A DNA stretch of 64,000 nucleotides from Halanaerobiaceae bacterium. GTDB taxonomy: Bacteria > Bacillota > Halanaerobiia > Halanaerobiales > Halarsenatibacteraceae. Below are positions 1 through 64,000 of this stretch, one piece after another. A program made the translations under genes and the position numbers. The notes under the pieces were generated by a model. It saw nothing but the letters and a program-made list of their open reading frames with translations. It ran no database searches and had not been told where the DNA came from. Positions within the stretch are counted from its first letter, which is position 1. Every line of letters begins with the position of its first letter. The DNA lies in assembly GCA_003553485.1 (NCBI GenBank), contig PWEJ01000016.1:1-64000 (forward strand), in the 5' to 3' direction.

Positions 1-302
1 GTATAATCAAAGGGGTAGTTGCTAATAATTTTGGCAATTTCCTCTTCTTTACCAGGAAAATAATCAAATTCTATCCCTATTTTAATGTCAATATCCTGAT
101 ATTCCTCTTTTATTCTAAGTAAGTTATCAAAATTAAATTCAGTTAGATAAAAACTATGGTCAGAGAAGCCCAACCCTGACAGACCAACTTTTTTAGCTCT
201 TTCAACGAATTCTTTTAATATATTTAAATTCTGACAGGGTTGAACTTCCTCTTCTCCATGAGCATAGGGGTGAGTATGCCAGTCGTATAACAAATTATTC
301 AC
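1..302 (-). CDS. PHP-domain phosphatase, histidinol-phosphatase-like (3' part beyond the window)
   Basis: This is the N-terminal 100 codons of a gene that runs off the left edge. The protein begins at a GTG (302-300) and shows DWHTHPYAHG near residue 8, the His-x-His metal-binding opening of the PHP superfamily, then GLSGLGFSDHS, a second typical PHP metal motif. HisJ-type histidinol phosphatases open this way, hydrolysing L-histidinol phosphate in histidine synthesis. Because the C-terminal half is missing I cannot separate HisJ from other small PHP phosphoesterases. It follows dapL in the same direction with a 58-nt gap, and no obvious terminator was seen between them. Confidence 0.7.
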   Translation of the reverse strand, partial: MNNLLYDWHTHPYAHGEEEVQPCQNLNILKEFVERAKKVGLSGLGFSDHSFYLTEFNFDNLLRIKEEYQDIDIKIGIEFDYFPGKEEEIAKIISNYPFDY

Positions 303-360
303 CTATCTTTTTATAGTCTTTTCATTAATTTTTATAAATGTTTATAATCATTTTAGCTAT

Positions 361-1530
361 TTAAGAAAAAAGTCCACTCTCTTCTAGACGTGATAAGGCT
401 TCCTTTATTCTTTCTTCAGGTACAGTTAAGGCTAACCTGACAAAATTCTCACCCTGTTCGCCATAACCAATACCCGGGGTAAAAAATACTCCTGTCTCCT
501 GGAAAACCTCTTTAGAGAATTGTTCCCCATCCTGAAAATTTTCAGGCACCTCAGCCCAGATATAGAAAGAAGCTTTATTAGCTGGGACTTTCCAGCCTAT
601 TTTCTCTAATCCTTGTACCAAAACATCTCTTCTCTTACGATAAATTTCTCTTATTTCATCTGCTGCTGTGTTCTTGCTGTTTAGGGCTTCTATGCCTGCC
701 TTTTGTACTGCTTCAAATATACCGGAATCAATATTGGTTTTAATTCTACCCAGAGATTCTATATATTCTTCTTTACCTACAGCCCAGCCACATCTCCAGC
801 CAGTCATATTAAAGGATTTAGATAAAGAGCCAAATTCAATTGCTACTTCTTTAGCCCCGGGTATTTCTAAAAAGCTCAGGGGCTTCTCATCCTCTAAATA
901 AACTTCACTATAAGCAGAGTCATGGGCGACAATAATATCATGCTTTTGGGCCAATCTAACAACTTCAACAAAAAACTCTCTGGTTGCTATTCCAGCAGTA
1001 GGATTGTTAGGATAATTTAAAAACATTAACTTGGCATTATTTAAAACTTCTTCCTCTATTTCAGCAAAATTGACTAAATAATCATTTTCTTTTTTTAATG
1101 GCAAAAACTCTACTTCCCCTCCAGCCAGCAAAACAGATGTGTTATAAACTGGATATCCAGGATCAGGTATCAGGGCTAAGTCCCCTTCGTTAATATAGCA
1201 AAAAGGAAAGTGCGCGATTCCTTCTTTTGAACCAATTAAAGAGACTATCTCCTTATCTGGATCCAATTTTACCCCAAATCTTTTTTTATACCAATCTGAG
1301 ACTGCTTTTCGATAAGAATATAGCCCTTCATAAGAAGGATAACTGTGAGTTGAAGGATCCTGTACTGCTGTAATCATCCTCTCCACAATATGGTCTGGAG
1401 TCGGTTGATCGGGGTCTCCAATACCAAAGCTAATAACATCAACTCCCTCATCTTTAGCTTTATTTATCATTTTATCTATCTCGGCAAATAAATAAGGGGG
1501 TAACGACTTAATACGGTTTGCTTGTTCCAT
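361..1530 (-). CDS. dapL: LL-diaminopimelate aminotransferase (class I/II PLP aminotransferase)
   Basis: A 389-residue fold-type I aminotransferase. The motif SLSKSFNMTGWR carries the PLP-binding lysine, and the N-terminal ISFGIGDPDQPTP and central NYPNNPTAG match the substrate and cofactor loops of the DapL/AspC family. It directly follows dapF, so the best assignment is DapL. DapL converts tetrahydrodipicolinate straight to LL-diaminopimelate using glutamate, bypassing the succinylase or acetylase branches, and DapF would epimerise the product for lysine and peptidoglycan synthesis. A GTG at 1539 is in frame, but the ribosome site GGATGTGAT, which overlaps that GTG, places the start at ATG 1530. 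The substrate specificity is inferred from context; a related aspartate-family aminotransferase is possible. Confidence 0.85.
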   Translation of the reverse strand: MEQANRIKSLPPYLFAEIDKMINKAKDEGVDVISFGIGDPDQPTPDHIVERMITAVQDPSTHSYPSYEGLYSYRKAVSDWYKKRFGVKLDPDKEIVSLIGSKEGIAHFPFCYINEGDLALIPDPGYPVYNTSVLLAGGEVEFLPLKKENDYLVNFAEIEEEVLNNAKLMFLNYPNNPTAGIATREFFVEVVRLAQKHDIIVAHDSAYSEVYLEDEKPLSFLEIPGAKEVAIEFGSLSKSFNMTGWRCGWAVGKEEYIESLGRIKTNIDSGIFEAVQKAGIEALNSKNTAADEIREIYRKRRDVLVQGLEKIGWKVPANKASFYIWAEVPENFQDGEQFSKEVFQETGVFFTPGIGYGEQGENFVRLALTVPEERIKEALSRLEESGLFS

Positions 1531-1562
1531 GAAAATCACATCCTTTATTGTAATTGAAATTT

Positions 1563-2426
1563 TTAATAATTAGTAATCTGGCCCTGATAGACTACTTCTG
1601 AAGGACCGATGATAAAAATGTCTTCAGCAGGCCAGGAAACCTCTAAATTGCCTCCAGGTAAATTCAAAAGGGCTTCTCGGTTGGCTAACTGATTTTTTAC
1701 CGCAGCTGCTAGGGTGGCAGCAGCTCCAGTGCCACAGGCTAATGTCAACCCACTACCTCTTTCCCAAACTCTTACCTTAATTTTATCAGCAGCAACTATT
1801 TGAGCAAATTCAACGTTGGTTTTTTCCGGAAAATAGCGATGATTTTCTATTTTTGGCCCCAATTCAGAAACCGGGAATTCTTCGGGATCTTCTGATAAGA
1901 AAAACACAGCATGAGGATTACCCATTGATACCGCTGTAAATTTAAAGTTCTCATCTTCTACATGTATATTACCAGTAAAAGAGCCCTCTGCACAGGTAGA
2001 AAAGGAATCGATTAAAGGAATATCAGCTGGAGAAAAGCTGGGCTTACCAAGGTTAACTTTTATTTTAGCTTTATCATAACCCAGGTCAAGTATTTCAGGT
2101 TTGATTAGTCCAGCTGCAGTCTCTATTGTCTGTTTGTCCTTTTTAGTAATGTCATTTAAAGCTAAGTAATGGCTGACACAGCGGATACCATTACCGCACA
2201 TTTCTGCTTGACTGCCATCAGCATTATGGATTATTACCTTACAGTCATTTTGTTTGTTCTGAGGGGGATAGATTACTAAAATCCCATCTGCTCCCACCCC
2301 AAAGCGTCTCTGGCAAATATTAACCACCTGTTCAGGCTCTAATTCACTAAAACTATTGGTGATATTATTGACAACTAAAAAATCATTACCTAAACCGTGC
2401 ATTTTGCTAAACTTTATTGTTCTCAC
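1563..2426 (-). CDS. dapF: Diaminopimelate epimerase
   Basis: A 287-residue DapF that interconverts LL- and meso-diaminopimelate for lysine and cell-wall synthesis. The two-cysteine acid/base machinery is intact: MCGNGIRCV in the N-terminal lobe and ACGTGAAAT in the C-terminal lobe, with the N-terminal signature KMHGLGNDF. The longest open frame starts at a TTG (2441) inside the ribosome site; GAGGAGG sits six bases before GTG 2426, which is the better start. The gene overlaps the end of hfq by 20 nt, so the two are translationally linked, and it is followed by dapL 32 nt later. Length is normal for the family. Confidence 0.95.
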   Translation of the reverse strand: MRTIKFSKMHGLGNDFLVVNNITNSFSELEPEQVVNICQRRFGVGADGILVIYPPQNKQNDCKVIIHNADGSQAEMCGNGIRCVSHYLALNDITKKDKQTIETAAGLIKPEILDLGYDKAKIKVNLGKPSFSPADIPLIDSFSTCAEGSFTGNIHVEDENFKFTAVSMGNPHAVFFLSEDPEEFPVSELGPKIENHRYFPEKTNVEFAQIVAADKIKVRVWERGSGLTLACGTGAAATLAAAVKNQLANREALLNLPGGNLEVSWPAEDIFIIGPSEVVYQGQITNY

Positions 2427-2652
2427 CTTCTTCCTCCTCAAAAAGTTTAACAGATTCCTCTGGAATCAATGTAGAAATAGCGTGTTTATAGATAAGTTGA
2501 TCTTTACCGCTGCTGTTAACCAAAATAGTAAAATTATCAAAGGACACCACTACTCCCGTTAATTGAAAACCATTGACCAGATAAAAAGTGACTGTAGTTT
2601 TATTCTTTCGTAATTCATTTAAAATTTTGTCCTGCAAATTTTTTTGTTTCAC
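2407..2652 (-). CDS. hfq: RNA chaperone Hfq
   Basis: An 81-residue Sm-fold protein. The Sm1 region (VTFYLVNGFQLTGVV) and the Sm2 signature YKHAIST, the Hfq counterpart of the proximal RNA-binding loop, are both present. Hfq forms hexamers that bind U-rich and A-rich RNA and aid sRNA-mRNA pairing. The tail is short and acidic (EEEEGENN), unlike the long E. coli tail. An ATG at 2658 abuts the GAGGGGG ribosome site too closely; GTG 2652, six bases farther, is the likely start. It lies between miaA and dapF, keeping the mutL-miaA-hfq order also known from Proteobacteria. Confidence 0.95.
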   Translation of the reverse strand: MKQKNLQDKILNELRKNKTTVTFYLVNGFQLTGVVVSFDNFTILVNSSGKDQLIYKHAISTLIPEESVKLFEEEEGENNKV

Positions 2653-2748
2653 CTTCATCCCCCTCTTTTGGTATAAAGCAAATAGACAATTTTTTATATA
2701 TTTTTATATCCTTTAAAAAACACTTCTTTTTTCATATATTCAAGATAA

Positions 2749-3714
2749 CTAAAAGTATTCCTTTAATAGAGTGAAATTATCAGCAAAAAATTTTTTCTTG
2801 ATTAAATCTAATAAATAAATCTCCAGCTCTTTTCCTGGCCAATTTGTTTTATCTATCCAGATATATTCTTTATCTCTCTTCAAAAAATTTCTCTGTTTCT
2901 TGGCTAATCTTCTGGTATTTCTTTTGATAAGCCTTACTGCTTCTGATAAAGAAATTTGCCCTGCCAGATAATCAATTATCTCTTTATAACCAACAGCCTG
3001 GCTGGCTGTTTTACTCAAAGAATAATTTGTTTGCAACTCTTTGACTTCTTCTATTAAACCCTTCTCCAGCATAAAATCAACCCTGGAATTAATTTTTTGG
3101 TAAATATCCTTGCGGGGCTGACCTAAGGCAATCTTTAAATGATTGTATTTAGCAGGTTGCCTTTCCTGGCGGAACTTATAATAGCTTCTAGTTTTATCTG
3201 TCAAAAAATATATCTCCAGGGCTCTTGTAACCCTTCTAATGTCATTAGGATGAATTTTGCGGGCATATTCCGGGTCTATACTGGCCAGATACTTATGTAG
3301 TGCTCTATTATCCTTTGAGGCCACCCAATCTTTAAGCCTGGTGCGAATATCGCTCTCCGGTAAAGAGGGGAGCATAAAACCTTCCACGACTGCCTTAATA
3401 TAAAGCCCTGTTCCCCCCACTAAGATAGGAAGCTTTCCTTTAGAGGTTATTTCATTAATTTTATTTTGGGCTAATTTTTGATACTCAGCTACTGAAAACT
3501 CTTCCTCCGGGCTGACTATATCAATTAAGTGATGAGTTATTCTTTCTCTAATCTCTGGACTTACTTTATCGGTACCAATATCCATATCCTGATAAACCTG
3601 CATGGAATCTGCAGAGATAATTTCACAATCAATTTTTCTGGCTAACTGCAGGGAAAGAGAAGTTTTTCCACTAGCTGTAAGCCCTGAAATAATGAGCAGT
3701 GGTGCTTTAGCCAT
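2749..3714 (-). CDS. miaA: tRNA dimethylallyltransferase
   Basis: A 321-residue MiaA that transfers the dimethylallyl group of DMAPP to N6 of A37 in tRNAs reading UNN codons. The P-loop GLTASGKTS (residues 11-19) opens the protein, followed by SADSMQVYQ and DIGTDK, which form the substrate-tRNA contact region, and the family motif GGTGLYIKA. The product i6A37 is the substrate of MiaB, whose gene begins the same operon (8206-9519). mutL lies 6 nt upstream, so the genes are tightly linked. Length and start (ATG, good ribosome site) are normal. Confidence 0.95.
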   Translation of the reverse strand: MAKAPLLIISGLTASGKTSLSLQLARKIDCEIISADSMQVYQDMDIGTDKVSPEIRERITHHLIDIVSPEEEFSVAEYQKLAQNKINEITSKGKLPILVGGTGLYIKAVVEGFMLPSLPESDIRTRLKDWVASKDNRALHKYLASIDPEYARKIHPNDIRRVTRALEIYFLTDKTRSYYKFRQERQPAKYNHLKIALGQPRKDIYQKINSRVDFMLEKGLIEEVKELQTNYSLSKTASQAVGYKEIIDYLAGQISLSEAVRLIKRNTRRLAKKQRNFLKRDKEYIWIDKTNWPGKELEIYLLDLIKKKFFADNFTLLKEYF

Positions 3715-3720
3715 TTTAAA

Positions 3721-5541
3721 TCACCTATCAACCATTTTATTTAATTGTTTTAAAGTTATCCTTACAGTGATTGGGCGGTGATGGGGACAGCGGTAAGGAT
3801 TTGAGCTTTTAAATAAATTTTCTATAATTCTTTTCATTTCAACCTCTGATAAAGATTCTCCCTCTTTTATAGCCTGGCGACAGGCTGAAAAAAGCAATAT
3901 TTCTTTAATGATTTCGTCTTTGGCAGCCATTTTGGCCTTATCTAAAATTTGATTTATGATATCAGATAAGTTTTCTCGACCGGTCTCCTCCTCTAAAAAG
4001 TTGGGGACCGCAGCTAATACGTAACTGGAGGGACCAAATTTTTCAATTTGAAAACCAATATTTTCTAAATCTAACTTTAAATCATTAACAATCTCTTTTT
4101 CCTGGGGAGATAATTCCAGGGGTAAAGGAGTTAACAATAAACGACTATCATTATCTTTTTCGTTAACTTTTTGGGAAATATCATCGAAGATTATCCTTTC
4201 GTGGGCATTGTGTTGATCAACAATTAAAAGCCCCTTCTCCGTCTGTAAAAGGATAAACAAATTGTGAAGCTGTCCTAATAATTTCCAGTTTTCTATGGCG
4301 AGGTCTTCTGTTGGTTCCTGCTTGTTCTCTACTGCCTTTGTCTCCAAATAATTTTTTTTATTTTCTTTAAAAGTAGTATTGGTAGGAAATAGATTTTTCT
4401 GAGCATAATCAGCTTTATCGGTTGAAGACTTTTGTGTCATTCCAGGATTTATATTTGGTCCAGGTTCTCTATATTTCTGTTCTTTTTCAATTGGCTTTTT
4501 ATTAGTGGATGATCTAATTTTTTCATTTAAATTGGGGAATTCTGAATGACTTTCCTGTCCCTGAAGGATTTCGCTTAATTTATTTTGTAGTATTTCTTTA
4601 ATTATTTCTCCCCGGCTGAATTTAACTTCTTTTTTGGTAGGATGTACGTTAACATCAACTAAAATGGGGTTTAAGTTAATATTGAGAAAAACCAGAGGAT
4701 ATTTATTGCTGGGAAGTCTAGCTCCATAGGCTTCTTCTACTGCCATTCTTAGAAATTTATTATTTACCGGTCTATTGTTGACAAAAAAGTATTCATGTTG
4801 GCGAGAAGACCGGGAAATGCTAGGGTTTACTAGACAACCGGAGACCTCAAGGAATTTTTCCGAAAAATCGATAGTGATCAGGTTATTATAGACCTCTTCA
4901 CCATATAAGCTATATATATTATCTTTTAAACTGCCATTGCCTGGCGACGATAAAACCTCTCCATTTTCATTTTCCAAAACAAACTTAATATCAGGGTTAG
5001 CTAAAGCTAAAGAAGTGACGAGCTTATTTATTCTAGCTGCTTCAGTACTGGTCTTCTTTAAATATTTATATCTTGCTGGAGTATTATAAAATAAATCTTT
5101 TACCATAATTTCTGTACCTGTTGGGAGCCCTAACTTTTTTTTCTTAATAATTTCCCCACCCTTTAATTCTATATGAGTACCGCTATTTTCTGATATATGG
5201 CGGGTTTTAGCAATTACATGAGAAACTGCAGCGATACTGGCTAATGCTTCTCCTCTAAATCCAAGAGTATAGAGGGAATAGATATCATCTATACCCTTTA
5301 TTTTACTGGTGGCATAGCGGGAAAAGGCAAGTTCAACCTGCTCACTAACTATTCCTTCTCCATTGTCCTGTATTTTTATCTTTTCTTTGCCCCCCTCTTT
5401 AACAGTAATCTCAATTTTATCTGCTTTGGCGTCAATGGAGTTTTCCACTAATTCCTTGACAATGGAGGCAGGGCGTTCTATCACTTCACCAGCGGATATC
5501 TGATTAGCTACTTTTTTAGTTAGCTTCTTTATTTCTCCCAT
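3721..5541 (-). CDS. mutL: DNA mismatch repair protein MutL
   Basis: A 606-residue MutL. The N-terminal GHKL ATPase shows AGEVIERPASIVKELVENS, DNGEG and TLGFRGEAL. A polar linker (about residues 330-415) leads to the C-terminal dimerisation/endonuclease domain. The metal-site motifs of nicking MutL proteins are recognisable but altered: DQHNAHERIIFD where DQHAx2Ex4E is usual, then SACRQAIK and CPHHRP instead of CPHGRP. MutL couples MutS recognition to strand nicking and excision. The gene lies 23 nt after mutS and 6 nt before miaA. The changed motif might lower or retune the endonuclease; this is an inference. Confidence 0.95.
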   Translation of the reverse strand: MGEIKKLTKKVANQISAGEVIERPASIVKELVENSIDAKADKIEITVKEGGKEKIKIQDNGEGIVSEQVELAFSRYATSKIKGIDDIYSLYTLGFRGEALASIAAVSHVIAKTRHISENSGTHIELKGGEIIKKKKLGLPTGTEIMVKDLFYNTPARYKYLKKTSTEAARINKLVTSLALANPDIKFVLENENGEVLSSPGNGSLKDNIYSLYGEEVYNNLITIDFSEKFLEVSGCLVNPSISRSSRQHEYFFVNNRPVNNKFLRMAVEEAYGARLPSNKYPLVFLNINLNPILVDVNVHPTKKEVKFSRGEIIKEILQNKLSEILQGQESHSEFPNLNEKIRSSTNKKPIEKEQKYREPGPNINPGMTQKSSTDKADYAQKNLFPTNTTFKENKKNYLETKAVENKQEPTEDLAIENWKLLGQLHNLFILLQTEKGLLIVDQHNAHERIIFDDISQKVNEKDNDSRLLLTPLPLELSPQEKEIVNDLKLDLENIGFQIEKFGPSSYVLAAVPNFLEEETGRENLSDIINQILDKAKMAAKDEIIKEILLFSACRQAIKEGESLSEVEMKRIIENLFKSSNPYRCPHHRPITVRITLKQLNKMVDR

Positions 5542-5564
5542 GACAAACCACCTTTAAAATTTGC

Positions 5565-8186
5565 TTATTCATCCCCCTGTATGGTTTGTTTGAAGTTGTA
5601 GAGTATTTCTAAAGCTTTTATAGGGGTAATGTTATTAACCTGTAGTTCTTTTAATTCAGCAATAATTTCTTTCTCTTTATCAGTGAGAGAAAAGAAATTT
5701 AGTTGATTTGGATTAGGCTCTTTAGCATCTAGTTTTTGGCTGAATTTTTTTGTCCTCAGAGCAGGTTTGCCGTTACTTGATTCTAATCTCTGCAAAATTT
5801 CTTTAGCCTCCTGAAGAATATCTTCAGGTAGACCGGCTAATTTGCCTACTTCAATACCATAACTTTGATTTGCTGAACCAGGTTCAATTTGATATAAGAA
5901 TCTAACTTCATCATCTTCTTCCGTAACTAGAACATGCAAATTTTTTATACCATCAATCCTGTTAGCCAGTTCTGTAAGTTCATGATAATGGGTCGCAAAA
6001 AGAGAGCGGGCCCCAATTTTCCGGGGATTATTTATGTATTTACTCACTGCCCAGGCCAGGCTCATACCGTCATAGGTGCTGGTACCTCTGCCAATTTCAT
6101 CAAGGATAATAAGACTTTTGGAGGTTGCATTGTTGACAATATTACTTACTTCATTCATTTCTACCATGAAGGTGCTCTGACCGGTAGAAAGATCATCACT
6201 GGCTCCAACCCTGGTAAAAATTCTATCTGCTAAACCTATTCGGGCAGAAGAAGCAGGTACAAAGGAGCCTATTTGAGCCATAAGCGTTATCAAAGCAACC
6301 TGACGCATGTAAGTAGATTTTCCTGACATATTAGGCCCAGTAATGATAAGAAAACGGTTTTCACTTAAATCTAATTTAGTGTGATTGGGAACAAAATTAA
6401 TATTAACCATGTTTTCCACCACAGGATGTCTGCCGGCAGTGATTGCTATCTCATTGCCATTATGAATTTCAGGTTTGCAATAATCATTTTCTAAAGCAAC
6501 CTGACTAAGTGCTGCTAAAACATCTAATGTGGCAACGTTATTAGCCGATACTTTAATTCTTTCAATATTCTGCTGACATAATTCCCTTACCTGACAGAAT
6601 AGCTCATATTCTAAATCATTAATCTGTTCTTCTGCTCCTAAAACAATCGATTCTTTTTCCTTTAGTTCAGGAATAATATAGCGTTCACTATTGCTTAAAG
6701 TTTGTTTTCTTTCATAATTATCAGGTACCTTGTCTAGGTTGGCCTTGGTAACTTCAATATAATAACCAAAGACTTTGTTAAAACCTACTTTGAGAGAGCT
6801 TATTCCCGTTCTTTCTTTTTCAGTAGCCTGCAAATTAGCAATCCAATCGCGGGCAGCCTGGCATTTATCTCTTAATTCATCTAACTCTTCATTATAACCT
6901 TCCTTTATTAACCCACCTTCTTTGGGAGAGTGAGGAGGGTCATCTACGATAGCTTCCTCTAGAGTTTGACTTAATTCTGGAATTATATCGATATTATTTT
7001 TGATTTTCTGTAATAAGTTAGAGTTAAAACCTTTTAGTTCCTCTTTTAAATCAGGCAGCAAAAATAAAGAATTTCTCAAAGCAGCCATATCCCTAGGATT
7101 TATAGATTGATAACTAATTTTGCTTAAAAGTCTTTCTAAATCGTATATATCCTGTAAAATTTCCTGTAATTTATTACGAGAAACAAAATTATCATTTAAT
7201 TCTTCTACTGCTGATAATCTCTTGTTGATTTTATCTGCCTGCAAAAGAGGTTGATTGATCCATTTTCGTAATTTTCGAGAACCCATGGAAGTTGAAGTTT
7301 TATCCAATATTGAGAGCAAGGAGCCTTTTTTGCGATTTTCTCTAATAGTTTGACAGAGCTCTAAATTTCTCCTGGTATTGGCATCTAAAACCATATAATC
7401 TTCTACAAAATAACTGGATAGCTTTTTAATATGCTTCAATGATTTCTTCTGAGTTTTTTCTATATAAGATATGATTTGAGCAGCCGCAACTCTAGCTGCT
7501 GATAGGTTTTTTATAGCTGGTGAATATCTGGCATCCTTTCGAGAAAAATAGTCAGCCAGAATATCAGCTGCCCTATCAGCTTTTATCTTTGTACAGGCTG
7601 AAATTTGCAGCTTTTTTTCTTTAAATTTATCTATCCAGGAAAAATTTTTATTTACTTCTTCAGGAATTATTATTTCACTGGGATCAAGGCGATCAATTTC
7701 ATCAATTATAGTAGCTTTTTTTCCTACTTCAGTGGCTAAAAACTCCCCTGTGGAAATATCTATATAGGCAAAACCATATTTGTGATTAACTTTGCTCAAA
7801 GATACCAGATAGTTATTTTTTTCATCAGGTAAAATTTCATCTTCAATGACAGTTCCTGGAGTTATAACTCTGATGACATCTCTATCTACAAGTCCATTAC
7901 TTTCTTCAGCATCTTCAATTTGTTCACAGATAGCTACTTTGTGATCAGCATCAATTAATTTAGCAATATAAGAAGAAGCAGAATGGGCAGGAACGCCAGC
8001 CATAGGGGTCTCTTTACCCCCACCCTTATTTCTTGATGTTAGAGCAATATCAAGGAGTCTGGCGGCTTTTTGAGCATCTTCACCAAACATCTCGTAAAAG
8101 TCACCTAGGCGAAAAAATAAGATACAATCTGAATATTGCTTTTTTAGAGACTGATATTGTTGCATCATAGGAGTTAACTGGCCCAA
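5565..8186 (-). CDS. mutS: DNA mismatch repair protein MutS
   Basis: An 873-residue MutS. The N-terminal mismatch-binding domain has the GDFYEMF wedge (residues 28-34), whose Phe-x-Glu inserts at mispairs. The C-terminal ABC-type ATPase carries GPNMSGKST (Walker A), DEIGRGTSTYDG (Walker B/D-loop) and FATHYHEL (switch His). Connector, lever and clamp regions are of normal length. Translation probably starts at a TTG (8186-8184) after GAGGTGAT; the in-frame ATG pair further in would cut into the conserved LTPMMQQY opening. It sits between miaB and mutL. Confidence 0.97.
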   Translation of the reverse strand: MGQLTPMMQQYQSLKKQYSDCILFFRLGDFYEMFGEDAQKAARLLDIALTSRNKGGGKETPMAGVPAHSASSYIAKLIDADHKVAICEQIEDAEESNGLVDRDVIRVITPGTVIEDEILPDEKNNYLVSLSKVNHKYGFAYIDISTGEFLATEVGKKATIIDEIDRLDPSEIIIPEEVNKNFSWIDKFKEKKLQISACTKIKADRAADILADYFSRKDARYSPAIKNLSAARVAAAQIISYIEKTQKKSLKHIKKLSSYFVEDYMVLDANTRRNLELCQTIRENRKKGSLLSILDKTSTSMGSRKLRKWINQPLLQADKINKRLSAVEELNDNFVSRNKLQEILQDIYDLERLLSKISYQSINPRDMAALRNSLFLLPDLKEELKGFNSNLLQKIKNNIDIIPELSQTLEEAIVDDPPHSPKEGGLIKEGYNEELDELRDKCQAARDWIANLQATEKERTGISSLKVGFNKVFGYYIEVTKANLDKVPDNYERKQTLSNSERYIIPELKEKESIVLGAEEQINDLEYELFCQVRELCQQNIERIKVSANNVATLDVLAALSQVALENDYCKPEIHNGNEIAITAGRHPVVENMVNINFVPNHTKLDLSENRFLIITGPNMSGKSTYMRQVALITLMAQIGSFVPASSARIGLADRIFTRVGASDDLSTGQSTFMVEMNEVSNIVNNATSKSLIILDEIGRGTSTYDGMSLAWAVSKYINNPRKIGARSLFATHYHELTELANRIDGIKNLHVLVTEEDDEVRFLYQIEPGSANQSYGIEVGKLAGLPEDILQEAKEILQRLESSNGKPALRTKKFSQKLDAKEPNPNQLNFFSLTDKEKEIIAELKELQVNNITPIKALEILYNFKQTIQGDE

Positions 8187-8205
8187 AATATCACCTCAAT
8201 AAAAA

Positions 8206-9519
8206 TTAAATAAATTCTCCGTATAAAGTCCAACTGCCAGCATCATTTATTTTTACTTTAACAAATTCTCCCACTTTATCCGGGCAGGCCGGTACAATTA
8301 CCAATTTATTGGTAGCTGTTCTGCCAGAAAAATGAGCAGGATCCTTTTTGCTTTCTCCAGTAATTAAAACTTCTTCTGTTTGTCCTATTAACTTCTGGTT
8401 TTTTTGGTAACTGATTTTATTCTGTACTTTCATTAATTTTTGTAATCGGGCATTTTTTTCTTCTTCCGGAAGCTGATCATCTCTTTTTGCAGCAGGAGTA
8501 CCTTCGCGTGGGGAGTAAGCAAAGGTAAAAGCCATATCAAAACTAGCTTTTTTCACTAGAGAAATAGTTTGGGAAAAATCTGCTGTGGTTTCTCCCGGGA
8601 AACCAACAATGATATCAGTAGTGATGGCAGCTTCTGGTATTTTATTGCGTATTTTATCCAGGATAGCTAAATATTTTTCTCGGCTGTACCCTCTATTCAT
8701 AGCCTTTAATATATTATTACTACCAGATTGTACAGGCAAGTGAAAATGAGGGCAGATATTATCTTCGGCAGCGCAAATATTAATAAGTTTATTAGAAAGA
8801 TCCTTAGGATGAGAAGTCATAAATCTTATTCTTTGAATCTCTGTTTCAGTGGCTATTTTATACAGGAGCTCCGGAAAATCTATATCATCCTCTAAATCCT
8901 GGCCATAAGAATTTACATTTTGCCCTAAAAGAGTGATCTCTACAAAACCCTCATCAATTAGTTTATTTACTTCATTGAGAATATCAGCTGGCTCTCTGCT
9001 GCGTTCCCTTCCCCTGACCTGGGGGACTATACAATAACTACAATAATTTTCACAGCCCTGGATAATAGTTAACCAGGCTTGAAAATCATTTTTCCTTTTA
9101 ACTGGGACATCAGGTATTAAACCCCGGTCACTATCCCAGACTTCAATTATTCTATCTTTACCTTTCTTTATCTGCTGGATAAGTGAAGGAAGTTCTGCCA
9201 GATTATGAGTGCCAAAAACTATATCAACATGGGAGTGTTTACGATAGAGCTCTTTAGCAATATCCTTTTGTTGCATCATACAACCACCAACGGCTATGAT
9301 AAGTTCTGGGTTTTCTTCTTTTAAAGGTTTATAAGACCCTATTTTACCATGAACCTTTAATTCGGCGTTTTCCCTTACCAGACAGGTATTAAAAACAATA
9401 ATATCAGCCTCTTCAGCTTTTTCAATAGATCTATACCCCATACCTGTTAACATGCCAGCTATTTTCTCCGAATCATGTTCATTCATCTGACAGCCATAGG
9501 TAATAATCTTATAGTACAA
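8206..9519 (-). CDS. miaB: tRNA-2-methylthio-N6-dimethylallyladenosine synthase
   Basis: A 437-residue radical SAM methylthiotransferase that converts i6A37 to ms2i6A37 in tRNA. The N-terminal UPF0004 domain contributes three cysteines (TYGCQMN, FNTCLVRE, VGGCMMQ) for the auxiliary [4Fe-4S] cluster; the central CENYCSYC motif holds the radical SAM cluster; a TRAM domain closes the C-terminus. The start is a TTG (9519) after AGGTGGT. It is the first gene of the operon that continues with mutS, mutL and miaA; MiaA makes its substrate. A promoter and a leader hairpin lie just upstream. Confidence 0.95.
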   Translation of the reverse strand: MYYKIITYGCQMNEHDSEKIAGMLTGMGYRSIEKAEEADIIVFNTCLVRENAELKVHGKIGSYKPLKEENPELIIAVGGCMMQQKDIAKELYRKHSHVDIVFGTHNLAELPSLIQQIKKGKDRIIEVWDSDRGLIPDVPVKRKNDFQAWLTIIQGCENYCSYCIVPQVRGRERSREPADILNEVNKLIDEGFVEITLLGQNVNSYGQDLEDDIDFPELLYKIATETEIQRIRFMTSHPKDLSNKLINICAAEDNICPHFHLPVQSGSNNILKAMNRGYSREKYLAILDKIRNKIPEAAITTDIIVGFPGETTADFSQTISLVKKASFDMAFTFAYSPREGTPAAKRDDQLPEEEKNARLQKLMKVQNKISYQKNQKLIGQTEEVLITGESKKDPAHFSGRTATNKLVIVPACPDKVGEFVKVKINDAGSWTLYGEFI

Positions 9520-9550
9520 GAACTACACCACCTAATTTATTATATTAAAA

Positions 9551-9573
9551 TTGCCCAATCTTTTATTGGGCAA
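9551..9573 (-). terminator. Terminator-like hairpin in the miaB-mutS operon leader
   Basis: A perfect 9-bp stem (TTGCCCAAT / ATTGGGCAA, 5-nt loop) followed on the minus strand by TTTTAATAT. It lies only about 12 nt beyond the expected transcription start of the promoter at 9592-9620 and about 30 nt before miaB. No gene ends here, so it is a leader element: either an attenuator or a 5'-end stabilising stem-loop. Confidence 0.6.
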
Positions 9574-9591
9574 GATAATTCATACTATTTT

Positions 9592-9620
9592 ATTATACTA
9601 TATCAAATAAGATAATTCAA
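9592..9620 (-). promoter_or_regulatory. Promoter of the miaB-mutS-mutL-miaA-hfq-dapF-dapL operon
   Basis: Minus-strand -35 TTGAAT (9620-9615) and -10 TATAAT (9597-9592) with exactly 17 bp between them, a near-consensus sigma-A promoter. Transcription would start near 9585, upstream of miaB. Confidence 0.75.
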
Positions 9621-9678
9621 AACTCGATAAACAGAAAAATTGTATATGATTGACTGATTTTTTTCTTATAAAAGTTAA

Positions 9679-9698
9679 CCCCCGGCAAAGGCCGGGGG
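9679..9698 (-). terminator. Rho-independent terminator of the cold-shock gene
   Basis: An 8-bp GC stem (CCCCCGGC / GCCGGGGG on the plus strand, loop AAAG) lies 27 nt after the cold-shock stop codon, followed on the minus strand by TTAACTTTTAT. It separates this gene from the miaB operon promoter. Confidence 0.85.
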
Positions 9699-9724
9699 GA
9701 TTAATTTATTTGACTATAAAACAA

Positions 9725-9934
9725 TTAGTCAACTTTTACTACGTTTTCTGCTTGAGGTCCACGGTCAGTTTCGACAATTTCAAATTCTACTTCCTGACCA
9801 TCTTCTAAGTTCTTGAAACCTTCTTCTTCAATAGCAGAAAAGTGTACAAAAACATCTTCTTCTTCGCCTTCACGTTCAATAAAGCCAAAACCCTTCTTTG
9901 TGTCGAACCATTTAACATTTCCTGTGTAAATCAT
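9725..9934 (-). CDS. Cold-shock protein (CspA/CspB family)
   Basis: A 69-residue single cold-shock (OB-fold) domain. RNP1 (KGFGFI) and RNP2 (VFVHFSAI) are intact. Such proteins bind single-stranded RNA and DNA and keep transcripts unfolded, often as abundant growth-phase as well as cold-induced proteins. The domain is unusually acidic around EREGEEED, in keeping with a salt-adapted proteome. The longer frame to 9964 runs through the AGGAGG ribosome site; the true start is ATG 9934, which gives the usual [10 protein letters not shown] opening. It is monocistronic, with its own terminator. Confidence 0.95.
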
Positions 9935-9985
9935 TAATCTTATTCCTCCTAAATCTTTAATCATTATTTTATTGCTTCCTCTATA

Positions 9986-10014
9986 ACAATAACATACAAA
10001 TAAGATATTATCAA
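9986..10014 (-). promoter_or_regulatory. Possible promoter of the cold-shock gene
   Basis: Minus-strand TTGATA (10014-10009), 17 bp, then TATTGT (9991-9986). The -10 matches consensus at four of six bases. Start would be near 9979, leaving a short leader of about 45 nt. Confidence 0.4.
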
Positions 10015-10057
10015 GGGATTAAAGTGGTTTTATGAAAAAAATTATTATATATCTAAA

Positions 10058-10294
10058 TTATTCTATATTATCTTTAAACCATTGCACTATATCATCAGAT
10101 TCATAAAGAGGCTCACCATCAATAAAAAGACAGGGGACCTGGGTCTTACCTCCTTCATTCTGTAATTCTTTTTTAGCCTCTATATTTTTATTGATATTTT
10201 TTAATTCTACTTCAATATCTTTATCTTCTAGAAAATTTAAGACTTTTCTACAATAAGGGCAGGTTGGCATGTAATAAAGGGTTAATTTTGACAC
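10058..10294 (-). CDS. Glutaredoxin-family thiol-disulfide protein
   Basis: A 78-residue thioredoxin-fold protein with the dithiol active site CPYC at residues 12-15 and the cis-proline segment TQVPCLFI, which has a Cys directly after the Pro. The C-terminal EPLYESDDIVQWF matches the glutathione-site region of glutaredoxins. It probably reduces disulfides or acts as a NrdH/Grx-like electron carrier; organisms of this type often lack glutathione, so the true reductant is uncertain. The start is a GTG at 10294 behind AAAGGAGG. It is flanked by unrelated minus-strand genes and looks monocistronic. Confidence 0.85.
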   Translation of the reverse strand: MSKLTLYYMPTCPYCRKVLNFLEDKDIEVELKNINKNIEAKKELQNEGGKTQVPCLFIDGEPLYESDDIVQWFKDNIE

Positions 10295-10328
10295 TTAAAT
10301 ACCTCCTTTTCAATTTTTCTTTGATAAT

Positions 10329-10337
10329 AGTATATCA
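10329..10337 (-). promoter_or_regulatory. Extended -10 promoter element upstream of the glutaredoxin gene
   Basis: Minus-strand TGATATACT, an extended -10 (TGn plus TATACT), about 35 nt before the GTG start. No good -35 hexamer is present, as is common for extended -10 promoters. Confidence 0.4.
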
Positions 10338-10382
10338 AATTCACTACTTTGAATTGTATAATCGTTTACAGAATAGCAATAA

Positions 10383-11006
10383 TTAACTATTCTTTTGCTG
10401 CTGTTCTTTTATCTTATAGATAGCTGGCAGATAGGGTTTGGTAAAAAGTGCAGTTTCAAATTCTCTGGTATCTTCATTTTGTCGAGATTTATCTCGGTAT
10501 TTAGAGATAACTGCATTAATCTCTTCGCGAAAGTTTTCCAGGTCTTCCTGATCTAAATATATCTTTTGAATACCCAGGAAAAGTGATTTTTTGCCAAAAT
10601 ATTGATTGTCCTCAAGAGCTTTATCTATATCATCATAATCCTTTAATAGCTCTAAGAGATCTTTAAAATCACTGGATAAATGTTGAATTAAACCAAAAAC
10701 CCAATGGTTATCAACATTTTGAGGTATATCATTAAAAATTTGTCCCAGGGAGTAATACTGAGCTTTTTTATTAAAAAGTATATTTTGATCAGTTTTCTTT
10801 GAAATTACCATTTCAGCTTCACTCATACGTAATAAATAATCTAAAACCATATTTTTATCTTCATCAATCTCTTGTGCTATTTTTTCAGCGCTAATCCACT
10901 CTCCTTTCTCCATAGCAACCAGGATGGTAAGCCCTATAGGGTCTGTTAATAAATCAGCCTGTTCTTGATTTTTAATTTGGTAGGTCTCTTCTTTATCAGT
11001 GGCCAA
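10383..11006 (-). CDS. Winged-helix (ArsR-like) regulator, function unknown
   Basis: A 207-residue soluble protein. Residues from about 15 to 75 read as a winged helix-turn-helix (DPIGLTILVAMEKGEWISAEKIAQEI, then NMVLDYLLRMSEAEMV), the layout of ArsR/MarR-type DNA-binding domains. The remaining 130 residues are mostly helical and not recognised; no metal-binding cysteine pair is present, so classic ArsR metal sensing is unlikely. The longest frame starts at GTG 11015, inside the AGGAGGTGA ribosome site; TTG 11006 has correct spacing. It is divergent from the Xer recombinase gene and shares a 105-nt control region with it. No target can be named. Confidence 0.7.
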   Translation of the reverse strand: MATDKEETYQIKNQEQADLLTDPIGLTILVAMEKGEWISAEKIAQEIDEDKNMVLDYLLRMSEAEMVISKKTDQNILFNKKAQYYSLGQIFNDIPQNVDNHWVFGLIQHLSSDFKDLLELLKDYDDIDKALEDNQYFGKKSLFLGIQKIYLDQEDLENFREEINAVISKYRDKSRQNEDTREFETALFTKPYLPAIYKIKEQQQKNS

Positions 11007-11036
11007 AAATTTCACCTCCTAATTTTGAGCAGGAAA

Positions 11037-11065
11037 TTGCCAAATTTTCTTTAAGTTAATATATA
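11037..11065 (+). promoter_or_regulatory. Promoter of the Xer recombinase gene
   Basis: Plus-strand TTGCCA (11037-11042), 17 bp, TATATA (11060-11065). Start would be about 40 nt before the ATG at 11112. Confidence 0.55.
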
Positions 11066-11111
11066 AGAACAAAACTTCGCAAAACCTAACTTTTATGAAA
11101 GGATGGTTTTA

Positions 11112-12050
11112 ATGTCTGAAAGTATTACTTATTCTAAAGCCATGGAAAAATTTCAACATCATCTGTTGGTAGAAAGAGGTTATTCTAAATTAACTGTTAA
11201 AGAGTATTTAAATGATTTAAAATTATTCAAAGAATATCTTCAGGAAAAAGAAAATTATCCTAACGATTTTTCCGTAGAACGCATTGAAAAATATGAGATT
11301 GTTGATTTTCTTGGTAATATAATTATAATTAAAGAAAATACTCCGGCTACTCGTAATCGTAAACTTTATTCTCTGCGTTCTTTTTTTAAATATTTAGTTC
11401 AAGAAAAAATTCTGAGCAATAATCCTGCTGAGACAGTGGAAGCTTCAAAAACTGAAAATCGCAGTGAACCAATTTACTTAAAGACAAATGATGCTCGTAA
11501 ATATATTAGGACAATAAGAAATTCTGATTCCCGTAATAACATAAGAGATTTGGCCATAGTCAAACTTTTTTTATATGCCGGCCTCAGGATATCTGAATTG
11601 GTTAATTTAGATATGGAGAATTTGGATTTTGATGATGAAGCTTTGAAATTTTACGGTAAAGGCAATAAAGAAAGAGTTATTCCTTTACATAACGATGTAA
11701 TTGAAGCAATTTTAGATTATTTGCCTTTAAGAGACCAGGTAGATATAAAAAAAGAAGAAGACAAAAATGCTTTATTTTTATCTTCTCAGGGCAAAAGAAT
11801 ATCCCCAAGAACTATTCAATTGTTTGTTAAAAAATATGCCCGGGAAGCCGGGTTACGTCAAGCAAGTAAAATAACCCCTCATAAGTTAAGGCATACCTTT
11901 GCTACTTCTTTATATCACCAGACAAAAGATATTAAAGTTTTACAGGATCTTTTAGGACATGCTGATATTTCAACCACTCAAATTTATACCCACACCGACT
12001 TAGAAGAAAAACAGCAGGCTATTGATGAATTACCAGGTATGGAAGATTAG
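11112..12050 (+). CDS. Tyrosine recombinase, XerC/XerD type
   Basis: A 312-residue tyrosine recombinase. The N-terminal SAM-like core-binding domain (about residues 5-95) is followed by the catalytic domain with all active residues: Arg in AGLRISEL, Lys in GNKERVIPL, HKLRHT, LLGHADISTT and the nucleophile Tyr in IYTHT. Size and layout fit a chromosomal Xer enzyme that resolves dimers at dif, rather than a phage integrase. Which of XerC or XerD it is cannot be said. ATG 11103 lies inside the ribosome site AAAGGATGG; ATG 11112 is preferred. It ends 4 nt inside the opposing SDH-protease gene. No dif-like site or mobile-element marks were seen beside it. Confidence 0.9.
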   Translation: MSESITYSKAMEKFQHHLLVERGYSKLTVKEYLNDLKLFKEYLQEKENYPNDFSVERIEKYEIVDFLGNIIIIKENTPATRNRKLYSLRSFFKYLVQEKILSNNPAETVEASKTENRSEPIYLKTNDARKYIRTIRNSDSRNNIRDLAIVKLFLYAGLRISELVNLDMENLDFDDEALKFYGKGNKERVIPLHNDVIEAILDYLPLRDQVDIKKEEDKNALFLSSQGKRISPRTIQLFVKKYAREAGLRQASKITPHKLRHTFATSLYHQTKDIKVLQDLLGHADISTTQIYTHTDLEEKQQAIDELPGMED

Positions 12051-12856
12051 TATTTGCCGGGCACATGATAAACTGAAGGTTTTCTCCCCTTTGCTTGCGG
12101 ATATAATTGCATTAAAGCATAAACCTCTTCTGGTAGGTCTTGAGAAAAATCAAGACTGAGTTCTGCTAAAATTTCAGCAGTAATGGGAAAGTCATGAGTA
12201 TACTTCCCTCTACAAAGATTATCAATAACCCTCTCAATTTCTGTTGCTGTTAATTTGTCCTGCAGCATATCTTTAATAAAATGTTCTAGCTGCTGTACTG
12301 CTTTTTGGGCAATATTATCTAATATTAGAGTTTCATCGTCTATATCATCTACATTTTTTTGTTTAGTGACATTATTTATTGATTCAGCTGGATAACCTCT
12401 AACCTGAGGATCAACGGGGCCTAATACTGCATTTTGATCAAGAATTATTTTATCAGCAGCTAAAGCAATTAGAGTCCCTCCAGACATAGCATAATGGGGA
12501 ACCATTACCGTGACCTGGCTGGGATGATTTTGAATAGCCCTGGCAATCTGCTCGGCTGCTAAAACTAACCCCCCTGGAGTGTGTAATATTAAATCAATGT
12601 CCTTTTCATCGTCGACCTTTCTAAAGGCTCGCAATATTTCCTCAGAGTCATCTATATCTATAAATCTAGTAAAGGGAATCCCAATGAGACTTAATATTTC
12701 CTGACGATGAATTAAGGTAATCACTTTGCTGTTGCGCTTTTCTTCTATTGCTTTTATTTGTTTATTGCGTTTATAATTTAAAAATAAATTTTTAATCAGG
12801 GGGTAGATAAATATTATAAAGATTAAAAGCAATATTATAATAATACTCCAGGGCAT
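12047..12856 (-). CDS. Membrane-bound SDH-family (ClpP-fold) serine proteinase
   Basis: A 269-residue protein: an N-terminal membrane anchor (residues 3-25, IIIILLLIFIIFIYPLI) followed by a Clp/crotonase-fold domain. HTPGGLVLAA forms the oxyanion strand and YAMSGGTLIAL contains the likely nucleophile Ser, with an SppA-like arrangement (DKIILDQNAVLGPVDPQ). It matches the serine dehydrogenase proteinase (SDH_sah) family, known mainly from anaerobes and archaea; physiological substrates are poorly defined. It probably cleaves membrane or secreted peptides at the cytoplasmic membrane. The ORF overlaps the Xer gene stop convergently. tRNA-Phe lies 64 nt upstream. Confidence 0.85.
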   Translation of the reverse strand: MPWSIIIILLLIFIIFIYPLIKNLFLNYKRNKQIKAIEEKRNSKVITLIHRQEILSLIGIPFTRFIDIDDSEEILRAFRKVDDEKDIDLILHTPGGLVLAAEQIARAIQNHPSQVTVMVPHYAMSGGTLIALAADKIILDQNAVLGPVDPQVRGYPAESINNVTKQKNVDDIDDETLILDNIAQKAVQQLEHFIKDMLQDKLTATEIERVIDNLCRGKYTHDFPITAEILAELSLDFSQDLPEEVYALMQLYPQAKGRKPSVYHVPGKY

Positions 12857-12920
12857 AATTACCCCTCCTATATAATAATATTCGGGCTCAGGAAAAAAAG
12901 TCCTTGTGGAAAAATAATAA

Positions 12921-12996
12921 TGGTGGTGAGAGGCGGAATCGAACCGCCGACACGGGGATTTTCAATCCCCTGCTCTACCAACTGAGCTATCTCACC
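12921..12996 (-). tRNA. tRNA-Phe (GAA)
   Basis: Minus-strand cloverleaf of 76 nt: acceptor GGTGAGA/TCTCACC, D-stem GCTC/GAGC, anticodon stem GGGGA/TCCCC with loop TTGAAAA (anticodon GAA, bases 12963-12961), T-arm GGCGG-TTCGATT-CCGCC, discriminator A and an encoded CCA end. All four stems pair perfectly. Confidence 0.98.
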
Positions 12997-13021
12997 ACCA
13001 AAATCTTATTTCATTATTAGA

Positions 13022-13050
13022 ATAATAACATAAAAATAATATGGATGCAA
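13022..13050 (-). promoter_or_regulatory. Promoter of tRNA-Phe
   Basis: Minus-strand TTGCAT (13050-13045), 17 bp, TATTAT (13027-13022). The start would lie about 20 nt before the mature tRNA 5' end. Confidence 0.6.
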
Positions 13051-13074
13051 AAATTCAAATCAAATCATTATAAT

Positions 13075-13794
13075 TTAGGGAAAGATTTCCACTTCAATTT
13101 CTTCAGGAAATTTAGCAGCAATTTCAGTTAATTTTTTTTCAGAAACAGGTTTATAACCAGAATAGGCTGGGCCTCTATTTATAGTATTTAAATCAACCCT
13201 ATCAGGGGCTATTTTGCTGACAAGTTTTTTAAACTCAATAATCTCTTCTTTGCTATCGTTTAAGCCCTTAATAAATAGGATTTCTAACCATATCTTCCCC
13301 TGAAAAATCTCTTGAAATCCTTTAATTCCACCAACAATATTATCCAGTGTGATACCCTTAACTGGTTGGCATATCTTCTGAAAAGTTTTTTCACAACCAG
13401 CATCTAAAGAGGGGACTAATAAATCAATATTTTTTAGCTCTTGCTGAACTTTATTTTCTGTTAACAAAGTGCTATTGGTTAAGACAGCAACTCTATAGTG
13501 AGGATAATTATTTTTAAGATAAGCAATTATCTCACCGATCTTGCTATGGAGAGTTGGTTCACCATGGCCAGAAAAGGTAATAAAATCAGCCTGAGGGTCC
13601 CTGGCTAGAATCTGCTCTAATTCTTTAATAACTTCTGCTGCAGGAACATATTCTTTTCTCTCTCCTGTCAGGGTAGTAGTAGGTCCACATTCGCAGTAAA
13701 GACAATCTTCACTACAGATATTTGCAGGTAAAAGATCAATGCCTAAAGACCTACCCAGGCGGCGAGAGATAACTGGACCTTTGATATAATTCAT
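13075..13794 (-). CDS. Radical SAM protein (COG0731-like)
   Basis: A 239-residue radical SAM protein. The cluster motif is CSEDCLYC (Cys 27, 31, 34), a CX3CX2C spacing, followed by ITFSGHGEPTLH, which resembles the SAM-binding GGE region, and LTNSTLL. It resembles the COG0731 group related to wyosine-synthesis Fe-S oxidoreductases, but bacterial members have no settled reaction, so I give none. There are no extra C-terminal cysteines for a SPASM or ferredoxin domain. It lies alone between tRNA-Phe and the M23 peptidase gene, on the same strand as both. Confidence 0.8.
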   Translation of the reverse strand: MNYIKGPVISRRLGRSLGIDLLPANICSEDCLYCECGPTTTLTGERKEYVPAAEVIKELEQILARDPQADFITFSGHGEPTLHSKIGEIIAYLKNNYPHYRVAVLTNSTLLTENKVQQELKNIDLLVPSLDAGCEKTFQKICQPVKGITLDNIVGGIKGFQEIFQGKIWLEILFIKGLNDSKEEIIEFKKLVSKIAPDRVDLNTINRGPAYSGYKPVSEKKLTEIAAKFPEEIEVEIFP

Positions 13795-13832
13795 TTTTAT
13801 CTACCTTCTTAAAAGTATCTATTAATATTATT

Positions 13833-14900
13833 CTAAGGCAAGTAATTTTTGGGGTCGCGATGTTCTCCTTGCTCAATAACCTCAAAATGCAGATGTGAAC
13901 CTGTCGCTACTCCTGTATTACCAACAGCGGCTATAACATCCCCCTGGGATACCTGTTCTCCCTGGCTAACATGGAGTTGAGAGTTATGAGCATACAATGT
14001 TTCCTTGCCATCACCATGGTCAATTACAATCGTATAACCATATCCTCCCATCCAGCCACTATGAACGACTGTACCATCTTCAGCAGCTTCAATTCGTTCA
14101 CCATAGGAGGCTGATATATCAATACCTGAATGAAAATCTCTTTCTCTGGTTACTGGATGAGTTCTATTACCAAAGCCAGAGGTGATCTCCCCCTTAATAG
14201 GCCACTGTAAAGAGGTTGAATCTGACTCCCTGCTGGAACTGCCACTCCTATCAGGCTCTACCGGAATAACTAATTCATCTCCGGCAGTTATTCTATCACC
14301 TGAAATATCATTAGCCCTTTGTATTTCTTCAATTTCTACATCATGCTGGTTTGCAATTAATGAAAGAGAATCACCACGCTTAACTTCATGGTATACTTTT
14401 TCCTCATTTGAAGTTTCCTGTTCATTATTATCTTCATTATTATCGCTAGCTACATCATTGTTACTGGGTATTTCCAGTTCATCATCGGGATAGATGTTAT
14501 AATCAGTTAAACCATTAATTTGCATTATTTTATCAACTTCAACATCAAATTTACTAGCTATATTGGAAAGAGTATCTCCAGAATTTACAGTATATGTAGT
14601 GGTCTCTTCCTCGCTTTCCTGGATTACCCTTTGTAAATTATCAATAGTCTTTGGCCCGACCACTCCATCTGAAGTAAGATCTTCTTCACTTTGAAACTCT
14701 TCCACGGCCTCTCTGGTTTCAATCCCGAAGATACCATCAATAGTAACCTCATAACCAGCCTGATGTAATTTTTCTTGTACTGATTGTACTGAAGCCCCCC
14801 GACTTCCTTCTCTTAAAACCTCTGATGCTATAGTAGTAGTTGCTGAAAGGGAAAATATTAGCCCTACTATTATTAACATCAGTAAAAGACGATTTTTCAT
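13833..14900 (-). CDS. Secreted peptidoglycan endopeptidase: PG-binding, two LysM, M23 domains
   Basis: A 355-residue exported cell-wall hydrolase. A signal peptide (about residues 1-26, ending ATTTIAS) is followed by a PG_binding_1 domain (EVLREGSRGASVQSVQ), two LysM modules (each starting YTVNSGDTLS or YHEVKRGDSLS) separated by a Ser/Asn/Glu-rich linker, and a C-terminal M23 lysostaphin-type domain. The Zn ligands are seen in HSGIDIS and GSHLHFEV. It would cut peptide cross-links in peptidoglycan. ATG 14900 is chosen over an upstream TTG by the AAGGGGTTGAT ribosome site. No coiled coil typical of EnvC/NlpD activators is present. Confidence 0.9.
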   Translation of the reverse strand: MKNRLLLMLIIVGLIFSLSATTTIASEVLREGSRGASVQSVQEKLHQAGYEVTIDGIFGIETREAVEEFQSEEDLTSDGVVGPKTIDNLQRVIQESEEETTTYTVNSGDTLSNIASKFDVEVDKIMQINGLTDYNIYPDDELEIPSNNDVASDNNEDNNEQETSNEEKVYHEVKRGDSLSLIANQHDVEIEEIQRANDISGDRITAGDELVIPVEPDRSGSSSRESDSTSLQWPIKGEITSGFGNRTHPVTRERDFHSGIDISASYGERIEAAEDGTVVHSGWMGGYGYTIVIDHGDGKETLYAHNSQLHVSQGEQVSQGDVIAAVGNTGVATGSHLHFEVIEQGEHRDPKNYLP

Positions 14901-14967
14901 TTTGACAATCAACCCCTTTTTGGCTTATTTCTATATTTCTTCACCGTCTTTCATTTTAACATATTTT

Positions 14968-15966
14968 TTATATTTCGTCCAATAATTCGCTGGTTACAAA
15001 TCTCTCTAATAGCTGAGCACAGGATTTATAATCATTAACATCAATCATTTCCGCTGGTGAATGAATATAACGACAGGGTATTGATAAAGTGCCGCTGGGA
15101 ACCCCTTCTTTACTAAGCTGAATAGCTCTAGCATCAGTTGCTCCAAATTCTAAAACTTCGTGCTGATAGGAAATATCATTTTTTTGAGCTAATTCTTCTA
15201 AAGTCTTTCTTATACCAGGATGAGATATGCTGCCTCTATCCATTATCTTAATGGCAGCCCCTGCTCCTAATTTGACATCCATTGTCCTGGCTTCTGGTGT
15301 ATCTCCAGTATCAGTAACATCAACAGCTAAAGCCAAATCAGGGCTAATACCAAAAGCTGCGGTGGTTGCACCTCTCGTACCGACCTCTTCCTGACTGGTA
15401 AAGACAAAATATAAGTCATGAGCTGGCTCCTTTATTTCCTGTAAAAGACCAGCAAGCAAAGCACAACCAGCTCGATCATCTAAACTATTAGCAATAATTC
15501 TATCCCCGGTGTGATAATAATTTTTTTGGTAAACAGCTGTATCTCCAATAGATATCTGCTTTTCCACCTTGTCCTTTGAGTCCTGACCTATGTCTAAAAA
15601 TAGCTTTTCCAGTTTTAAATCCTTTATATCATCAAGTTTTTCCACTCCAATGGTACCTAAAGTTCCATCAGCAAAAACCATTTTTTGATGGCGTAGAATC
15701 CTGGGGTTAACTCCACCAATGGGAGTAAACCTTAAAAACCCCTCTTCATCTATATGAGTTATCATTATACCTATTTCATCCATATGAGCGGCTAGCATAA
15801 TTTTTTTATTCCCTTTGCCCTTTTTATAGGCTATTAAGTTGCCCAATTTATCAGTTTTAATTTCATCACAATATCCAGTGATTTCGTCTTTAATTAGTTC
15901 AGTGATTATCATCTCTTCTCCTGCTGGTCCAAAACCAGCAGTAAACTTTTCTAATAGTTCCAACAT
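14968..15966 (-). CDS. M42-family aminopeptidase (first downstream copy of three)
   Basis: A 332-residue M42 (glutamyl-aminopeptidase/TET/FrvX-like) metallopeptidase. Ligands of the dinuclear metal site are visible in AAHMDEIG (His), NSLDDRAGC (bridging Asp), TSQEEVGTRG (catalytic Glu and ligand), AVDVTD (Asp) and YIHSPAEM (His). Such enzymes form large dodecameric shells that trim peptides produced by the proteasome or other proteases. It starts 2 nt after the stop of the second M42 gene. Specificity cannot be read from sequence. Confidence 0.93.
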   Translation of the reverse strand: MLELLEKFTAGFGPAGEEMIITELIKDEITGYCDEIKTDKLGNLIAYKKGKGNKKIMLAAHMDEIGIMITHIDEEGFLRFTPIGGVNPRILRHQKMVFADGTLGTIGVEKLDDIKDLKLEKLFLDIGQDSKDKVEKQISIGDTAVYQKNYYHTGDRIIANSLDDRAGCALLAGLLQEIKEPAHDLYFVFTSQEEVGTRGATTAAFGISPDLALAVDVTDTGDTPEARTMDVKLGAGAAIKIMDRGSISHPGIRKTLEELAQKNDISYQHEVLEFGATDARAIQLSKEGVPSGTLSIPCRYIHSPAEMIDVNDYKSCAQLLERFVTSELLDEI

Positions 15967-15968
15967 CT

Positions 15969-16988
15969 CTAAAACTCCTTCCCCTGAGAATCAATTAAAA
16001 AATTAGTTAATAAAGATTTTAAATTTTGGTAATCAGTTAAATTTAAAAGTGAAACTGGAGAATGAATATAACGACAGGGTAATGATATGACAGCCGCTGG
16101 AATTCCTTCTCGAGAAATATTTATAACCCCAGCATCGTTACCACCGGCTGTTGTCCGACGAAATTGATAAGGTATATTATTTTTTTCAGCTGTGTTTATT
16201 AATTCCTGTAACAATTTTTTATTAACGACAATTGATCTATCTCTGATAGTTAGAGCCGGTCCCTCTCCTAAAGTAGTAGAATAGCGGTGCTCTTCATTTT
16301 CAGGAACATCTGCTGCCGTAGTTCCTTCAATTACAATCGCTATATCCGGATTAATAGCATAAGCAGCCTGCCTAGCTCCTCTTAATCCCACCTCTTCCTG
16401 GACAGTGAAAACAAACTCAACTGGAAAAGAAAAGTCTTCTGCAGTTAATTCTGCCAAAATAGCACAGCCAACTCTATCATCAAAGGCTTTACCAGTAACT
16501 ATATTATCGGCTATTTGGTTATATTTAGTAGGAAATGTTGCCATATCACCTGGCGACACCAGTTTTTCCGCTTCTTTATCACTTTTTGCCCCTATATCGA
16601 TATATAAGTTATCATAAGAGATAGGCTTTTTTCTGGCAGCTTTTTTTTGTAAATGAATAGCTTTTGCTCCAATTATACCTGGTATTTTATCTTGACCAAT
16701 TACTACTTCTTTAGATACTAAAACGCGTTTATCAAAGCCGCCTACCGGTTTGAATTTCAATAATCCCTGGCCATTTATCTCAGAAATCATTAAACCAACT
16801 TCATCCATGTGGGCTGCCAACATAACCTTCGCACCACTTTTTTCTTTTCCTTTGCTGGCTATTAAATTTCCAGTGACATCAGTCCTAAAATCATCTACAT
16901 TATCTTTAATAGCCTCGATAATTATATCTCGGACTTCCTTTTCTCTTCCCGCTACTGCCTGGGCATTAGATAATTTTTCTAATAACAT
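15969..16988 (-). CDS. M42-family aminopeptidase (middle copy of three)
   Basis: A 339-residue M42 peptidase, clearly diverged from its two neighbours. The metal-site segments are AAHMDEVG, KAFDDRVGC, TVQEEVGLRG, VIEGTTAADV and YIHSPVSL. The fourth segment has Glu where the flanking copies have Asp (AVDVTD, AIDVCHG), which may shift metal or substrate preference. Like others of the family it should assemble into a cytoplasmic aminopeptidase shell. Its start overlaps the end of the third copy by 10 nt, so the three genes form one translational unit. Confidence 0.93.
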   Translation of the reverse strand: MLLEKLSNAQAVAGREKEVRDIIIEAIKDNVDDFRTDVTGNLIASKGKEKSGAKVMLAAHMDEVGLMISEINGQGLLKFKPVGGFDKRVLVSKEVVIGQDKIPGIIGAKAIHLQKKAARKKPISYDNLYIDIGAKSDKEAEKLVSPGDMATFPTKYNQIADNIVTGKAFDDRVGCAILAELTAEDFSFPVEFVFTVQEEVGLRGARQAAYAINPDIAIVIEGTTAADVPENEEHRYSTTLGEGPALTIRDRSIVVNKKLLQELINTAEKNNIPYQFRRTTAGGNDAGVINISREGIPAAVISLPCRYIHSPVSLLNLTDYQNLKSLLTNFLIDSQGKEF

Positions 16989-18061
16989 TGTAATCCCTCC
17001 AGAAAATCCTTATCAATTTCAGCTATTACCCTGGCTAGCAGTTGACCTCCAGCTTTAACATCATCCAGCGATATCATCTCGACAGAGGTATGCATATATC
17101 TTAGAGGAATTGAAATTAAAGCAGTAGCAACCCCGCTTTTAGTTATTTGAATGCTGGCCGCATCAGTGCCATAGGGAGTGGTAGTGGGGCTTTTTTGATA
17201 GGGAATATTATAATTATCGGCTGTTTCAGTAATTAAGTTAAAAAGATCGGGATGAACATGGGGGCCAAAGGATACAGCAGGACCATCAGCCATCTTGGCA
17301 GCATCCCCTTTATCGACTCCTGGCATTAAACCATGGCAAACATCTATAGCTATACCGATATCAGGGAATATATTATAAGTAGCAGTTTGCGAGCCCTTAA
17401 CCCCTATTTCTTCCTGGGAAGTGGCAACAAAATAAACTTCGGCTTCATGCTTGATCTTAGCTAATTCTCTGGCAGTTATTAACATCATTAAGACTCCTGC
17501 CCTATCATCTAGAGCTTTTCCACTGACAAATTCATTTTGTAAAGATGTTAATTCCCTTTTGATAGTGACAGAATCTCCAATTTGAACTATATCCTGTAAA
17601 TTTTCTGGTTTTCTGCCAGTATCAATATATAAATCTTCCAGTTTATGAGCTTTATTTCTTTCCTTTTTAGATAATAAATGAGGTGGCATAGCTCCAATTA
17701 TGCCAGCCACTTCTTCCTTACCTTGAATGATAACTTCCTGGGCTGGAAGAGTTCTTGGATCCACTCCTCCTATAGTCGCAAATTTTATAAAACCTTTATC
17801 ATCGATGCTTTTAACCATCAAACCGATTTCATCTAAATGAGCAGCAAGCATTATTTTAGGATTAGATTCATCTTCACTTAGAGCAGATTTTTTTGCTATT
17901 AAATTATTGAGGTTATCTGAAGAAATATCCTGGCAATAATTATCTAGATAGTTTTTTACCAGAGTGAAGGCAGAATCTTCCTGTCCTGAAACAGCATTAA
18001 TTTCAGAAAGCTCCTTAATTAATTCGGTTAACTCATCTTTTTTTTCCGAGAAATTTGTCAT
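16979..18061 (-). CDS. M42-family aminopeptidase (first gene of the tandem trio)
   Basis: A 360-residue M42 peptidase. Metal-site segments are AAHLDEIG, KALDDRAGV, TSQEEIGVKG, AIDVCHG and YMHTSVEM. The substrate-pocket segments differ from those of the following two copies. The longest frame begins at GTG 18085, which lies before the ribosome site GGAGG; ATG 18061 is preferred, though its spacing (13 nt) is a little long. trmL ends about 45 nt upstream. The trio looks like a tandem duplication whose products could co-assemble, as archaeal TET proteins do; that is inference. Confidence 0.92.
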   Translation of the reverse strand: MTNFSEKKDELTELIKELSEINAVSGQEDSAFTLVKNYLDNYCQDISSDNLNNLIAKKSALSEDESNPKIMLAAHLDEIGLMVKSIDDKGFIKFATIGGVDPRTLPAQEVIIQGKEEVAGIIGAMPPHLLSKKERNKAHKLEDLYIDTGRKPENLQDIVQIGDSVTIKRELTSLQNEFVSGKALDDRAGVLMMLITARELAKIKHEAEVYFVATSQEEIGVKGSQTATYNIFPDIGIAIDVCHGLMPGVDKGDAAKMADGPAVSFGPHVHPDLFNLITETADNYNIPYQKSPTTTPYGTDAASIQITKSGVATALISIPLRYMHTSVEMISLDDVKAGGQLLARVIAEIDKDFLEGLQCY

Positions 18062-18105
18062 ATAATTAAAAACGCCTCCATTCACTAAATAATTCTGGGC
18101 AAAGG

Positions 18106-18591
18106 TTAAAACTCCTGCATGAAATCTCCCTTTTTTTGGAACTCTGGAAAGCCAAGCTGTCGATAGGCTTCGAAAAGAACTATAGCTACTGAATTTGCTA
18201 AATTTAATGATCTAGCATAATTTTTCATAGGTATTCTCAGTGAGTTTTCCAGGTTATCAGCAATGAATTTCTCCGATAACCCTGCAGTTTCTTTACCAAA
18301 TAACAAAAATTCATCTCCCCGGTATTCCTCATCACTATAGACTCGTTTTGCTTTAGTGGAAAACAATAATAACTTTTTCTTTCCATATTTTTCTAAGAAA
18401 GCAGTGAAATTTTCATGGATTTCAATATCTAACTGATCCCAGTAATCCAGCCCGGCTCGTTTTAAATATTTATCCTGTAAAGAAAATCCCAGGGGTCTTA
18501 CCAGATGTAGTTTAGTATCAGTAACAGCACAGGTGCGAGCAATATTTCCCGTATTTTGCGGTATCCTTGGTTCTACCAGGACAACATTCAT
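18106..18591 (-). CDS. trmL: tRNA (cytidine/uridine-34-2'-O)-methyltransferase TrmL
   Basis: A 161-residue SPOUT methyltransferase. The N-terminal VEPRIPQNTGNIARTC and the knot segments LFGKETAGL and IPMKNYARSLNLANSVAIVLFEAYRQLG are the TrmL/CspR signature. It methylates the ribose of the wobble base of tRNA-Leu isoacceptors using SAM. Length is typical. It precedes the M42 trio and follows the metallo-beta-lactamase-fold gene. Confidence 0.93.
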   Translation of the reverse strand: MNVVLVEPRIPQNTGNIARTCAVTDTKLHLVRPLGFSLQDKYLKRAGLDYWDQLDIEIHENFTAFLEKYGKKKLLLFSTKAKRVYSDEEYRGDEFLLFGKETAGLSEKFIADNLENSLRIPMKNYARSLNLANSVAIVLFEAYRQLGFPEFQKKGDFMQEF

Positions 18592-18627
18592 AAGATCACT
18601 CCAGCTTATAGGCTATATTATTAAATA

Positions 18628-19383
18628 TCATATTTTTAACTTTAGACCGTCAAAGGCAAAACTAATATTTTTGGGCAGATATTTACTAGCAGATACATGT
18701 TCAACTTCATGAGAAATATGAGTAAAGTAAGTTTTGCTGGCAGCTATTTTCTTGCTGATAGTTATTGCTTCATCAATATTAAAATGAGTTGGGTGTTCTG
18801 TCCATCTTAAAGCCCCCAGTACCAATAACTCTAAATTTCCCAGTTGCTCAAGGGTGTTTTTAGGAATACCGCTGACATCAGTAATATAAGCCATTTCTCC
18901 TAAACGATAGCCGATTATTTCATTTTTTCCATGGAAAACTTTAAGGGGCTTGATATCTTTGTAACCCTGATATAATTTATCGATACTTTTCAAATTTGCC
19001 TTAGGTATGCCGCCCCCTCTTATTTCTGCAGAAAATATGTAGGAAAAAGCTTCAGCCAAGCGGTTTTTAGTCTTTATATCACAAAAGCAATCGATGGCCT
19101 TGCTGTTGCGCCAATTAAAAGTTCTAATATCATCAAAGCCCATAATATGATCGGCATGTCCATGGGTAAATAAAATAAGATCTGGAACTCCAACTTTATG
19201 CTGCAGCAACTGCAATCTTAGTTCAGGGGCAGTATCTATTAGAATTTTTCTATTGGCCATTTTGATAAATACAGAGCTTCTAGTTCGATTATTTCTGGGA
19301 TCATCTGAGCTGCAGGTTCGGCATTGACAGCCAGGGACTGGTATGCCATGAGAAGTTCCGGTACCTAAAAATTTAATCCACAT
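18628..19383 (-). CDS. Metallo-beta-lactamase-fold hydrolase (PhnP-like)
   Basis: A 251-residue MBL-fold phosphodiesterase-like protein. The metal motif THGHADHIMG (HxHxDH) is intact, with a further His at THISHEVEH near the C-terminus. The N-terminal GTGTSHGIPVPGCQCRTC contains a cysteine cluster like the structural Zn site of PhnP. PhnP hydrolyses cyclic phosphodiesters; no phosphonate genes are nearby, so the role here is unknown. The gene lies between phoH and trmL on the minus strand. Confidence 0.85.
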   Translation of the reverse strand: MWIKFLGTGTSHGIPVPGCQCRTCSSDDPRNNRTRSSVFIKMANRKILIDTAPELRLQLLQHKVGVPDLILFTHGHADHIMGFDDIRTFNWRNSKAIDCFCDIKTKNRLAEAFSYIFSAEIRGGGIPKANLKSIDKLYQGYKDIKPLKVFHGKNEIIGYRLGEMAYITDVSGIPKNTLEQLGNLELLVLGALRWTEHPTHFNIDEAITISKKIAASKTYFTHISHEVEHVSASKYLPKNISFAFDGLKLKI

Positions 19384-19413
19384 AAAAGTCCCCCTTCCTC
19401 TATATAGATGATT

Positions 19414-20778
19414 TTAGAGTTTTTCACTGGCTATTCTAGCCAGTTCAGATCTTTCTCCCTTAGATAATAGTATATGACCAGAGATTTTTTCCTCTCTAAG
19501 CTTTGAAGCTAGATGAGAGAGCCCATTATTGCGACGATCTAAGAAAGGATTATCAATCTGGAAGGGGTCACCGGTTAAAATAATTTTAGAATCTTTTCCT
19601 ACTCTGGTTATTATTGTTTTAACTTCGTGTTTGGATAAATTTTGTGCCTCATCTATAATAATAAACTGCTCAGGAACTGACCTTCCTCTAATATAGGTTA
19701 AAGGTTCTATTTGAATTTGATCTTTTTCCACCAGTCTATCAAAGGTCAACTCTGACTGGCCACTTTTTTTGAGAATGAATTCAAGATTATCAAAGATGGG
19801 TTGCATCCATGGTTGGAGTTTTTCTTCTTTGGTTCCAGGTAAAAAACCAATATCTTTACCCATGGGCACCACTGGTCGAGCTACCAGTATTCTATTATAA
19901 ATATTTTCATTTACCACTTTGTCCAGACCAGCTGCCAGAGCTAATAGAGTTTTGCCAGTCCCGGCTTTACCGGCAAGAGTTATCAGACTCAGCTCATCCC
20001 TTAGCAAGAGTTCAAAGGCCAGAGTTTGCTCTCTATTAAGAGGTTTTATTCCCATAACTCCTCTCTGGTTGTATCTTAATTTGGTTAGCTCTTCCTGGTT
20101 TATAATTCCTAAAGCTGATTGTTTCTTGCTATTTTTTTCTGTAAGCTGGATAAATTCATTAGTATAATATTTTTTCTTATCGTTAAAGGAACTATTAGCT
20201 TGATTATTATCTTCTTCCTCAGGGTAAAAAGATATTAATTTAGACATGGCTATCTGGTTTTCTTGATAAAATTTATTTATTATATCTCCGGGGACCATTA
20301 ATTCCTGAAAGCCAGAATACAATTCTTTTTCAGTCAATCTATCAGAGCGATGTTCTTCAGCTGCTAATCCAAAGGCATCTGCTATCAGGCGCAGATTTAT
20401 ATCATTGGAAACTAAAATTACCTTTCTATCAGGATTTTCCTTTTGTAACCCTAGAGCGGAGTTGACAATGCGATTATCAGCTTTTTTTAAGTCAATAGCT
20501 TCAGGAAGATAGCCTTTATCACCATTGATAGTAACACGCAATGTGCCTTCTTCATTTATAGGTACTCCCTGGCATAACTTACCCTTATCCCGTAAGCTAT
20601 CTAAAATTCTGGAAGTCTCCCTGGCATTAAAGCCAAGATCAGAGGACTTATTTTTCATATCATCAATTTCTTCCACTACTGCAATGGGAATAATAACTTC
20701 ATTATCTTCAAAGGAAAAAATAGCTTCTGGATTCATTAATAATACATTGGTGTCCAGGACAAATATTTTTCCTTTCAT
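19414..20778 (-). CDS. PIN-PhoH fusion ATPase (YlaK type)
   Basis: A 454-residue protein in two parts: an N-terminal PIN nuclease domain (FVLDTNVLL, later IVNSALGL and LVSNDINLR with the acidic residues) and a C-terminal PhoH NTPase with GKAGTGKTLLAL (Walker A) and IIDEAQNLS (Walker B). Related PIN-PhoH proteins act as RNA-dependent ATPases and ribonucleases. ATG 20778 overlaps the TAA of the preceding PPC gene by one base (TAATG), pointing to coupled translation; the longer TTG start would lie in the GGAGG ribosome site. Confidence 0.9.
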   Translation of the reverse strand: MKGKIFVLDTNVLLMNPEAIFSFEDNEVIIPIAVVEEIDDMKNKSSDLGFNARETSRILDSLRDKGKLCQGVPINEEGTLRVTINGDKGYLPEAIDLKKADNRIVNSALGLQKENPDRKVILVSNDINLRLIADAFGLAAEEHRSDRLTEKELYSGFQELMVPGDIINKFYQENQIAMSKLISFYPEEEDNNQANSSFNDKKKYYTNEFIQLTEKNSKKQSALGIINQEELTKLRYNQRGVMGIKPLNREQTLAFELLLRDELSLITLAGKAGTGKTLLALAAGLDKVVNENIYNRILVARPVVPMGKDIGFLPGTKEEKLQPWMQPIFDNLEFILKKSGQSELTFDRLVEKDQIQIEPLTYIRGRSVPEQFIIIDEAQNLSKHEVKTIITRVGKDSKIILTGDPFQIDNPFLDRRNNGLSHLASKLREEKISGHILLSKGERSELARIASEKL

Positions 20779-21233
20779 TAGTCTGTCCTCCAAAGGGATA
20801 ATCCTGATTCAGGATCCGTTACCCTTTCTAAAGGCTCACCTTTAAACTCTTGTAATATAACTTCAGCCACATAAATTTCTGTTCCTTCAGCTAAATGTCC
20901 GCCATAGGAGTTACCCTGATCGTCACCTAAGGCAATATGAGCATGAATCATGGGTTCGTCTTCAAGTTTAGAGATATTACCTCCACAGTGAATAATCTCA
21001 AGAGGGTAATTAAAATCAATATATTCATACTCAGTAGTTTTTTGGTTAAAATAACCTAATCGAGCATTTCTTACTGCTCCTAAAACCTGGATATATCCAG
21101 AGTTTATCTCCGCTTCCTTGACTAATTTGGTCATTGATTTTAAAAGATCTTGCCCTCTTGGCAGCCGCCCGGTAATTATCTTTCCTGTTTCATAAGCAGC
21201 AAAACCGGAAAAACTCTTTATTTCAGATGACAT
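20778..21233 (-). CDS. PPC-domain (DUF296) protein
   Basis: A 151-residue single PPC/DUF296 domain. The fold signature is visible in GRLPRGQDLLKSM, QVLGAVRNARLGYF and HAHIALGDDQGNSYGGHL, whose histidines and the following Glu can bind metal. In plants the domain accompanies AT-hook DNA-binding motifs; the bacterial stand-alone form has no settled function. It is translationally coupled to the PIN-PhoH gene, which suggests a shared process, but nothing in the sequence says which. Confidence 0.85.
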   Translation of the reverse strand: MSSEIKSFSGFAAYETGKIITGRLPRGQDLLKSMTKLVKEAEINSGYIQVLGAVRNARLGYFNQKTTEYEYIDFNYPLEIIHCGGNISKLEDEPMIHAHIALGDDQGNSYGGHLAEGTEIYVAEVILQEFKGEPLERVTDPESGLSLWRTD

Positions 21234-21238
21234 AAATT

Positions 21239-22000
21239 TTATTCCTCCTCAGCAATAATATTTTCTATTCTGCTTATATTTTCTTGAGTGCGGGTGTTGT
21301 CGGGGTTTATTTCAAAGGCTTTTTCATAAGCCTGCAAAGCTTCCTGGTATTCCTCTAAATTTTCCAGAGCTAACCCATAGTTGTTGTAAATAAAATCTAC
21401 TTCTGGTTCAAGCTCCACTGCTTTCTCTAGATTTTCCACTGCAGCCTGGTAATTTTGTTGATAGATAAAAGTGAGTCCCAGGTTATTCCAGGCAAAGTGA
21501 CTATCAGGATTCTCCTCGGTAGCAAGAACAAAATTTTCTTCTGCCGTCTGATAATCTTCCTGTTCTAGGGCAATGAGGCCCAATAAATTAAAATATTGAT
21601 GGTCAAGTTCAGGATAAGTAGCTTTCTCAGCTAAAATTTCTTGCGCTTGATCCAGGTCGCCTGATTGATATAAGGCTCGAGAATAATTAACAGCTGTATT
21701 GTAATTATCATCGATTTCCCAGGCTTGAGATAAATATTCTTCTGCCTCTTCATATTTTCCAAGAGCATTATAGGTTAAACCTAAAAAGTAGTTGGTCTCC
21801 CAGATGTCTTGTTCTTCTTCTTTATCCTGTGCTAATACTTCAAGCCATAATTCTTCTGCTTCAGAATATTCTCCTGCTAAATAAGCCTCTCTGGCTTCTG
21901 CCCTCAAATTTTCAGCTGCCACTGTCTGTAAGGAAACTGAAAAAAGAAGGGTAAAGAGTAACAGGCAAGAAAGGATTAAAATACTTGTTTTTTTAATCAT
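21239..22000 (-). CDS. Secreted or membrane-anchored TPR protein
   Basis: A 253-residue protein with a signal peptide (SILILSCLLLFTLLFSV, cleavage near AAE at about residue 29) and five to six tetratricopeptide repeats, for example AREAYLAGEYSEAEELWLEV, YNALGKYEEAEEYLSQA and AYEKAFEINPDN. No lipobox Cys at the cleavage site is evident, so it is probably released or loosely attached on the outer face. The protein is very Glu-rich. TPR proteins scaffold partners; the partner is unknown. ATG 22000 is chosen on the AGGAGGAG site over an upstream TTG. Confidence 0.85.
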   Translation of the reverse strand: MIKKTSILILSCLLLFTLLFSVSLQTVAAENLRAEAREAYLAGEYSEAEELWLEVLAQDKEEEQDIWETNYFLGLTYNALGKYEEAEEYLSQAWEIDDNYNTAVNYSRALYQSGDLDQAQEILAEKATYPELDHQYFNLLGLIALEQEDYQTAEENFVLATEENPDSHFAWNNLGLTFIYQQNYQAAVENLEKAVELEPEVDFIYNNYGLALENLEEYQEALQAYEKAFEINPDNTRTQENISRIENIIAEEE

Positions 22001-22062
22001 TGTAATCAACTCCTCCTGAAAATTTAGTTATTGATAGTTTCAAAAAATTAGTTAAAACTCCT

Positions 22063-22689
22063 TTATTGTTGATAAAATTGACAAAAAGCATTAAGACGAC
22101 AATCTGAACAGGCAGGGTTACGAGCTTTACAAACTTCTCGACCATGAAAAATTAAGCGGTGATGGAAGTTGCCCCACTCCTTTTTAGGGATTATATCTTT
22201 TAACTCTTTTTCGACTTTTTCAGTGGTATTGCCAGTAGCTAACCCCAATCTCTTAGCTACCCGAAAGACATGAGTATCAACTGGAAAAGCTGGCTTATCA
22301 AAGGCTGAACAGAGCACAACACTGGCAGTTTTTCTTCCTACTCCAGTCAGCTCTAAAAGCTTAGAAAAATCTGCAGGTACTTTGCCTTGATAATCTTCCA
22401 GTATTTTTTGGCTGGTTTTAATAATAAATTTTGCTTTATTACGATATAAACCAATGGATTTAATTTTTTCCTGCAATTCTTTGGGAGTTAAGCTGGCAAA
22501 GTCTTCTGGTTTATTATAATCAATAAATAATTTACTGGTAACTTTGTTAACCTGTTTATCTGTAGTTTGAGCCGATAAAATAGTGGCTACTAAAAGTTCA
22601 AAGGGAGAATTATATTTTAACTCTGTCTCTGGAGCAGGATATTTTTCTGTTAAAATTTCTTTGATTTTATTTTGTTGCTCTAGTTGCAT
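22063..22689 (-). CDS. nth: Endonuclease III (DNA glycosylase/AP lyase)
   Basis: A 208-residue HhH-GPD glycosylase that removes oxidised pyrimidines and nicks the abasic site. The helix-hairpin-helix LLELTGVGRKTA contains the catalytic Lys, PVDTHVFRV the catalytic Asp, and the C-terminal C-x6-C-x2-C-x5-C (CKARNPACSDCRLNAFC) holds the [4Fe-4S] cluster. All expected parts are present and the length is normal. It is divergent from the HAD nucleotidase gene. Confidence 0.97.
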   Translation of the reverse strand: MQLEQQNKIKEILTEKYPAPETELKYNSPFELLVATILSAQTTDKQVNKVTSKLFIDYNKPEDFASLTPKELQEKIKSIGLYRNKAKFIIKTSQKILEDYQGKVPADFSKLLELTGVGRKTASVVLCSAFDKPAFPVDTHVFRVAKRLGLATGNTTEKVEKELKDIIPKKEWGNFHHRLIFHGREVCKARNPACSDCRLNAFCQFYQQ

Positions 22690-22712
22690 TTATATCAATC
22701 CCCTATTATAAT
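22684..22712 (+). promoter_or_regulatory. Promoter of the HAD nucleotidase gene
   Basis: Plus-strand TTGCAT (22684-22689), 17 bp, TATAAT (22707-22712). The -35 overlaps the nth start codon. The -10 lies in the palindrome CTATTATAATAG, so a minus-strand -10 for nth falls on the same spot and the two promoters may compete. Confidence 0.6.
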
Positions 22713-22752
22713 AGTTGCAAAGTTAAAAGATTATCTGGAGGTGAATTAAATA

Positions 22753-23325
22753 ATGGCTGTACTTGGTTTTGATATTGATGGTGTGATCACTGCCGAAGGC
22801 AAAGGTGAAGAAAATATATGGTACCGACATTTAAAAAGATTTATGGGAGACAAATTAAAAAAAGTTAAAGCCTCCTTTAATTTCGCAGAAGCCTATAATA
22901 TAGCGCCTTCTAAATTAGAAGAATTTTTTGCTGAAAATCTGGTCAAAATATATTCTCAAGTTCCCCCTTTACCGGAGGCCAAAAAATATCTTAATAAATA
23001 CAAGGCTCAAGGGAATAAAATTATTCTTATTACAGCTAGAGATAAAAAGTTTCGTGAGTTAACAGCAAAATGGTTAAATAAAAATGAAATCGCCTATGAC
23101 ATACTATATCATGATGAAAACAAGGCACCACTGGCAGCCAGAGAGAATATTAAAGTTTTTGTTGATGATAATTATAATAATGCTAGGGAAATCATGAGCA
23201 AAAATATCCCGGTTTTACTTTATACCCGCCATCATAATGTTGATGCTCCAGAAGAGTATTATTTTCGCCGGGTTAATAACTGGCAGGAAATTGATGAGAT
23301 TATTGCCAATAAGTTTTTAAGTTAA
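22753..23325 (+). CDS. HAD-superfamily 5'-nucleotidase (NT5C type)
   Basis: A 190-residue HAD hydrolase. GFDIDGVI holds the nucleophile Asp and the acid/base Asp, ILITAR is motif II, and FVDDNYNNA motif IV. The C1-cap region (about residues 20-75) and the overall layout fit the 5' nucleotidase deoxy (pyrimidine) type C family, which dephosphorylates nucleoside monophosphates. A good AGGTGAAT ribosome site precedes the ATG. It converges on the nucleoside-kinase gene, overlapping its stop by 4 nt. Exact substrate is uncertain. Confidence 0.8.
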   Translation: MAVLGFDIDGVITAEGKGEENIWYRHLKRFMGDKLKKVKASFNFAEAYNIAPSKLEEFFAENLVKIYSQVPPLPEAKKYLNKYKAQGNKIILITARDKKFRELTAKWLNKNEIAYDILYHDENKAPLAARENIKVFVDDNYNNAREIMSKNIPVLLYTRHHNVDAPEEYYFRRVNNWQEIDEIIANKFLS

Positions 23326-24974
23326 GATTCTCGAAAAACGCTATCACCTATAAATTCTCTTAAAATTGAAGTTTTAGGAACTGATAAATCAGGCATAGGC
23401 AGAAAGGTATCAAGCATCTCTAAAAGTCGAGTTGCTTCAAAATAGACAGGATTGCTTTTTTCAATCCGAGTTAATAAAGGAGTCAAATATTTTTTTAGCA
23501 CAGCAAGTTCATAAATGAGGGCCGAATTAAAGATTAAATCAGCATTTTCCTGGAAGGGAAAAATGTTTTTTTCTTCCCCTTTTCTTACTCTAGGCCACCA
23601 CTCAATGGTAGTTGGCGCGTCATGACCCCGGTATTTATGGTCTCTTACTATCCTTCTCATAAGCCTGGTATCAGAGGTGGGAATCCTATTGTGTTGATCG
23701 ATGTTAAGTTGAGTTAAAGCACTTACATAAAGTTTGAATTTGTGATTTTGTGGTATCATCTCTGTCAGCCTGTCATTTAAGCCATGGATTCCTTCAATTA
23801 AAATAGGCTGGTCATCTTGAACCTGTAAAAAGTCACCTTTATACTCCCTGACTCCTTTTTCAAAATTAAATTTTGGTAGTTCAATCTTTTCACCCTGCAA
23901 TAATTGTAGCAGATCATTATTAAAAAGTTCAAGGTCGATAGCTTCTAGAGCTTCAAAGTCATAATTCCCCTCCTCATCTAAAGGGGTATCCTCACGATTA
24001 ACAAAATAATCATCTACAGAGATAGCTACTGGTTCTAGGCCATTGATGCGAAGATGAGTGGAAAGCCTGTGGGCAAAAGTAGTTTTTCCTGAAGATGAGG
24101 GGCCAGCAATTAAAATAACTCTTCTGGTCTCTATTTCATCATAAATACGGTCAGCAATTTTAGCAATATTTCTTTCATGCAGGGATTCTGCTATTCTTAT
24201 AAATTCCTGATATTTACCATTTTCAATGGCTGCATTTAAATCACTCACATGGCCAACATTAAGTATTTCTCCTAATCTCTCATAATCTAAAAAGACATTG
24301 GCTAATTTTGGTTGGTCAATGAATTCGGGAACTTTATCAGAATTTTCTTTATGGGGGAAAAGCAAAACAAAACCCGGCATACAGTAATGGAGGTCAAATT
24401 TATCTAGATAGCCAGTACTGGGAACCATATGATAATAAAAATAATCATAATAACCATCTAGCTCATAGACAGGATGTTCTTTATCAGCCTCCTGATATTG
24501 TAATAATCTTACTTTATCATCAAACCCCTGTTCTTGGTAAATTTCTATTAACTTTTCGGTGGTAAAGACATGTCTTTTAATGGGAAAATTGTCTTTTACC
24601 AGATTAGTTAATTTTATCTTGATTTTTTTCAAATCATGCTGGTTTAGAGCCGTGCCCTTTATAATTTCACAATATATTCCATTGCTCAAAGAATGTTCTA
24701 TTTTCAAATCAGCCTGGGGATATAGTTCATAAACTGCTTTAGCTAATAGCAAAAATAAACTGCGTCGATAGATTCTATTGCCTAATTCGTCTCCTCTATT
24801 AACAGTGGTAATCTCACAGGTTTCTGATGGTTTAAAGTTTAAGCGGTGAACCTGATTATTAATTAAAGCAGCCACTATTCTGCCGTTGGCTATTTCAGTT
24901 TTTTCAATCATTTCTTTTAAAGTCAATCCTTTAGGTAATTTAAATAGTTCTCCGTTTATTTTAAATTTCTGCAT
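23322..24974 (-). CDS. TGS/ThrRS-like N-domain fused to uridine-kinase-type nucleoside kinase
   Basis: A 550-residue fusion. Residues 1-65 form a TGS domain (LPKGLTLKEMIE); the next about 150 resemble the second additional domain of threonyl-tRNA synthetase; the C-terminal half is a PRK/uridine-kinase P-loop domain with GPSSSGKTTFAH, SVDDYFVNR and LIEGIHGLN. This architecture is widespread in anaerobes and Thermotogae and is annotated as nucleoside kinase; its phosphate acceptor is not firmly known. It begins directly at the queG stop, so queG and this gene are probably coupled. Confidence 0.85.
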   Translation of the reverse strand: MQKFKINGELFKLPKGLTLKEMIEKTEIANGRIVAALINNQVHRLNFKPSETCEITTVNRGDELGNRIYRRSLFLLLAKAVYELYPQADLKIEHSLSNGIYCEIIKGTALNQHDLKKIKIKLTNLVKDNFPIKRHVFTTEKLIEIYQEQGFDDKVRLLQYQEADKEHPVYELDGYYDYFYYHMVPSTGYLDKFDLHYCMPGFVLLFPHKENSDKVPEFIDQPKLANVFLDYERLGEILNVGHVSDLNAAIENGKYQEFIRIAESLHERNIAKIADRIYDEIETRRVILIAGPSSSGKTTFAHRLSTHLRINGLEPVAISVDDYFVNREDTPLDEEGNYDFEALEAIDLELFNNDLLQLLQGEKIELPKFNFEKGVREYKGDFLQVQDDQPILIEGIHGLNDRLTEMIPQNHKFKLYVSALTQLNIDQHNRIPTSDTRLMRRIVRDHKYRGHDAPTTIEWWPRVRKGEEKNIFPFQENADLIFNSALIYELAVLKKYLTPLLTRIEKSNPVYFEATRLLEMLDTFLPMPDLSVPKTSILREFIGDSVFRES

Positions 24975-26129
24975 TTATTGACTCCTTTCCTCTGTTGATA
25001 ATTTTCTTAGCAATTTCTGTAATTCTTCTCTGCAATTATTATCTGATTCCTGGATGTATAGCTTCTTTAGTTCCTGGTAAGCTACTGGCCTTCCCTCCAG
25101 GGCTAAATTATAAAAATAATAACCGCAATAATACCTTATAATGGGAGAGTTATTCTCACTGATTTTAATTATCTGAGATAAATAGTTATAGGCTTTATCA
25201 TGGGCTAAATTAATCAGAAAATTTCTCAATAAAATTCTTGCTCCTCGCCAGCTAAAGGGATAATCGGCAAGTTTCGAGGAAATAGAATTATTGTGAGCAA
25301 TATTTAAAAAATCTGCTGGAAATAATTTTCCTGGTAAAGGCCAGTTGTTTTTAGAGTAATTTCTTATAGTTGAATCATAATAATTGGCATTATAATTGTA
25401 AATATTGTGAGGACATACCAGCTGACAATCATCACAACCCCAAAAATTATTAGCAATAATTTTAAGTTGGGATAAAGACAAAATCCCCCGCTGCTGGGTG
25501 AGATAGCTGCGACAATTTTCTTTGCAAAAACTTCCATTAATATTTAAGGCATTACCAGGACAGACCTGGATACATTTATTACAGCCCTGACAGCTGGAAG
25601 AATTATCAAGTTCAATTGCTTTATTATTATTCCCAGCAAAAAAAATTTGGGCAGGAGTCTTAACTAAATATTTTAGTTTTAAGGGACTGGCCACCAAAGC
25701 CAAAAAATATAAAGACCCTAATCCGGGAATGATTAATAAATTGTTTTTACCTAAAAAACCAAGTCCTGCTTGTTGTGCTAAAGATTTTTCTGATAAAGGG
25801 TGATTATCGACACCATACCAGTGATGCTTAACTCCTAATACAGAAGAAATTTGCTTGGTTAGACTTTTTAATTTGTTTTTTAGATGATCATGATAATCAT
25901 AACCACGGCTATATTGGGCTAAATATATATTAACATCACCAGAATACACTTCTCCTAAACTAAATGGAGGATATTGATGGGCTAATACAATAAAGGAAGA
26001 AGTATTAGCAGGAAGATCAGCTTGTTTTTTTGCTGCTGCTGGAAGATTAGCAGTTCCGGTCACTCCAGCAGCAGCAAAACCTAATTTTTTTGCTCTAGCA
26101 AAAATTATTTTTCCTTGTGAAAGGGACAT
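24975..26129 (-). CDS. queG: Epoxyqueuosine reductase
   Basis: A 384-residue QueG, the cobalamin and iron-sulfur enzyme that reduces epoxyqueuosine to queuosine in tRNA. The C-terminal half holds two [4Fe-4S] motifs: CQGCNKCIQVCPGNA and CDDCQLVCPHN. The N-terminal domain has the family DNHPLSEKSLAQQAGLGF. TTG 26138 overlaps the ribosome site; ATG 26129 fits better. It lies directly behind the UPF0182 gene and just before the nucleoside-kinase gene. Confidence 0.93.
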   Translation of the reverse strand: MSLSQGKIIFARAKKLGFAAAGVTGTANLPAAAKKQADLPANTSSFIVLAHQYPPFSLGEVYSGDVNIYLAQYSRGYDYHDHLKNKLKSLTKQISSVLGVKHHWYGVDNHPLSEKSLAQQAGLGFLGKNNLLIIPGLGSLYFLALVASPLKLKYLVKTPAQIFFAGNNNKAIELDNSSSCQGCNKCIQVCPGNALNINGSFCKENCRSYLTQQRGILSLSQLKIIANNFWGCDDCQLVCPHNIYNYNANYYDSTIRNYSKNNWPLPGKLFPADFLNIAHNNSISSKLADYPFSWRGARILLRNFLINLAHDKAYNYLSQIIKISENNSPIIRYYCGYYFYNLALEGRPVAYQELKKLYIQESDNNCREELQKLLRKLSTEERSQ

Positions 26130-26130
26130 T

Positions 26131-29004
26131 CTATTCAAGTTCCTTTAAGTGAGAAAGTAATTCCTGCAGCTCAGCCATCTTGGTTCCATAAGTCTGCCAG
26201 TCTCCTTCAGCAATAGCAGATTGAGCTTTTTCATAGACTTCCACTGTGCGCTCAACAATATCACTATAGTCATCAGGGATTTCCCTGGATACTTCCTCAG
26301 GAAGAGGTTCTGCTGGCAGTTCTGTTTCAGGATCACTAACTGGCTCCTCTGTTACAGGCTCTTCAATGTCTGCATCCTCATCATCTAGATAATCTAAGTC
26401 TTCTTCAAGCTCTTGAAATTCATCTGCCTCAACTTCTTCTGGGTCTACTTCTCTAGTGGGCTCCCTCTCTCCAAAGACCACATCTAAAGCGGTTTCTAGA
26501 TCGTCTTCCATCACCACCATATTGCCGTAGGCAACAATTACCTGTCTCAGCTCAGGTAAAGCTCCTGATTCAGCCTGGAGAAAAATAGGTTCAATATACA
26601 CCATTGAATTTTCAACAGGTAATGCAAGTAGGTTTCCTCTGATGACATTTGAACCCTTTTGGTCCCAGAGGCTTAATAACTGTGAAATATATGCATTCTG
26701 GTCAATTCTAGATTCAATCTGCGATGGTCCAAAGGCTAATTCCGTTCGAGGCAGATCATAAAGTTTAAGTTTACCGTAGTTATCTCCATCGGAACGTGCT
26801 GCCATCCAGGCTACCATATTATTTCTTTCAGCCGGGGTAAAGGGTAGCATCAAAATATACTCAGCTTCCTCTTCCCCTGGCAACTTGGTGATAATATAAT
26901 AGGGCTCCATCTGAATACTTCTCCCGGCATAATTTTCATTGGGGACATTCCAGACATCTTCTCTATTATAAAAAACCTGAGGATTATTCATGTGATAAAC
27001 CGAATAAATCTCTGCTTGAATATTAAAGAGATTTTGGGGGTATCTAATATTTGACCTGATCTCTTCTGGCATTTCTTCCATAGGAGCAAACATTTCTGGA
27101 AATATATTAGCATAGGTCTGAACAACAGGGTCATCTTCTTCGACTATATATAGGGTTGTTTCTCCTGTATAGGCATCAATGACCATTTTAACTGAATTCC
27201 TAATATAATTTAAGTCTTCAGAGTAAGGCTGAGAATAAGGGTAACGATTGGAAAGAGTATAGGCGTCATAAACCCAGTGAAATTGGCCGTCAGCTAAGAC
27301 AGGATAGGGATCATCATCAAATTCTAAAAAGGGAGCTACTTTACGAGCTCTTTCATGGATATTACGGTCATACATCATCCGTGAATCTGGTGTTATATCA
27401 TCAGCTAAAACCAATCTTATATCTTGAAAACGCAATGCAAAAAGCGCTCTTCTAAGAAAATTAGAGAGCTGAATACCTCCATCTCCACTATAATTGGTAT
27501 ATACATTATCTCCGCCATCAGGATAGTGAAATTCTTCTTCAGCGTTATTTACTACCACATATTGGTCAGTCTTTTCGCCAAAATATACCGAGGGATTATT
27601 GAGCTCTAAATCACTCTCAGTCTTAGGAGGAATATCGCTAAAAATATAATTTGGCAACCCTTCTCCAGTAATATCGCTAGCCGAGGACATAACAGCTCCA
27701 TATCCATGGGTATATTTTAAAACCTGATTTACCCAGGTCTGAGCTTGCGAGGGTAATCTAGTTTGATCAACTTCTCGCAGGGAAAGAAATACCTGCTGAT
27801 ATTCTCCGTCTATTTCATATCTATCTACATCAACATCAACAAAATTATAATATTGTCTCAATTCCTGCATCTGACTGTAGGTGGCCTGGAGAGGACGATG
27901 GTCCCAGAGTCTAACATTATCAAAGATTTCTCTATTATTATCGATATCCTCTCTGGTCAGCTCTAAATCTAGAGGATAATCAACATGTTCAACTTCAGCC
28001 AGATCATAAGCCTTTTGAGTCATATCAATATTATAAGATATATACTGTGATTCCCGGGCCAGTTCATTAGGTTCCACCCGGAAACGTTGAACATATTGAG
28101 GGTAGCCAACAGTCAAAAGTAAAGAAGCAATTATCCAGAGACCAAGGGAACCTATTATAAAATGATATTTTTTCTGGTATAGACTATAGATTACCACACC
28201 GATAACTAAAGCTACAACTACCATCAATATTCTCAAACCAGGCAGGGTGGCATGAATATCAGTAAAACTAGCCCCTATTGTTACCCCTCTTTGAGAGTAA
28301 AGCAGTTGATACATCTGCAAACGATAATCGAAAATTTTAGTTAGTAAATACAAAATCAAAAGAAAGCTAAGATGATGTTTAGCCTTGCGTGATAATTTGA
28401 ATTTAAGCTCCTTTAAAGAGTTTATACCTGAACCAAGAAGATATATTACTCCCACGATTATTAGAGCAAATATTATTATTACCACAGCTATCTCTCTAAT
28501 TATTTCCCAAACCGGAAGGGTAAATAAATAAAAAGAAATATCATTGCCAAAAATGGGATCTACTTCTCCGCTGGGGGCTTGATAAATAAATTTTAAAATA
28601 GTTTCCCAGTTAGCAGCTCCAACGGCAGAAAATAACAAAGCAAAGATAGCACTGGCGGCTACAAAGATATAATTTAATCTTTTGGCATTAAGCCAATCTA
28701 ATAAAGGTGGCCTTTTATTCTGAAAAATTGAACTGACTCTCTGGTCTTCACTTAAATTAATTAAATATAATAATTCATTGCGGGTATAGCGCAAATTAAA
28801 ATAAAAGAAAAAGAAAATAATTAGACCTATAATGATTCTGAGAATAGATTGGGCAAAAACTCTGATTAGATAAGCTCTGCTAAATCCCAGTTCAGCAAAC
28901 CAGAGCAAATCTGTGAAAAATCTACTTCCTATAACCATGATTAATAATAATAAAAGAACAATTCCTCCTATAATAAGAGGAATTGTTCTACCTCTTTTCA
29001 ACAT
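26131..29004 (-). CDS. UPF0182-family large membrane protein
   Basis: A 957-residue member of UPF0182. About seven transmembrane segments occupy the first 310 residues (for example IIGGIVLLLLLIMVIGS, IVVALVIGVVIYSLY). A large extracytoplasmic domain follows (about 320-870), with Tyr/Asp-rich family motifs such as YPDGGDNVYTNYSGDGGIQLSNF, here quoted only in part: GGDNVYTNYSGDGG. The C-terminal 90 residues are strongly acidic (EEVEADEFQELEEDLD). The family is broadly distributed in Firmicutes, Actinobacteria and cyanobacteria and has no known function. It starts at ATG 29004. Confidence 0.9.
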   Translation of the reverse strand: MLKRGRTIPLIIGGIVLLLLLIMVIGSRFFTDLLWFAELGFSRAYLIRVFAQSILRIIIGLIIFFFFYFNLRYTRNELLYLINLSEDQRVSSIFQNKRPPLLDWLNAKRLNYIFVAASAIFALLFSAVGAANWETILKFIYQAPSGEVDPIFGNDISFYLFTLPVWEIIREIAVVIIIFALIIVGVIYLLGSGINSLKELKFKLSRKAKHHLSFLLILYLLTKIFDYRLQMYQLLYSQRGVTIGASFTDIHATLPGLRILMVVVALVIGVVIYSLYQKKYHFIIGSLGLWIIASLLLTVGYPQYVQRFRVEPNELARESQYISYNIDMTQKAYDLAEVEHVDYPLDLELTREDIDNNREIFDNVRLWDHRPLQATYSQMQELRQYYNFVDVDVDRYEIDGEYQQVFLSLREVDQTRLPSQAQTWVNQVLKYTHGYGAVMSSASDITGEGLPNYIFSDIPPKTESDLELNNPSVYFGEKTDQYVVVNNAEEEFHYPDGGDNVYTNYSGDGGIQLSNFLRRALFALRFQDIRLVLADDITPDSRMMYDRNIHERARKVAPFLEFDDDPYPVLADGQFHWVYDAYTLSNRYPYSQPYSEDLNYIRNSVKMVIDAYTGETTLYIVEEDDPVVQTYANIFPEMFAPMEEMPEEIRSNIRYPQNLFNIQAEIYSVYHMNNPQVFYNREDVWNVPNENYAGRSIQMEPYYIITKLPGEEEAEYILMLPFTPAERNNMVAWMAARSDGDNYGKLKLYDLPRTELAFGPSQIESRIDQNAYISQLLSLWDQKGSNVIRGNLLALPVENSMVYIEPIFLQAESGALPELRQVIVAYGNMVVMEDDLETALDVVFGEREPTREVDPEEVEADEFQELEEDLDYLDDEDADIEEPVTEEPVSDPETELPAEPLPEEVSREIPDDYSDIVERTVEVYEKAQSAIAEGDWQTYGTKMAELQELLSHLKELE

Positions 29005-29025
29005 GAGAAATCACCAATCCCTATT

Positions 29026-29751
29026 TTATATTAAGTTTAATTTTTTAAAACTGTAATAATCATCACCTTCAACTACTAGTCTATCTTTAAAGTCAACACC
29101 TAGAATTTTAGCAGCTTTAATTAATCTTTTAACATGGACTATATCCTGATGGTTAGGTTTTTTTTCCTGTTCTCTCATGAAATTATCAACTAGATAGACT
29201 AAAGCCTTATCTTTCAATTGTAAAGCAGGTCCAAAGACTATTCTCGGCTCAAAATTAATCTTGTGGCCAGTTCCTCTGCCCATCATTTTCCAGTTGCGTA
29301 GATAACGATTTTTATCTAAGGTAACAATCATAGCTCTTTGCTTTTTATTTTTGTTTAGCATTTCAAAAAGCTCGATAATATCATTGTTTTGATGAAAGGG
29401 TTTATTAAAAAAACTATCCTCTGTTAATTCTGTTTGAGAACACTTCCTAAGAAAATTAGTTACATTTTCGATATTTTTTAATTCTCCATAGAAATCTATT
29501 ACTTGATTTATATCTAATTTATTTCCTGTTATCTTTTCTAAGGGTATATCTCCTTGAAAATTATCCATTTCTTTTAACAGTGGATTATCTTTATTAAGAA
29601 TTTGATAGCGAATTTTATTGCAACAATCGCATTTAAAGGCAATAAACCCTTTACCATAAAGACGACCAATGTCTTTGTTAAAGGTACCAACACCTAAAAT
29701 ATTTTCCTGTTTGATTATAGAGTTGCATTCCCAGCATTCTATATTTTCCAC
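29026..29751 (-). CDS. Zinc-ribbon protein with a degenerate RadC-like domain, function unknown
   Basis: A 241-residue protein that I do not recognise as a named family. The N-terminus has ECWEC and KCDCC, a likely zinc ribbon. The C-terminal third (from about residue 140) follows the RadC/JAB pattern: AMIVTLDKNRYL, then FEPRIVFGPALQLKDKAL, then NHQDIVHVKRL, AAKILGVDFKDRLVV and DDYYSFKK. Where RadC has the HNHPSGD metal site, this protein has VDNFMREQ, so the JAMM metalloprotease site is lost while the fold appears kept. GTG 29751 is chosen since ATG 29760 touches the GAGGGGAG ribosome site. It lies between the MTA deaminase and UPF0182 genes. Confidence 0.65.
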   Translation of the reverse strand: MENIECWECNSIIKQENILGVGTFNKDIGRLYGKGFIAFKCDCCNKIRYQILNKDNPLLKEMDNFQGDIPLEKITGNKLDINQVIDFYGELKNIENVTNFLRKCSQTELTEDSFFNKPFHQNNDIIELFEMLNKNKKQRAMIVTLDKNRYLRNWKMMGRGTGHKINFEPRIVFGPALQLKDKALVYLVDNFMREQEKKPNHQDIVHVKRLIKAAKILGVDFKDRLVVEGDDYYSFKKLNLI

Positions 29752-29823
29752 TGATATCATCTCCCCTCTTGTAAGATAATTCCCGGGAGAAATAAATTAA
29801 ATATAATAATTTATTTTGGGAAG

Positions 29824-31125
29824 TTAAGCTAATTTTTTAGCTCTTTCATTAATTTCTTGATATACTCGTTCCATATCCATGGTCAATAATTTGCCTTCTT
29901 CAACAATTTTTTCCCCAGCGACAAAGACCGTTGATACATCTGCTCCACTGCCAGCATAAAATAAATTAGAAAGTTGATTGTGATCTGGACAGAAATGAGG
30001 TTTGTCTTTACTGGATATCAATATTATATCAGCTTGATAATCCTGTTGCAATAACCCTAAATTCGGCAGGTTTAATGCCTTAGCCCCGTTGATTGTCAAT
30101 ATTTGCAATAAATCTGCCAGTGCTAAAACCTGGGGATCTTCTTTAACAGCCTTCTGCAAATAAGAAGCAAGCCTACTATCATGGATAAGGTCTAAGCCGT
30201 TATTGCTGGCGACACCGTCGGTGCCAAGACTTATATTGATTCCCTCTGCTAACATTTCTTTAATTGGGGCTATTCCACTACCTAATTTCATGTTACTTGC
30301 TGGATTATGAGAAACAGAAACATCTTTGTCAGCTAAAATTTTAATATCATTTGGAGTTAAATGAACACAGTGAGCTGCTACTACGGGTATAGAAAAAAAG
30401 TTAAAATCAGCCAGATATTCAACAGGCGTCAGGTTATGCTCTCTTTTCATATTCTCAACTTCATCTCTGGTTTCAGCAATATGAATATGAAGAAAAGTAT
30501 TGAGTTCTTCGGCATATCTAATTATCTTTTGCAGATAACCTTTGCTGCAAGTATAGGGCGAGTGGGGGGCTAAATTAGTTGTAATTCTTCCCTGGGCTTC
30601 ACCTTGAAATTCCTTTATAAAATTTACAGCCTCTTTAAGACCTGTTTCTCCGTCATTATCCTCGATTAGTCCCAGACCAATAACTCCTCTCCCACCAGCT
30701 TCAGCCACGGCCTTAACCACTTTTTCGCCAGCAAAATACATGTCATTAAAAGTGGTAATCCCATTTTGAAGCATTTCTGCTATAGCCAATTTTGTACCCC
30801 AATAGATATCATCTGATTGCATTCTACTCTCAAAGGGCCAAATTTTTTCCTTAAGCCATTTCATAAGCTCTATATCATCAGCATAACCTCGTAATAAATT
30901 CATACCAGCATGGGTGTGAGTATTGATAAGACCAGGTAAAGCAATCATACCTTCAGCATTATATTCAGTAGTGTTTTTCTGCTGCTGATACTGATGAAAT
31001 TCATCATCATGGCAATAACCCATATCAGCAATATAATCATCTTCAATCAGTATATATCCATTTTCATAGACTGGTTCATCGCTATTTCCTCGATAAATTT
31101 CGGAGATATTGCTAATTAACTTCAT
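29824..31125 (-). CDS. mtaD: 5-methylthioadenosine/S-adenosylhomocysteine deaminase
   Basis: A 433-residue amidohydrolase of the MTA/SAH deaminase group (ATZ/TRZ family). Metal-site motifs are HTHAGMNLL, HIHIAET, AAHCVHLT and LGTDGVASNN, all intact. It deaminates methylthioadenosine and S-adenosylhomocysteine to the inosine analogues, feeding methionine salvage. mtnA, the methylthioribose-1-phosphate isomerase, is 10 kb away in this window. A near-consensus promoter lies about 100 nt upstream. Related guanine or other adenosine-analogue deaminases cannot be fully excluded. Confidence 0.85.
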   Translation of the reverse strand: MKLISNISEIYRGNSDEPVYENGYILIEDDYIADMGYCHDDEFHQYQQQKNTTEYNAEGMIALPGLINTHTHAGMNLLRGYADDIELMKWLKEKIWPFESRMQSDDIYWGTKLAIAEMLQNGITTFNDMYFAGEKVVKAVAEAGGRGVIGLGLIEDNDGETGLKEAVNFIKEFQGEAQGRITTNLAPHSPYTCSKGYLQKIIRYAEELNTFLHIHIAETRDEVENMKREHNLTPVEYLADFNFFSIPVVAAHCVHLTPNDIKILADKDVSVSHNPASNMKLGSGIAPIKEMLAEGINISLGTDGVASNNGLDLIHDSRLASYLQKAVKEDPQVLALADLLQILTINGAKALNLPNLGLLQQDYQADIILISSKDKPHFCPDHNQLSNLFYAGSGADVSTVFVAGEKIVEEGKLLTMDMERVYQEINERAKKLA

Positions 31126-31220
31126 TTAGATAAGGAATCCTCCTGGCAAAATAAATGTCTTTTTATGAAAGCAGTTAATAATATAATATTTTGAGAATTT
31201 CAACTGATAATCTTATTATA

Positions 31221-31249
31221 ATTATATCTGATAATGACCTATACTTCAA
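31221..31249 (-). promoter_or_regulatory. Promoter of the MTA/SAH deaminase gene
   Basis: Minus-strand TTGAAG (31249-31244), 17 bp, TATAAT (31226-31221). It leaves a leader of about 90 nt in which I saw no clear riboswitch or terminator. Confidence 0.7.
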
Positions 31250-31281
31250 GGCATTATCGCCAATTTTGCTTAGTAAAAAAT

Positions 31282-31309
31282 TTCAGGTGAGCCTTTCGAC
31301 TCACCTGAA
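31282..31309 (-). terminator. Rho-independent terminator of the ferritin gene
   Basis: A 10-bp perfect stem (TTCAGGTGAG / CTCACCTGAA, 8-nt loop) begins 9 nt after the ferritin stop and is followed on the minus strand by ATTTTTTAC. Confidence 0.92.
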
Positions 31310-31317
31310 GTTTGTAA

Positions 31318-31809
31318 CTATTCTCTTCGGCCAAGTTCCTTGCTAAGGAGATATATTCCAGAGTCTGAATCGCCTACCATTTCTAATTTGTCAATTATGG
31401 CATTTACTGATTCTTCCTCTTCGACCTGTTCGTCAACAAACCACTGTAAAAAAGACTCAGTGGCATAATCATCCTCTTCTCTGGCTAGCTTAACTAGTTG
31501 ATTTATCTTATCTGTAACCATTTCTTCATGCTCTAAGGCTTTTTGAAAGGCTTCTAGAGGAGAACCAAAGTCACTGGGAGGCTTATCGATGGCTTCTAAT
31601 TCTACCCTGCCACCTCTTTCGTTAATATAATCATAAAATTTTCTAGCATGCTCAAGCTCTTCTCTGGTCTGTGCATCCATCCAGCTAGCAAAGCCTTCCA
31701 GGCCCTCTGCTTCAAATTGAGCCCCCATGGCCTGATAAATGTAGGCAGCATAGAGCTCATTATTTAATTGCTGGTTTAATTTCTCTAAAATTTTCTCTTG
31801 TAATTCCAT
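31318..31809 (-). CDS. Non-heme ferritin
   Basis: A 163-residue bacterial ferritin (FtnA type). Ferroxidase residues appear in QQLNNELYAAY (Glu), TREELEHARKF (Glu and His), HEEMVTDKI and WFVDEQVEEE. It stores iron as ferric mineral in a 24-subunit shell and limits Fenton chemistry. No haem-binding Met typical of bacterioferritin was identified. The gene is monocistronic with its own promoter and terminator, divergent from the photolyase gene. Confidence 0.95.
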   Translation of the reverse strand: MELQEKILEKLNQQLNNELYAAYIYQAMGAQFEAEGLEGFASWMDAQTREELEHARKFYDYINERGGRVELEAIDKPPSDFGSPLEAFQKALEHEEMVTDKINQLVKLAREEDDYATESFLQWFVDEQVEEEESVNAIIDKLEMVGDSDSGIYLLSKELGRRE

Positions 31810-31865
31810 TAATTTAACCTCCTAATTTTGATTTTGCAGGAATTTAATATTTTTTCTACAAGTTT

Positions 31866-31894
31866 ATTATATAATGATAATAGTAACTCGGCAA
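31866..31894 (-). promoter_or_regulatory. Ferritin promoter overlapping a Fur/PerR-like AT-rich repeat
   Basis: Minus-strand TTGCCG (31894-31889), 17 bp, TATAAT (31871-31866). The spacer and -10 contain TTATTATATAATGATAATAG (plus strand), an imperfect inverted repeat of the sort bound by Fur or PerR. The promoter call is firm; the operator is only suggested by sequence. Confidence 0.65.
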
Positions 31895-31925
31895 GTAATT
31901 AAAAACTAATTTTGTATTTTTTTTA

Positions 31926-31941
31926 ATTATTGCCCAATAAT
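31926..31941. repeat. Short palindrome upstream of the photolyase gene
   Basis: ATTATTG-CC-CAATAAT, 7-bp perfect arms around two bases, about 15 nt before the photolyase ribosome site. It may be an operator or a weak leader hairpin. No promoter with good spacing could be fixed for this gene. Confidence 0.4.
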
Positions 31942-31972
31942 TTTATTGTAATTAAGAAAGGAGAATCATTTT

Positions 31973-33397
31973 ATGGACAACAGTAAACTCTCAACTTTAT
32001 TAAAGACTAAAAATATCACTGACATGCATTATAAAATACTTAATGATAAACAAATAAATATGAATAAAGAGCCTATTTATTACTGGATGCAGGGGGCTCA
32101 AAGATTTGCCGATAACAAAGCTTTAACTATCGCTGGTAAGCTAGCTAATGAGCTCAACAGGCCCTTGATAGTTGCCTTTAACTTTATAGAAGATTTTCCT
32201 GAAGGTAATTTTCGCCATTTCTCTTTTATGTATGATGGTATTAAAGAAATTAGCCAGACAGCTGAAGAATATAATTTAGGGATCGTTATTTCTCGAAAAA
32301 ATTTAGTTGATTTTTTTCAGTTAATTAGTCAAAAAGCAGCCCTTATTGTAACAGATCAGGGTTTCCTTAAATATGCTAGAGATTGGCGTGAAAAATTGGC
32401 TGATGAGGCTAATATTCCAGTTTTAGAGGTTGCTAGCAATACAGTAGTTCCTGTAAAAGTAGCCTCTGATAAAGAAGAATATGCAGCTTATACTATTAGA
32501 AAAAAAATTAATAATAAGCTTAAAGATTTTTTAGTTACCTGGGAAATGCCCAGATTGGCTAAATCAGGTGTAAAATATAATGCAATAGCAAAAAACTTTG
32601 CTAATAAAAATAAATTTTTACAGGGATTAGGGATAAAAAAAGAGACACCACCTCTTAATAAGGCCATTATGGGTGGATATGAGGCAGCTTATAAAACCTT
32701 AATTGATTTCAAGGAAAATAAACTAATAAATTATCATAAAAGAAATGATCCAGATCTTAATATAACCTCAGGATTAAGCCCCTATCTGCATTTTGGCCAT
32801 ATATCTCCAAGAGAAGTTGCCTTAGAGATTAAAAGCAGCCAGGTTGCAACAGAAAATAAGGAAGAATTTTTAGAGGAATTGATAATTAGACGTGAGCTAA
32901 GTCATAATTTTGTTTTTTATAATGATGACTATGCTGACTTTCCTGAATTTCTTCCAGATTGGGCAGTTAAAACCTTACAGAAACATAGCTCTGATAAGCG
33001 AGAAATACTTTATAATAGAGATGAATTTGCTAAAGCCAGAACACATGATATTTATTGGAATGCAGCCCAATTAGAGTTGATTCATTCTGGTAAAATGCAT
33101 AACTATATGCGGATGTACTGGGGAAAAAAAATACTGGAATGGTCTTCTAGTCCAGCTAAAGCCTTTAACATAGCTCTTGCCTTAAATAACAAATATGCTC
33201 TTGATGGCAGAGATCCTAATAGTTATGCAGGAATAGGCTGGTGTTTTGGCAAACATGATAGGGCCTGGAAGGAAAGAAAAATTTATGGTAAGGTTCGTTA
33301 TATGAATCGCAATGGATTGGAAAGAAAATTTTCCTTAGATCAATATCTGGCCAGGATTAAAAATTTGATTCCCGCTAATGATATTCCAGGCCAATGA
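31973..33397 (+). CDS. phrB: Class II CPD photolyase
   Basis: A 474-residue deoxyribodipyrimidine photolyase of class II, shown by the C-terminal FAD-binding motifs ARTHDIYWNAAQ, HNYMRMYWGKKILEW and LDGRDPNSYAGIGWCFG. It uses FAD and blue light to split cyclobutane pyrimidine dimers. The N-terminal Rossmann domain (IVAFNFI, LGIVISRKNL) would hold an antenna chromophore. It is one of few plus-strand genes, with ribosome site AAAGGAGA, and shares a 163-nt control region with ferritin. A light-repair enzyme in a presumed anaerobe fits shallow hypersaline habitats (inference). Confidence 0.93.
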   Translation: MDNSKLSTLLKTKNITDMHYKILNDKQINMNKEPIYYWMQGAQRFADNKALTIAGKLANELNRPLIVAFNFIEDFPEGNFRHFSFMYDGIKEISQTAEEYNLGIVISRKNLVDFFQLISQKAALIVTDQGFLKYARDWREKLADEANIPVLEVASNTVVPVKVASDKEEYAAYTIRKKINNKLKDFLVTWEMPRLAKSGVKYNAIAKNFANKNKFLQGLGIKKETPPLNKAIMGGYEAAYKTLIDFKENKLINYHKRNDPDLNITSGLSPYLHFGHISPREVALEIKSSQVATENKEEFLEELIIRRELSHNFVFYNDDYADFPEFLPDWAVKTLQKHSSDKREILYNRDEFAKARTHDIYWNAAQLELIHSGKMHNYMRMYWGKKILEWSSSPAKAFNIALALNNKYALDGRDPNSYAGIGWCFGKHDRAWKERKIYGKVRYMNRNGLERKFSLDQYLARIKNLIPANDIPGQ

Positions 33398-33403
33398 AAA
33401 AGA

Positions 33404-33423
33404 CTGGCCCCGCAGGGGGCCAG
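33404..33423 (-). terminator. Terminator of asnS
   Basis: Stem CTGGCCCC / GGGGCCAG with a 4-nt loop, followed on the minus strand by TCTTTTTC. The U-tract is on the asnS side, so it serves asnS; on the plus strand it lies 6 nt past the photolyase stop but lacks a U-run. Confidence 0.85.
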
Positions 33424-33453
33424 CATTATTCAAATAATTAAACAATATTAAAA

Positions 33454-34845
33454 TTAAAACTTGGCATTTCCAGGGGTTCTTGGGAAGGGGATTATATCCC
33501 TTATATTACCCATACCTGAAAGATACATTAAAATTCTTTCAAAACCCAGTCCAAATCCGGAATGAGGAACAGTTCCATATCTTCTGATATCAAGAAACCA
33601 ATCATACTTTTCTAGATCCATGTTTTCTTCCTCCATCCGTCTCTTTAATACCTCTAACCTCTCTTCTCTCTGGCTACCTCCAACAATTTCTCCTACTTCA
33701 GGCACCAGACAATCAACTGCTCTAACAGTTTTGTCATCATCATTTTCCCGCATATAAAAAGCCTTAATTTTTTTGGGGTAATCGGTGACCATCACCGGTT
33801 TTTGGAAGTGTTTTTCAGTGAGATATCTTTCATGTTCTGATTGTAAATCATTTCCCCATTCCACTGGATACTCAAAGCTTTCCCCACTGGCCTGCAAAAT
33901 GTCAACAGCTTCAGTATAGGTTATATGGGCAAAGTCTGCTTTTATGATATCACGCAAAACTTCAATGCGATCTTCATCAATATTTTTATTAAAAAACATC
34001 ATTTCTTCTTCAGCTTTATCTAGTGCATATTGAAATAAATATTTGATAAAATCTTCGATTAAAACCGTCATTTCTTCCAGATCACAGAAAGCCATCTCAG
34101 GTTCAATCATCCAAAATTCTGAAGCATGACGAGAAGTATTAGAATTTTCTGCTCTAAAGGTAGGACCAAAGGTATATACATCTCCCAGAGCACAGGCTAA
34201 AAGTTCGGCCTGTAACTGGCCACTAACTGTTAAACCTGTCTCTTGACCGAAAAAATCCTGGGAATAATCAATCTCACCTGCTTCATCTCGAGGGGGGTTG
34301 GCGGGATCTAAAGTTGTGACTTTAAACATCTCTCCTGCCCCTTCAGCATCACCAGTGGTAATAATTGGGGCATGGATATAATGAAAATCCCTTTCTTGAA
34401 AAAACTGATGAACAGCATAAGACATTTTGCTGCGAAATCTATTGACAACGCTTAAAGTATTGGTTCTAGGTCTTAAATGAGCAATTTCTCGTAAAAATTC
34501 AAAGGTATGTCTTTTTTTCTGTAAAACATAATCTTCTGGGGCCTGACCAATTACTGTGATTTTCTTAGCTTTCATTTCAATATCCTGTTCTCTGCCTTCA
34601 ACTTTTTCTAAATAGCCCTCAACTTTGATACTAGCACCGTTACTTATTTCCTCTAAAGGATGTTTCTCCGGTTCAAGCACTACAATCTGCAGATTATGTA
34701 CGGTACTACCATCATTCAATTCAATAAAAGCAATATTTTTAGTGACTCTTTTGGTTCTTACCCAGCCTAAAACAGTTATATCATCATAATCTGAAATTTT
34801 ATCGTTGATAATATTATTTATCTTTACTCGTTCATAATAATCCAT
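33454..34845 (-). CDS. asnS: Asparaginyl-tRNA synthetase
   Basis: A 463-residue class II synthetase. The N-terminal OB fold (ITVLGWVRTKR) binds the anticodon; motif 2 is FRAENSNTSRHASEFWMIEPE and motif 3 GFGLGFERILMYL. Features such as AEGAGEMF and the lack of the AspRS insertion favour Asn over Asp. A TTG at 34851 lies inside the ribosome site; ATG 34845 is spaced 7 nt from GGGAGG. No T-box leader is evident in the short region upstream. Confidence 0.95.
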   Translation of the reverse strand: MDYYERVKINNIINDKISDYDDITVLGWVRTKRVTKNIAFIELNDGSTVHNLQIVVLEPEKHPLEEISNGASIKVEGYLEKVEGREQDIEMKAKKITVIGQAPEDYVLQKKRHTFEFLREIAHLRPRTNTLSVVNRFRSKMSYAVHQFFQERDFHYIHAPIITTGDAEGAGEMFKVTTLDPANPPRDEAGEIDYSQDFFGQETGLTVSGQLQAELLACALGDVYTFGPTFRAENSNTSRHASEFWMIEPEMAFCDLEEMTVLIEDFIKYLFQYALDKAEEEMMFFNKNIDEDRIEVLRDIIKADFAHITYTEAVDILQASGESFEYPVEWGNDLQSEHERYLTEKHFQKPVMVTDYPKKIKAFYMRENDDDKTVRAVDCLVPEVGEIVGGSQREERLEVLKRRMEEENMDLEKYDWFLDIRRYGTVPHSGFGLGFERILMYLSGMGNIRDIIPFPRTPGNAKF

Positions 34846-34912
34846 TTTCAAACCTCCCGATATAATAGATTTTTTTCATCACTGGTTTATATTTTATCAG
34901 ATAATAAAGAAA

Positions 34913-34940
34913 AAATCGAGTGAAAAAACTCACTCGATTT
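34913..34940 (-). terminator. Terminator of the glycerol-3-phosphate dehydrogenase cluster
   Basis: An 11-bp perfect stem (AAATCGAGTGA / TCACTCGATTT) 22 nt past the DUF1667 stop, followed on the minus strand by TTTTTTC. It closes the glp transcript before asnS. Confidence 0.92.
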
Positions 34941-34962
34941 ATATCGATATATTTTATTTACT

Positions 34963-35364
34963 TTAATTTAAGTCGTTGTTCTTACTATTCTTAGCGATAG
35001 ATCTAGTTGCTACCACTTCTATGCCGGTATCAGCAATATTTTCGGTAATAACATCGCCTCTACTTACAGGAGCCTCTACTAAAATTCCTGCCAGTTCTTG
35101 CATGGCGGCCCCAATTTTATTTTTGGGAATAGGTTTAGCGGTTTTAACAGGGACTAAATCCAGTCTGCCATTTTTTACTCGAACAGTGGTAGGCAAAATT
35201 CTGGTGGGGTTTTTAAACTCTTCCTTGGCATAATCTATACCCATATCACATTGATGACCAGTAATATCAGTAATCTCCCCATCCTGTGATTTTACCCTCA
35301 CCCGACAACCTCTTGGGCAATTTACGCAGATTATTGTATTCTCTTTAATTTCATTATTACTCAT
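34963..35364 (-). CDS. DUF1667 iron-sulfur-type small subunit of the glycerol-3-phosphate dehydrogenase cluster
   Basis: A 133-residue DUF1667 protein. Near the N-terminus CVNCPRGC and then HQCDMG give four cysteines, which probably bind a metal or Fe-S centre. DUF1667 genes in anaerobes nearly always follow GlpA-like and FAD/NAD oxidoreductase genes, as here, so it is probably the third component of an anaerobic glycerol-3-phosphate dehydrogenase, a counterpart of GlpC in electron transfer. ATG 35364 overlaps the preceding stop by 8 nt (coupled translation). The role is inferred from context. Confidence 0.85.
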   Translation of the reverse strand: MSNNEIKENTIICVNCPRGCRVRVKSQDGEITDITGHQCDMGIDYAKEEFKNPTRILPTTVRVKNGRLDLVPVKTAKPIPKNKIGAAMQELAGILVEAPVSRGDVITENIADTGIEVVATRSIAKNSKNNDLN

Positions 35365-36643
35365 TAATACCCTCTCCTTCATCTTCTAAGACAAATGTAA
35401 TTTCCTTAGTATTGTCAGGTATTAACTTTTCCGGTAATTTAATTGTTTCAATCTCTCCCGGGGTAACAATTTCCCGACTAAAGCCAGCTAACTTTTGCTG
35501 GGAATCATCATAGATATTTATTTTAACATTTTCTTGTGGCTCTGAGACTCTAAAAAAGTGCCTGACTAGTTTTCTGGAATCATCTTTATAACTGATTTTA
35601 TGAGGAATTACGTAATTTATTCCCTCTCCTGGTATTACTTCTACTTCCTCATTTCTTCTTTCAAGATTATCATTTATAAAATCAGCAGCAGCTCGAGCAG
35701 CCACCTCTGCTTCTTCACTAACATAATCCACTAAGTCATGAACCTGGAGAACATTACCACAGGCATAAACCCCTGGAATATCAGTTTCTCTTAGTTCATT
35801 AACATAGGGGCCTTGAGAATTTTCAGCTAACTTTAGGCCCATGCTCTTACTTAATTCATTTTCCGGTATTAACCCCACGGATAAGAGCAGGGTGTCACAT
35901 TCCACCCTTTTTTTAGTCTCAAGTTTAGGCTGTAGATTTTCATCTACTTCCACGATATCAACGGCCTCTAACCGCTGTTTACCATAGATTCGATTTATTG
36001 TATGGTTTAATTTTAGTGGTATGCCAAAATCATCTAAACATTGAACTTTATTTCTCACCAGACCAGAAGAGTAGGGCATTATTTCTAAAACACCCTTAAC
36101 TTTAGCTCCCTCTAAAGCCATCCGTCGGGCCATTATCAATCCAATATCTCCAGAGCCTAAAATAACAACTTTTTCTCCTGGCAAATAACCTTCAATATTG
36201 ATAAAGCGTTGAGCTGTACCGGCAGTTAATATGCCTGCTGGACGAGTTCCTGGTATTTGAATAGCTTCTCGGGTTCTTTCTCTGCAGCCCATGGCTAGAA
36301 TAATTGATTTAGCCTCAATAAACATCATGCCATCTTCTTCATTAAGAGCCGTTATTTTCTTATCCTGAGAAATATCTATCACCATTGTTTTTAGCTTAAT
36401 TTTTGTCTTGCTGGCAATAACATCTTCAATAAATCTTTCGGCGTATTCTGGACCCGTTAACTCTTCCCCAAAATAATCCAGGCCAAAGCCATTATGGATA
36501 CATTGCTGCAATATACCTCCTAAATATTCATCCCTTTCAATGAGTAAAATATCGTCTATTCCTGCTTTTTCAGCTTCTAAGGCTGCGGCTAATCCTGCTG
36601 GTCCGGCACCTATTATTACCAATTCATGTTTACGTCTAATCAT
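35357..36643 (-). CDS. FAD/NAD(P)-dependent oxidoreductase of the glycerol-3-phosphate dehydrogenase cluster
   Basis: A 428-residue pyridine-nucleotide-disulfide-oxidoreductase-type flavoprotein. It has an FAD Rossmann motif (LVIIGAGPAGLAAALEAEKAG), a second dinucleotide fold (KVVILGSGDIGLIMARRM) and the FAD-closing segment IPGVYACGNVLQVHD. There is no redox CxxC active site near the FAD motif. It lies 4 nt into the glpA end (ATGA overlap) and is itself overlapped by the DUF1667 gene, so it probably works as the NAD(P)-linked or electron-relay subunit partnering GlpA. Confidence 0.88.
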   Translation of the reverse strand: MIRRKHELVIIGAGPAGLAAALEAEKAGIDDILLIERDEYLGGILQQCIHNGFGLDYFGEELTGPEYAERFIEDVIASKTKIKLKTMVIDISQDKKITALNEEDGMMFIEAKSIILAMGCRERTREAIQIPGTRPAGILTAGTAQRFINIEGYLPGEKVVILGSGDIGLIMARRMALEGAKVKGVLEIMPYSSGLVRNKVQCLDDFGIPLKLNHTINRIYGKQRLEAVDIVEVDENLQPKLETKKRVECDTLLLSVGLIPENELSKSMGLKLAENSQGPYVNELRETDIPGVYACGNVLQVHDLVDYVSEEAEVAARAAADFINDNLERRNEEVEVIPGEGINYVIPHKISYKDDSRKLVRHFFRVSEPQENVKINIYDDSQQKLAGFSREIVTPGEIETIKLPEKLIPDNTKEITFVLEDEGEGINE

Positions 36644-38151
36644 GATTTATCCCCCATTCCATAAACAATATCTCGATCTGGCTTTACATCCTTTACCCTG
36701 GTCCAGAGGATCTCTGAACCGGGGCCGCTCTTTGTCACCTCTAGGGGAGAAATGCCAATTTTTTCGGCAATTATTTCTGCTATCCTGGGACCACAAAAGC
36801 CTCCCTGGCATCTTCCTCCTCCTGCTCTGGTTCTTCTTTTGATACCATTCAAAGTGGGAGAAATAAATTCCTTATCCAATTCTGCTTCTATTTCACCTCT
36901 GGTAACATGTTCGCAGCGACAAATAACTTCACCATATTTTTTGTTCTGTAAAAAGATTTGCTGCCATTCATGTAAATTCTGTTTATAATCCTGAAAACTA
37001 GGCTGCTTTTCTAGCTCTGGAAGAAAATTTGCTTCAATTAACTTCAGCTCTTCCTGTAGTGATGTTCTAATATCATCTAAAATTTCTGCTACCATATTAG
37101 CAATTGCCGGAGCTGAAGATAAACCTGGCGACTGAATACCAGCAACATCTATAAAACCTACAGGTTCATTAAGAGCTTCAATTTTAAAGTCATCACTGGG
37201 TAAAGTTGCTCTTAGGCCGGCAAAGGAAGCTATAACTCCATCGCGTGGTAGATTAGGATAAAGGGAGGTTCCTCCCTGCCAGATCTCTTCTAAACCTTCC
37301 TTAGTTACAGCAAGGTCGTCTTTTTCTTCAACAGGATTGGAGTTTGGCCCTAAAAGCAGATTACCATCTACTGTAGGAGTTATTAAAATCCCCTTTGACT
37401 CTTTGCTGGGCATGGGAAAAATCACGTGGTTTACTAAATCCCCATATTCTTTATCGAATAAATTATACTCACCCTTGCGAGGTGTTATTTTATACCTTTC
37501 CCCAACCATTGCTGCAATTTCATCGGCATATAAACCAGCAGCATTGATAATAACTTTAGTTTTTATTTCTTCTCCAGAATTAAGTATAACCCCTGCAATA
37601 TATCCATTTTTTGTTCTTATATCAACAACTTCTGACAGGAGCTTAATCTCCACTCCATTTTTTACGGCATTTTCTGCCTGAGCAATCGTTAATTTATATG
37701 GAGAAATTATTCCAGCTGTGGGAGCATATAAAGCAGCTGAAGCTTCAGAATGAATTTCTGGTTCTTGATGGAGCAACTCCTTCTGGTCTAATAGTTGTAA
37801 GTCTTTTATTCCTTTACTTTCTCCCATTTCCTTTTCTTTTTTAAGCCATTCCTTATCTTCTTCAGTAAAGCCAACGACTAATGACCCAATCCTTTTAAAG
37901 GGAACCTTTAAATCCTCAGCAATTTTATCAAAGAGAGGATTAGATTTTATATTTAGTCGCCCTTTCAGGGTGTCAACAGCAGCGTTATATCCAGCATGAA
38001 TAATACCAGAATTTGCTTTTGAAGTTCCTGAAGCCACATCTGCATCTTTTTCCAGCAAGCAGATATCCAGTTCATAGCGACTTAAGCGTCGGGCTATTGC
38101 TGTCCCAATCACACCTCCACCAATAATTACAATATCAAATTTAGCTGACAT
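36640..38151 (-). CDS. glpA: FAD-dependent glycerol-3-phosphate dehydrogenase, anaerobic type
   Basis: A 503-residue protein of the DAO/GlpA family. FDIVIIGGGVIGTAIARRL binds FAD; the C-terminus has a BFD-like [2Fe-2S] region (CRCEHVT and GGGRCQGGFCGPR). It oxidises sn-glycerol-3-phosphate to dihydroxyacetone phosphate. The open frame extends 47 codons upstream to 38292, but AAAGGAGG sits right before ATG 38151 and the extension reads through a terminator-like hairpin, so it is not coding. It follows glpK and precedes its two partner genes with overlaps. Confidence 0.93.
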   Translation of the reverse strand: MSAKFDIVIIGGGVIGTAIARRLSRYELDICLLEKDADVASGTSKANSGIIHAGYNAAVDTLKGRLNIKSNPLFDKIAEDLKVPFKRIGSLVVGFTEEDKEWLKKEKEMGESKGIKDLQLLDQKELLHQEPEIHSEASAALYAPTAGIISPYKLTIAQAENAVKNGVEIKLLSEVVDIRTKNGYIAGVILNSGEEIKTKVIINAAGLYADEIAAMVGERYKITPRKGEYNLFDKEYGDLVNHVIFPMPSKESKGILITPTVDGNLLLGPNSNPVEEKDDLAVTKEGLEEIWQGGTSLYPNLPRDGVIASFAGLRATLPSDDFKIEALNEPVGFIDVAGIQSPGLSSAPAIANMVAEILDDIRTSLQEELKLIEANFLPELEKQPSFQDYKQNLHEWQQIFLQNKKYGEVICRCEHVTRGEIEAELDKEFISPTLNGIKRRTRAGGGRCQGGFCGPRIAEIIAEKIGISPLEVTKSGPGSEILWTRVKDVKPDRDIVYGMGDKS

Positions 38152-38182
38152 AAAAACCCTCCTTTTGTTAGCAAAAAGAAAA

Positions 38183-38236
38183 AACCACCTCCAGATTATT
38201 AGGACATAGACGTCCCATAATTTATTGGAGATGGTT
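38183..38236 (-). terminator. Intercistronic attenuator/terminator between glpK and glpA
   Basis: On the minus strand, AACCATCTCCA pairs with TGGAGGTGGTT (11 bp with one U-G wobble that exists only in the minus-strand RNA), enclosing a second stem (ATTATGGGAC with GTCCTAATAAT), then TTTTTTCTTTTT. It lies 31 nt before the glpA start, so it either ends the glpK message or controls glpA by antitermination, as GlpP does in Bacillus glpD. No glpP gene is in this window. Confidence 0.8.
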
Positions 38237-38343
38237 CTCTTATTTCTCACCATCAAAAATATTTTATTGTTAATAAGATTATATCTTAACATTATGCTTA
38301 TTGCAAGTTTTTTTACCGAAAATAATTTTGCTGTAATAGGAGT

Positions 38344-39843
38344 TTAAATTCTGGTCCAGTTGATCACCGTATCAATAGCTCTTTTCCAACCGGCATAAGA
38401 TTGTTGACGATTTTCTTCTTTCATGTCCGGGGTGAAAGTCTTATCAACTCTGCGAATATTTTTAATTTCATCTAAAGAATCCCAAAAACCCACGGCAAGA
38501 CCAGCTAAATAAGCTGAACCTGCAGCAGTAGTCTCCGTGTTTACTGGTCTCTGGACTTTATTATTACAGATGTTGGATAAAAATTGTAATAAAAAGTCGT
38601 TTCTAGCAGCCCCTCCATCGACTCTAACTTCTTTAATATCAATGCCAGCATCTTCCTCCATAGCTTTAAATAAATCATAGCTTTGAAAAGCAATCGACTC
38701 CAGCGTTGCTCTAATAATATGGTTTTTGGTGGTGGCTCTACTTATTCCTACGATGGTACCTCGAGCAGCAGGATTCCAGTGAGGTGCACCTAACCCGGTA
38801 AAGGCTGGAACTACGTAAACTCCATTGGTATCTTCAATTTTACAGGCAAAATATTCTGAGTCAGCAGCATCTTCAATCAAATTTAACTCATCTCTTAACC
38901 ACTGAATAGCAGAGCCTGCATTGAAGATACTTCCCTCTAAAGCATAAGTAATTTTATCATCAAATCCCCAGGCAATGGTTGTAAGCAAACCCTTTTGAGA
39001 GATATAGGGTTGTGACCCTGTATTCAGTAAAGCAAAGGCTCCTGTTCCATAGGTAGATTTTGTCATCCCCTCTTTAAAACAGGCCTGGGCAAAGGGGGCG
39101 GCCTGTTGATCTCCAGCAATACCTGCCACTGGAATATTTTCCCCCTGGAATAGGGAGTCCTTGGTTGTAGTATAAACTTCACTGCTAGAGCGAACCTCTG
39201 GTAAAACCTCTGGCGGAACCTCCAGAATATTTAAAAGCTCGTCATCCCACTTTAATTCATGAATATTATAGAGCATGGTACGGGAGGCATTAGTGTAATC
39301 AGTTAGATGACAGCTTCCTCCGCTTAATTTCCATATTAGCCAGCTATCTACAGTGCCAAATAATATTTCGCCCCTTTCTGCTTTTTTCCGGGCTTGAGGT
39401 ACATTATCAAGCAACCACTTAATTTTTGTGCCAGAAAAATAAGGGTCTGCTATTAAACCAGTTTTTTCCTGAATGGTTTTTTCGTGGCCTTTATCTTTAA
39501 GTTCCTCACAGATATCAGCAGTTCTCCTGCACTGCCAAACAATGGCATTATATATTGGTTCAGAGGTTTTTTTATCCCACATGATTGTTGTTTCTCTTTG
39601 ATTGGTAATCCCAATACCGGCAATCTCAGAAATTTCAATTTTGGCTTCTTTAATAGCTAAAGACATAACTTTTTGAGTGGAGTTCCAGAGATCAGCAGGA
39701 TTGTGCTCTACCCAACCAGATTTAGGATAAATTTGGCGAAATTCCTTTTGAGCTTTTCCTACGACCTGTCCTTCTCTATTAAATACCATAGCTCTAGTAC
39801 TTGTGGTCCCCTGGTCAATTGCTAAAATATAATTATCCGCCAT
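38344..39843 (-). CDS. glpK: Glycerol kinase
   Basis: A 499-residue FGGY kinase that phosphorylates glycerol with ATP. Signatures are [11 protein letters not shown] at the N-terminus, [36 protein letters not shown] and [15 protein letters not shown], all matching GlpK. A TATAAT hexamer lies about 25 nt before the ATG on the minus strand, though without a clear -35. Downstream come the attenuator and the three-gene glycerol-3-phosphate dehydrogenase set. No GlpF-type glycerol channel gene is in view. Confidence 0.97.
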
Positions 39844-39901
39844 AAAATTATCACCTCAGAATTATAGTATGGCCAACTTAAAAAATGTGCTAATTTAAAA
39901 T

Positions 39902-40555
39902 TTATAATCTCTTTAAGGCAATGATTAATTCTATTTCATCAGCCGCATCCTCAATTATATCTGAAATATTTGCCATCATTGTTAAATAATCACGATATAA
40001 AGATTTTAAGCCAAAACTGAGATCATCTCTAGCAGAAAGTCTTTCAACTAACTCTCTTTCCAGATTATCAATTTGAGATTCATATTTTTCTATTTGATTG
40101 ACTAATTCAAAGGCCTTTTCGTTATCATTAAAGACATTACCAATGGCCTTTTCTAAAGTGGCAAATTGCAATTCAGTTATTTCTAAAATCTCTCTAAGCA
40201 TATCTTTACCTGTTTCAGATATCTCCATGGATTGCAGGAGGACATAGTCCAGGGAGCTTTCGGAATAGTCAGCTACTTTGTCAGTAAACTTCAAAAGATT
40301 TAAGAAGTCTCGTCTGGTATTAGGAATTAGAAATCTTTTCTCAATAAGTAATCTGACTATCTTTCTTCTAATAGCATCAGCTTCTGTTTCCAGTTCTTTT
40401 ACCTCATCCTGCATTTTAGAGACTTCAGCGGTATAACCCTCTTCTATATATAACTTCATTGCCTTAATATAACATTTTAGACAGGAGCGAACAGTTTTTG
40501 AATGTTTGTTATATAATTTGATTAACTGTTCTGATTCTCCTAACAAATCCTTCAT
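39902..40555 (-). CDS. PhoU-like DUF47 (TIGR00153) protein
   Basis: A 217-residue all-helical protein of the DUF47/PhoU-like family. Repeated acidic helices (EVKELETEADAIRRKI, IIEDAADEIELII) and the central NLLKFTDKVADYSES follow the family pattern, whose Glu/Asp clusters bind metal. Genes of this family usually sit beside a PiT phosphate transporter and modulate it; none is adjacent here, though the flanks are fully visible. ATG 40555 is fixed by GGGGGT; the longer frame to 40612 would begin before it. Confidence 0.85.
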   Translation of the reverse strand: MKDLLGESEQLIKLYNKHSKTVRSCLKCYIKAMKLYIEEGYTAEVSKMQDEVKELETEADAIRRKIVRLLIEKRFLIPNTRRDFLNLLKFTDKVADYSESSLDYVLLQSMEISETGKDMLREILEITELQFATLEKAIGNVFNDNEKAFELVNQIEKYESQIDNLERELVERLSARDDLSFGLKSLYRDYLTMMANISDIIEDAADEIELIIALKRL

Positions 40556-40619
40556 TTTTTTACCCCCAATGTAAACTAAAGTATGTAAAGAAAAATTGCT
40601 ATAAATTTTCAAACAATTA

Positions 40620-40650
40620 TACTGCTCTGCCTGAAGATGGCAGAGCAGTA
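40620..40650 (-). terminator. Terminator of the desulforedoxin/mtnA transcript
   Basis: A 12-bp perfect stem (TACTGCTCTGCC / GGCAGAGCAGTA, 7-nt loop) beginning 6 nt after the desulforedoxin stop. The minus-strand tail (ATAATTGTTTG) is only moderately U-rich, so efficiency is uncertain. Confidence 0.7.
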
Positions 40651-40656
40651 TATCTC

Positions 40657-40779
40657 TTATTCTTCTAAATTCATAGGTTGGCTACAACAGACTAATTCTC
40701 CGCCTCCTACTTCTACCACTTTAACGACATTGCCACAAACTCCACAGCGATAAACTTCTCCTTCTTTTCTAACAGCCAT
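40657..40779 (-). CDS. Desulforedoxin (40 residues)
   Basis: A very short gene with a strong ribosome site (AAAGGAGGG, 8 nt before the ATG at 40779). The protein has Cys 12, 15, 31 and 32 in the C-x2-C-x15-C-C pattern of desulforedoxin ([10 protein letters not shown], then [12 protein letters not shown]), which binds one iron per chain in a distorted rubredoxin-like centre. It can serve as a small electron carrier, possibly for superoxide or peroxide reduction; the same fold is the N-terminal domain of desulfoferrodoxin. It lies 26 nt after mtnA and has its own terminator. Confidence 0.92.
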
Positions 40780-40805
40780 AATTTATCCCTCCTTTGGATA
40801 AAAAA

Positions 40806-41846
40806 TTATTTATCTCTGATCTCCATTAACCCAGCACTAAAGGGAGGGTCAACCACTCCTACCTCTGTTATTATCCCTGTTATATTTTCTGCTGGAGTAA
40901 CATCAAAGGCTGGATTATAAACATCGATTTTATCAGGAGCAATTTTCTCATCACCAATCATCTTTATTTCCTCAGCTCCTCTTTCTTCAATGGCAATGGC
41001 CGAGCCCATCTGGATTTTATAATCAATGGTAGAGCGAGGAGCAGCAATATAAAAAGGTATATTATGGATTCTTGCCAGTTCAGAAAGCATATAAGTGCCT
41101 ATTTTATTAGCAGTATCTCCATTGGCAGCAATTCTATCTGCTCCAACTATCACCACATCCACTTTATTTTCTTTCATCAAAAAACCAGCTGTGCTATCAG
41201 CTATTAAAGTAGCGGAAATATTTTCTTCCACCAGTTCAAAGGCAGTTAACTTTGCTCCCTGCAGGCGGGGACGGGTCTCAGTAGCATACACATGAATATT
41301 CTTGTTCTTTTTTTCTGCCTCTCTTATAACTCCAAGAGCAGTGCCATAATCTACAGTCGCTAAAGCCCCGGTATTGCAATGAGTTAAAACATTAGAATTT
41401 TGGGGGATAACCTTAACTCCATAAGAAGCCAATTCTTTATTAGCTTCAATATCCTGTTGAGCTATATTATTAGCTTCTTTTTCCAAAATCCTTAATAAGG
41501 ATTTACGGTCTTTATATCTGCTGGAACGCAAAATTTTTAACATTTTTTCTGTAGCCCAGCTGAGATTTACGGCTGTGGGTCGGGCTTCATTAATCTCCTT
41601 TACTGCCGACTCCACCTGAGCCAATAATTCACTGGAACTGAGTTCTTTAAACTCAAGAGCAGCTAAATAAACACCATAAGCTCCAGTTGCACCTATGGCC
41701 GGCGCCCCTCTAACAACCATTTCAGAGATAGCTGTGATAACCTGCTCATAATTTTCAGCTTCATAATATTCAATTTTACCAGGAAGCTTTCTCTGGTCTA
41801 ATAATTTTAAAGTTTCATCTTCAAACTCAATAGTTCTATATTTCAT
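40806..41846 (-). CDS. mtnA: S-methyl-5-thioribose-1-phosphate isomerase
   Basis: A 346-residue MtnA (eIF2B-like fold) that converts methylthioribose-1-phosphate to methylthioribulose-1-phosphate in methionine salvage. Catalytic Cys is in LTHCNTGALAT and Asp in VGADRIAANGD; VRGAPAIGATGAYG is the family N-terminal signature. Together with the MTA deaminase at 29824 it may serve a salvage or purine-linked MTA shunt; the remaining enzymes are not in the window. dut lies 24 nt upstream. Confidence 0.95.
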   Translation of the reverse strand: MKYRTIEFEDETLKLLDQRKLPGKIEYYEAENYEQVITAISEMVVRGAPAIGATGAYGVYLAALEFKELSSSELLAQVESAVKEINEARPTAVNLSWATEKMLKILRSSRYKDRKSLLRILEKEANNIAQQDIEANKELASYGVKVIPQNSNVLTHCNTGALATVDYGTALGVIREAEKKNKNIHVYATETRPRLQGAKLTAFELVEENISATLIADSTAGFLMKENKVDVVIVGADRIAANGDTANKIGTYMLSELARIHNIPFYIAAPRSTIDYKIQMGSAIAIEERGAEEIKMIGDEKIAPDKIDVYNPAFDVTPAENITGIITEVGVVDPPFSAGLMEIRDK

Positions 41847-41870
41847 TAATAAACACCTCCAAATTATGAT

Positions 41871-42302
41871 TTACTTACCAGTATGCCCAAAACCTCCAGT
41901 TCCTCTACTTGTTTTCTTAAGATTTTCTACAGGTAGCCAGCTAACATCTGCGACTTTTTGTACAATTAATTGGGCAATTCTATCACCTTTAGCAATATTA
42001 AAAGACTCTTTACCATGGTTAATTAACAAAACTCCAATTTCCCCGCGATATCCAGGGTCTATTACCCCATCAGCATTTAAAACTGTCACTCCATATTTTA
42101 AAGCTAGGCCACTGCGGGGGTAGACAAAACCGGCATAACCCTTAGGAATTGCTATTTTGAGCCCCGTTGCTATAAGTTTATATTCTCCGGCAGGAATAAC
42201 TTCATTTTCTGCTGCCGGTAAGTCAAGGCCTACATCATTTTCATGCTGGTATTGAGGTAAAGGTATATCTGGTGCTACTTTAGATATTTTAATTTCAACC
42301 AT
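41871..42302 (-). CDS. dut: dUTP diphosphatase
   Basis: A 143-residue trimeric dUTPase. All five motifs are seen: VGLDLPA (I), YPRSGLALKYG (II), NADGVIDPGYRGEIGV (III), KGDRIAQLIVQK (IV) and the C-terminal RGTGGFGHTG (V). It removes dUTP and supplies dUMP, keeping uracil out of DNA. It lies 24 nt before mtnA and 33 nt after the SleB-like hydrolase gene on the same strand. Confidence 0.97.
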   Translation of the reverse strand: MVEIKISKVAPDIPLPQYQHENDVGLDLPAAENEVIPAGEYKLIATGLKIAIPKGYAGFVYPRSGLALKYGVTVLNADGVIDPGYRGEIGVLLINHGKESFNIAKGDRIAQLIVQKVADVSWLPVENLKKTSRGTGGFGHTGK

Positions 42303-42335
42303 AAAAGCCCACTCCTTTGTTTGCCTTTTGTTACC

Positions 42336-43256
42336 TTATTTCATGAAAACATGATTCCCTATAGTAACCACAACTTCTCGGCGAGTAGTCCATTCTCTAT
42401 CTGTTGCTTTATCAGGGTTATAGAAAAATAATGCTCCTCCAGAAGGATCTTCTCCGCTTAAAGCCTCATTTGCTGCACTTATAGCTTCATAATCGGGTTC
42501 AAGATATATGGATCCATCTTCTACTGGACTGAACTGTCCTGATTGATAAATTACACTTTCTATATCATCAGGAAAATCAGGAGACAAAATTCGATTGATG
42601 ATCACAGCTCCAACAGCAACCTGACCAATATAAGGCTCGCCTCGAGCTTCTCCGTAAATTGCCCGGGCTAAAAGATCTTTTTCTTCTTCACTAATGGAGC
42701 GCGATAAAGCCTGTCGTTGGCTGAGTTCACGGGCAGGCACTGTAATAGTATCTCCAGCTCTTAAATCGCTGTTATCCATATCATTTAAAGCTTCAATAAC
42801 TCCAATTGAAGTATTGAACTCTCTAGCAATTTCAAAAATTGTATCTCCTGGAGATACATGATAGGTAATCAACTCATCTTCGGAAATATCATCAATTTCA
42901 GGCGTTTCCTGGTCAGGATTAATTCTGACTGCATAGCTGTGCTGGGAGTTTAAGCTATAGTCATTATCCCCAGAAAAGAGCCTTTTATTAAAGTCTCTCT
43001 CCTGTTCTTCTAGTTCTGTTGTAGGGATTGTAAGTTCATCTCCAGCTCTAATATTGTTAGCATTAGAAATATCATTCCATTGCATTAGTTTATCCCTGGA
43101 TACATCATAAGTTGTTGCAATCTCGGAAAGAGTCTCCCCTCTCTGAACAACATATATCAATTGTAATTGTGCTGAACTGGCCAGAGAAGAAAAACAAACC
43201 ATAAAGAAAATCATTAAGAAAAATAGCTGGATCATTTTTAATTTTGCCTGTTTCAT
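42336..43256 (-). CDS. Secreted LysM-SleB cell-wall hydrolase
   Basis: A 306-residue exported protein: signal peptide (QLFFLMIFFMVCFSS), two LysM modules (YVVQRGETLSEI at about 34, YHVSPGDTIFEI at about 132) joined by a charged linker, and a C-terminal Hydrolase_2 (SleB/CwlJ) domain with ARAIYGEARGEPYIGQVAVGAVIINR. In spore formers this domain degrades cortex peptidoglycan; outside spores it is a general lytic transglycosylase-like enzyme. Which applies here is open, because no sporulation genes are in the window. A direct repeat lies just upstream. Confidence 0.88.
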   Translation of the reverse strand: MKQAKLKMIQLFFLMIFFMVCFSSLASSAQLQLIYVVQRGETLSEIATTYDVSRDKLMQWNDISNANNIRAGDELTIPTTELEEQERDFNKRLFSGDNDYSLNSQHSYAVRINPDQETPEIDDISEDELITYHVSPGDTIFEIAREFNTSIGVIEALNDMDNSDLRAGDTITVPARELSQRQALSRSISEEEKDLLARAIYGEARGEPYIGQVAVGAVIINRILSPDFPDDIESVIYQSGQFSPVEDGSIYLEPDYEAISAANEALSGEDPSGGALFFYNPDKATDREWTTRREVVVTIGNHVFMK

Positions 43257-43291
43257 AATTGATACCTCACTAAATTATGTTTGCTTTAAAA

Positions 43292-43336
43292 TATTATCTG
43301 TTATTTAATTTTATAGTATTATCTGTTGTTTAATTT
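43292..43336 (-). repeat. Tandem 20-bp direct repeat upstream of the LysM-SleB gene
   Basis: TATTATCTGTTATTTAATTT (43292-43311) and TATTATCTGTTGTTTAATTT (43317-43336) differ at one base and are 25 bp apart. They fill the promoter region of the hydrolase gene and could be paired regulator sites. The rest of 43257-43428 shows no clear promoter or terminator. Confidence 0.6.
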
Positions 43337-43428
43337 CTCCATAAATGGCCAAACTCCTTCCTTGATAAAGCTTAAAATTCTGTTAAATAGCCAGGTACTA
43401 TTAAGCTATTAACTACTAAAAAAGTTAA

Positions 43429-45864
43429 TCATGGATTATCAGGCCAGTAATTATCAATCTGACACCCTGAGGGTAAAGAATTGATAAATTTTTTTCCATA
43501 GGATTTTGTCCAGATTCTTTTATCTAAAATTATAACTTCTCCCTGGTCCTTTTTATTTCTAATTAGACGCCCAAACCCCTGTTTAAATTTAATTATGGCC
43601 TGGGGCAGGGCTTCATTCCAGAAGGGGTTTTTCCCCTTTTTAGCAATCAATTCAAAGCGAGCAGCGACTAAAGGATCAGAGGGTACTGCAAAGGGAAGTC
43701 TCATTATTATCAGGCTAGAAAGTGCTTCACCAGGAACATCGACGCCTTCCCAAAAGCTATTTGTGCCTAATAAGACACTGCCTTGATTTTGCCGAAGACT
43801 CTGCAGTATTTTATTGCGCGGTTCCTCTCCCTGAATCAAAAGAGAAATACCAGCTTTCTTTAAAGGGGTTTTTATTTCTTTTTTAACCTTATTTAACATG
43901 GCATAGGAGGTAAAAAGTATTAAAGCTGCTCCTCTTCTGGTCACTAAAAAACGGGATAACTTGTCATTGATAGCAGAAATAAACCCTGTTTCAGTAACTT
44001 CGGGAATATCAATGGGAGCAAAAATCTGGGCCTGTTTAGCATAATCAAAGGGAGAAGATACTTTCTTACTAGCAGCCTTTTTTAAACCCAATTTTCTTTT
44101 AAAATAAGTAAAACTATCTTCAATGGCTAATGTAGCAGAGGTTAAAATACAACTTGTTAGCCGGGTAAATAAAGTTTCAGTTAAAAATTCAGCTACTTCA
44201 ATGCGTCCATTTTTTTGAATTATATTATTATTATAGCAGGGCTTTTTTTCCAGCCAAAAGACATATTCTGATAGATGTTGTTGATAATTTATATTTAAAG
44301 CTAAGGATTCAGATAATCCATCAAGCCTATTTTTCATACCAGTTATTTCAAGCACTGGCTGTTCTTTCTGGTTATCTAAAGAGTTTTCTTCTTCATTTTC
44401 AATTAATATAATAATTTCTTCCATTAAATTATTTAGATAATTAAATTTAGACAATAATTCTTCTCCAGCAGCCTGCCAGTTCTCACTATCAGCAGTTGAA
44501 AATGTATCCTCTTTGATTCGCATTTTAAAGTCAGAAGAGTCATATAGATTGTTTAGCTCCTGTTGATAATTTTTGATAAGCTCTAAAATCGCTTTAGCCG
44601 TGGGCCAGATCCTCTGGTCTAAAATATTGATGATCTCTTCTCGCTTTGAAAAAGACAGCTCATAATAATTATTTCTCAACTTTACTAAGGGTGAATTTAT
44701 AGAGTTAGTCAATTTCTCTATCATTTTTTTGGCCAGAGAGGGGTAAAAATCAAGGCCACTGATCTGGGTGGCTACATCGGCAAGATTATGGGCCTCATCA
44801 ATAATTAATTTCTGATAGTCAGGTAGAACACTAAATTGATTGTTTTTTAGCACTGCATCAGCTAACAATAAATGGTGATTAACAATCAAAACATCGCTCT
44901 TATGAATTTTTTTTCTATCCAGCTGAAAATAACAATCAGCAAAATAAGGGCAGTGATTATTTAAACAAAGATGACTTTCTGAGTTTACTTCCTGCCAGTA
45001 TTCATTGGCAATATAAAAAGATATAGAGCTTTTGGTACCAGCAAAATTATCAGTGGTAATTTCTTTCTGCAGATAATTAATTATTCGAAACAATTCTTTG
45101 TTTTTCTGTAATTCTTCCTTGTTTTTAAGGGCATTATATAACTTTCTCTGGCACAAATAATTGTTGCGGCCCTTTACTAAAGTTGCCTTAAAATCAAAGG
45201 AAATAGTTTTCTTTAAGGTGACAAGATCTTTTTCTAGCAATTGTTGTTGTAAATTAATTGTATTAGTTGAGACAACCACAGGCCCTGAATTAATCTGGCT
45301 CCAGAATATTGCTGGCAATAGATAGGCAAAAGATTTGCCTATGCCGGTACCTGCTTCCAATAAAATAGTTTCATTGTCATTAAAGGCCGTGATAATTCGA
45401 GACAAAATCTCCAATTGGCCCTCTCTTTCCTGGAAATTTTCCATAACCTGGTCTAATTTACCCTGAGATTTTAAAATAGCTTTAATTTTATCAGCTGGTA
45501 GAGGTTTGCAGGTATCCGCTTCTTCCGGTTCCACTACAATGTAATAATCCCGGGCCTCATTGTTGATAATTATAAAGCCTATACCTCTATTACCAAGCCG
45601 GGAGGCTAGTTTTATATCTGCTGCTGAGGGACGCAGATCACCTGAGGGATGATTATGAATAACACAATCTCCAGGATTGAGATTATTAACAATTGCAGGA
45701 GCCATTTGTTCATTGCCACGAGCCACCACTCGAATATCCTTTATTTCCTGAGCGGCCAGGTCATACCTGGCGCGAAAAAAAACTTCCTGTTCTTTAGCTT
45801 CGGCAATATTATGGCGCAGATATTTTTTGCTAGCTGGAGAAAAAATATTATCTTTAGAGTTCAA
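43429..45864 (-). CDS. Fusion of a RadC-like JAMM domain with a DinG/XPD-type iron-sulfur helicase
   Basis: An 811-residue protein. Residues about 1-115 are a RadC-like JAB/JAMM domain with an exact HxH-x7-S-x2-D motif (His70, His72, Ser80, Asp83) and a likely upstream Glu27. The rest is a superfamily 2 helicase: Q-motif FQEREGQLEI, Walker A AGTGIGKS (171-178), four Fe-S cysteines (238, 300, 305, 311), DEAHNL and motif VI GFGRLIR. Bacillus-type DinG proteins instead carry a DnaQ-like exonuclease at the N-terminus. It should unwind DNA 5'-3' from ssDNA or branched ends; the JAMM part may be a protease or a binding module. The TTG start lies 4 nt behind endonuclease IV. Confidence 0.85.
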   Translation of the reverse strand: MNSKDNIFSPASKKYLRHNIAEAKEQEVFFRARYDLAAQEIKDIRVVARGNEQMAPAIVNNLNPGDCVIHNHPSGDLRPSAADIKLASRLGNRGIGFIIINNEARDYYIVVEPEEADTCKPLPADKIKAILKSQGKLDQVMENFQEREGQLEILSRIITAFNDNETILLEAGTGIGKSFAYLLPAIFWSQINSGPVVVSTNTINLQQQLLEKDLVTLKKTISFDFKATLVKGRNNYLCQRKLYNALKNKEELQKNKELFRIINYLQKEITTDNFAGTKSSISFYIANEYWQEVNSESHLCLNNHCPYFADCYFQLDRKKIHKSDVLIVNHHLLLADAVLKNNQFSVLPDYQKLIIDEAHNLADVATQISGLDFYPSLAKKMIEKLTNSINSPLVKLRNNYYELSFSKREEIINILDQRIWPTAKAILELIKNYQQELNNLYDSSDFKMRIKEDTFSTADSENWQAAGEELLSKFNYLNNLMEEIIILIENEEENSLDNQKEQPVLEITGMKNRLDGLSESLALNINYQQHLSEYVFWLEKKPCYNNNIIQKNGRIEVAEFLTETLFTRLTSCILTSATLAIEDSFTYFKRKLGLKKAASKKVSSPFDYAKQAQIFAPIDIPEVTETGFISAINDKLSRFLVTRRGAALILFTSYAMLNKVKKEIKTPLKKAGISLLIQGEEPRNKILQSLRQNQGSVLLGTNSFWEGVDVPGEALSSLIIMRLPFAVPSDPLVAARFELIAKKGKNPFWNEALPQAIIKFKQGFGRLIRNKKDQGEVIILDKRIWTKSYGKKFINSLPSGCQIDNYWPDNP

Positions 45865-45868
45865 TTTT

Positions 45869-46717
45869 TTACTCCTCTATTCGTAGTTTTTTTATGAGTT
45901 TAACATCAGGATCATCATCTCTGTCATCAAACCAGGGGGTCTCTAAAATTAGAGGGATAGTTTTTAAGTCAGCATGGTTTATTATCCCGGCAAAACCCTG
46001 CTCACCTATTTCTCCTTCCCCTATATGAGCATGCTCATCTTTATGGCTGCCTAATTTGTATACTGAATCATTGATGTGAAGTAGAGAAAGTTTATCTAAG
46101 CCAGGTCCCTCTTCTTCAAATTTTCTAAGCATGGTATTTAATCCCTCTTCTTCAGCAATATTATAACCAGCAGAAAAGCTATGACAGGTATCCAGGCAAA
46201 CTCCAACCCGGGAGGGATCATCTAATAAGTCAAATATTTCATCAATTTCCCCAAAACTAGCTCCAATTTGAGTCCCGGCTCCTGCAACATTTTCTATTAA
46301 CAGGGTGGTATCACCTGCAATTTTAGCTAAAAGCTTATTAATGCCGGCAGCAATTCTCTTAACAGCCTTTTTGCTTCCTGAACCGGTATGACTTCCAGGA
46401 TGAAATACCAGATAATTAGCTCCAATAGTTACAGCTCTTTGATAATCAGTTATTAAAGCTTGTAGTGATTTGTCTCTTAAATTATCTTTAGGAGAAGCAA
46501 TATTAATTAAATATATAGCATGTACTACCACTGGAGTAATCTCTAATTCTTGTTGCTTATCTTGAAATTTTTTAATTACCTCTGCTGCCAGAGGTTTAGC
46601 CTGCCAGCTTCTAGGATTACTGACAAAAATTTGGACGGCATTACAGCCGATATTATGAGCTCTATCTAAAGCTTTATCTAAACCTCCTGCTATAGAGACA
46701 TGTTTACCTAACCGCAT
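45869..46717 (-). CDS. nfo: Endonuclease IV (AP endonuclease)
   Basis: A 282-residue TIM-barrel AP endonuclease. Zinc-ligand segments YLVFHPGSH, LIENVAG (Glu), VGVCLDTCHSF, LLHINDS and HAHIGEG are all present. It incises 5' to abasic sites in base-excision repair. The JAMM-DinG helicase gene starts 4 nt beyond its stop, so the two are co-transcribed. Length and motifs are typical of nfo. Confidence 0.96.
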   Translation of the reverse strand: MRLGKHVSIAGGLDKALDRAHNIGCNAVQIFVSNPRSWQAKPLAAEVIKKFQDKQQELEITPVVVHAIYLINIASPKDNLRDKSLQALITDYQRAVTIGANYLVFHPGSHTGSGSKKAVKRIAAGINKLLAKIAGDTTLLIENVAGAGTQIGASFGEIDEIFDLLDDPSRVGVCLDTCHSFSAGYNIAEEEGLNTMLRKFEEEGPGLDKLSLLHINDSVYKLGSHKDEHAHIGEGEIGEQGFAGIINHADLKTIPLILETPWFDDRDDDPDVKLIKKLRIEE

Positions 46718-46797
46718 AACTTCACTTCCTTATAGATTTCGATTTTAATATTTACAAAAGAATTTTTTGTAGAAAGCATAAAAAAAGTAATATTAAA

Positions 46798-46828
46798 AGC
46801 ATAAACCAGCTGTTAACCAGTTTATGCT
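46798..46828 (-). terminator. Terminator after pnp
   Basis: Stem AGCATAAAC / GTTTATGCT (9 bp, with an inner CAG/CTG pairing) about 58 nt past the pnp stop, followed on the minus strand by TTTTAATATTAC. It should end the long rimP-to-pnp transcript. Confidence 0.7.
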
Positions 46829-46885
46829 TAAATTCTTAATTATTTACAATATGCTTTATTGAATTTTATATTGCTAAAATCATTT

Positions 46886-49003
46886 TTAGGAATTATTTTT
46901 TTCTTGTTTTTCTAGTTCCTTAATAGCTTTAATGCGAGATAGATTTAACCTATCTTGATCATCAATTTCAATTAATTTTACCGGGACTTCATCTCCAACA
47001 CTTACAATATCTTCTACTTTGTTAACATGATAGTCAGCCAGTTCAGAGATATGGATTAGCCCTTCTTTTCCAGGAACAATTTCAGCAAAGGCTCCAAAAT
47101 TCATTATTTTCTTGACAGTAGCATTATAGATTTCGCCTACTTCTACATCCTTTGTTAATTCTTCAATCATCTTTCTTGCTTCTTCTCCACCCTCTTGATC
47201 ATCAGATAGGATATAAATTGTGCCATCATCTTCAATATCTATCTGAGCTCCAGTTTCATCAATGATCTTATTAATCATTTTTCCGCCGGGGCCAATAACA
47301 TATCTAATTTTTTCAGGATCTATGGTTAGTGTTTGCATTGAGGGAGCATTAGGCGATAATTCTGGTCGAGGTTCGGCAATTACTTTCTTCATTTCTTCTA
47401 GAATGTGTAATCTGCCTTTCCTGGCCTGCTCTAATGCCTGAGACATTATTTTTTTAGATATACCTTCAATTTTAATATCCATCTGAAGAGCTGTTATACC
47501 ATCCTCTGTACCAGCAACTTTGAAATCCATGTCTCCATTATGGTCTTCTAACCCTTGAATATCAGACAATATAGCTATCTCATCTTGCTCTTTAATTAAG
47601 CCCATAGCTATGCCTGCCACTGGTTTTTCTATGGGCACACCACCATCCATTAAGGCTAAGCTACTACCACAGATACTAGCCTGAGAGGTAGAGCCATTTG
47701 ATTCTAAGACCTCAGATACCAGGCGAATTGTGTAGGGAAACTCTTCTTCAGGAGGCAAAACTTGCTTAATAGCTCTTTCTCCTAAGTGGCCATGGCCAAT
47801 TTCTCGTCGGCCTGGACCTCTCAAGGGCCAGGTATCCCCTACACTGAAGGGAGTAAAATTATAATGATGCATAAAGGATTTCTTTTCATCTTCGCCTAAA
47901 CCAAAAAGAGTCTGTTCGTCACTGCTAGCACCTAGAGTTAAAATAGTTAATGTTTGAGTCTCCCCTCTTGTAAAGAGGCCGGAACCATGAACTCTGGGAA
48001 TACTAGAAACCTCACAGGAAATATCCCTTATTTCATCAGTTTTTCTTTCATCAGGCCGTCTATTATTCTCCACAATTTCTGTTCTGATAATTTTCTTGCT
48101 TACATTTTCTATTTCTTCCTTTAAGAGACCCTTTATTTCTGAAAACTCTTCTTCTGGGACTTCCTCTGCTAATTCAGCCATTACTTTATCTTTAACATCA
48201 TCCATAGCCCTCTCTCTAGCCAGTTTATCTTTGATAAAAATAGCTTTTCTCATAGGTTCTTCGGTTTTATCCCAGACTAAATTCTTTTTCTCTGAGGATA
48301 ATTCAGCAGGAGTAAAGTCCATCTTTTCTCGTCCTACTTCACTTTGCATTTCTTCCTGCAATTTAACTATTTCCTTAATTTTTTCATGAGCTACTTCTAT
48401 AGCATCCAGCATCGTTTCTTCAGAAACCTGGTCAGCTCCAGCTTCTACCATCAAAACTGCTTCTTTAGTTCCTGCCACCATTAAATCTAAAGAGGAATTT
48501 TCACAAGCTTCTTCCCCTGGATTAATAATTAACTCACCATCTACCAATCCCACTTTCACCCCGGCAATGGGGCCAGCAAAGGGGATATCAGATATTGCTA
48601 GAGCAGCTGAAGCACCATTCATAGCAACAATTTCTGGGTCGCAGTCATCATCAACAGAGAGCACAGTGGCAATGATTTGAATATCATGGCGGAATCCCTT
48701 GGGAAATAAAGGCCTTAAAGGACGGTCTATTAACCGGGCAAAGAGAGTAGCTCTATCCCGAGGACGGCCTTCTCTTCTAGTAACACTACCAGGAATTTTT
48801 CCAATGGCGTAAACTCTTTCTTCATAATTTACCATTAAAGGCAAGAAATCTACACCTTCTCTAGGTTCTGACATAGTTGCCGTCACTAAAATTGAAGTAT
48901 CTCCATAATTAACAAGAACAGAACCATTAGCCTGTTTGGCTAACTTGCCAGTCGAAAAATTCATCTCTTTACTATTAACTTCTAAGCTCCAATTCTTTTC
49001 CAT
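46886..49003 (-). CDS. pnp: Polyribonucleotide nucleotidyltransferase (PNPase)
   Basis: A 705-residue PNPase: two RNase PH-like cores (the second with FTRGETQTLTILTLG and the catalytic GIAMGLI / DIQGLEDHNGDMDFKVAGT region), a linking alpha domain, a KH domain (IGPGGKMINKI) and a C-terminal S1 domain (GEIYNATVKKIMNFGAFAEI). It degrades RNA 3'-5' by phosphorolysis. It follows rpsO, the usual bacterial order, with an intercistronic hairpin between them. Confidence 0.97.
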   Translation of the reverse strand: MEKNWSLEVNSKEMNFSTGKLAKQANGSVLVNYGDTSILVTATMSEPREGVDFLPLMVNYEERVYAIGKIPGSVTRREGRPRDRATLFARLIDRPLRPLFPKGFRHDIQIIATVLSVDDDCDPEIVAMNGASAALAISDIPFAGPIAGVKVGLVDGELIINPGEEACENSSLDLMVAGTKEAVLMVEAGADQVSEETMLDAIEVAHEKIKEIVKLQEEMQSEVGREKMDFTPAELSSEKKNLVWDKTEEPMRKAIFIKDKLARERAMDDVKDKVMAELAEEVPEEEFSEIKGLLKEEIENVSKKIIRTEIVENNRRPDERKTDEIRDISCEVSSIPRVHGSGLFTRGETQTLTILTLGASSDEQTLFGLGEDEKKSFMHHYNFTPFSVGDTWPLRGPGRREIGHGHLGERAIKQVLPPEEEFPYTIRLVSEVLESNGSTSQASICGSSLALMDGGVPIEKPVAGIAMGLIKEQDEIAILSDIQGLEDHNGDMDFKVAGTEDGITALQMDIKIEGISKKIMSQALEQARKGRLHILEEMKKVIAEPRPELSPNAPSMQTLTIDPEKIRYVIGPGGKMINKIIDETGAQIDIEDDGTIYILSDDQEGGEEARKMIEELTKDVEVGEIYNATVKKIMNFGAFAEIVPGKEGLIHISELADYHVNKVEDIVSVGDEVPVKLIEIDDQDRLNLSRIKAIKELEKQEKNNS

Positions 49004-49079
49004 AAATCAACCTCCTAAATTCTAAGAATTACTATTAAATTATGATAATTGTAAAAAAAGTTTTATGAATTCTATAGCT

Positions 49080-49110
49080 ATAGGAGCGGGTAGTAAATCC
49101 CCGCTCCTAT
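49080..49110 (-). terminator. Hairpin between rpsO and pnp
   Basis: Stem ATAGGAGCGGG / CCCGCTCCTAT (11 bp, 9-nt loop) 16 nt after the rpsO stop. No U-run follows on the minus strand, so it is more likely a leaky terminator or RNA-processing site controlling pnp than a full stop. Confidence 0.6.
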
Positions 49111-49125
49111 TATTTAAATTAATAC

Positions 49126-49392
49126 TTATCCTCTCAAACCTAATTTTTCAATGAGTTGCCGGTATCTTTCTATATCATTATCTTCTAAATATCTAAGCAG
49201 ACTTTTTCTTTTACCGACCATTTTAAGCAAACCTCTGCGGGAATGATTATCCCCCTTATGCTCTTTTAAGTGTTCAGTTAATTCTTTAATGCGAGCAGTT
49301 AAAAGGGCAATTTGAACTTCCGGGGATCCAGTGTCATCTTCATCTCGTTGGAATTCAGAAATAATTTCTTGTTTTTTCTCTTTAGATAGCAT
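49126..49392 (-). CDS. rpsO: 30S ribosomal protein S15
   Basis: An 88-residue S15. [35 protein letters not shown] and LLRYL are the conserved rRNA-binding segments (h20-h22 junction of 16S rRNA). GTG 49398 lies inside the AGGAGGTGTG ribosome site; ATG 49392 is correctly spaced. ribF precedes and pnp follows, as in most bacteria. Confidence 0.97.
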
Positions 49393-49488
49393 CTTCACAC
49401 CTCCTGTTGATTTAAATTCACCTGCAGCTAAGATACTGCTGGAGGATGCATATATCCGAGCTGAGGTAATTCCTTCACTCTAGTAATT
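49393..49488 (-). promoter_or_regulatory. Leader of rpsO, possible S15 autoregulatory RNA
   Basis: A 96-nt gap between ribF and rpsO with short complementary segments (CTCAGCT with AGCTGCAG, and CAGCAG with CTGCAG on the minus strand). S15 leaders that fold for feedback control are known in several phyla, but I could not establish a definite fold, so this is only a candidate. Confidence 0.3.
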
Positions 49489-50412
49489 TTAACATAAAAC
49501 TTTACGGGTGTAAAGAATATCCTCTTTTATTCTTTTAACTAGCTCTTCCTGGTTAGAAAACCTCTTTTCAGGGCGAATAAATTTAACGGGGCTAAAGGAT
49601 ATTTCCTGCTCATACAGGTTTTCCTCTAAATCTAAAATATATATTTCTACACTGTAATCTTTACTGGCAAAGGTAGGGTTGTTGCCAAAATTTGCTGCCC
49701 CTGCATAGCGCCTGTTATCATGCCTAACAAAGCCAGCATAAACACCATTTTTAGGCAGCACATAATCAGTGGTTAACTCGAGATTGGCTGTTGGTATTCC
49801 TAATTTTTTTCCTCTCCCCTGTCCATGAATCACATTTCCTCTGATTTCATAAAATCTACCTAATAAATTATGGACTTTTTCTACTTTGCCAGCAGAAATT
49901 AATTCTCTAATTCTGGTGCTGGATATCTTTTTTCCCCCATTTTTGACCGGGGAAAGAATAGTTACGGAAAAATCAAATCTGTCACCTAACCTTTTTAAAT
50001 CTCTGATATCACCGGAACCTCCCCTACCAAAGGAAAAATCTTCTCCTACAATGATATGAGAAGCATTCAACTTATTGGTTAGAATGTTCTGGACAAAATC
50101 GGCAAAATTTTGTCTGGCAAATTCAGGAGTGAATTTTTGACAAAAATAATAATTTATATTTAAATCTTGTAATATTTCCACCTTTTGCTCCTGGGAAATA
50201 ATAACACCTTTAACCTGTTCAGGTGCTAATACCTGGCGAGGGTGAGGAGAAAAGGATAAAAGCCCTGAAGCTAATTTTTCTTTTCTGGCTACTTGACAGG
50301 TTTTTTCTATGATTTTTTGATGACCTAGATGAATTCCATCAAAGGAACCGATAGCCAGGGCTACTGAGGGCCCGGTAAAATTTTTAAATTTATCACTATA
50401 AATTACTTCCAT
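49489..50412 (-). CDS. ribF: Bifunctional riboflavin kinase/FAD synthetase
   Basis: A 307-residue protein. The N-terminal nucleotidyltransferase domain has GSFDGIHLGHQ and IVGEDFSFGRGGSG; the C-terminal riboflavin kinase domain has GIPTANLE and the Arg-rich FVKRI helix. It makes FMN and then FAD, which the nearby flavoproteins need. GGAGG lies before both GTG 50415 and ATG 50412; the ATG is chosen. No FMN riboswitch was seen. Confidence 0.93.
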   Translation of the reverse strand: MEVIYSDKFKNFTGPSVALAIGSFDGIHLGHQKIIEKTCQVARKEKLASGLLSFSPHPRQVLAPEQVKGVIISQEQKVEILQDLNINYYFCQKFTPEFARQNFADFVQNILTNKLNASHIIVGEDFSFGRGGSGDIRDLKRLGDRFDFSVTILSPVKNGGKKISSTRIRELISAGKVEKVHNLLGRFYEIRGNVIHGQGRGKKLGIPTANLELTTDYVLPKNGVYAGFVRHDNRRYAGAANFGNNPTFASKDYSVEIYILDLEENLYEQEISFSPVKFIRPEKRFSNQEELVKRIKEDILYTRKVLC

Positions 50413-50478
50413 CACATCAAAACCTCCAAACATAATACTAACTGCTTTAACTTATGCTGCCCGGGTATTTAAAATAAT

Positions 50479-51408
50479 CTATGAAGAGTTGGCCTGATAA
50501 AAAACTTTTTCGGGATGAAGACATAAATTATCCTGCTCATCTTTTATAACTTTACTGATAGCAATAAACTCATCTTTGGGGCCAGTAATAATATATCTTT
50601 GAGATAAATTCTCCAGTGATAAGGAAAACTTTTGGAAATTATGAGGATATAAGCTGGCCCCATTAATTGCGTACTTAAAAGCATCTTCCTTTACCGTTAA
50701 CTCCTGATATGATAAAGGCTCTTTTAAAGAAGTCAATTTTTCTGGGATTAAATTTGGCTCGGCCGCCAGTTGATTTAAGGGAAGGCCCTTATCTAAAGAG
50801 AAGGGACCGGATTCTGTTCTAAGTAAAAAATTCAAGACGGCCCCACAATTCAGTCTATCCCCTATGTCTCTGACTAAAGACCGGATATAAGTGCCACGGG
50901 AGCAGAGCAGGCTAATTCTAATCCGAGGTAAATCTACTGCTAATATATTGCTGGAGTAAATTTCCACCCTTCTCTCTTCCCGAGTAATATTTTCACCTTT
51001 GCGAGCCAATTTATACAAAGGTTCACCATCTTTTTTTACAGCTGAATACATGGGAGGAACTTGACCTATCTCTCCCTGAAACTCAGTTAGAAGTTCTTTA
51101 ATATCCTTAATAGATAATGCTTGCCAGCTATTATTTTTTTCTAAAATGCGTCCCTCTCTATCTATGGTATCGGTTTTAATCCCCAGTTCCATTTCAAAAA
51201 TATATTGTTTTTTTTCTTCAGGGAGGAATCTTATTAATTTAGTTGCCCGCCCCAGGCAAATTGGCAAAACCCCAACAGCTAAGGGGTCTAGAGTTCCAGT
51301 GTGGCCCACTTTCTTCTGACAGGCCAGGCGGCGGATAATCTGCACTACCTTAAAGGAGGTTAAACCCGGGGGTTTGATTATATTGAGAAGTCCAGTTATT
51401 TCAGACAT
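50479..51408 (-). CDS. truB: tRNA pseudouridine-55 synthase
   Basis: A 309-residue TruB. The catalytic Asp is in GHTGTLDPLAVGVLP; other signatures are KKQYIFEMELG, QVPPMYSAVKKDGEPLY and SRGTYIRSLVRDIG. A C-terminal PUA-like domain follows. It converts U55 in the T-loop of all elongator tRNAs. The start overlaps the end of the DHH phosphoesterase gene by 8 nt. Confidence 0.96.
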   Translation of the reverse strand: MSEITGLLNIIKPPGLTSFKVVQIIRRLACQKKVGHTGTLDPLAVGVLPICLGRATKLIRFLPEEKKQYIFEMELGIKTDTIDREGRILEKNNSWQALSIKDIKELLTEFQGEIGQVPPMYSAVKKDGEPLYKLARKGENITREERRVEIYSSNILAVDLPRIRISLLCSRGTYIRSLVRDIGDRLNCGAVLNFLLRTESGPFSLDKGLPLNQLAAEPNLIPEKLTSLKEPLSYQELTVKEDAFKYAINGASLYPHNFQKFSLSLENLSQRYIITGPKDEFIAISKVIKDEQDNLCLHPEKVFYQANSS

Positions 51409-52366
51409 GGTTTTTTACCTCAGCTATTACTTTTTTACTAACTTCCGTTAATCCACCTGTAATTTTGCAACCAGCTGCTCGGGGATGACCTCCTCCACCA
51501 AATTCAGCGGCAATTTCATTCACTTTAACGTAATTATTGGAACGAAAACTGACCTTGACCTGATTATTTTCTCTGCTGAATAATATGCCTACTTCAACAT
51601 CAGCGATATCTCGAGCATAATTAACAAAGCCTTCGTTGTCTTGAGGAGTTGTTCCTGTTTGTTGATAATCCTCTTCATCAATATATAAACAGGCCACTTT
51701 TCTGGCAGCAATTATTTCTAATTTGCTAAGGGTACGGCCCAGCAATCGCATGCGTTCAGGTTTGTTTTGACTATATAAAGCTCTATTTATTTTATGTAAG
51801 TCCGCTCCTAATTCCATTAATTCTTTGACTGTTGCTAAAGTTTGAGCATCTGTGTTGCTATATCTAAAAAATCCTGTATCTGAAACTATGGCCAAAACCA
51901 AATTTTGCGCTGCTCTGTCAGTAATAGGCCAGTTAAATTCCCGGGCCAGATTATAAATTATTGTGCCAGTTGCCGCAGCAGCTGGGGAAATATAGTTTAA
52001 ATCTCCATAAAAATTATTATCTTCATGGTGGTCGATATTTAATATTTCTGCCTGCTGAGAAATATCAACAGCGGGACCTAAACGATCAATCCCGCTGCTA
52101 TCAAGAACAATCACCTGAGAAATATCAGGTATTTCGTCCTCTATCAAAGAAAATCTCAGGTCTTCCGCTACGGCAAATTGAAGAATATCTGGAAGAGCCT
52201 GATAATATCCAATAGTTATATCTTTATCCATTTCTGCAAGAATATAAGCCAGTCCCTGCAGGGAGCCCAGGCAGTCGCCATCGATATTTTCATGGCCTAA
52301 CAGTAAAAATTCATTATTATTTTGGATGAAACTTTCTATTTCTGATAGATTATTATTCACTGGCAT
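51401..52366 (-). CDS. nrnA: DHH-family oligoribonuclease/pAp phosphatase
   Basis: A 321-residue DHH-DHHA1 phosphoesterase. The N-terminal HENIDGDCLGS, VLDSS and NIDHHEDN supply the metal ligands; the C-terminal FGGGGHPRAAGC is the DHHA1 substrate motif. NrnA degrades short RNA oligonucleotides (nanoRNA) and dephosphorylates pAp. It overlaps rbfA by 14 nt if started at ATG 52366; GTG 52360, 7 nt behind AGGAT, is an alternative. Confidence 0.92.
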   Translation of the reverse strand: MPVNNNLSEIESFIQNNNEFLLLGHENIDGDCLGSLQGLAYILAEMDKDITIGYYQALPDILQFAVAEDLRFSLIEDEIPDISQVIVLDSSGIDRLGPAVDISQQAEILNIDHHEDNNFYGDLNYISPAAAATGTIIYNLAREFNWPITDRAAQNLVLAIVSDTGFFRYSNTDAQTLATVKELMELGADLHKINRALYSQNKPERMRLLGRTLSKLEIIAARKVACLYIDEEDYQQTGTTPQDNEGFVNYARDIADVEVGILFSRENNQVKVSFRSNNYVKVNEIAAEFGGGGHPRAAGCKITGGLTEVSKKVIAEVKNHV

Positions 52367-52751
52367 TATCCTGATCTGCTCCCTCTTGCTCAACTTGATT
52401 TTCGCTTTTCTCTTCAGCTCTGACTTCTTTTATTAATTCATTGATGTGAATTCCATGTTCAATAGAGTTATCATAGCGAAATAAAATTTCTGGTGTATGA
52501 TAAACAGTTATTCTTTCTCCCACCAGTTTTCTAATAAAACCAGTAGCTTGCTTTAAGCCATCCATGGTATCTTTTCTTTCCTGTTCAGAGCCTATAACAC
52601 TGACAAAGACCTTGGCATGTCTTAAATCTCCACTTACTTCCACATCAGTCAAAGAAACAAAACCTATTCTAGGATCCTTTACCTCCCGCAAAATAATATC
52701 ACTGATCTCTTCTTTTAGAAGTTCGGCTAATCTTCGACTTCTATTATTCAC
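52353..52751 (-). CDS. rbfA: Ribosome-binding factor A
   Basis: A 132-residue KH-fold RbfA. SRRLAELLKEEISDII, VKDPRIGFVSLTDVEVSGDLRHAKVFVS (quoted in parts: DPRIGFVSLTDVEVS) and the C-terminal TPEILFRYDNSIEHG are the family blocks. It assists late 30S maturation. GTG 52751 is preferred to the GTG at 52760, which overlaps the AGAGGTGAT ribosome site. The acidic tail (EEKSENQVEQEGADQ) is longer than usual. Confidence 0.95.
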   Translation of the reverse strand: MNNRSRRLAELLKEEISDIILREVKDPRIGFVSLTDVEVSGDLRHAKVFVSVIGSEQERKDTMDGLKQATGFIRKLVGERITVYHTPEILFRYDNSIEHGIHINELIKEVRAEEKSENQVEQEGADQDNASE

Positions 52752-52780
52752 AATTATCACCTCTAACTTAGGTGATTAAG

Positions 52781-54823
52781 TTAAAGTGTTCTCTTAATCT
52801 CCTTATAATCATAAGCTTCTAAAATATCTCCAACTTTAATATCATTGTAATTAGCTATTCCAACGCCACATTCGTATCCTTCTTTTACTTCCCGAGCATC
52901 ATTTTCAAAGCGTTTCAAAGAAGAAATTTCGCCTTCATGCTGAACTACACCGTTTCTTATCACTCTGATTTTATGGTTGCGGTTAACCACACCATCTTTT
53001 ATATAAACACCGGCTACTATTCCTACATCTGGCACTTTGAATAAGTCTCTAACCTCAGCATGTCCCTTAACGACTTCCTTCAATTCTGGATCAAGCAATC
53101 CTGCCATGGCATCTTTGATATCTTCTAAAGCTTTATAAATTATCCGATAGGTTTTAATATCTACGCCCTCTTTTTCAGCAAGTTGCTGGGCATTTAGACC
53201 TGGACGGACATTAAAACCAAGTATTATAGCCTGAGAAGCTGTAGCCAGATTAACATCAGTTTCATTTATGGAGCCGACTCCAGTGTGAATGATATTTACA
53301 GTAACCTCATCGGTGCTGAGCATTGTCAGCGATTCTCTTAAGGCTTCTATCGAACCCTGAACATCTGCCTTGATAATTATATTGAGCTCTTTGATTTCAC
53401 CTTCCTGGACCTGGTCGTAGAAATCTTCTAGACTGATAGAGCTCTCTGATTGCAATTGAGCTGCATGTTGTTCCTCTTTTCTTTCTGCTGAAATGTCACG
53501 AGCCCTTCTATCATCCTGAAGAACCTGTAATAAATCTCCTGCTGCAGGAACATCAGAAAACCCTAAAATCTCTACCGGGGTTGCCGGTCCAGCACTTTTA
53601 ATTCTTTTACCATGTTCGTCTATTAGAGCCTTGACCCTACCACAACTGGCACCGGCTAAAATAGAATCACCAATTTCTAGAGTTCCATTTTTTATTAAAA
53701 CAGTCGCTACTGGTCCTCTTCCTTTATCCAATTCAGCCTCAATAATTACACCTTCAGCAGGGCGGTTGGGATTGGCTACTATTTCTTCCATCTCAGCAAC
53801 CAGCAAAACCATCTCCAGTAATTCGGAAATATTTTCTCCCTGCAAAGCTGATATTTCTACACATATGGTGTTTCCACCCCATTCTTCAGGAACCATTCCA
53901 TGTTCAGTAAGCTCCTGCTTGACCCGGTCAGGTTGAGCATTGGGTTTATCAATTTTATTTATGGCAACTAAAAGGGGAATTTCTGCAGCCTGAGCATGAT
54001 TAATAGCTTCTATAGTCTGGGGCATAATACCGTCATCGGCAGCTACTACCAAAATAGCTATATCAGTAATCTGGGCCCCACGGGCTCTCATAGCAGTAAA
54101 AGCTTCATGGCCAGGGGTATCAATAAAAGTTATCTTCTTACCATCAGTTTGAACCTGATAGGCTCCAATATGCTGAGTAATTCCACCGGCTTCTGTCTCG
54201 GTAACTCTTGTCTTCCGAATAACATCTAACAGGGTGGTTTTACCGTGATCCACATGACCCATGACTGTTACAATAGGTGGTCGAGGACGGTAATCTTCCG
54301 GGTTATCTTCGAAATCAGTCTTTACTTTTTGTGTGCTGCAGACAGCAAGTTCCTCTTCTTCATCAGTTACAGTTACTGGTAAAGAAGCTTCATCTATCAG
54401 AGAAACTAAAGTATCCTCATCTAAAGAATAATTAATATTGCCCATTACTCCTAAATTCATCAATTGTTTTAATAAACTATTGGCTGCTACACCACATTTT
54501 TCAGCCAGCTCTTTGACAGTAATTGGAGGAGAAATATCAATTTTTGATGAATCATCATCTTCCTCTTTTTTCTCTTCTTTTTCTTCTACCCTTTCAGCTG
54601 AAGACTTTTCTGCTGTCTTTTCTGCCTCAACAGCTTCCTCTTCTGTAGCTGTTTCTTCAGGGCTGGTCTCCTGATACATTCCGCGAATAAGCTCAGCGGT
54701 ATCATCTTCAATTGTGCTCATATGACTTGTTACGTCTATATCTAAATCCTTTAAAACTTCAACGAGTTCCGTGCTTTCCATTTCCAGTTCATCTGCTAAT
54801 TTATAAACTCTAATTTTGGCCAT
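52781..54823 (-). CDS. infB: Translation initiation factor IF-2
   Basis: A 680-residue IF-2. Two IF2_N modules (residues 1-50 and about 100-150) are linked by a Glu/Lys-rich stretch; the G domain has [17 protein letters not shown] and NKIDKP; domains II, 3 and IV follow. IF-2 binds fMet-tRNA and promotes subunit joining. It lies between rnpM and rbfA; the small ylxQ (L7Ae-like) gene usually found before infB in Bacillus is absent. Confidence 0.97.
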
Positions 54824-54851
54824 CTATTAACACCTCCAGTGTTACTACTAA

Positions 54852-55112
54852 TCAACCATGGTTTATCTCCTCCAGCAGTTGATTAAATAATTCATCTGTT
54901 ATTTTCATGTGCAGTTCGCTGCTCAGTTGACTGGTTTCTCTGGCAGCTTGAAAACAATTTACCTGAGGGCAGAGGTAAACATCTCTACCGGATAATCTAC
55001 CTCCAGGATCGATTTTTATCTCTCCTCTGTTATTCACTACCCTAACAAGCTCAATTTCCTCTCTCCTATCGCCACATCCAAGACATTGCTTAAGACTGCT
55101 AACTCCTGGCAA
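54852..55112 (-). CDS. rnpM: YlxR/RnpM (DUF448) RNA-binding protein
   Basis: An 86-residue DUF448 protein with CLGCGDRREEIELVRVV and GGRLSGRDVYLCP, the YlxR family blocks. Recent work names the Bacillus protein RnpM, an RNase P modulator; earlier it was a nusA-operon protein of unknown role. The frame runs further to 55148, but GGAGG sits 7 nt before TTG 55112, so that is the start. Confidence 0.92.
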   Translation of the reverse strand: MPGVSSLKQCLGCGDRREEIELVRVVNNRGEIKIDPGGRLSGRDVYLCPQVNCFQAARETSQLSSELHMKITDELFNQLLEEINHG

Positions 55113-55157
55113 GTTATTCCCTCCTTTGATTTTTGTTGCCAGCAACAATTCTGACTT

Positions 55158-56366
55158 TTAAGTTTCTTCTTTCTCTTTAGAGACATCCTCTTCACTTTTA
55201 TTATCAATTTTTATAGCATCATCTTCTTCTTTATCTGCAACTATATCCTCTGCTACTTGGTCTTCATCTAAATCCTCTTCTTTTTCAGCAACTGTCTCAG
55301 CTTCAGCAACATCTTCGTTACTCTCTTCAGCCTCAAGATATTCAGATTGTTTTTTGATATCTACCTTCCACCCGGTGAGTTTAGCAGCCAAGCGAGCATT
55401 TTGACCTTCTTTGCCAATAGCTAAAGAGAGCTGAAAATCAGGCACAATCACCTCAGCCACTTTCTTATCTTCATATAAAATTACCTTATTTACCTCAGCA
55501 GGATTAAGAGCATTAGCTATTAATTTTGCAGGGTCCTCTTTCCAGGCAATAATGTCGATTTTTTCTCCGTCCAATTGATCAACAACGGCCTGCACTCTGC
55601 TGCCTCGGGGACCAACACAGGCTCCCACAGGGTCAACATCTTCATTATCAGAATGAACAGCAACCTTTGATCTTTTACCGGCTTCCCGGGCTACTGCTTT
55701 AATCTCTACTGTACCATCATATATTTCAGGAATTTCTATTTCAAATAACCTCAATAAAAGTCCTGGATGGGTGCGAGATACTAAAATGCGAGGACCTTTG
55801 TTGGTTGAACTGACCTCAACAATATATAATTTAATCCTATCACCAACATTATAATTTTCAGTAGGAATTTGCTCAGAAGGCGGTAATAAAGCTTCTGTCT
55901 TACCCATATCAATTAAAATATATTCGTTGTGGAAGCGCTGAATTGTACCGGTTATAAACTCTCCCTCTTTTTGCTTGTAATGTTCATAAATGACATCCCT
56001 TTCAGCCTCTCTTATTCTTTGCATAACAACCTGCTTGGCTGTTTGGGCTGCTATCCGGCCAAAGTTTTCCGGGGTGACCTCAATTTCAATAGCGTCACCA
56101 AGTTCAACATCTTCTTCAATCTCTCTTGCTTCCTCCAGATTTATTTCAAAAAAATCTTTATCTACTTCTTCCACTACTTTTCGGCGTGAATAAACAGTAA
56201 CATCTCCTGAGGAAGGGTCAATCTCTACTCTAACATTCTCCTTAGAACCAAAGTCTTTCTTATAAGCAGAGACCAGAGCAGTTTCAATAGCTTCTAACAG
56301 TATTTCCTTAGGAATGTCTTTTTCATTTTCGATATCATCCAGCGCATGCAAAAATTCTATATTCAT
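55158..56366 (-). CDS. nusA: Transcription factor NusA
   Basis: A 402-residue NusA: N-terminal RNA-polymerase-binding domain, S1 domain (GEFITGTIQRFHNEYILIDM, then EALLPPSEQIP) and two KH domains (GPRGSRVQAVVDQL and AIGKEGQNARLAAKLTGW). The C-terminal 55 residues are almost wholly acidic (EEDLDEDQVAEDI), which is unusual and may reflect salt adaptation. NusA promotes pausing and intrinsic termination. ATG 56366 is chosen over TTG 56372 by spacing from AGGAGG. Confidence 0.97.
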   Translation of the reverse strand: MNIEFLHALDDIENEKDIPKEILLEAIETALVSAYKKDFGSKENVRVEIDPSSGDVTVYSRRKVVEEVDKDFFEINLEEAREIEEDVELGDAIEIEVTPENFGRIAAQTAKQVVMQRIREAERDVIYEHYKQKEGEFITGTIQRFHNEYILIDMGKTEALLPPSEQIPTENYNVGDRIKLYIVEVSSTNKGPRILVSRTHPGLLLRLFEIEIPEIYDGTVEIKAVAREAGKRSKVAVHSDNEDVDPVGACVGPRGSRVQAVVDQLDGEKIDIIAWKEDPAKLIANALNPAEVNKVILYEDKKVAEVIVPDFQLSLAIGKEGQNARLAAKLTGWKVDIKKQSEYLEAEESNEDVAEAETVAEKEEDLDEDQVAEDIVADKEEDDAIKIDNKSEEDVSKEKEET

Positions 56367-56387
56367 GGGCAAATTCCTCCTAATCTG

Positions 56388-56849
56388 CTAAATATCCGGA
56401 TTTAATCTAGCTGCAGCTATACTCTTTATTGGCAGTTCAACCTTACTATTATCTTCAGCAATATTAAGCCTGACTAGATCTTTTTTCAAACCTAATAACT
56501 CACCAACAAACTCCTTTTGTCCTTTAATAGGGGCATAAGTCTTAATAAAGACTTTTTCTCCTGTGAATCTTTCAAAATCTTCTTTCCCCCTTAAAGGACG
56601 TTCTATTCCTGGTGAAGAGACTTCTAAAATATAACTTTCTGAGATGAAATCTTCTTCATCTAACCAGTCTGACAATCGATGACTCAGTTGGGCGCAATCA
56701 TCCAAATTAAGTTCGCCATCTTTATTTTCGATAAAAATTCGCAGTACCCTTTCCGAGCCCTCTTTAACATATTCCACTGCTACCAGGTCATAGTCACCAT
56801 CGACTAACAATTCTTCTACTTTCTTTTCAACTCTTTTCACTACACTCAT
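56388..56849 (-). CDS. rimP: Ribosome maturation factor RimP
   Basis: A 153-residue RimP. GDYDLVAVEYVKEGSERVLRIFI (quoted in part as DYDLVAVEYVKEG), LDDCAQLSHRLSDWLD and YILEVSSPGIERPL are the family blocks; an SH3-like C-terminal domain follows. It helps 30S assembly before RbfA acts. It is the first gene of the rimP-nusA operon, behind a promoter and a leader hairpin. ATG 56849 is preferred to an upstream TTG at the ribosome site. Confidence 0.95.
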   Translation of the reverse strand: MSVVKRVEKKVEELLVDGDYDLVAVEYVKEGSERVLRIFIENKDGELNLDDCAQLSHRLSDWLDEEDFISESYILEVSSPGIERPLRGKEDFERFTGEKVFIKTYAPIKGQKEFVGELLGLKKDLVRLNIAEDNSKVELPIKSIAAARLNPDI

Positions 56850-56896
56850 TTTTAACAACCTCCAGCAGCAAGAAATATTTTCTCAGTTATTAAATT

Positions 56897-56923
56897 AAGG
56901 AGTGGGCAAGAGACCCACTCCTT
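56897..56923 (-). terminator. Leader hairpin of the rimP-nusA operon, possible attenuator
   Basis: A perfect 10-bp stem (AAGGAGTGGG / CCCACTCCTT, 7-nt loop) about 30 nt downstream of the expected transcription start and about 50 nt before rimP. The minus-strand tail TTAATTTAATAA is weak. It lies between the promoter and the first gene, not behind a gene, so it can act as an attenuator. Confidence 0.65.
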
Positions 56924-56956
56924 AGTTCCAGAATAAATATCGCATATTCCTTAATA

Positions 56957-56985
56957 ATTTTACCATAAGCTCAGTAAACTTGCAA
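56957..56985 (-). promoter_or_regulatory. Promoter of the rimP-nusA-infB operon
   Basis: Minus-strand TTGCAA (56985-56980), 17 bp, TAAAAT (56962-56957). It starts within 9 nt of the fchA stop and drives the operon that probably runs through ribF and on to pnp. Confidence 0.7.
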
Positions 56986-56993
56986 GTTTACCG

Positions 56994-57620
56994 CTACTCA
57001 AGATATTCACAGTCAATTACTTCTCTATTTAGATAACTTTCAAAGGTAGCAAAGAGTTGCTGTCCCTTTTTTAATTTATTTTGAGCATCAGTTGCTTTCT
57101 GATGATTAAAATCTTTATCATCGATCTCACAGATATTGATTATTACGTTATAATAAGAAGCTTTAAGCCCTGAAAAAGCCAATTGGGCTGCGATGGCTGT
57201 TTCAGTCCAGGCATTTTTATTGCCCTTTTCCAGGACTTCCTGAGCGGTTTCTATGATCTTTAAAGATAAATCCATTAATTTTTCCGGGGGAATACTGGCC
57301 TTTTTTAATGCCTGTTCGATCTTTTTTGGGCGTTCTTCTTTCTCTGCCTGGCTATGATTGGGCAGGCGATAAGCACGCATGACCTCTTGAAAGCCTTCAC
57401 AATCTTTATCTATCAACTGATAGGATTTGGTTAAATAATCGGACAAATCCTCTTTGGAGCAGCTTAAGCTTTCTCTGTTTTCTGTCAACTCCACCACCAT
57501 CAAAAGTAAGGCTGCACTGATACTAGAAACTGCTGCTGTTGCCGCCCCACCACCGGGGGTGGGCTCATTTGAGCCCAATACAGCATTGAACTTCGCTAAG
57601 GATTCCTGGCTCCATTCCAT
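56994..57620 (-). CDS. fchA: Methenyltetrahydrofolate cyclohydrolase / cyclodeaminase-family protein
   Basis: A 208-residue FTCD_C-fold protein. PTPGGGAATAAVSSISAALL is the family N-terminal signature (Gly-rich folate/phosphate loop), with AWTETAIAAQLAFSGLKASYY further on. FchA enzymes hydrolyse methenyl-THF or deaminate formimino-THF in one-carbon metabolism, for example in purine or histidine fermentation. No partner folate gene is adjacent, so the exact activity is open. It sits between the FAD oxidoreductase gene and the rimP promoter. Confidence 0.85.
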   Translation of the reverse strand: MEWSQESLAKFNAVLGSNEPTPGGGAATAAVSSISAALLLMVVELTENRESLSCSKEDLSDYLTKSYQLIDKDCEGFQEVMRAYRLPNHSQAEKEERPKKIEQALKKASIPPEKLMDLSLKIIETAQEVLEKGNKNAWTETAIAAQLAFSGLKASYYNVIINICEIDDKDFNHQKATDAQNKLKKGQQLFATFESYLNREVIDCEYLE

Positions 57621-57685
57621 AAACTATACCACCTTCCTGAAAGGCAAAAGTTAACTATAGTCATTAATTTTAATATTTTCAGCAT

Positions 57686-59560
57686 TTATTTGTTTTTATT
57701 GTTCTTGAGGTGCTGAGATAATTCTTTGATCACCTGATAGGCTTCCTCTCTGGTCAGTTCTTTATCTGCTGGTATTTTCTCTATTGTATCATCAGAGAGC
57801 CAGCTTTCATCGTCATTTTTATTGTTGCTAAACTCATCCTCTTCTTCTTTTATGATCTTGAATATTTCTTCCACTTCTTCTCTATGGGGATATTCTGTTG
57901 CAGATAGCTTATCTGTTATAGATAAATCTAGGGATAAAGCAAAATAACGGTCAAAAACTTGCCTTAAACGATTGCTAAATTCATCAGTTGACATTTTATC
58001 GCTTAAAGCAAAATCATTATCATAGCCACCGATTAAGAGGCCCAATTGATTCATGAACCTGATACCAGGTAAAGCCCAGCTGTCTTCACCGGCAAAGGAA
58101 TAGGAAAAATCATCAAGATAGGCTCCCTGGTCTATAAGCCTATTTTGCAGCTCCTTGATCAGGTCTTCAGACTCTGCCAGTTCAGAAAAAGAGATTCTTT
58201 CTTCTAAAGAAAGGCGACTGGCCACTCCAGCGGCTTCCCCGGCAGCCATGCCTACAGGTACAACCCTGGCAGAACCATGGGCTAAAGAATCATAACCAGC
58301 AGCTTTGCCCACTACCAGGACATTTTCTATTTTCCGGGGGATTAAAGAACCAAAGGGAATACTGTATTTTGCCGGGTCAAAAAGTATAAATCCCTGGTTA
58401 TCCCGGGCTGTTCTTTGTATGTCCACAGGATAAGAGCCAAGAGCTATTTTAGTGCTAAAATCCCTGTGTTCCCTGACATCATCGATAGTTAAAGTTTCTC
58501 TGGCCTTTATATGGCGGCCGGCTCTTAAATAAAGCTCTTCAGCCGTATTATATAACTCAACTTCAGCAAAGCCAGGAATCTTTTCCTGAATATGCCGGAC
58601 TATATGGGGTATTTCCTCCCGGGCTTTTTCTTTACCCTCCTGGCGGGATTCGGGGTCAGTGGGGTCGACATCCAAAATATGGACAGAATTTATTAAAACC
58701 CGGCTGCCCTCCTGGCGGCCGACATTTAAACCCCGCACCATAATATCAGGGTCTTTGCTTTCATATTCTTGCATTTCCGCAGAAAAACCCCAGAGAGAGC
58801 GATTGTCTCCTCCTGTATTGGGGTCCCCATCACTATTCAGATAATTTCTAGCTTCTTCCCAGTCCACTCCTGTTAATTCAAATACTAAAGTTGAGACCTG
58901 AAACTCATCACCGCGGTTTATATCTTCCATGCCGGTAAAGTAAGGAGCTCCAGCCTGAGCTGCCAGGTCAGCATTAACCGTTGCATCTATAAGCCTTTCA
59001 CCGCGATAGTTTACTTCTTCCCCCTTCTGTTTAGTTTTAAGCCCCAAAAATTCATCATCAGAAAATAAAGGCTCTACTAATTCAGCTGAGCTTACCCAGT
59101 CCAGATTTTCTTCCTCATCAATCATATTCCGAAATACAGTTTCCGCTGTCTCAGTATTGAAAGAAGTACCCTCGAGCTGGTCATAAAATTCAGTGAAAAT
59201 ACCCTGAGTGATTATTTTCCCCTCAGGATTATAATTCATATCCAGGGTATTTAATTTACCCTTAACAAAAAGTCCTCCAGGCCTTTGCCTTTCATCGATT
59301 AATAGCGTTTTTAAGCCGTTGCGGGCACTGGCCACTGCTGCCGTAATCCCTTCTGGGTCTGTTCCGGCAACAATAACATTATACTCTTCTGCAAACTCCA
59401 AATCCGCTGGCAGGTCATTATTAGCCAGCTCTTCCACTGCTATATCCCGGGGGAAGTGAACTGGAGGCTGACTGGCAAAGATTGCATAATAAAAAATTAT
59501 CAGGCCGGTTAAGAATATAATTGTTGTGAGAAAAAATAAATATTTTTTATTGTTTTTCAT
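57686..59560 (-). CDS. Membrane-anchored FAD-dependent oxidoreductase with SLH-like tail
   Basis: A 624-residue protein. An N-terminal signal anchor (YLFFLTTIIFLTGLIIFYY) is followed by an FAD_oxidored domain whose dinucleotide motif is modified (VIVAGTDPEGITAAVASARNG, with GTDPEG for GxGxxG) and which ends with ENVLVVGKAAGYDSLAHGS. Residues about 493-535 (SWALPGIRFMNQLGLL, then STDEFSNRL) resemble an S-layer homology repeat. The protein should face outside. DNA here is noticeably richer in GC than the flanks. ATG 59560 overlaps the preceding membrane-protein gene by 14 nt. The substrate is unknown. Confidence 0.8.
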   Translation of the reverse strand: MKNNKKYLFFLTTIIFLTGLIIFYYAIFASQPPVHFPRDIAVEELANNDLPADLEFAEEYNVIVAGTDPEGITAAVASARNGLKTLLIDERQRPGGLFVKGKLNTLDMNYNPEGKIITQGIFTEFYDQLEGTSFNTETAETVFRNMIDEEENLDWVSSAELVEPLFSDDEFLGLKTKQKGEEVNYRGERLIDATVNADLAAQAGAPYFTGMEDINRGDEFQVSTLVFELTGVDWEEARNYLNSDGDPNTGGDNRSLWGFSAEMQEYESKDPDIMVRGLNVGRQEGSRVLINSVHILDVDPTDPESRQEGKEKAREEIPHIVRHIQEKIPGFAEVELYNTAEELYLRAGRHIKARETLTIDDVREHRDFSTKIALGSYPVDIQRTARDNQGFILFDPAKYSIPFGSLIPRKIENVLVVGKAAGYDSLAHGSARVVPVGMAAGEAAGVASRLSLEERISFSELAESEDLIKELQNRLIDQGAYLDDFSYSFAGEDSWALPGIRFMNQLGLLIGGYDNDFALSDKMSTDEFSNRLRQVFDRYFALSLDLSITDKLSATEYPHREEVEEIFKIIKEEEDEFSNNKNDDESWLSDDTIEKIPADKELTREEAYQVIKELSQHLKNNKNK

Positions 59561-60356
59561 TACCAGTACCACCCTCTAAAAATGATAAAGTTGAAGCCCA
59601 TAAAAATGCTGCTCCTAATAATTCCAAGCTCTCCTCTACTAAATAATCCATAAAACGATAACGTATTTCAATATGGCCTCCTTGAGCTAATACCTCATCG
59701 ACTTCTTCATAAAGATATTGAAGCTCTGACCCCCCTAGCTCTACTGTGAAGTCATATAATATATTGCCGGCAGTCTGATACCAAAACCTGATATCCCTGG
59801 TGCCAGACATCCCCACGGCAACTGCATAGAAAGCACAGCCAGCCAGGAGCAAAAAAGCAGTGCGACGGTTTTGAAAAACCTGCTTGCGATATTTTATCAA
59901 AGCAATCAGAGGGAGAATAGCCATTAAGGCAAAGTAAGTTAATTCAGTGAGGCTGCGAAATATCTGGTCTTCAAAGAAAAGCAACACACCCCTGGTGGTG
60001 AGAAAATGGCGTATATTACCAGCATCTTCTAAGATCATTAAAACTCCCAGCAGGGCAAAGAGACCCCAGAATTTGCTTATTTGTCGTTTTCCCTTCTCAG
60101 TATAGAGGCCTGCTAAATAACTGGCTGTCATGGTCATCAATCCAATAAAAAGCCACTGGAGGATTTCCACCGGGGCTCCTTCTGTAAAAAGATAATCCCA
60201 GAGAAAGGGCACAGTAAACTCCTCATGCTCTACCATCCAATCTCTAAAGCCATAAATATTTTGAATGTCCACTAAATAGCTCAAAATATAAAATAAGAAT
60301 AATACCAGCAGGGTAAAGATTATTACCTGATAGTCTTTAATTTTTATGTTTTTCAT
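59547..60356 (-). CDS. Integral membrane protein, function unknown
   Basis: A 269-residue protein with about six predicted transmembrane segments, including VIIFTLLVLFLFYILSYLV (residues 10-28), FALMAILPLIALIKY and TAFLLLAGCAFYAVAVGM. A hydrophilic loop (about 190-240, ELGGSELQYLYEEVDEVL) precedes a last helix. I do not recognise the family. It overlaps the start of the FAD oxidoreductase gene, so the two products probably act together, perhaps as membrane partner and external flavoprotein; that is inference. Confidence 0.75.
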   Translation of the reverse strand: MKNIKIKDYQVIIFTLLVLFLFYILSYLVDIQNIYGFRDWMVEHEEFTVPFLWDYLFTEGAPVEILQWLFIGLMTMTASYLAGLYTEKGKRQISKFWGLFALLGVLMILEDAGNIRHFLTTRGVLLFFEDQIFRSLTELTYFALMAILPLIALIKYRKQVFQNRRTAFLLLAGCAFYAVAVGMSGTRDIRFWYQTAGNILYDFTVELGGSELQYLYEEVDEVLAQGGHIEIRYRFMDYLVEESLELLGAAFLWASTLSFLEGGTGNEKQ

Positions 60357-60373
60357 ATTTTAAATCAACCTCC

Positions 60374-61258
60374 CTATCGGACCAGGAGCGGCAAAGCATT
60401 AGCGATAACTTCAATCTCCACAGGGTATTCAGGCCCCTTTTCACCGTCGATATCAGTGCTATCCTGAAATTTGTTGGTTTGAGGCTCTAACTTAAAATAA
60501 CTACCCCGATGAAAGAGAACATTATCCTTGGTCAGGTTTTTATTGATAAAAACATCGATGAGGCTATTAAACATCTCATAAAAGCTGCCATATTTTATGG
60601 CTATAAATTCAAAAAGGTTGTCATCGATAGCACTATCAGTAATTAGCTCTTCAAAGCCGCCAGCTCGATTACTATTAAGGATTAAAAACATAAAAAGCTC
60701 AGTATTGATAGTTTCGTTATCCACTGTTATATTAAGAGGCAGGGCTTTAAAACTGGGAAACTCCTGAAGGCCCTTTAAATAATAGGCAATTTTTCCTAAG
60801 CGATTTTTTAAAAAAGTATCAGTCTGGTGAGGTACATTGGTGAGAAACCCCCCGGCACAGACATTGATAAAATAACTGGAATTTATTTGGCCGAGGTCAG
60901 CCCATTTAATTTTGCCCCGGCGGACAATTTGTAAATACTGGTAAAAATCAGTGGGGAGACCCAGATAAGCTGCCAGGTCATTGGAAGTCCCTGTGGGCAA
61001 TATCCCCAGAGGAGTAGAAATATTGTTCTCCACCATAGCAGTAGCTACTGAGTTAACGGTGCCATCACCACCAGCAACCAAAATGTAACTATAATCATTG
61101 ATATTTAAATTGCCCAGTCTATTGTCAACATCAATATTTATAAAATTTAAAAGAGAGACCGTAAAGTCCTGCTGAAAAAACTCAACAAATTCATTCAAAC
61201 GCTGGGGAAAGCTGCCGTCACCAGCTAATGGATTATAGATTAACATAATTTTTTTCAT
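60374..61258 (-). CDS. Diacylglycerol-kinase-family lipid kinase (YegS/DgkB-like)
   Basis: A 294-residue DAGK-catalytic-domain protein. YNPLAGDGSF, AGGDGTVNSVATAM and GILPTGTSNDLAAYLGLP form the nucleotide-binding core; the beta-sandwich C-terminal domain ends with GEKGPEYPVEIEV. It probably phosphorylates diacylglycerol or a related lipid at the inner membrane face. ATG 61258 follows AGGAGA; the ORF extension to 61318 is hydrophobic but lies before this ribosome site. A closely spaced membrane-protein gene follows. Confidence 0.88.
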   Translation of the reverse strand: MKKIMLIYNPLAGDGSFPQRLNEFVEFFQQDFTVSLLNFINIDVDNRLGNLNINDYSYILVAGGDGTVNSVATAMVENNISTPLGILPTGTSNDLAAYLGLPTDFYQYLQIVRRGKIKWADLGQINSSYFINVCAGGFLTNVPHQTDTFLKNRLGKIAYYLKGLQEFPSFKALPLNITVDNETINTELFMFLILNSNRAGGFEELITDSAIDDNLFEFIAIKYGSFYEMFNSLIDVFINKNLTKDNVLFHRGSYFKLEPQTNKFQDSTDIDGEKGPEYPVEIEVIANALPLLVR

Positions 61259-61355
61259 TTTATCTCCTGCTTTTAGTGAAATGTGATAGATTATACTGGC
61301 CAGAATTAATATCAGCAAAATTTATATTAAAAAATCCAGGTTATCTCCGCTAGCT

Positions 61356-62018
61356 TCAGACAAAAAAGATGCCGAGAATGCTCACACCTACCAGAGCCAA
61401 GATTAAAATTACTCCACCAACGGTTGCTGCTAATGTTAATATTGCTCGAGGCAGAGAAAAGTTTTGGCTTTCTTTAAGGGAGATAATCAACAGCACTAAA
61501 TACCAATAATAAATTAGATTGGATAAAAACTGGTTAGCAAAACCAGAAAGCTGCAGGCTATTTGCGGCAAATATAAAGACCGGAGTGAAGATATATACAA
61601 ATTGTGATATGCCCGCTGCAGAGAAAAGGCTGAAGAAATCGCCCTCTCCTCCCAGTAATCTGGCAAAGAGCACTAACAAAAAAGAACCAAATAGGAGGCC
61701 GGTGATACTAAAAAACAGTGCTAATATGCTGGCCAAAAGAACCGGGGTAAAGCTAGTGAATAAAGAAACCAACTCCAGCATTGGCGGGTAAAGCATCACC
61801 AGAGAAGACAATATAATGACTAAAAGAGCCAAACCCACCGGTTCCTGTTTTACTATTAGTTTAATTGTTTTTACGGGCTCAAATAAAATCCCATAAAGGG
61901 CAGTGAAAAAATTTAACTCCCTCCTGTCATTTTTTTTGACCGGGGTTAGCTTTTTAGCTATCTGGTTTCGGCTGATTTTCTTTTTAAAATCTACTTCTTC
62001 CTGCCTTTTATTTTCCAT
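61356..62018 (-). CDS. Yip1-like multispanning membrane protein
   Basis: A 220-residue protein with a basic cytoplasmic N-terminus (KKISRNQIAKKLTPVKKNDRR) and about five transmembrane helices (GLALLVIILSSLVMLYP, VLLASILALFFSITGLLFG, TLAATVGGVILILALVGVS). The early VKTIKLIVKQEP and the helix layout resemble the Yip1/YIF1 domain family of prokaryotes, whose function is unknown. It lies 14 nt after sppA. Confidence 0.7.
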   Translation of the reverse strand: MENKRQEEVDFKKKISRNQIAKKLTPVKKNDRRELNFFTALYGILFEPVKTIKLIVKQEPVGLALLVIILSSLVMLYPPMLELVSLFTSFTPVLLASILALFFSITGLLFGSFLLVLFARLLGGEGDFFSLFSAAGISQFVYIFTPVFIFAANSLQLSGFANQFLSNLIYYWYLVLLIISLKESQNFSLPRAILTLAATVGGVILILALVGVSILGIFFV

Positions 62019-62031
62019 TTTTTACAACCCC

Positions 62032-62961
62032 TTAATAGCCTGGAACGCGGTATTCAACGACAGGGCTTAAACCTTCCTGAATATCCTCTAAAATTACCAG
62101 TTCTGGATCTGCTAAAGAGCGTGATATTGTTTCTGGTAATGTTACAGCAGTGCCCATGAATCTCTGCCAGGGTGAAGGCTCAGGCAGGTCAAAATATTCT
62201 GGGTCTTCAATATCAGCCATTTCTCCTGCCACCTCTAAAGCTTTTAATCGGCCACCCAATTCATCTATCAGTCCAAGTTCATAGGCCTGGCTTCCCAGGA
62301 ATATCTCACCAGTAGCCAGTTCGCGTATTTCATCTTCCTCCATATCTCTTCCTGCAATAATATGATCGATAAATTGATCATAGGCCTGGTCAGAAAAAGT
62401 CTGCATTTTTTCTCGTTCTTCCTCAGTAAATGTCCGGGAAAACATGTCTTTGTGTTCCCCAGAGGTAATAACTTCTCTCTCCAGGCCAAGTTTCTCAAAA
62501 AGCCCCTCAGGATCAATGAAAGTTGATATTACTCCAATAGAGCCAGTCATAGTGCCGGGCTGGGCAACAATAGCATCTGCTGCTGCTGCAATATAATAAC
62601 CTCCAGAAGCTGCCATGTCTCCCATGGAAATGATCAGGGGTTTATCAAAGTCAACAAACATTTCATAAATTTCTTGAGAAGCTGCTATAGCGCCTCCAGG
62701 GGTGTCAAGCCTAATTACCAGTGCTTTTATTCCGGGATTCTCTGAGGCTCGCTCAAGCTTATTCTCTACATCTCTTGGAGATATCATAGCAGCGCCAAAA
62801 CCAGCAATGCCTTCCTGTATTGGCCCCTGCAATGTTATCCTGGCAACGCCTTCTTCGATGACCTCCTCTTCCCCTAAAGAAAGATAAAAAATTCCTGTGA
62901 TAGCTCCAACCACCACTAAAAATATAAAGACTACTATTCCCTTTTTAAAGATTGATTTCAC
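62032..62961 (-). CDS. sppA: Signal peptide peptidase SppA (36K type)
   Basis: A 309-residue S49 peptidase. One N-terminal membrane anchor (GIVVFIFLVVVGAITGIFYL) precedes the protease domain with LDTPGGAIAAS and the nucleophile Ser119 in MAASGGYY. Lys171 (SGEHKDM) lies 52 residues later, the same spacing as the Ser/Lys dyad I recall for Bacillus SppA. It cleaves leftover signal peptides in the membrane. The frame runs open to 63129, but AAGGAGG before GTG 62961 marks the start. Confidence 0.92.
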   Translation of the reverse strand: MKSIFKKGIVVFIFLVVVGAITGIFYLSLGEEEVIEEGVARITLQGPIQEGIAGFGAAMISPRDVENKLERASENPGIKALVIRLDTPGGAIAASQEIYEMFVDFDKPLIISMGDMAASGGYYIAAAADAIVAQPGTMTGSIGVISTFIDPEGLFEKLGLEREVITSGEHKDMFSRTFTEEEREKMQTFSDQAYDQFIDHIIAGRDMEEDEIRELATGEIFLGSQAYELGLIDELGGRLKALEVAGEMADIEDPEYFDLPEPSPWQRFMGTAVTLPETISRSLADPELVILEDIQEGLSPVVEYRVPGY

Positions 62962-63249
62962 TTTATTTGGCCTCCTTGACCAGCAAAATTTTATTTCTGC
63001 TGGTATTGATATAATGGAAAACAGCGCTAAGTTTGAACACTTTTTACTTCTGCTTTTACATATTTCTAGATGAAAAGAAAAAGGCCTTCTTATATTTAGC
63101 AATTTTATCCGACTGGTTAAAAAAATCATATTTTAAGAGTAAAAATTTACCTTTGAATAGTTAGGAAAAATATGATTTAATTAAAGCATAGCAGCTATAG
63201 GAAATTTACAAGTAACTGCAAGATAATTTGATAAGCTGGAGGGGTAAAT
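62962..63249. other. Divergent intergenic region sppA / Gls24 gene
   Basis: 288 nt without a gene. It contains a 7-bp hairpin (ACCAGCA / TGCTGGT) ending just before the sppA ribosome site, which might affect sppA translation, and an AT-rich stretch near 63161-63240 that should hold the plus-strand promoter. I found no hexamer pair with good spacing on either strand. Confidence 0.4.
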
Positions 63250-63684
63250 ATGGATGAAAATAACAATAACAATAATCAACTGGGTGAGATGAATATAGCC
63301 GATGAAGTCTATGCCATTACTGCCGGTAATGCTACCATAGAAACAGAGGGAGTTGCAGCAATGAGCGGGGGTTTTACCGGTGGAATAGCAAAGATTTTAG
63401 GCAGGAAAAATATTACCAAAGGTGTAAAAGTTGATAAGTCTGAGGAAGGGATCACTGTTGATTTAAATCTCATTGTAAAATATGAAGTTAGAATTCCAGA
63501 AGTTACTGAAAAGGTGCAAAAGAAAGTAAAAGAAGCTTTAGAAACAGTAACTGGAGCTAAAGTCCTGGCTGTAAATGTAAATGTACTGGGGATAGATATG
63601 CCTGATATGGAAGAAGATGAGGAAGTTGATTTTACAGAAGAAAAAAAAGAGGATGAAGAAGAAGAGGATGAAAATAATAATTAA
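63250..63684 (+). CDS. Asp23/Gls24 family envelope-stress protein
   Basis: A 144-residue protein. The Asp23 domain spans about residues 14-115 (IADEVYAITAGNATIETEGVAAMS, quoted in part as ITAGNATIETEGV, then VDLNLIVKYEVRIPEV and VNVNVLGIDM). A short Asn-rich head (NNNNNNQ) and a very acidic tail (EEKKEDEEEEDE) frame it. Family members associate with the cell envelope and are induced by stress. It has a GGAGGGG ribosome site and its own terminator. Confidence 0.92.
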   Translation: MDENNNNNNQLGEMNIADEVYAITAGNATIETEGVAAMSGGFTGGIAKILGRKNITKGVKVDKSEEGITVDLNLIVKYEVRIPEVTEKVQKKVKEALETVTGAKVLAVNVNVLGIDMPDMEEDEEVDFTEEKKEDEEEEDENNN

Positions 63685-63694
63685 AGAAAAACTA

Positions 63695-63724
63695 GAAAAC
63701 AGCCCTGTTGCCCGGGCTGTTTTC
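63695..63724. terminator. Bidirectional terminator between the Gls24 gene and mtrB
   Basis: An 11-bp stem (GAAAACAGCCC / GGGCTGTTTTC, 8-nt loop). The plus strand continues TTTAGTTTTA and the minus strand TAGTTTTTC, so it can end both convergent transcripts. Confidence 0.88.
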
Positions 63725-63745
63725 TTTAGTTTTATGCTCCCTAGA

Positions 63746-63964
63746 TTATTCTGATTTAAGGTTACCGTGTTCTGTTATTATTTCTGCTTTACCTCTTATT
63801 TTGATTGCCGAGGTATGTTTTGTGAACTGAGCAATCATTACTTCTCCCTGGTCAAGTTTTTCAGTGTGATGAAAACGGGTCTTCTCTCCCCGAGTCAAGC
63901 CGATAATCGTCACACCATCTTCTAAAGCCTTCACCGTGATATAATCACTGACAGCTGCTGTCAT
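63746..63964 (-). CDS. mtrB: Tryptophan RNA-binding attenuation protein (TRAP)
   Basis: A 72-residue TRAP, closely matching the Bacillus protein: [27 protein letters not shown] and [14 protein letters not shown]. The RNA-contact residues corresponding to Bacillus Lys37, Lys56 and Arg58 are present (Lys36, Lys55, Arg57), as are the Thr/Gln/Ser residues lining the tryptophan pocket. TRAP forms an 11-mer ring that, with tryptophan, binds (G/U)AG repeats in trp leaders and causes termination. A GGGGGA ribosome site precedes the ATG. In Bacillus the partner gene mtrA (folE) lies upstream; here that would be beyond the right edge. Confidence 0.95.
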
Positions 63965-64000
63965 AGGGCTCCCCCTTTCTATGCAAGTATTTATTTCACC

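Follow-up and report, generated by a model that had tools for sequence, protein, structure and literature searches.

A gene on the minus strand of a 64,000-nucleotide stretch of Halanaerobiaceae DNA (the window, meaning the whole of the DNA analysed) encodes an 811-amino acid protein in which a RadC-like JAMM domain precedes a complete DinG/XPD-type Fe-S helicase. Its sequence places the protein in a subgroup already named RadC-like DinG, a fusion that is widespread and in which the active site of the JAMM domain has been kept. The chances are about even that this domain works as an active, metal-dependent hydrolase on substrates bound to DNA; the protein would then be either a JAMM nuclease, the first of its kind, or a helicase and a protease for DNA-protein crosslinks in one chain.

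The JAMM-DinG gene occupies positions 43429..45864 of the minus strand, a strand that the preliminary description of this DNA had not given. It begins with a TTG start that is preceded by a good ribosome-binding site (AGAGGAG, 45872..45878, minus strand), and its 811 codons, for which an AlphaFold2 model was obtained, form a single open frame free of internal stops. The nfo gene, encoding endonuclease IV (45869..46717, minus strand), lies directly upstream, and its stop at 45869 leaves 4 nt before the TTG start at 45864. The preliminary description had reported a continuous JAMM and DinG frame at 43429-45864 that starts 4 nt behind nfo, and both the coordinates and the spacing proved exact. 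A frameshift, which it had considered as a source of the fusion, or an assembly join is ruled out by the single frame and by the occurrence of the same fusion in many genomes, and chance is excluded by the conservation seen across 125 homologues from several phyla.

Control of the gene by LexA as part of the SOS response was considered and rejected: exact GAAC-N4-GTTC sites are absent from the 64-kb window, and the six matches with one mismatch are fewer than expected by chance, with none near the JAMM-DinG gene. A scan for promoters and terminators was near background, the sole exception being a 15-pair stem-loop between pnp and nfo (46797-46829, minus strand) that may serve in RNA processing or termination.

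The JAMM domain spans residues about 15-112 (45529..45822, minus strand) and was delimited with the Pfam RadC family, profile comparison, hhalign and a domain model. Its sequence carries the full JAMM/MPN+ metal site, E...HxH-x7-S-x2-D. His70, His72, Ser80 and Asp83 lie in an HNHPSG...PSxxD stretch (45616..45657, minus strand), with the numbering and spacing that had been assigned to them earlier, and the set is completed by an upstream glutamate that the preliminary description lacked, Glu27 (45784..45786, minus strand), which aligns with the conserved glutamate of RadC and is presumed to be catalytic. Of the two profile families that had been put forward for the N-terminal part, RadC-JAB matches the first 144 amino acids above the curated cut-off (Pfam E 4e-7); the Prok-JAB match is weak. 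The best solved relative by profile is Chlorobium RadC (2qlc, E 4.4e-7), followed by AfJAMM (0.06), and hhalign against RadC (P 97%, E 8e-11) aligned the glutamate, a glycine and the HNHPSG-PS-D residues. RadC 2qlc is also the first PDB match of the domain model (pLDDT 91.8), with AF2198/AfJAMM and Rpn11-type proteins after it, the TM-scores of the best fold matches being modest (0.44-0.51 by query length).

The E-HxH-x7-S-x2-D core and the fold are common to this domain and stand-alone RadC (YicR), whereas the domain has neither the N-terminal region of RadC nor its VHPRE and LDH motifs, and its spacing from the glutamate to HxH is shorter by ~9 residues. Membership of the stand-alone RadC family (TIGR00608) was rejected, with 22.9 bits against a curated cut-off of 133.85. 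On these sequence grounds the N-terminal part is best described as RadC-like, without being a RadC protein itself. A canonical RadC is present elsewhere in the same genome (G000:C111). Within the window, a 244-aa protein (29026-29760, minus strand) combines two N-terminal cysteine pairs with a RadC-type JAB domain (Pfam E 2.7e-14) in which LVDNFMRE stands in place of the HNHP site; it is a pseudo-RadC. In some Desulfuromonadales (L109:14126-14809, L088, L101) the region downstream of JAMM-DinG holds a stand-alone RadC, separated from it by a few genes of which one is lipase/thioesterase-like.

The helicase body covers residues about 146-800 (43465..45429, minus strand) and is matched strongly by Pfam DEAD, DEAD_2 and Helicase_C_2. 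It is, as first described, a full DinG-like helicase, with a Walker A motif (EAGTGIGK, residues 170-177, 45334..45357), an Fe-S domain with Cys238, Cys300, Cys305 and Cys311 (44932..45153), a DEAH box (residues 356-359, 44788..44799) and C-terminal helicase motifs, the three coordinates being on the minus strand. The E, A, T, G, G and K of Walker A are invariant, as are D356, E357 and H359 of the DEAH box and all four cysteines (125/125). The best NCBIfam matches, YoaA (536.9 bits) and DinG (517 bits), both fall below the equivalog cut-offs, and assignment to the YoaA equivalog (NF053712, curated cut-off 680) was rejected. For the full-length AlphaFold2 model (pLDDT 88.6, pTM 0.83) the best PDB fold match is E. 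coli DinG with ssDNA (6fwr, E 4.1e-41, TM 0.66/0.75), followed by S. aureus DinG and XPD. Motifs and modelled fold together mark JAMM-DinG as a DinG/XPD Fe-S SF2 helicase, and by analogy with the family it would be expected to move 5′-3′ on ssDNA by ATP hydrolysis, to hold an Fe-S cluster and to bind a metal at the JAMM site.

Fusions of RadC with DinG/RAD3 were noted earlier by the Aravind group, who proposed that RadC is a nuclease and argued that the RadC clade lacks the groove for a ubiquitin tail (PMC5512222, PMC3482391). The name RadC-like DinG comes from Cheng 2025 (PMC11981726, section 3.8), where a type protein from Desulfuromonas soudanensis was modelled, E, H, H and D were taken as the likely catalytic centre, and the subgroup was stated to have had no research. 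As to whether the architecture was already characterised, a point raised by the preliminary description, it has been described and named, and no experimental study of it was found in the literature searched. The present protein shares the RadC-like JAMM domain at the N terminus, bearing E, H, H and D, as well as the four-cysteine Fe-S domain and the YoaA-like motors; no architectural differences were found, and Desulfuromonadales members of the subgroup were recovered here as JAMM-DinG homologues. It differs from the published set in coming from a Bacillota order that is absent from the paper's main text and in standing in tandem with nfo, of which the paper makes no mention.

Two further comparisons are with E. 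coli and with the ExoDinG proteins of Bacillota. E. coli YoaA and DinG, respectively the best NCBIfam match (537 bits) and the best solved fold (6fwr), have no N-terminal JAMM domain. ExoDinG, the DinG of B. subtilis and S. aureus, has a homologous helicase body (S. aureus 8zef, E 5e-38) and likewise an extra N-terminal hydrolase-type domain, but this is a DnaQ-like DEDD exonuclease instead of a JAMM domain. The earlier view that a RadC-type JAMM domain stands here on a full DinG at the place held by the DnaQ exonuclease in Bacillus-type DinG is supported.

Of 38 genomes in the order Halanaerobiales, 37 were matched in a whole-protein search; nearly all the matches are single and full length, the partial ones coming from fragmented assemblies. 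Many further families of Bacillota carry the fusion, and among 399 Bacillota genomes JAMM-bearing full-length matches were found in at least 15 genomes outside the host class. A motif-seeded scan of contigs found the fusion in Desulfuromonadales, Geobacteraceae, Dadabacteria, Calditrichota and others, a taxonomic spread that is a lower bound since it comes from the best 80 matches. The JAMM domain is present in 49 of the 50 full-length sequences from the whole-protein search, which used no motif seeding. Glu27, His70, His72, Ser80 and Asp83 are kept in all 49 of these and in all 75 motif-seeded sequences, a set that favours HNHPSG by design, and are thus invariant in 124/124 domain-bearing sequences, down to ~33% overall identity. 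Mean pairwise identity is 0.52 in the JAMM domain and 0.53 in helicase domain 1, against 0.28 in the linker and 0.24 in the arch. Degenerate copies of the JAMM domain were not seen among the homologues examined, which carry it complete or not at all, a pattern which suggests that it is kept for catalysis. No gene neighbour common to all JAMM-DinG lineages was found in the loci compared.

The invariance of the five residues weighs against an account that gives the JAMM domain a structural or regulatory role without turnover, as a sensor of DNA ends, nucleotides or partners. We regard this account as improbable; it draws on instances where JAMM is missing while the helicase and nfo are present. 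In one genome (L053, G305), a DinG nested in the JAMM clade has cleanly lost the domain with nfo still directly upstream, and two families (f29 and f55) have a bare DinG; such cases imply that the helicase works without the JAMM domain. The stretch ahead of Walker A is about 50 to 70 residues long in most frames of DinG proteins with neither JAMM nor exonuclease. In the tree, JAMM-less DinG falls with weak support among JAMM-DinG, including the Desulfuromonadales type, and holding all JAMM-DinG in one clade was not rejected (p-AU 0.22); a single fusion event followed by later losses is possible.

In samples drawn from the best DinG matches, whose counts are not unbiased rates, nfo immediately precedes dinG, both genes having one orientation, in 24 of 30 Halanaerobiales loci (as a fragment only in at least one, L031); five of the six remaining genomes have no endonuclease IV match, and G030 has only a remote one on another contig. 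The pair is found in all six genomes sampled from the rest of the class Halanaerobiia and in two JAMM-DinG genomes of other families (G143 and G110). It is equally found with JAMM-less DinG, in 7/7 genomes of f29 (one with nfo in pieces) and 5/5 of f55, or 12/12 together. By contrast, the pair occurs in none of 33 nfo-bearing genomes with a long DinG (> 900 aa), presumed to be ExoDinG from length; the seven long proteins that were read, four of them among the 33, all have a DnaQ signature. It is also absent for seven bare DinG proteins from families other than f29 and f55. No clear endonuclease IV match was found in the JAMM-DinG families f58, f20, f115, f101 and f47, and most JAMM-DinG lineages sampled outside the host class lack nfo. 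Only an nfo fragment lies between pnp and dinG at L031:3912-4133 and L108:3800-4066, which suggests that nfo is decaying in some lineages. No mention of the pair was found in the literature searched.

Because the pair occurs without JAMM in f29 and f55, and JAMM-DinG occurs in families without endonuclease IV, the JAMM domain and nfo vary independently, and the nfo-dinG pair follows the helicase lineage. The preliminary description had suggested that nfo and JAMM-dinG may form an abasic-site or R-loop processing unit. The adjacency is real and, as the survey of DinG homologues showed, conserved in the host class, in keeping with such a unit; the link to JAMM did not hold, since JAMM-less f29, f55 and L053 have nfo and many JAMM-DinG genomes show no clear endonuclease IV match. 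We consider a dedicated repair unit of nfo and JAMM-dinG very unlikely.

The explanation that we prefer, at slightly less than an even chance, is that an Fe-S 5′-3′ helicase carries an N-terminal, metal-dependent RadC-type JAMM hydrolase acting on nucleic acid. The DinG/YoaA-type motor, driven by ATP, would translocate 5′-3′ on a single strand, open forks, flaps or R-loops, and pass the single strand to the adjoining JAMM site, which would hydrolyse nucleic acid, at a phosphodiester or an end adduct, in the manner of the DnaQ-type exonuclease of ExoDinG. In the host class, JAMM-DinG is probably co-produced with endonuclease IV because both would act on stalled or damaged strand ends. The DnaQ-type nuclease of B. 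subtilis DinG has ssDNA and the RNA strand of RNA-DNA hybrids as its substrates, and ExoDinG removes R-loops in that organism (PMC12525004). By analogy, we hold with moderate confidence that the JAMM site may hydrolyse nucleic acid beside the motor: it occupies the DnaQ nuclease position, its Glu-His-His-Ser-Asp set is intact in every domain-bearing homologue, including the 49 unseeded ones, and it resembles RadC more than ubiquitin-cleaving JAMM proteins in sequence (2qlc 4e-7, AfJAMM 0.06) and in fold. The adjacency of nfo also favours this explanation, against which stand the independence of that link from the JAMM domain, its absence from most JAMM-DinG lineages sampled outside the host class, and the want of any other neighbour common to the lineages compared. 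To our knowledge, no JAMM or RadC protein has been shown to cleave nucleic acid, which counts against a nuclease. So does the report, cited in a passage of PMC11981726, that E. coli radC mutants are not repair-deficient.

The main rival to a JAMM nuclease, which we see as possible but rather doubtful, is a peptidase that would clear away or trim proteins held on DNA, in crosslinks or stalled complexes, when the helicase runs into them; the protein would then carry out helicase-assisted crosslink proteolysis within one chain. Those JAMM domains known to us whose biochemistry has been characterised are all (iso)peptidases, the fold matches of the domain include Rpn11 and AfJAMM, and proteins can become crosslinked to abasic sites, on which Nfo acts. 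A eukaryotic helicase of the same family, FANCJ, unfolds crosslinked proteins before the SPRTN protease acts, according to a passage of PMC10175854 that cites Yaneva 2023. Against a peptidase, the nearest sequence kin is RadC, argued to be without a substrate-tail groove (PMC5512222), and no ubiquitin-like gene was seen beside JAMM-DinG.

If the JAMM domain is an active hydrolase of DNA-bound substrates, it would provide the first firm activity for the RadC clade, whose members occur across bacteria without an agreed function, and the fusion of a RadC-type JAMM domain to an ssDNA helicase offers a clear way to test what the JAMM site does. Conserved in Bacillota independently of the JAMM domain, the pairing of nfo and dinG points to some connection of endonuclease IV with a single lineage of DinG.
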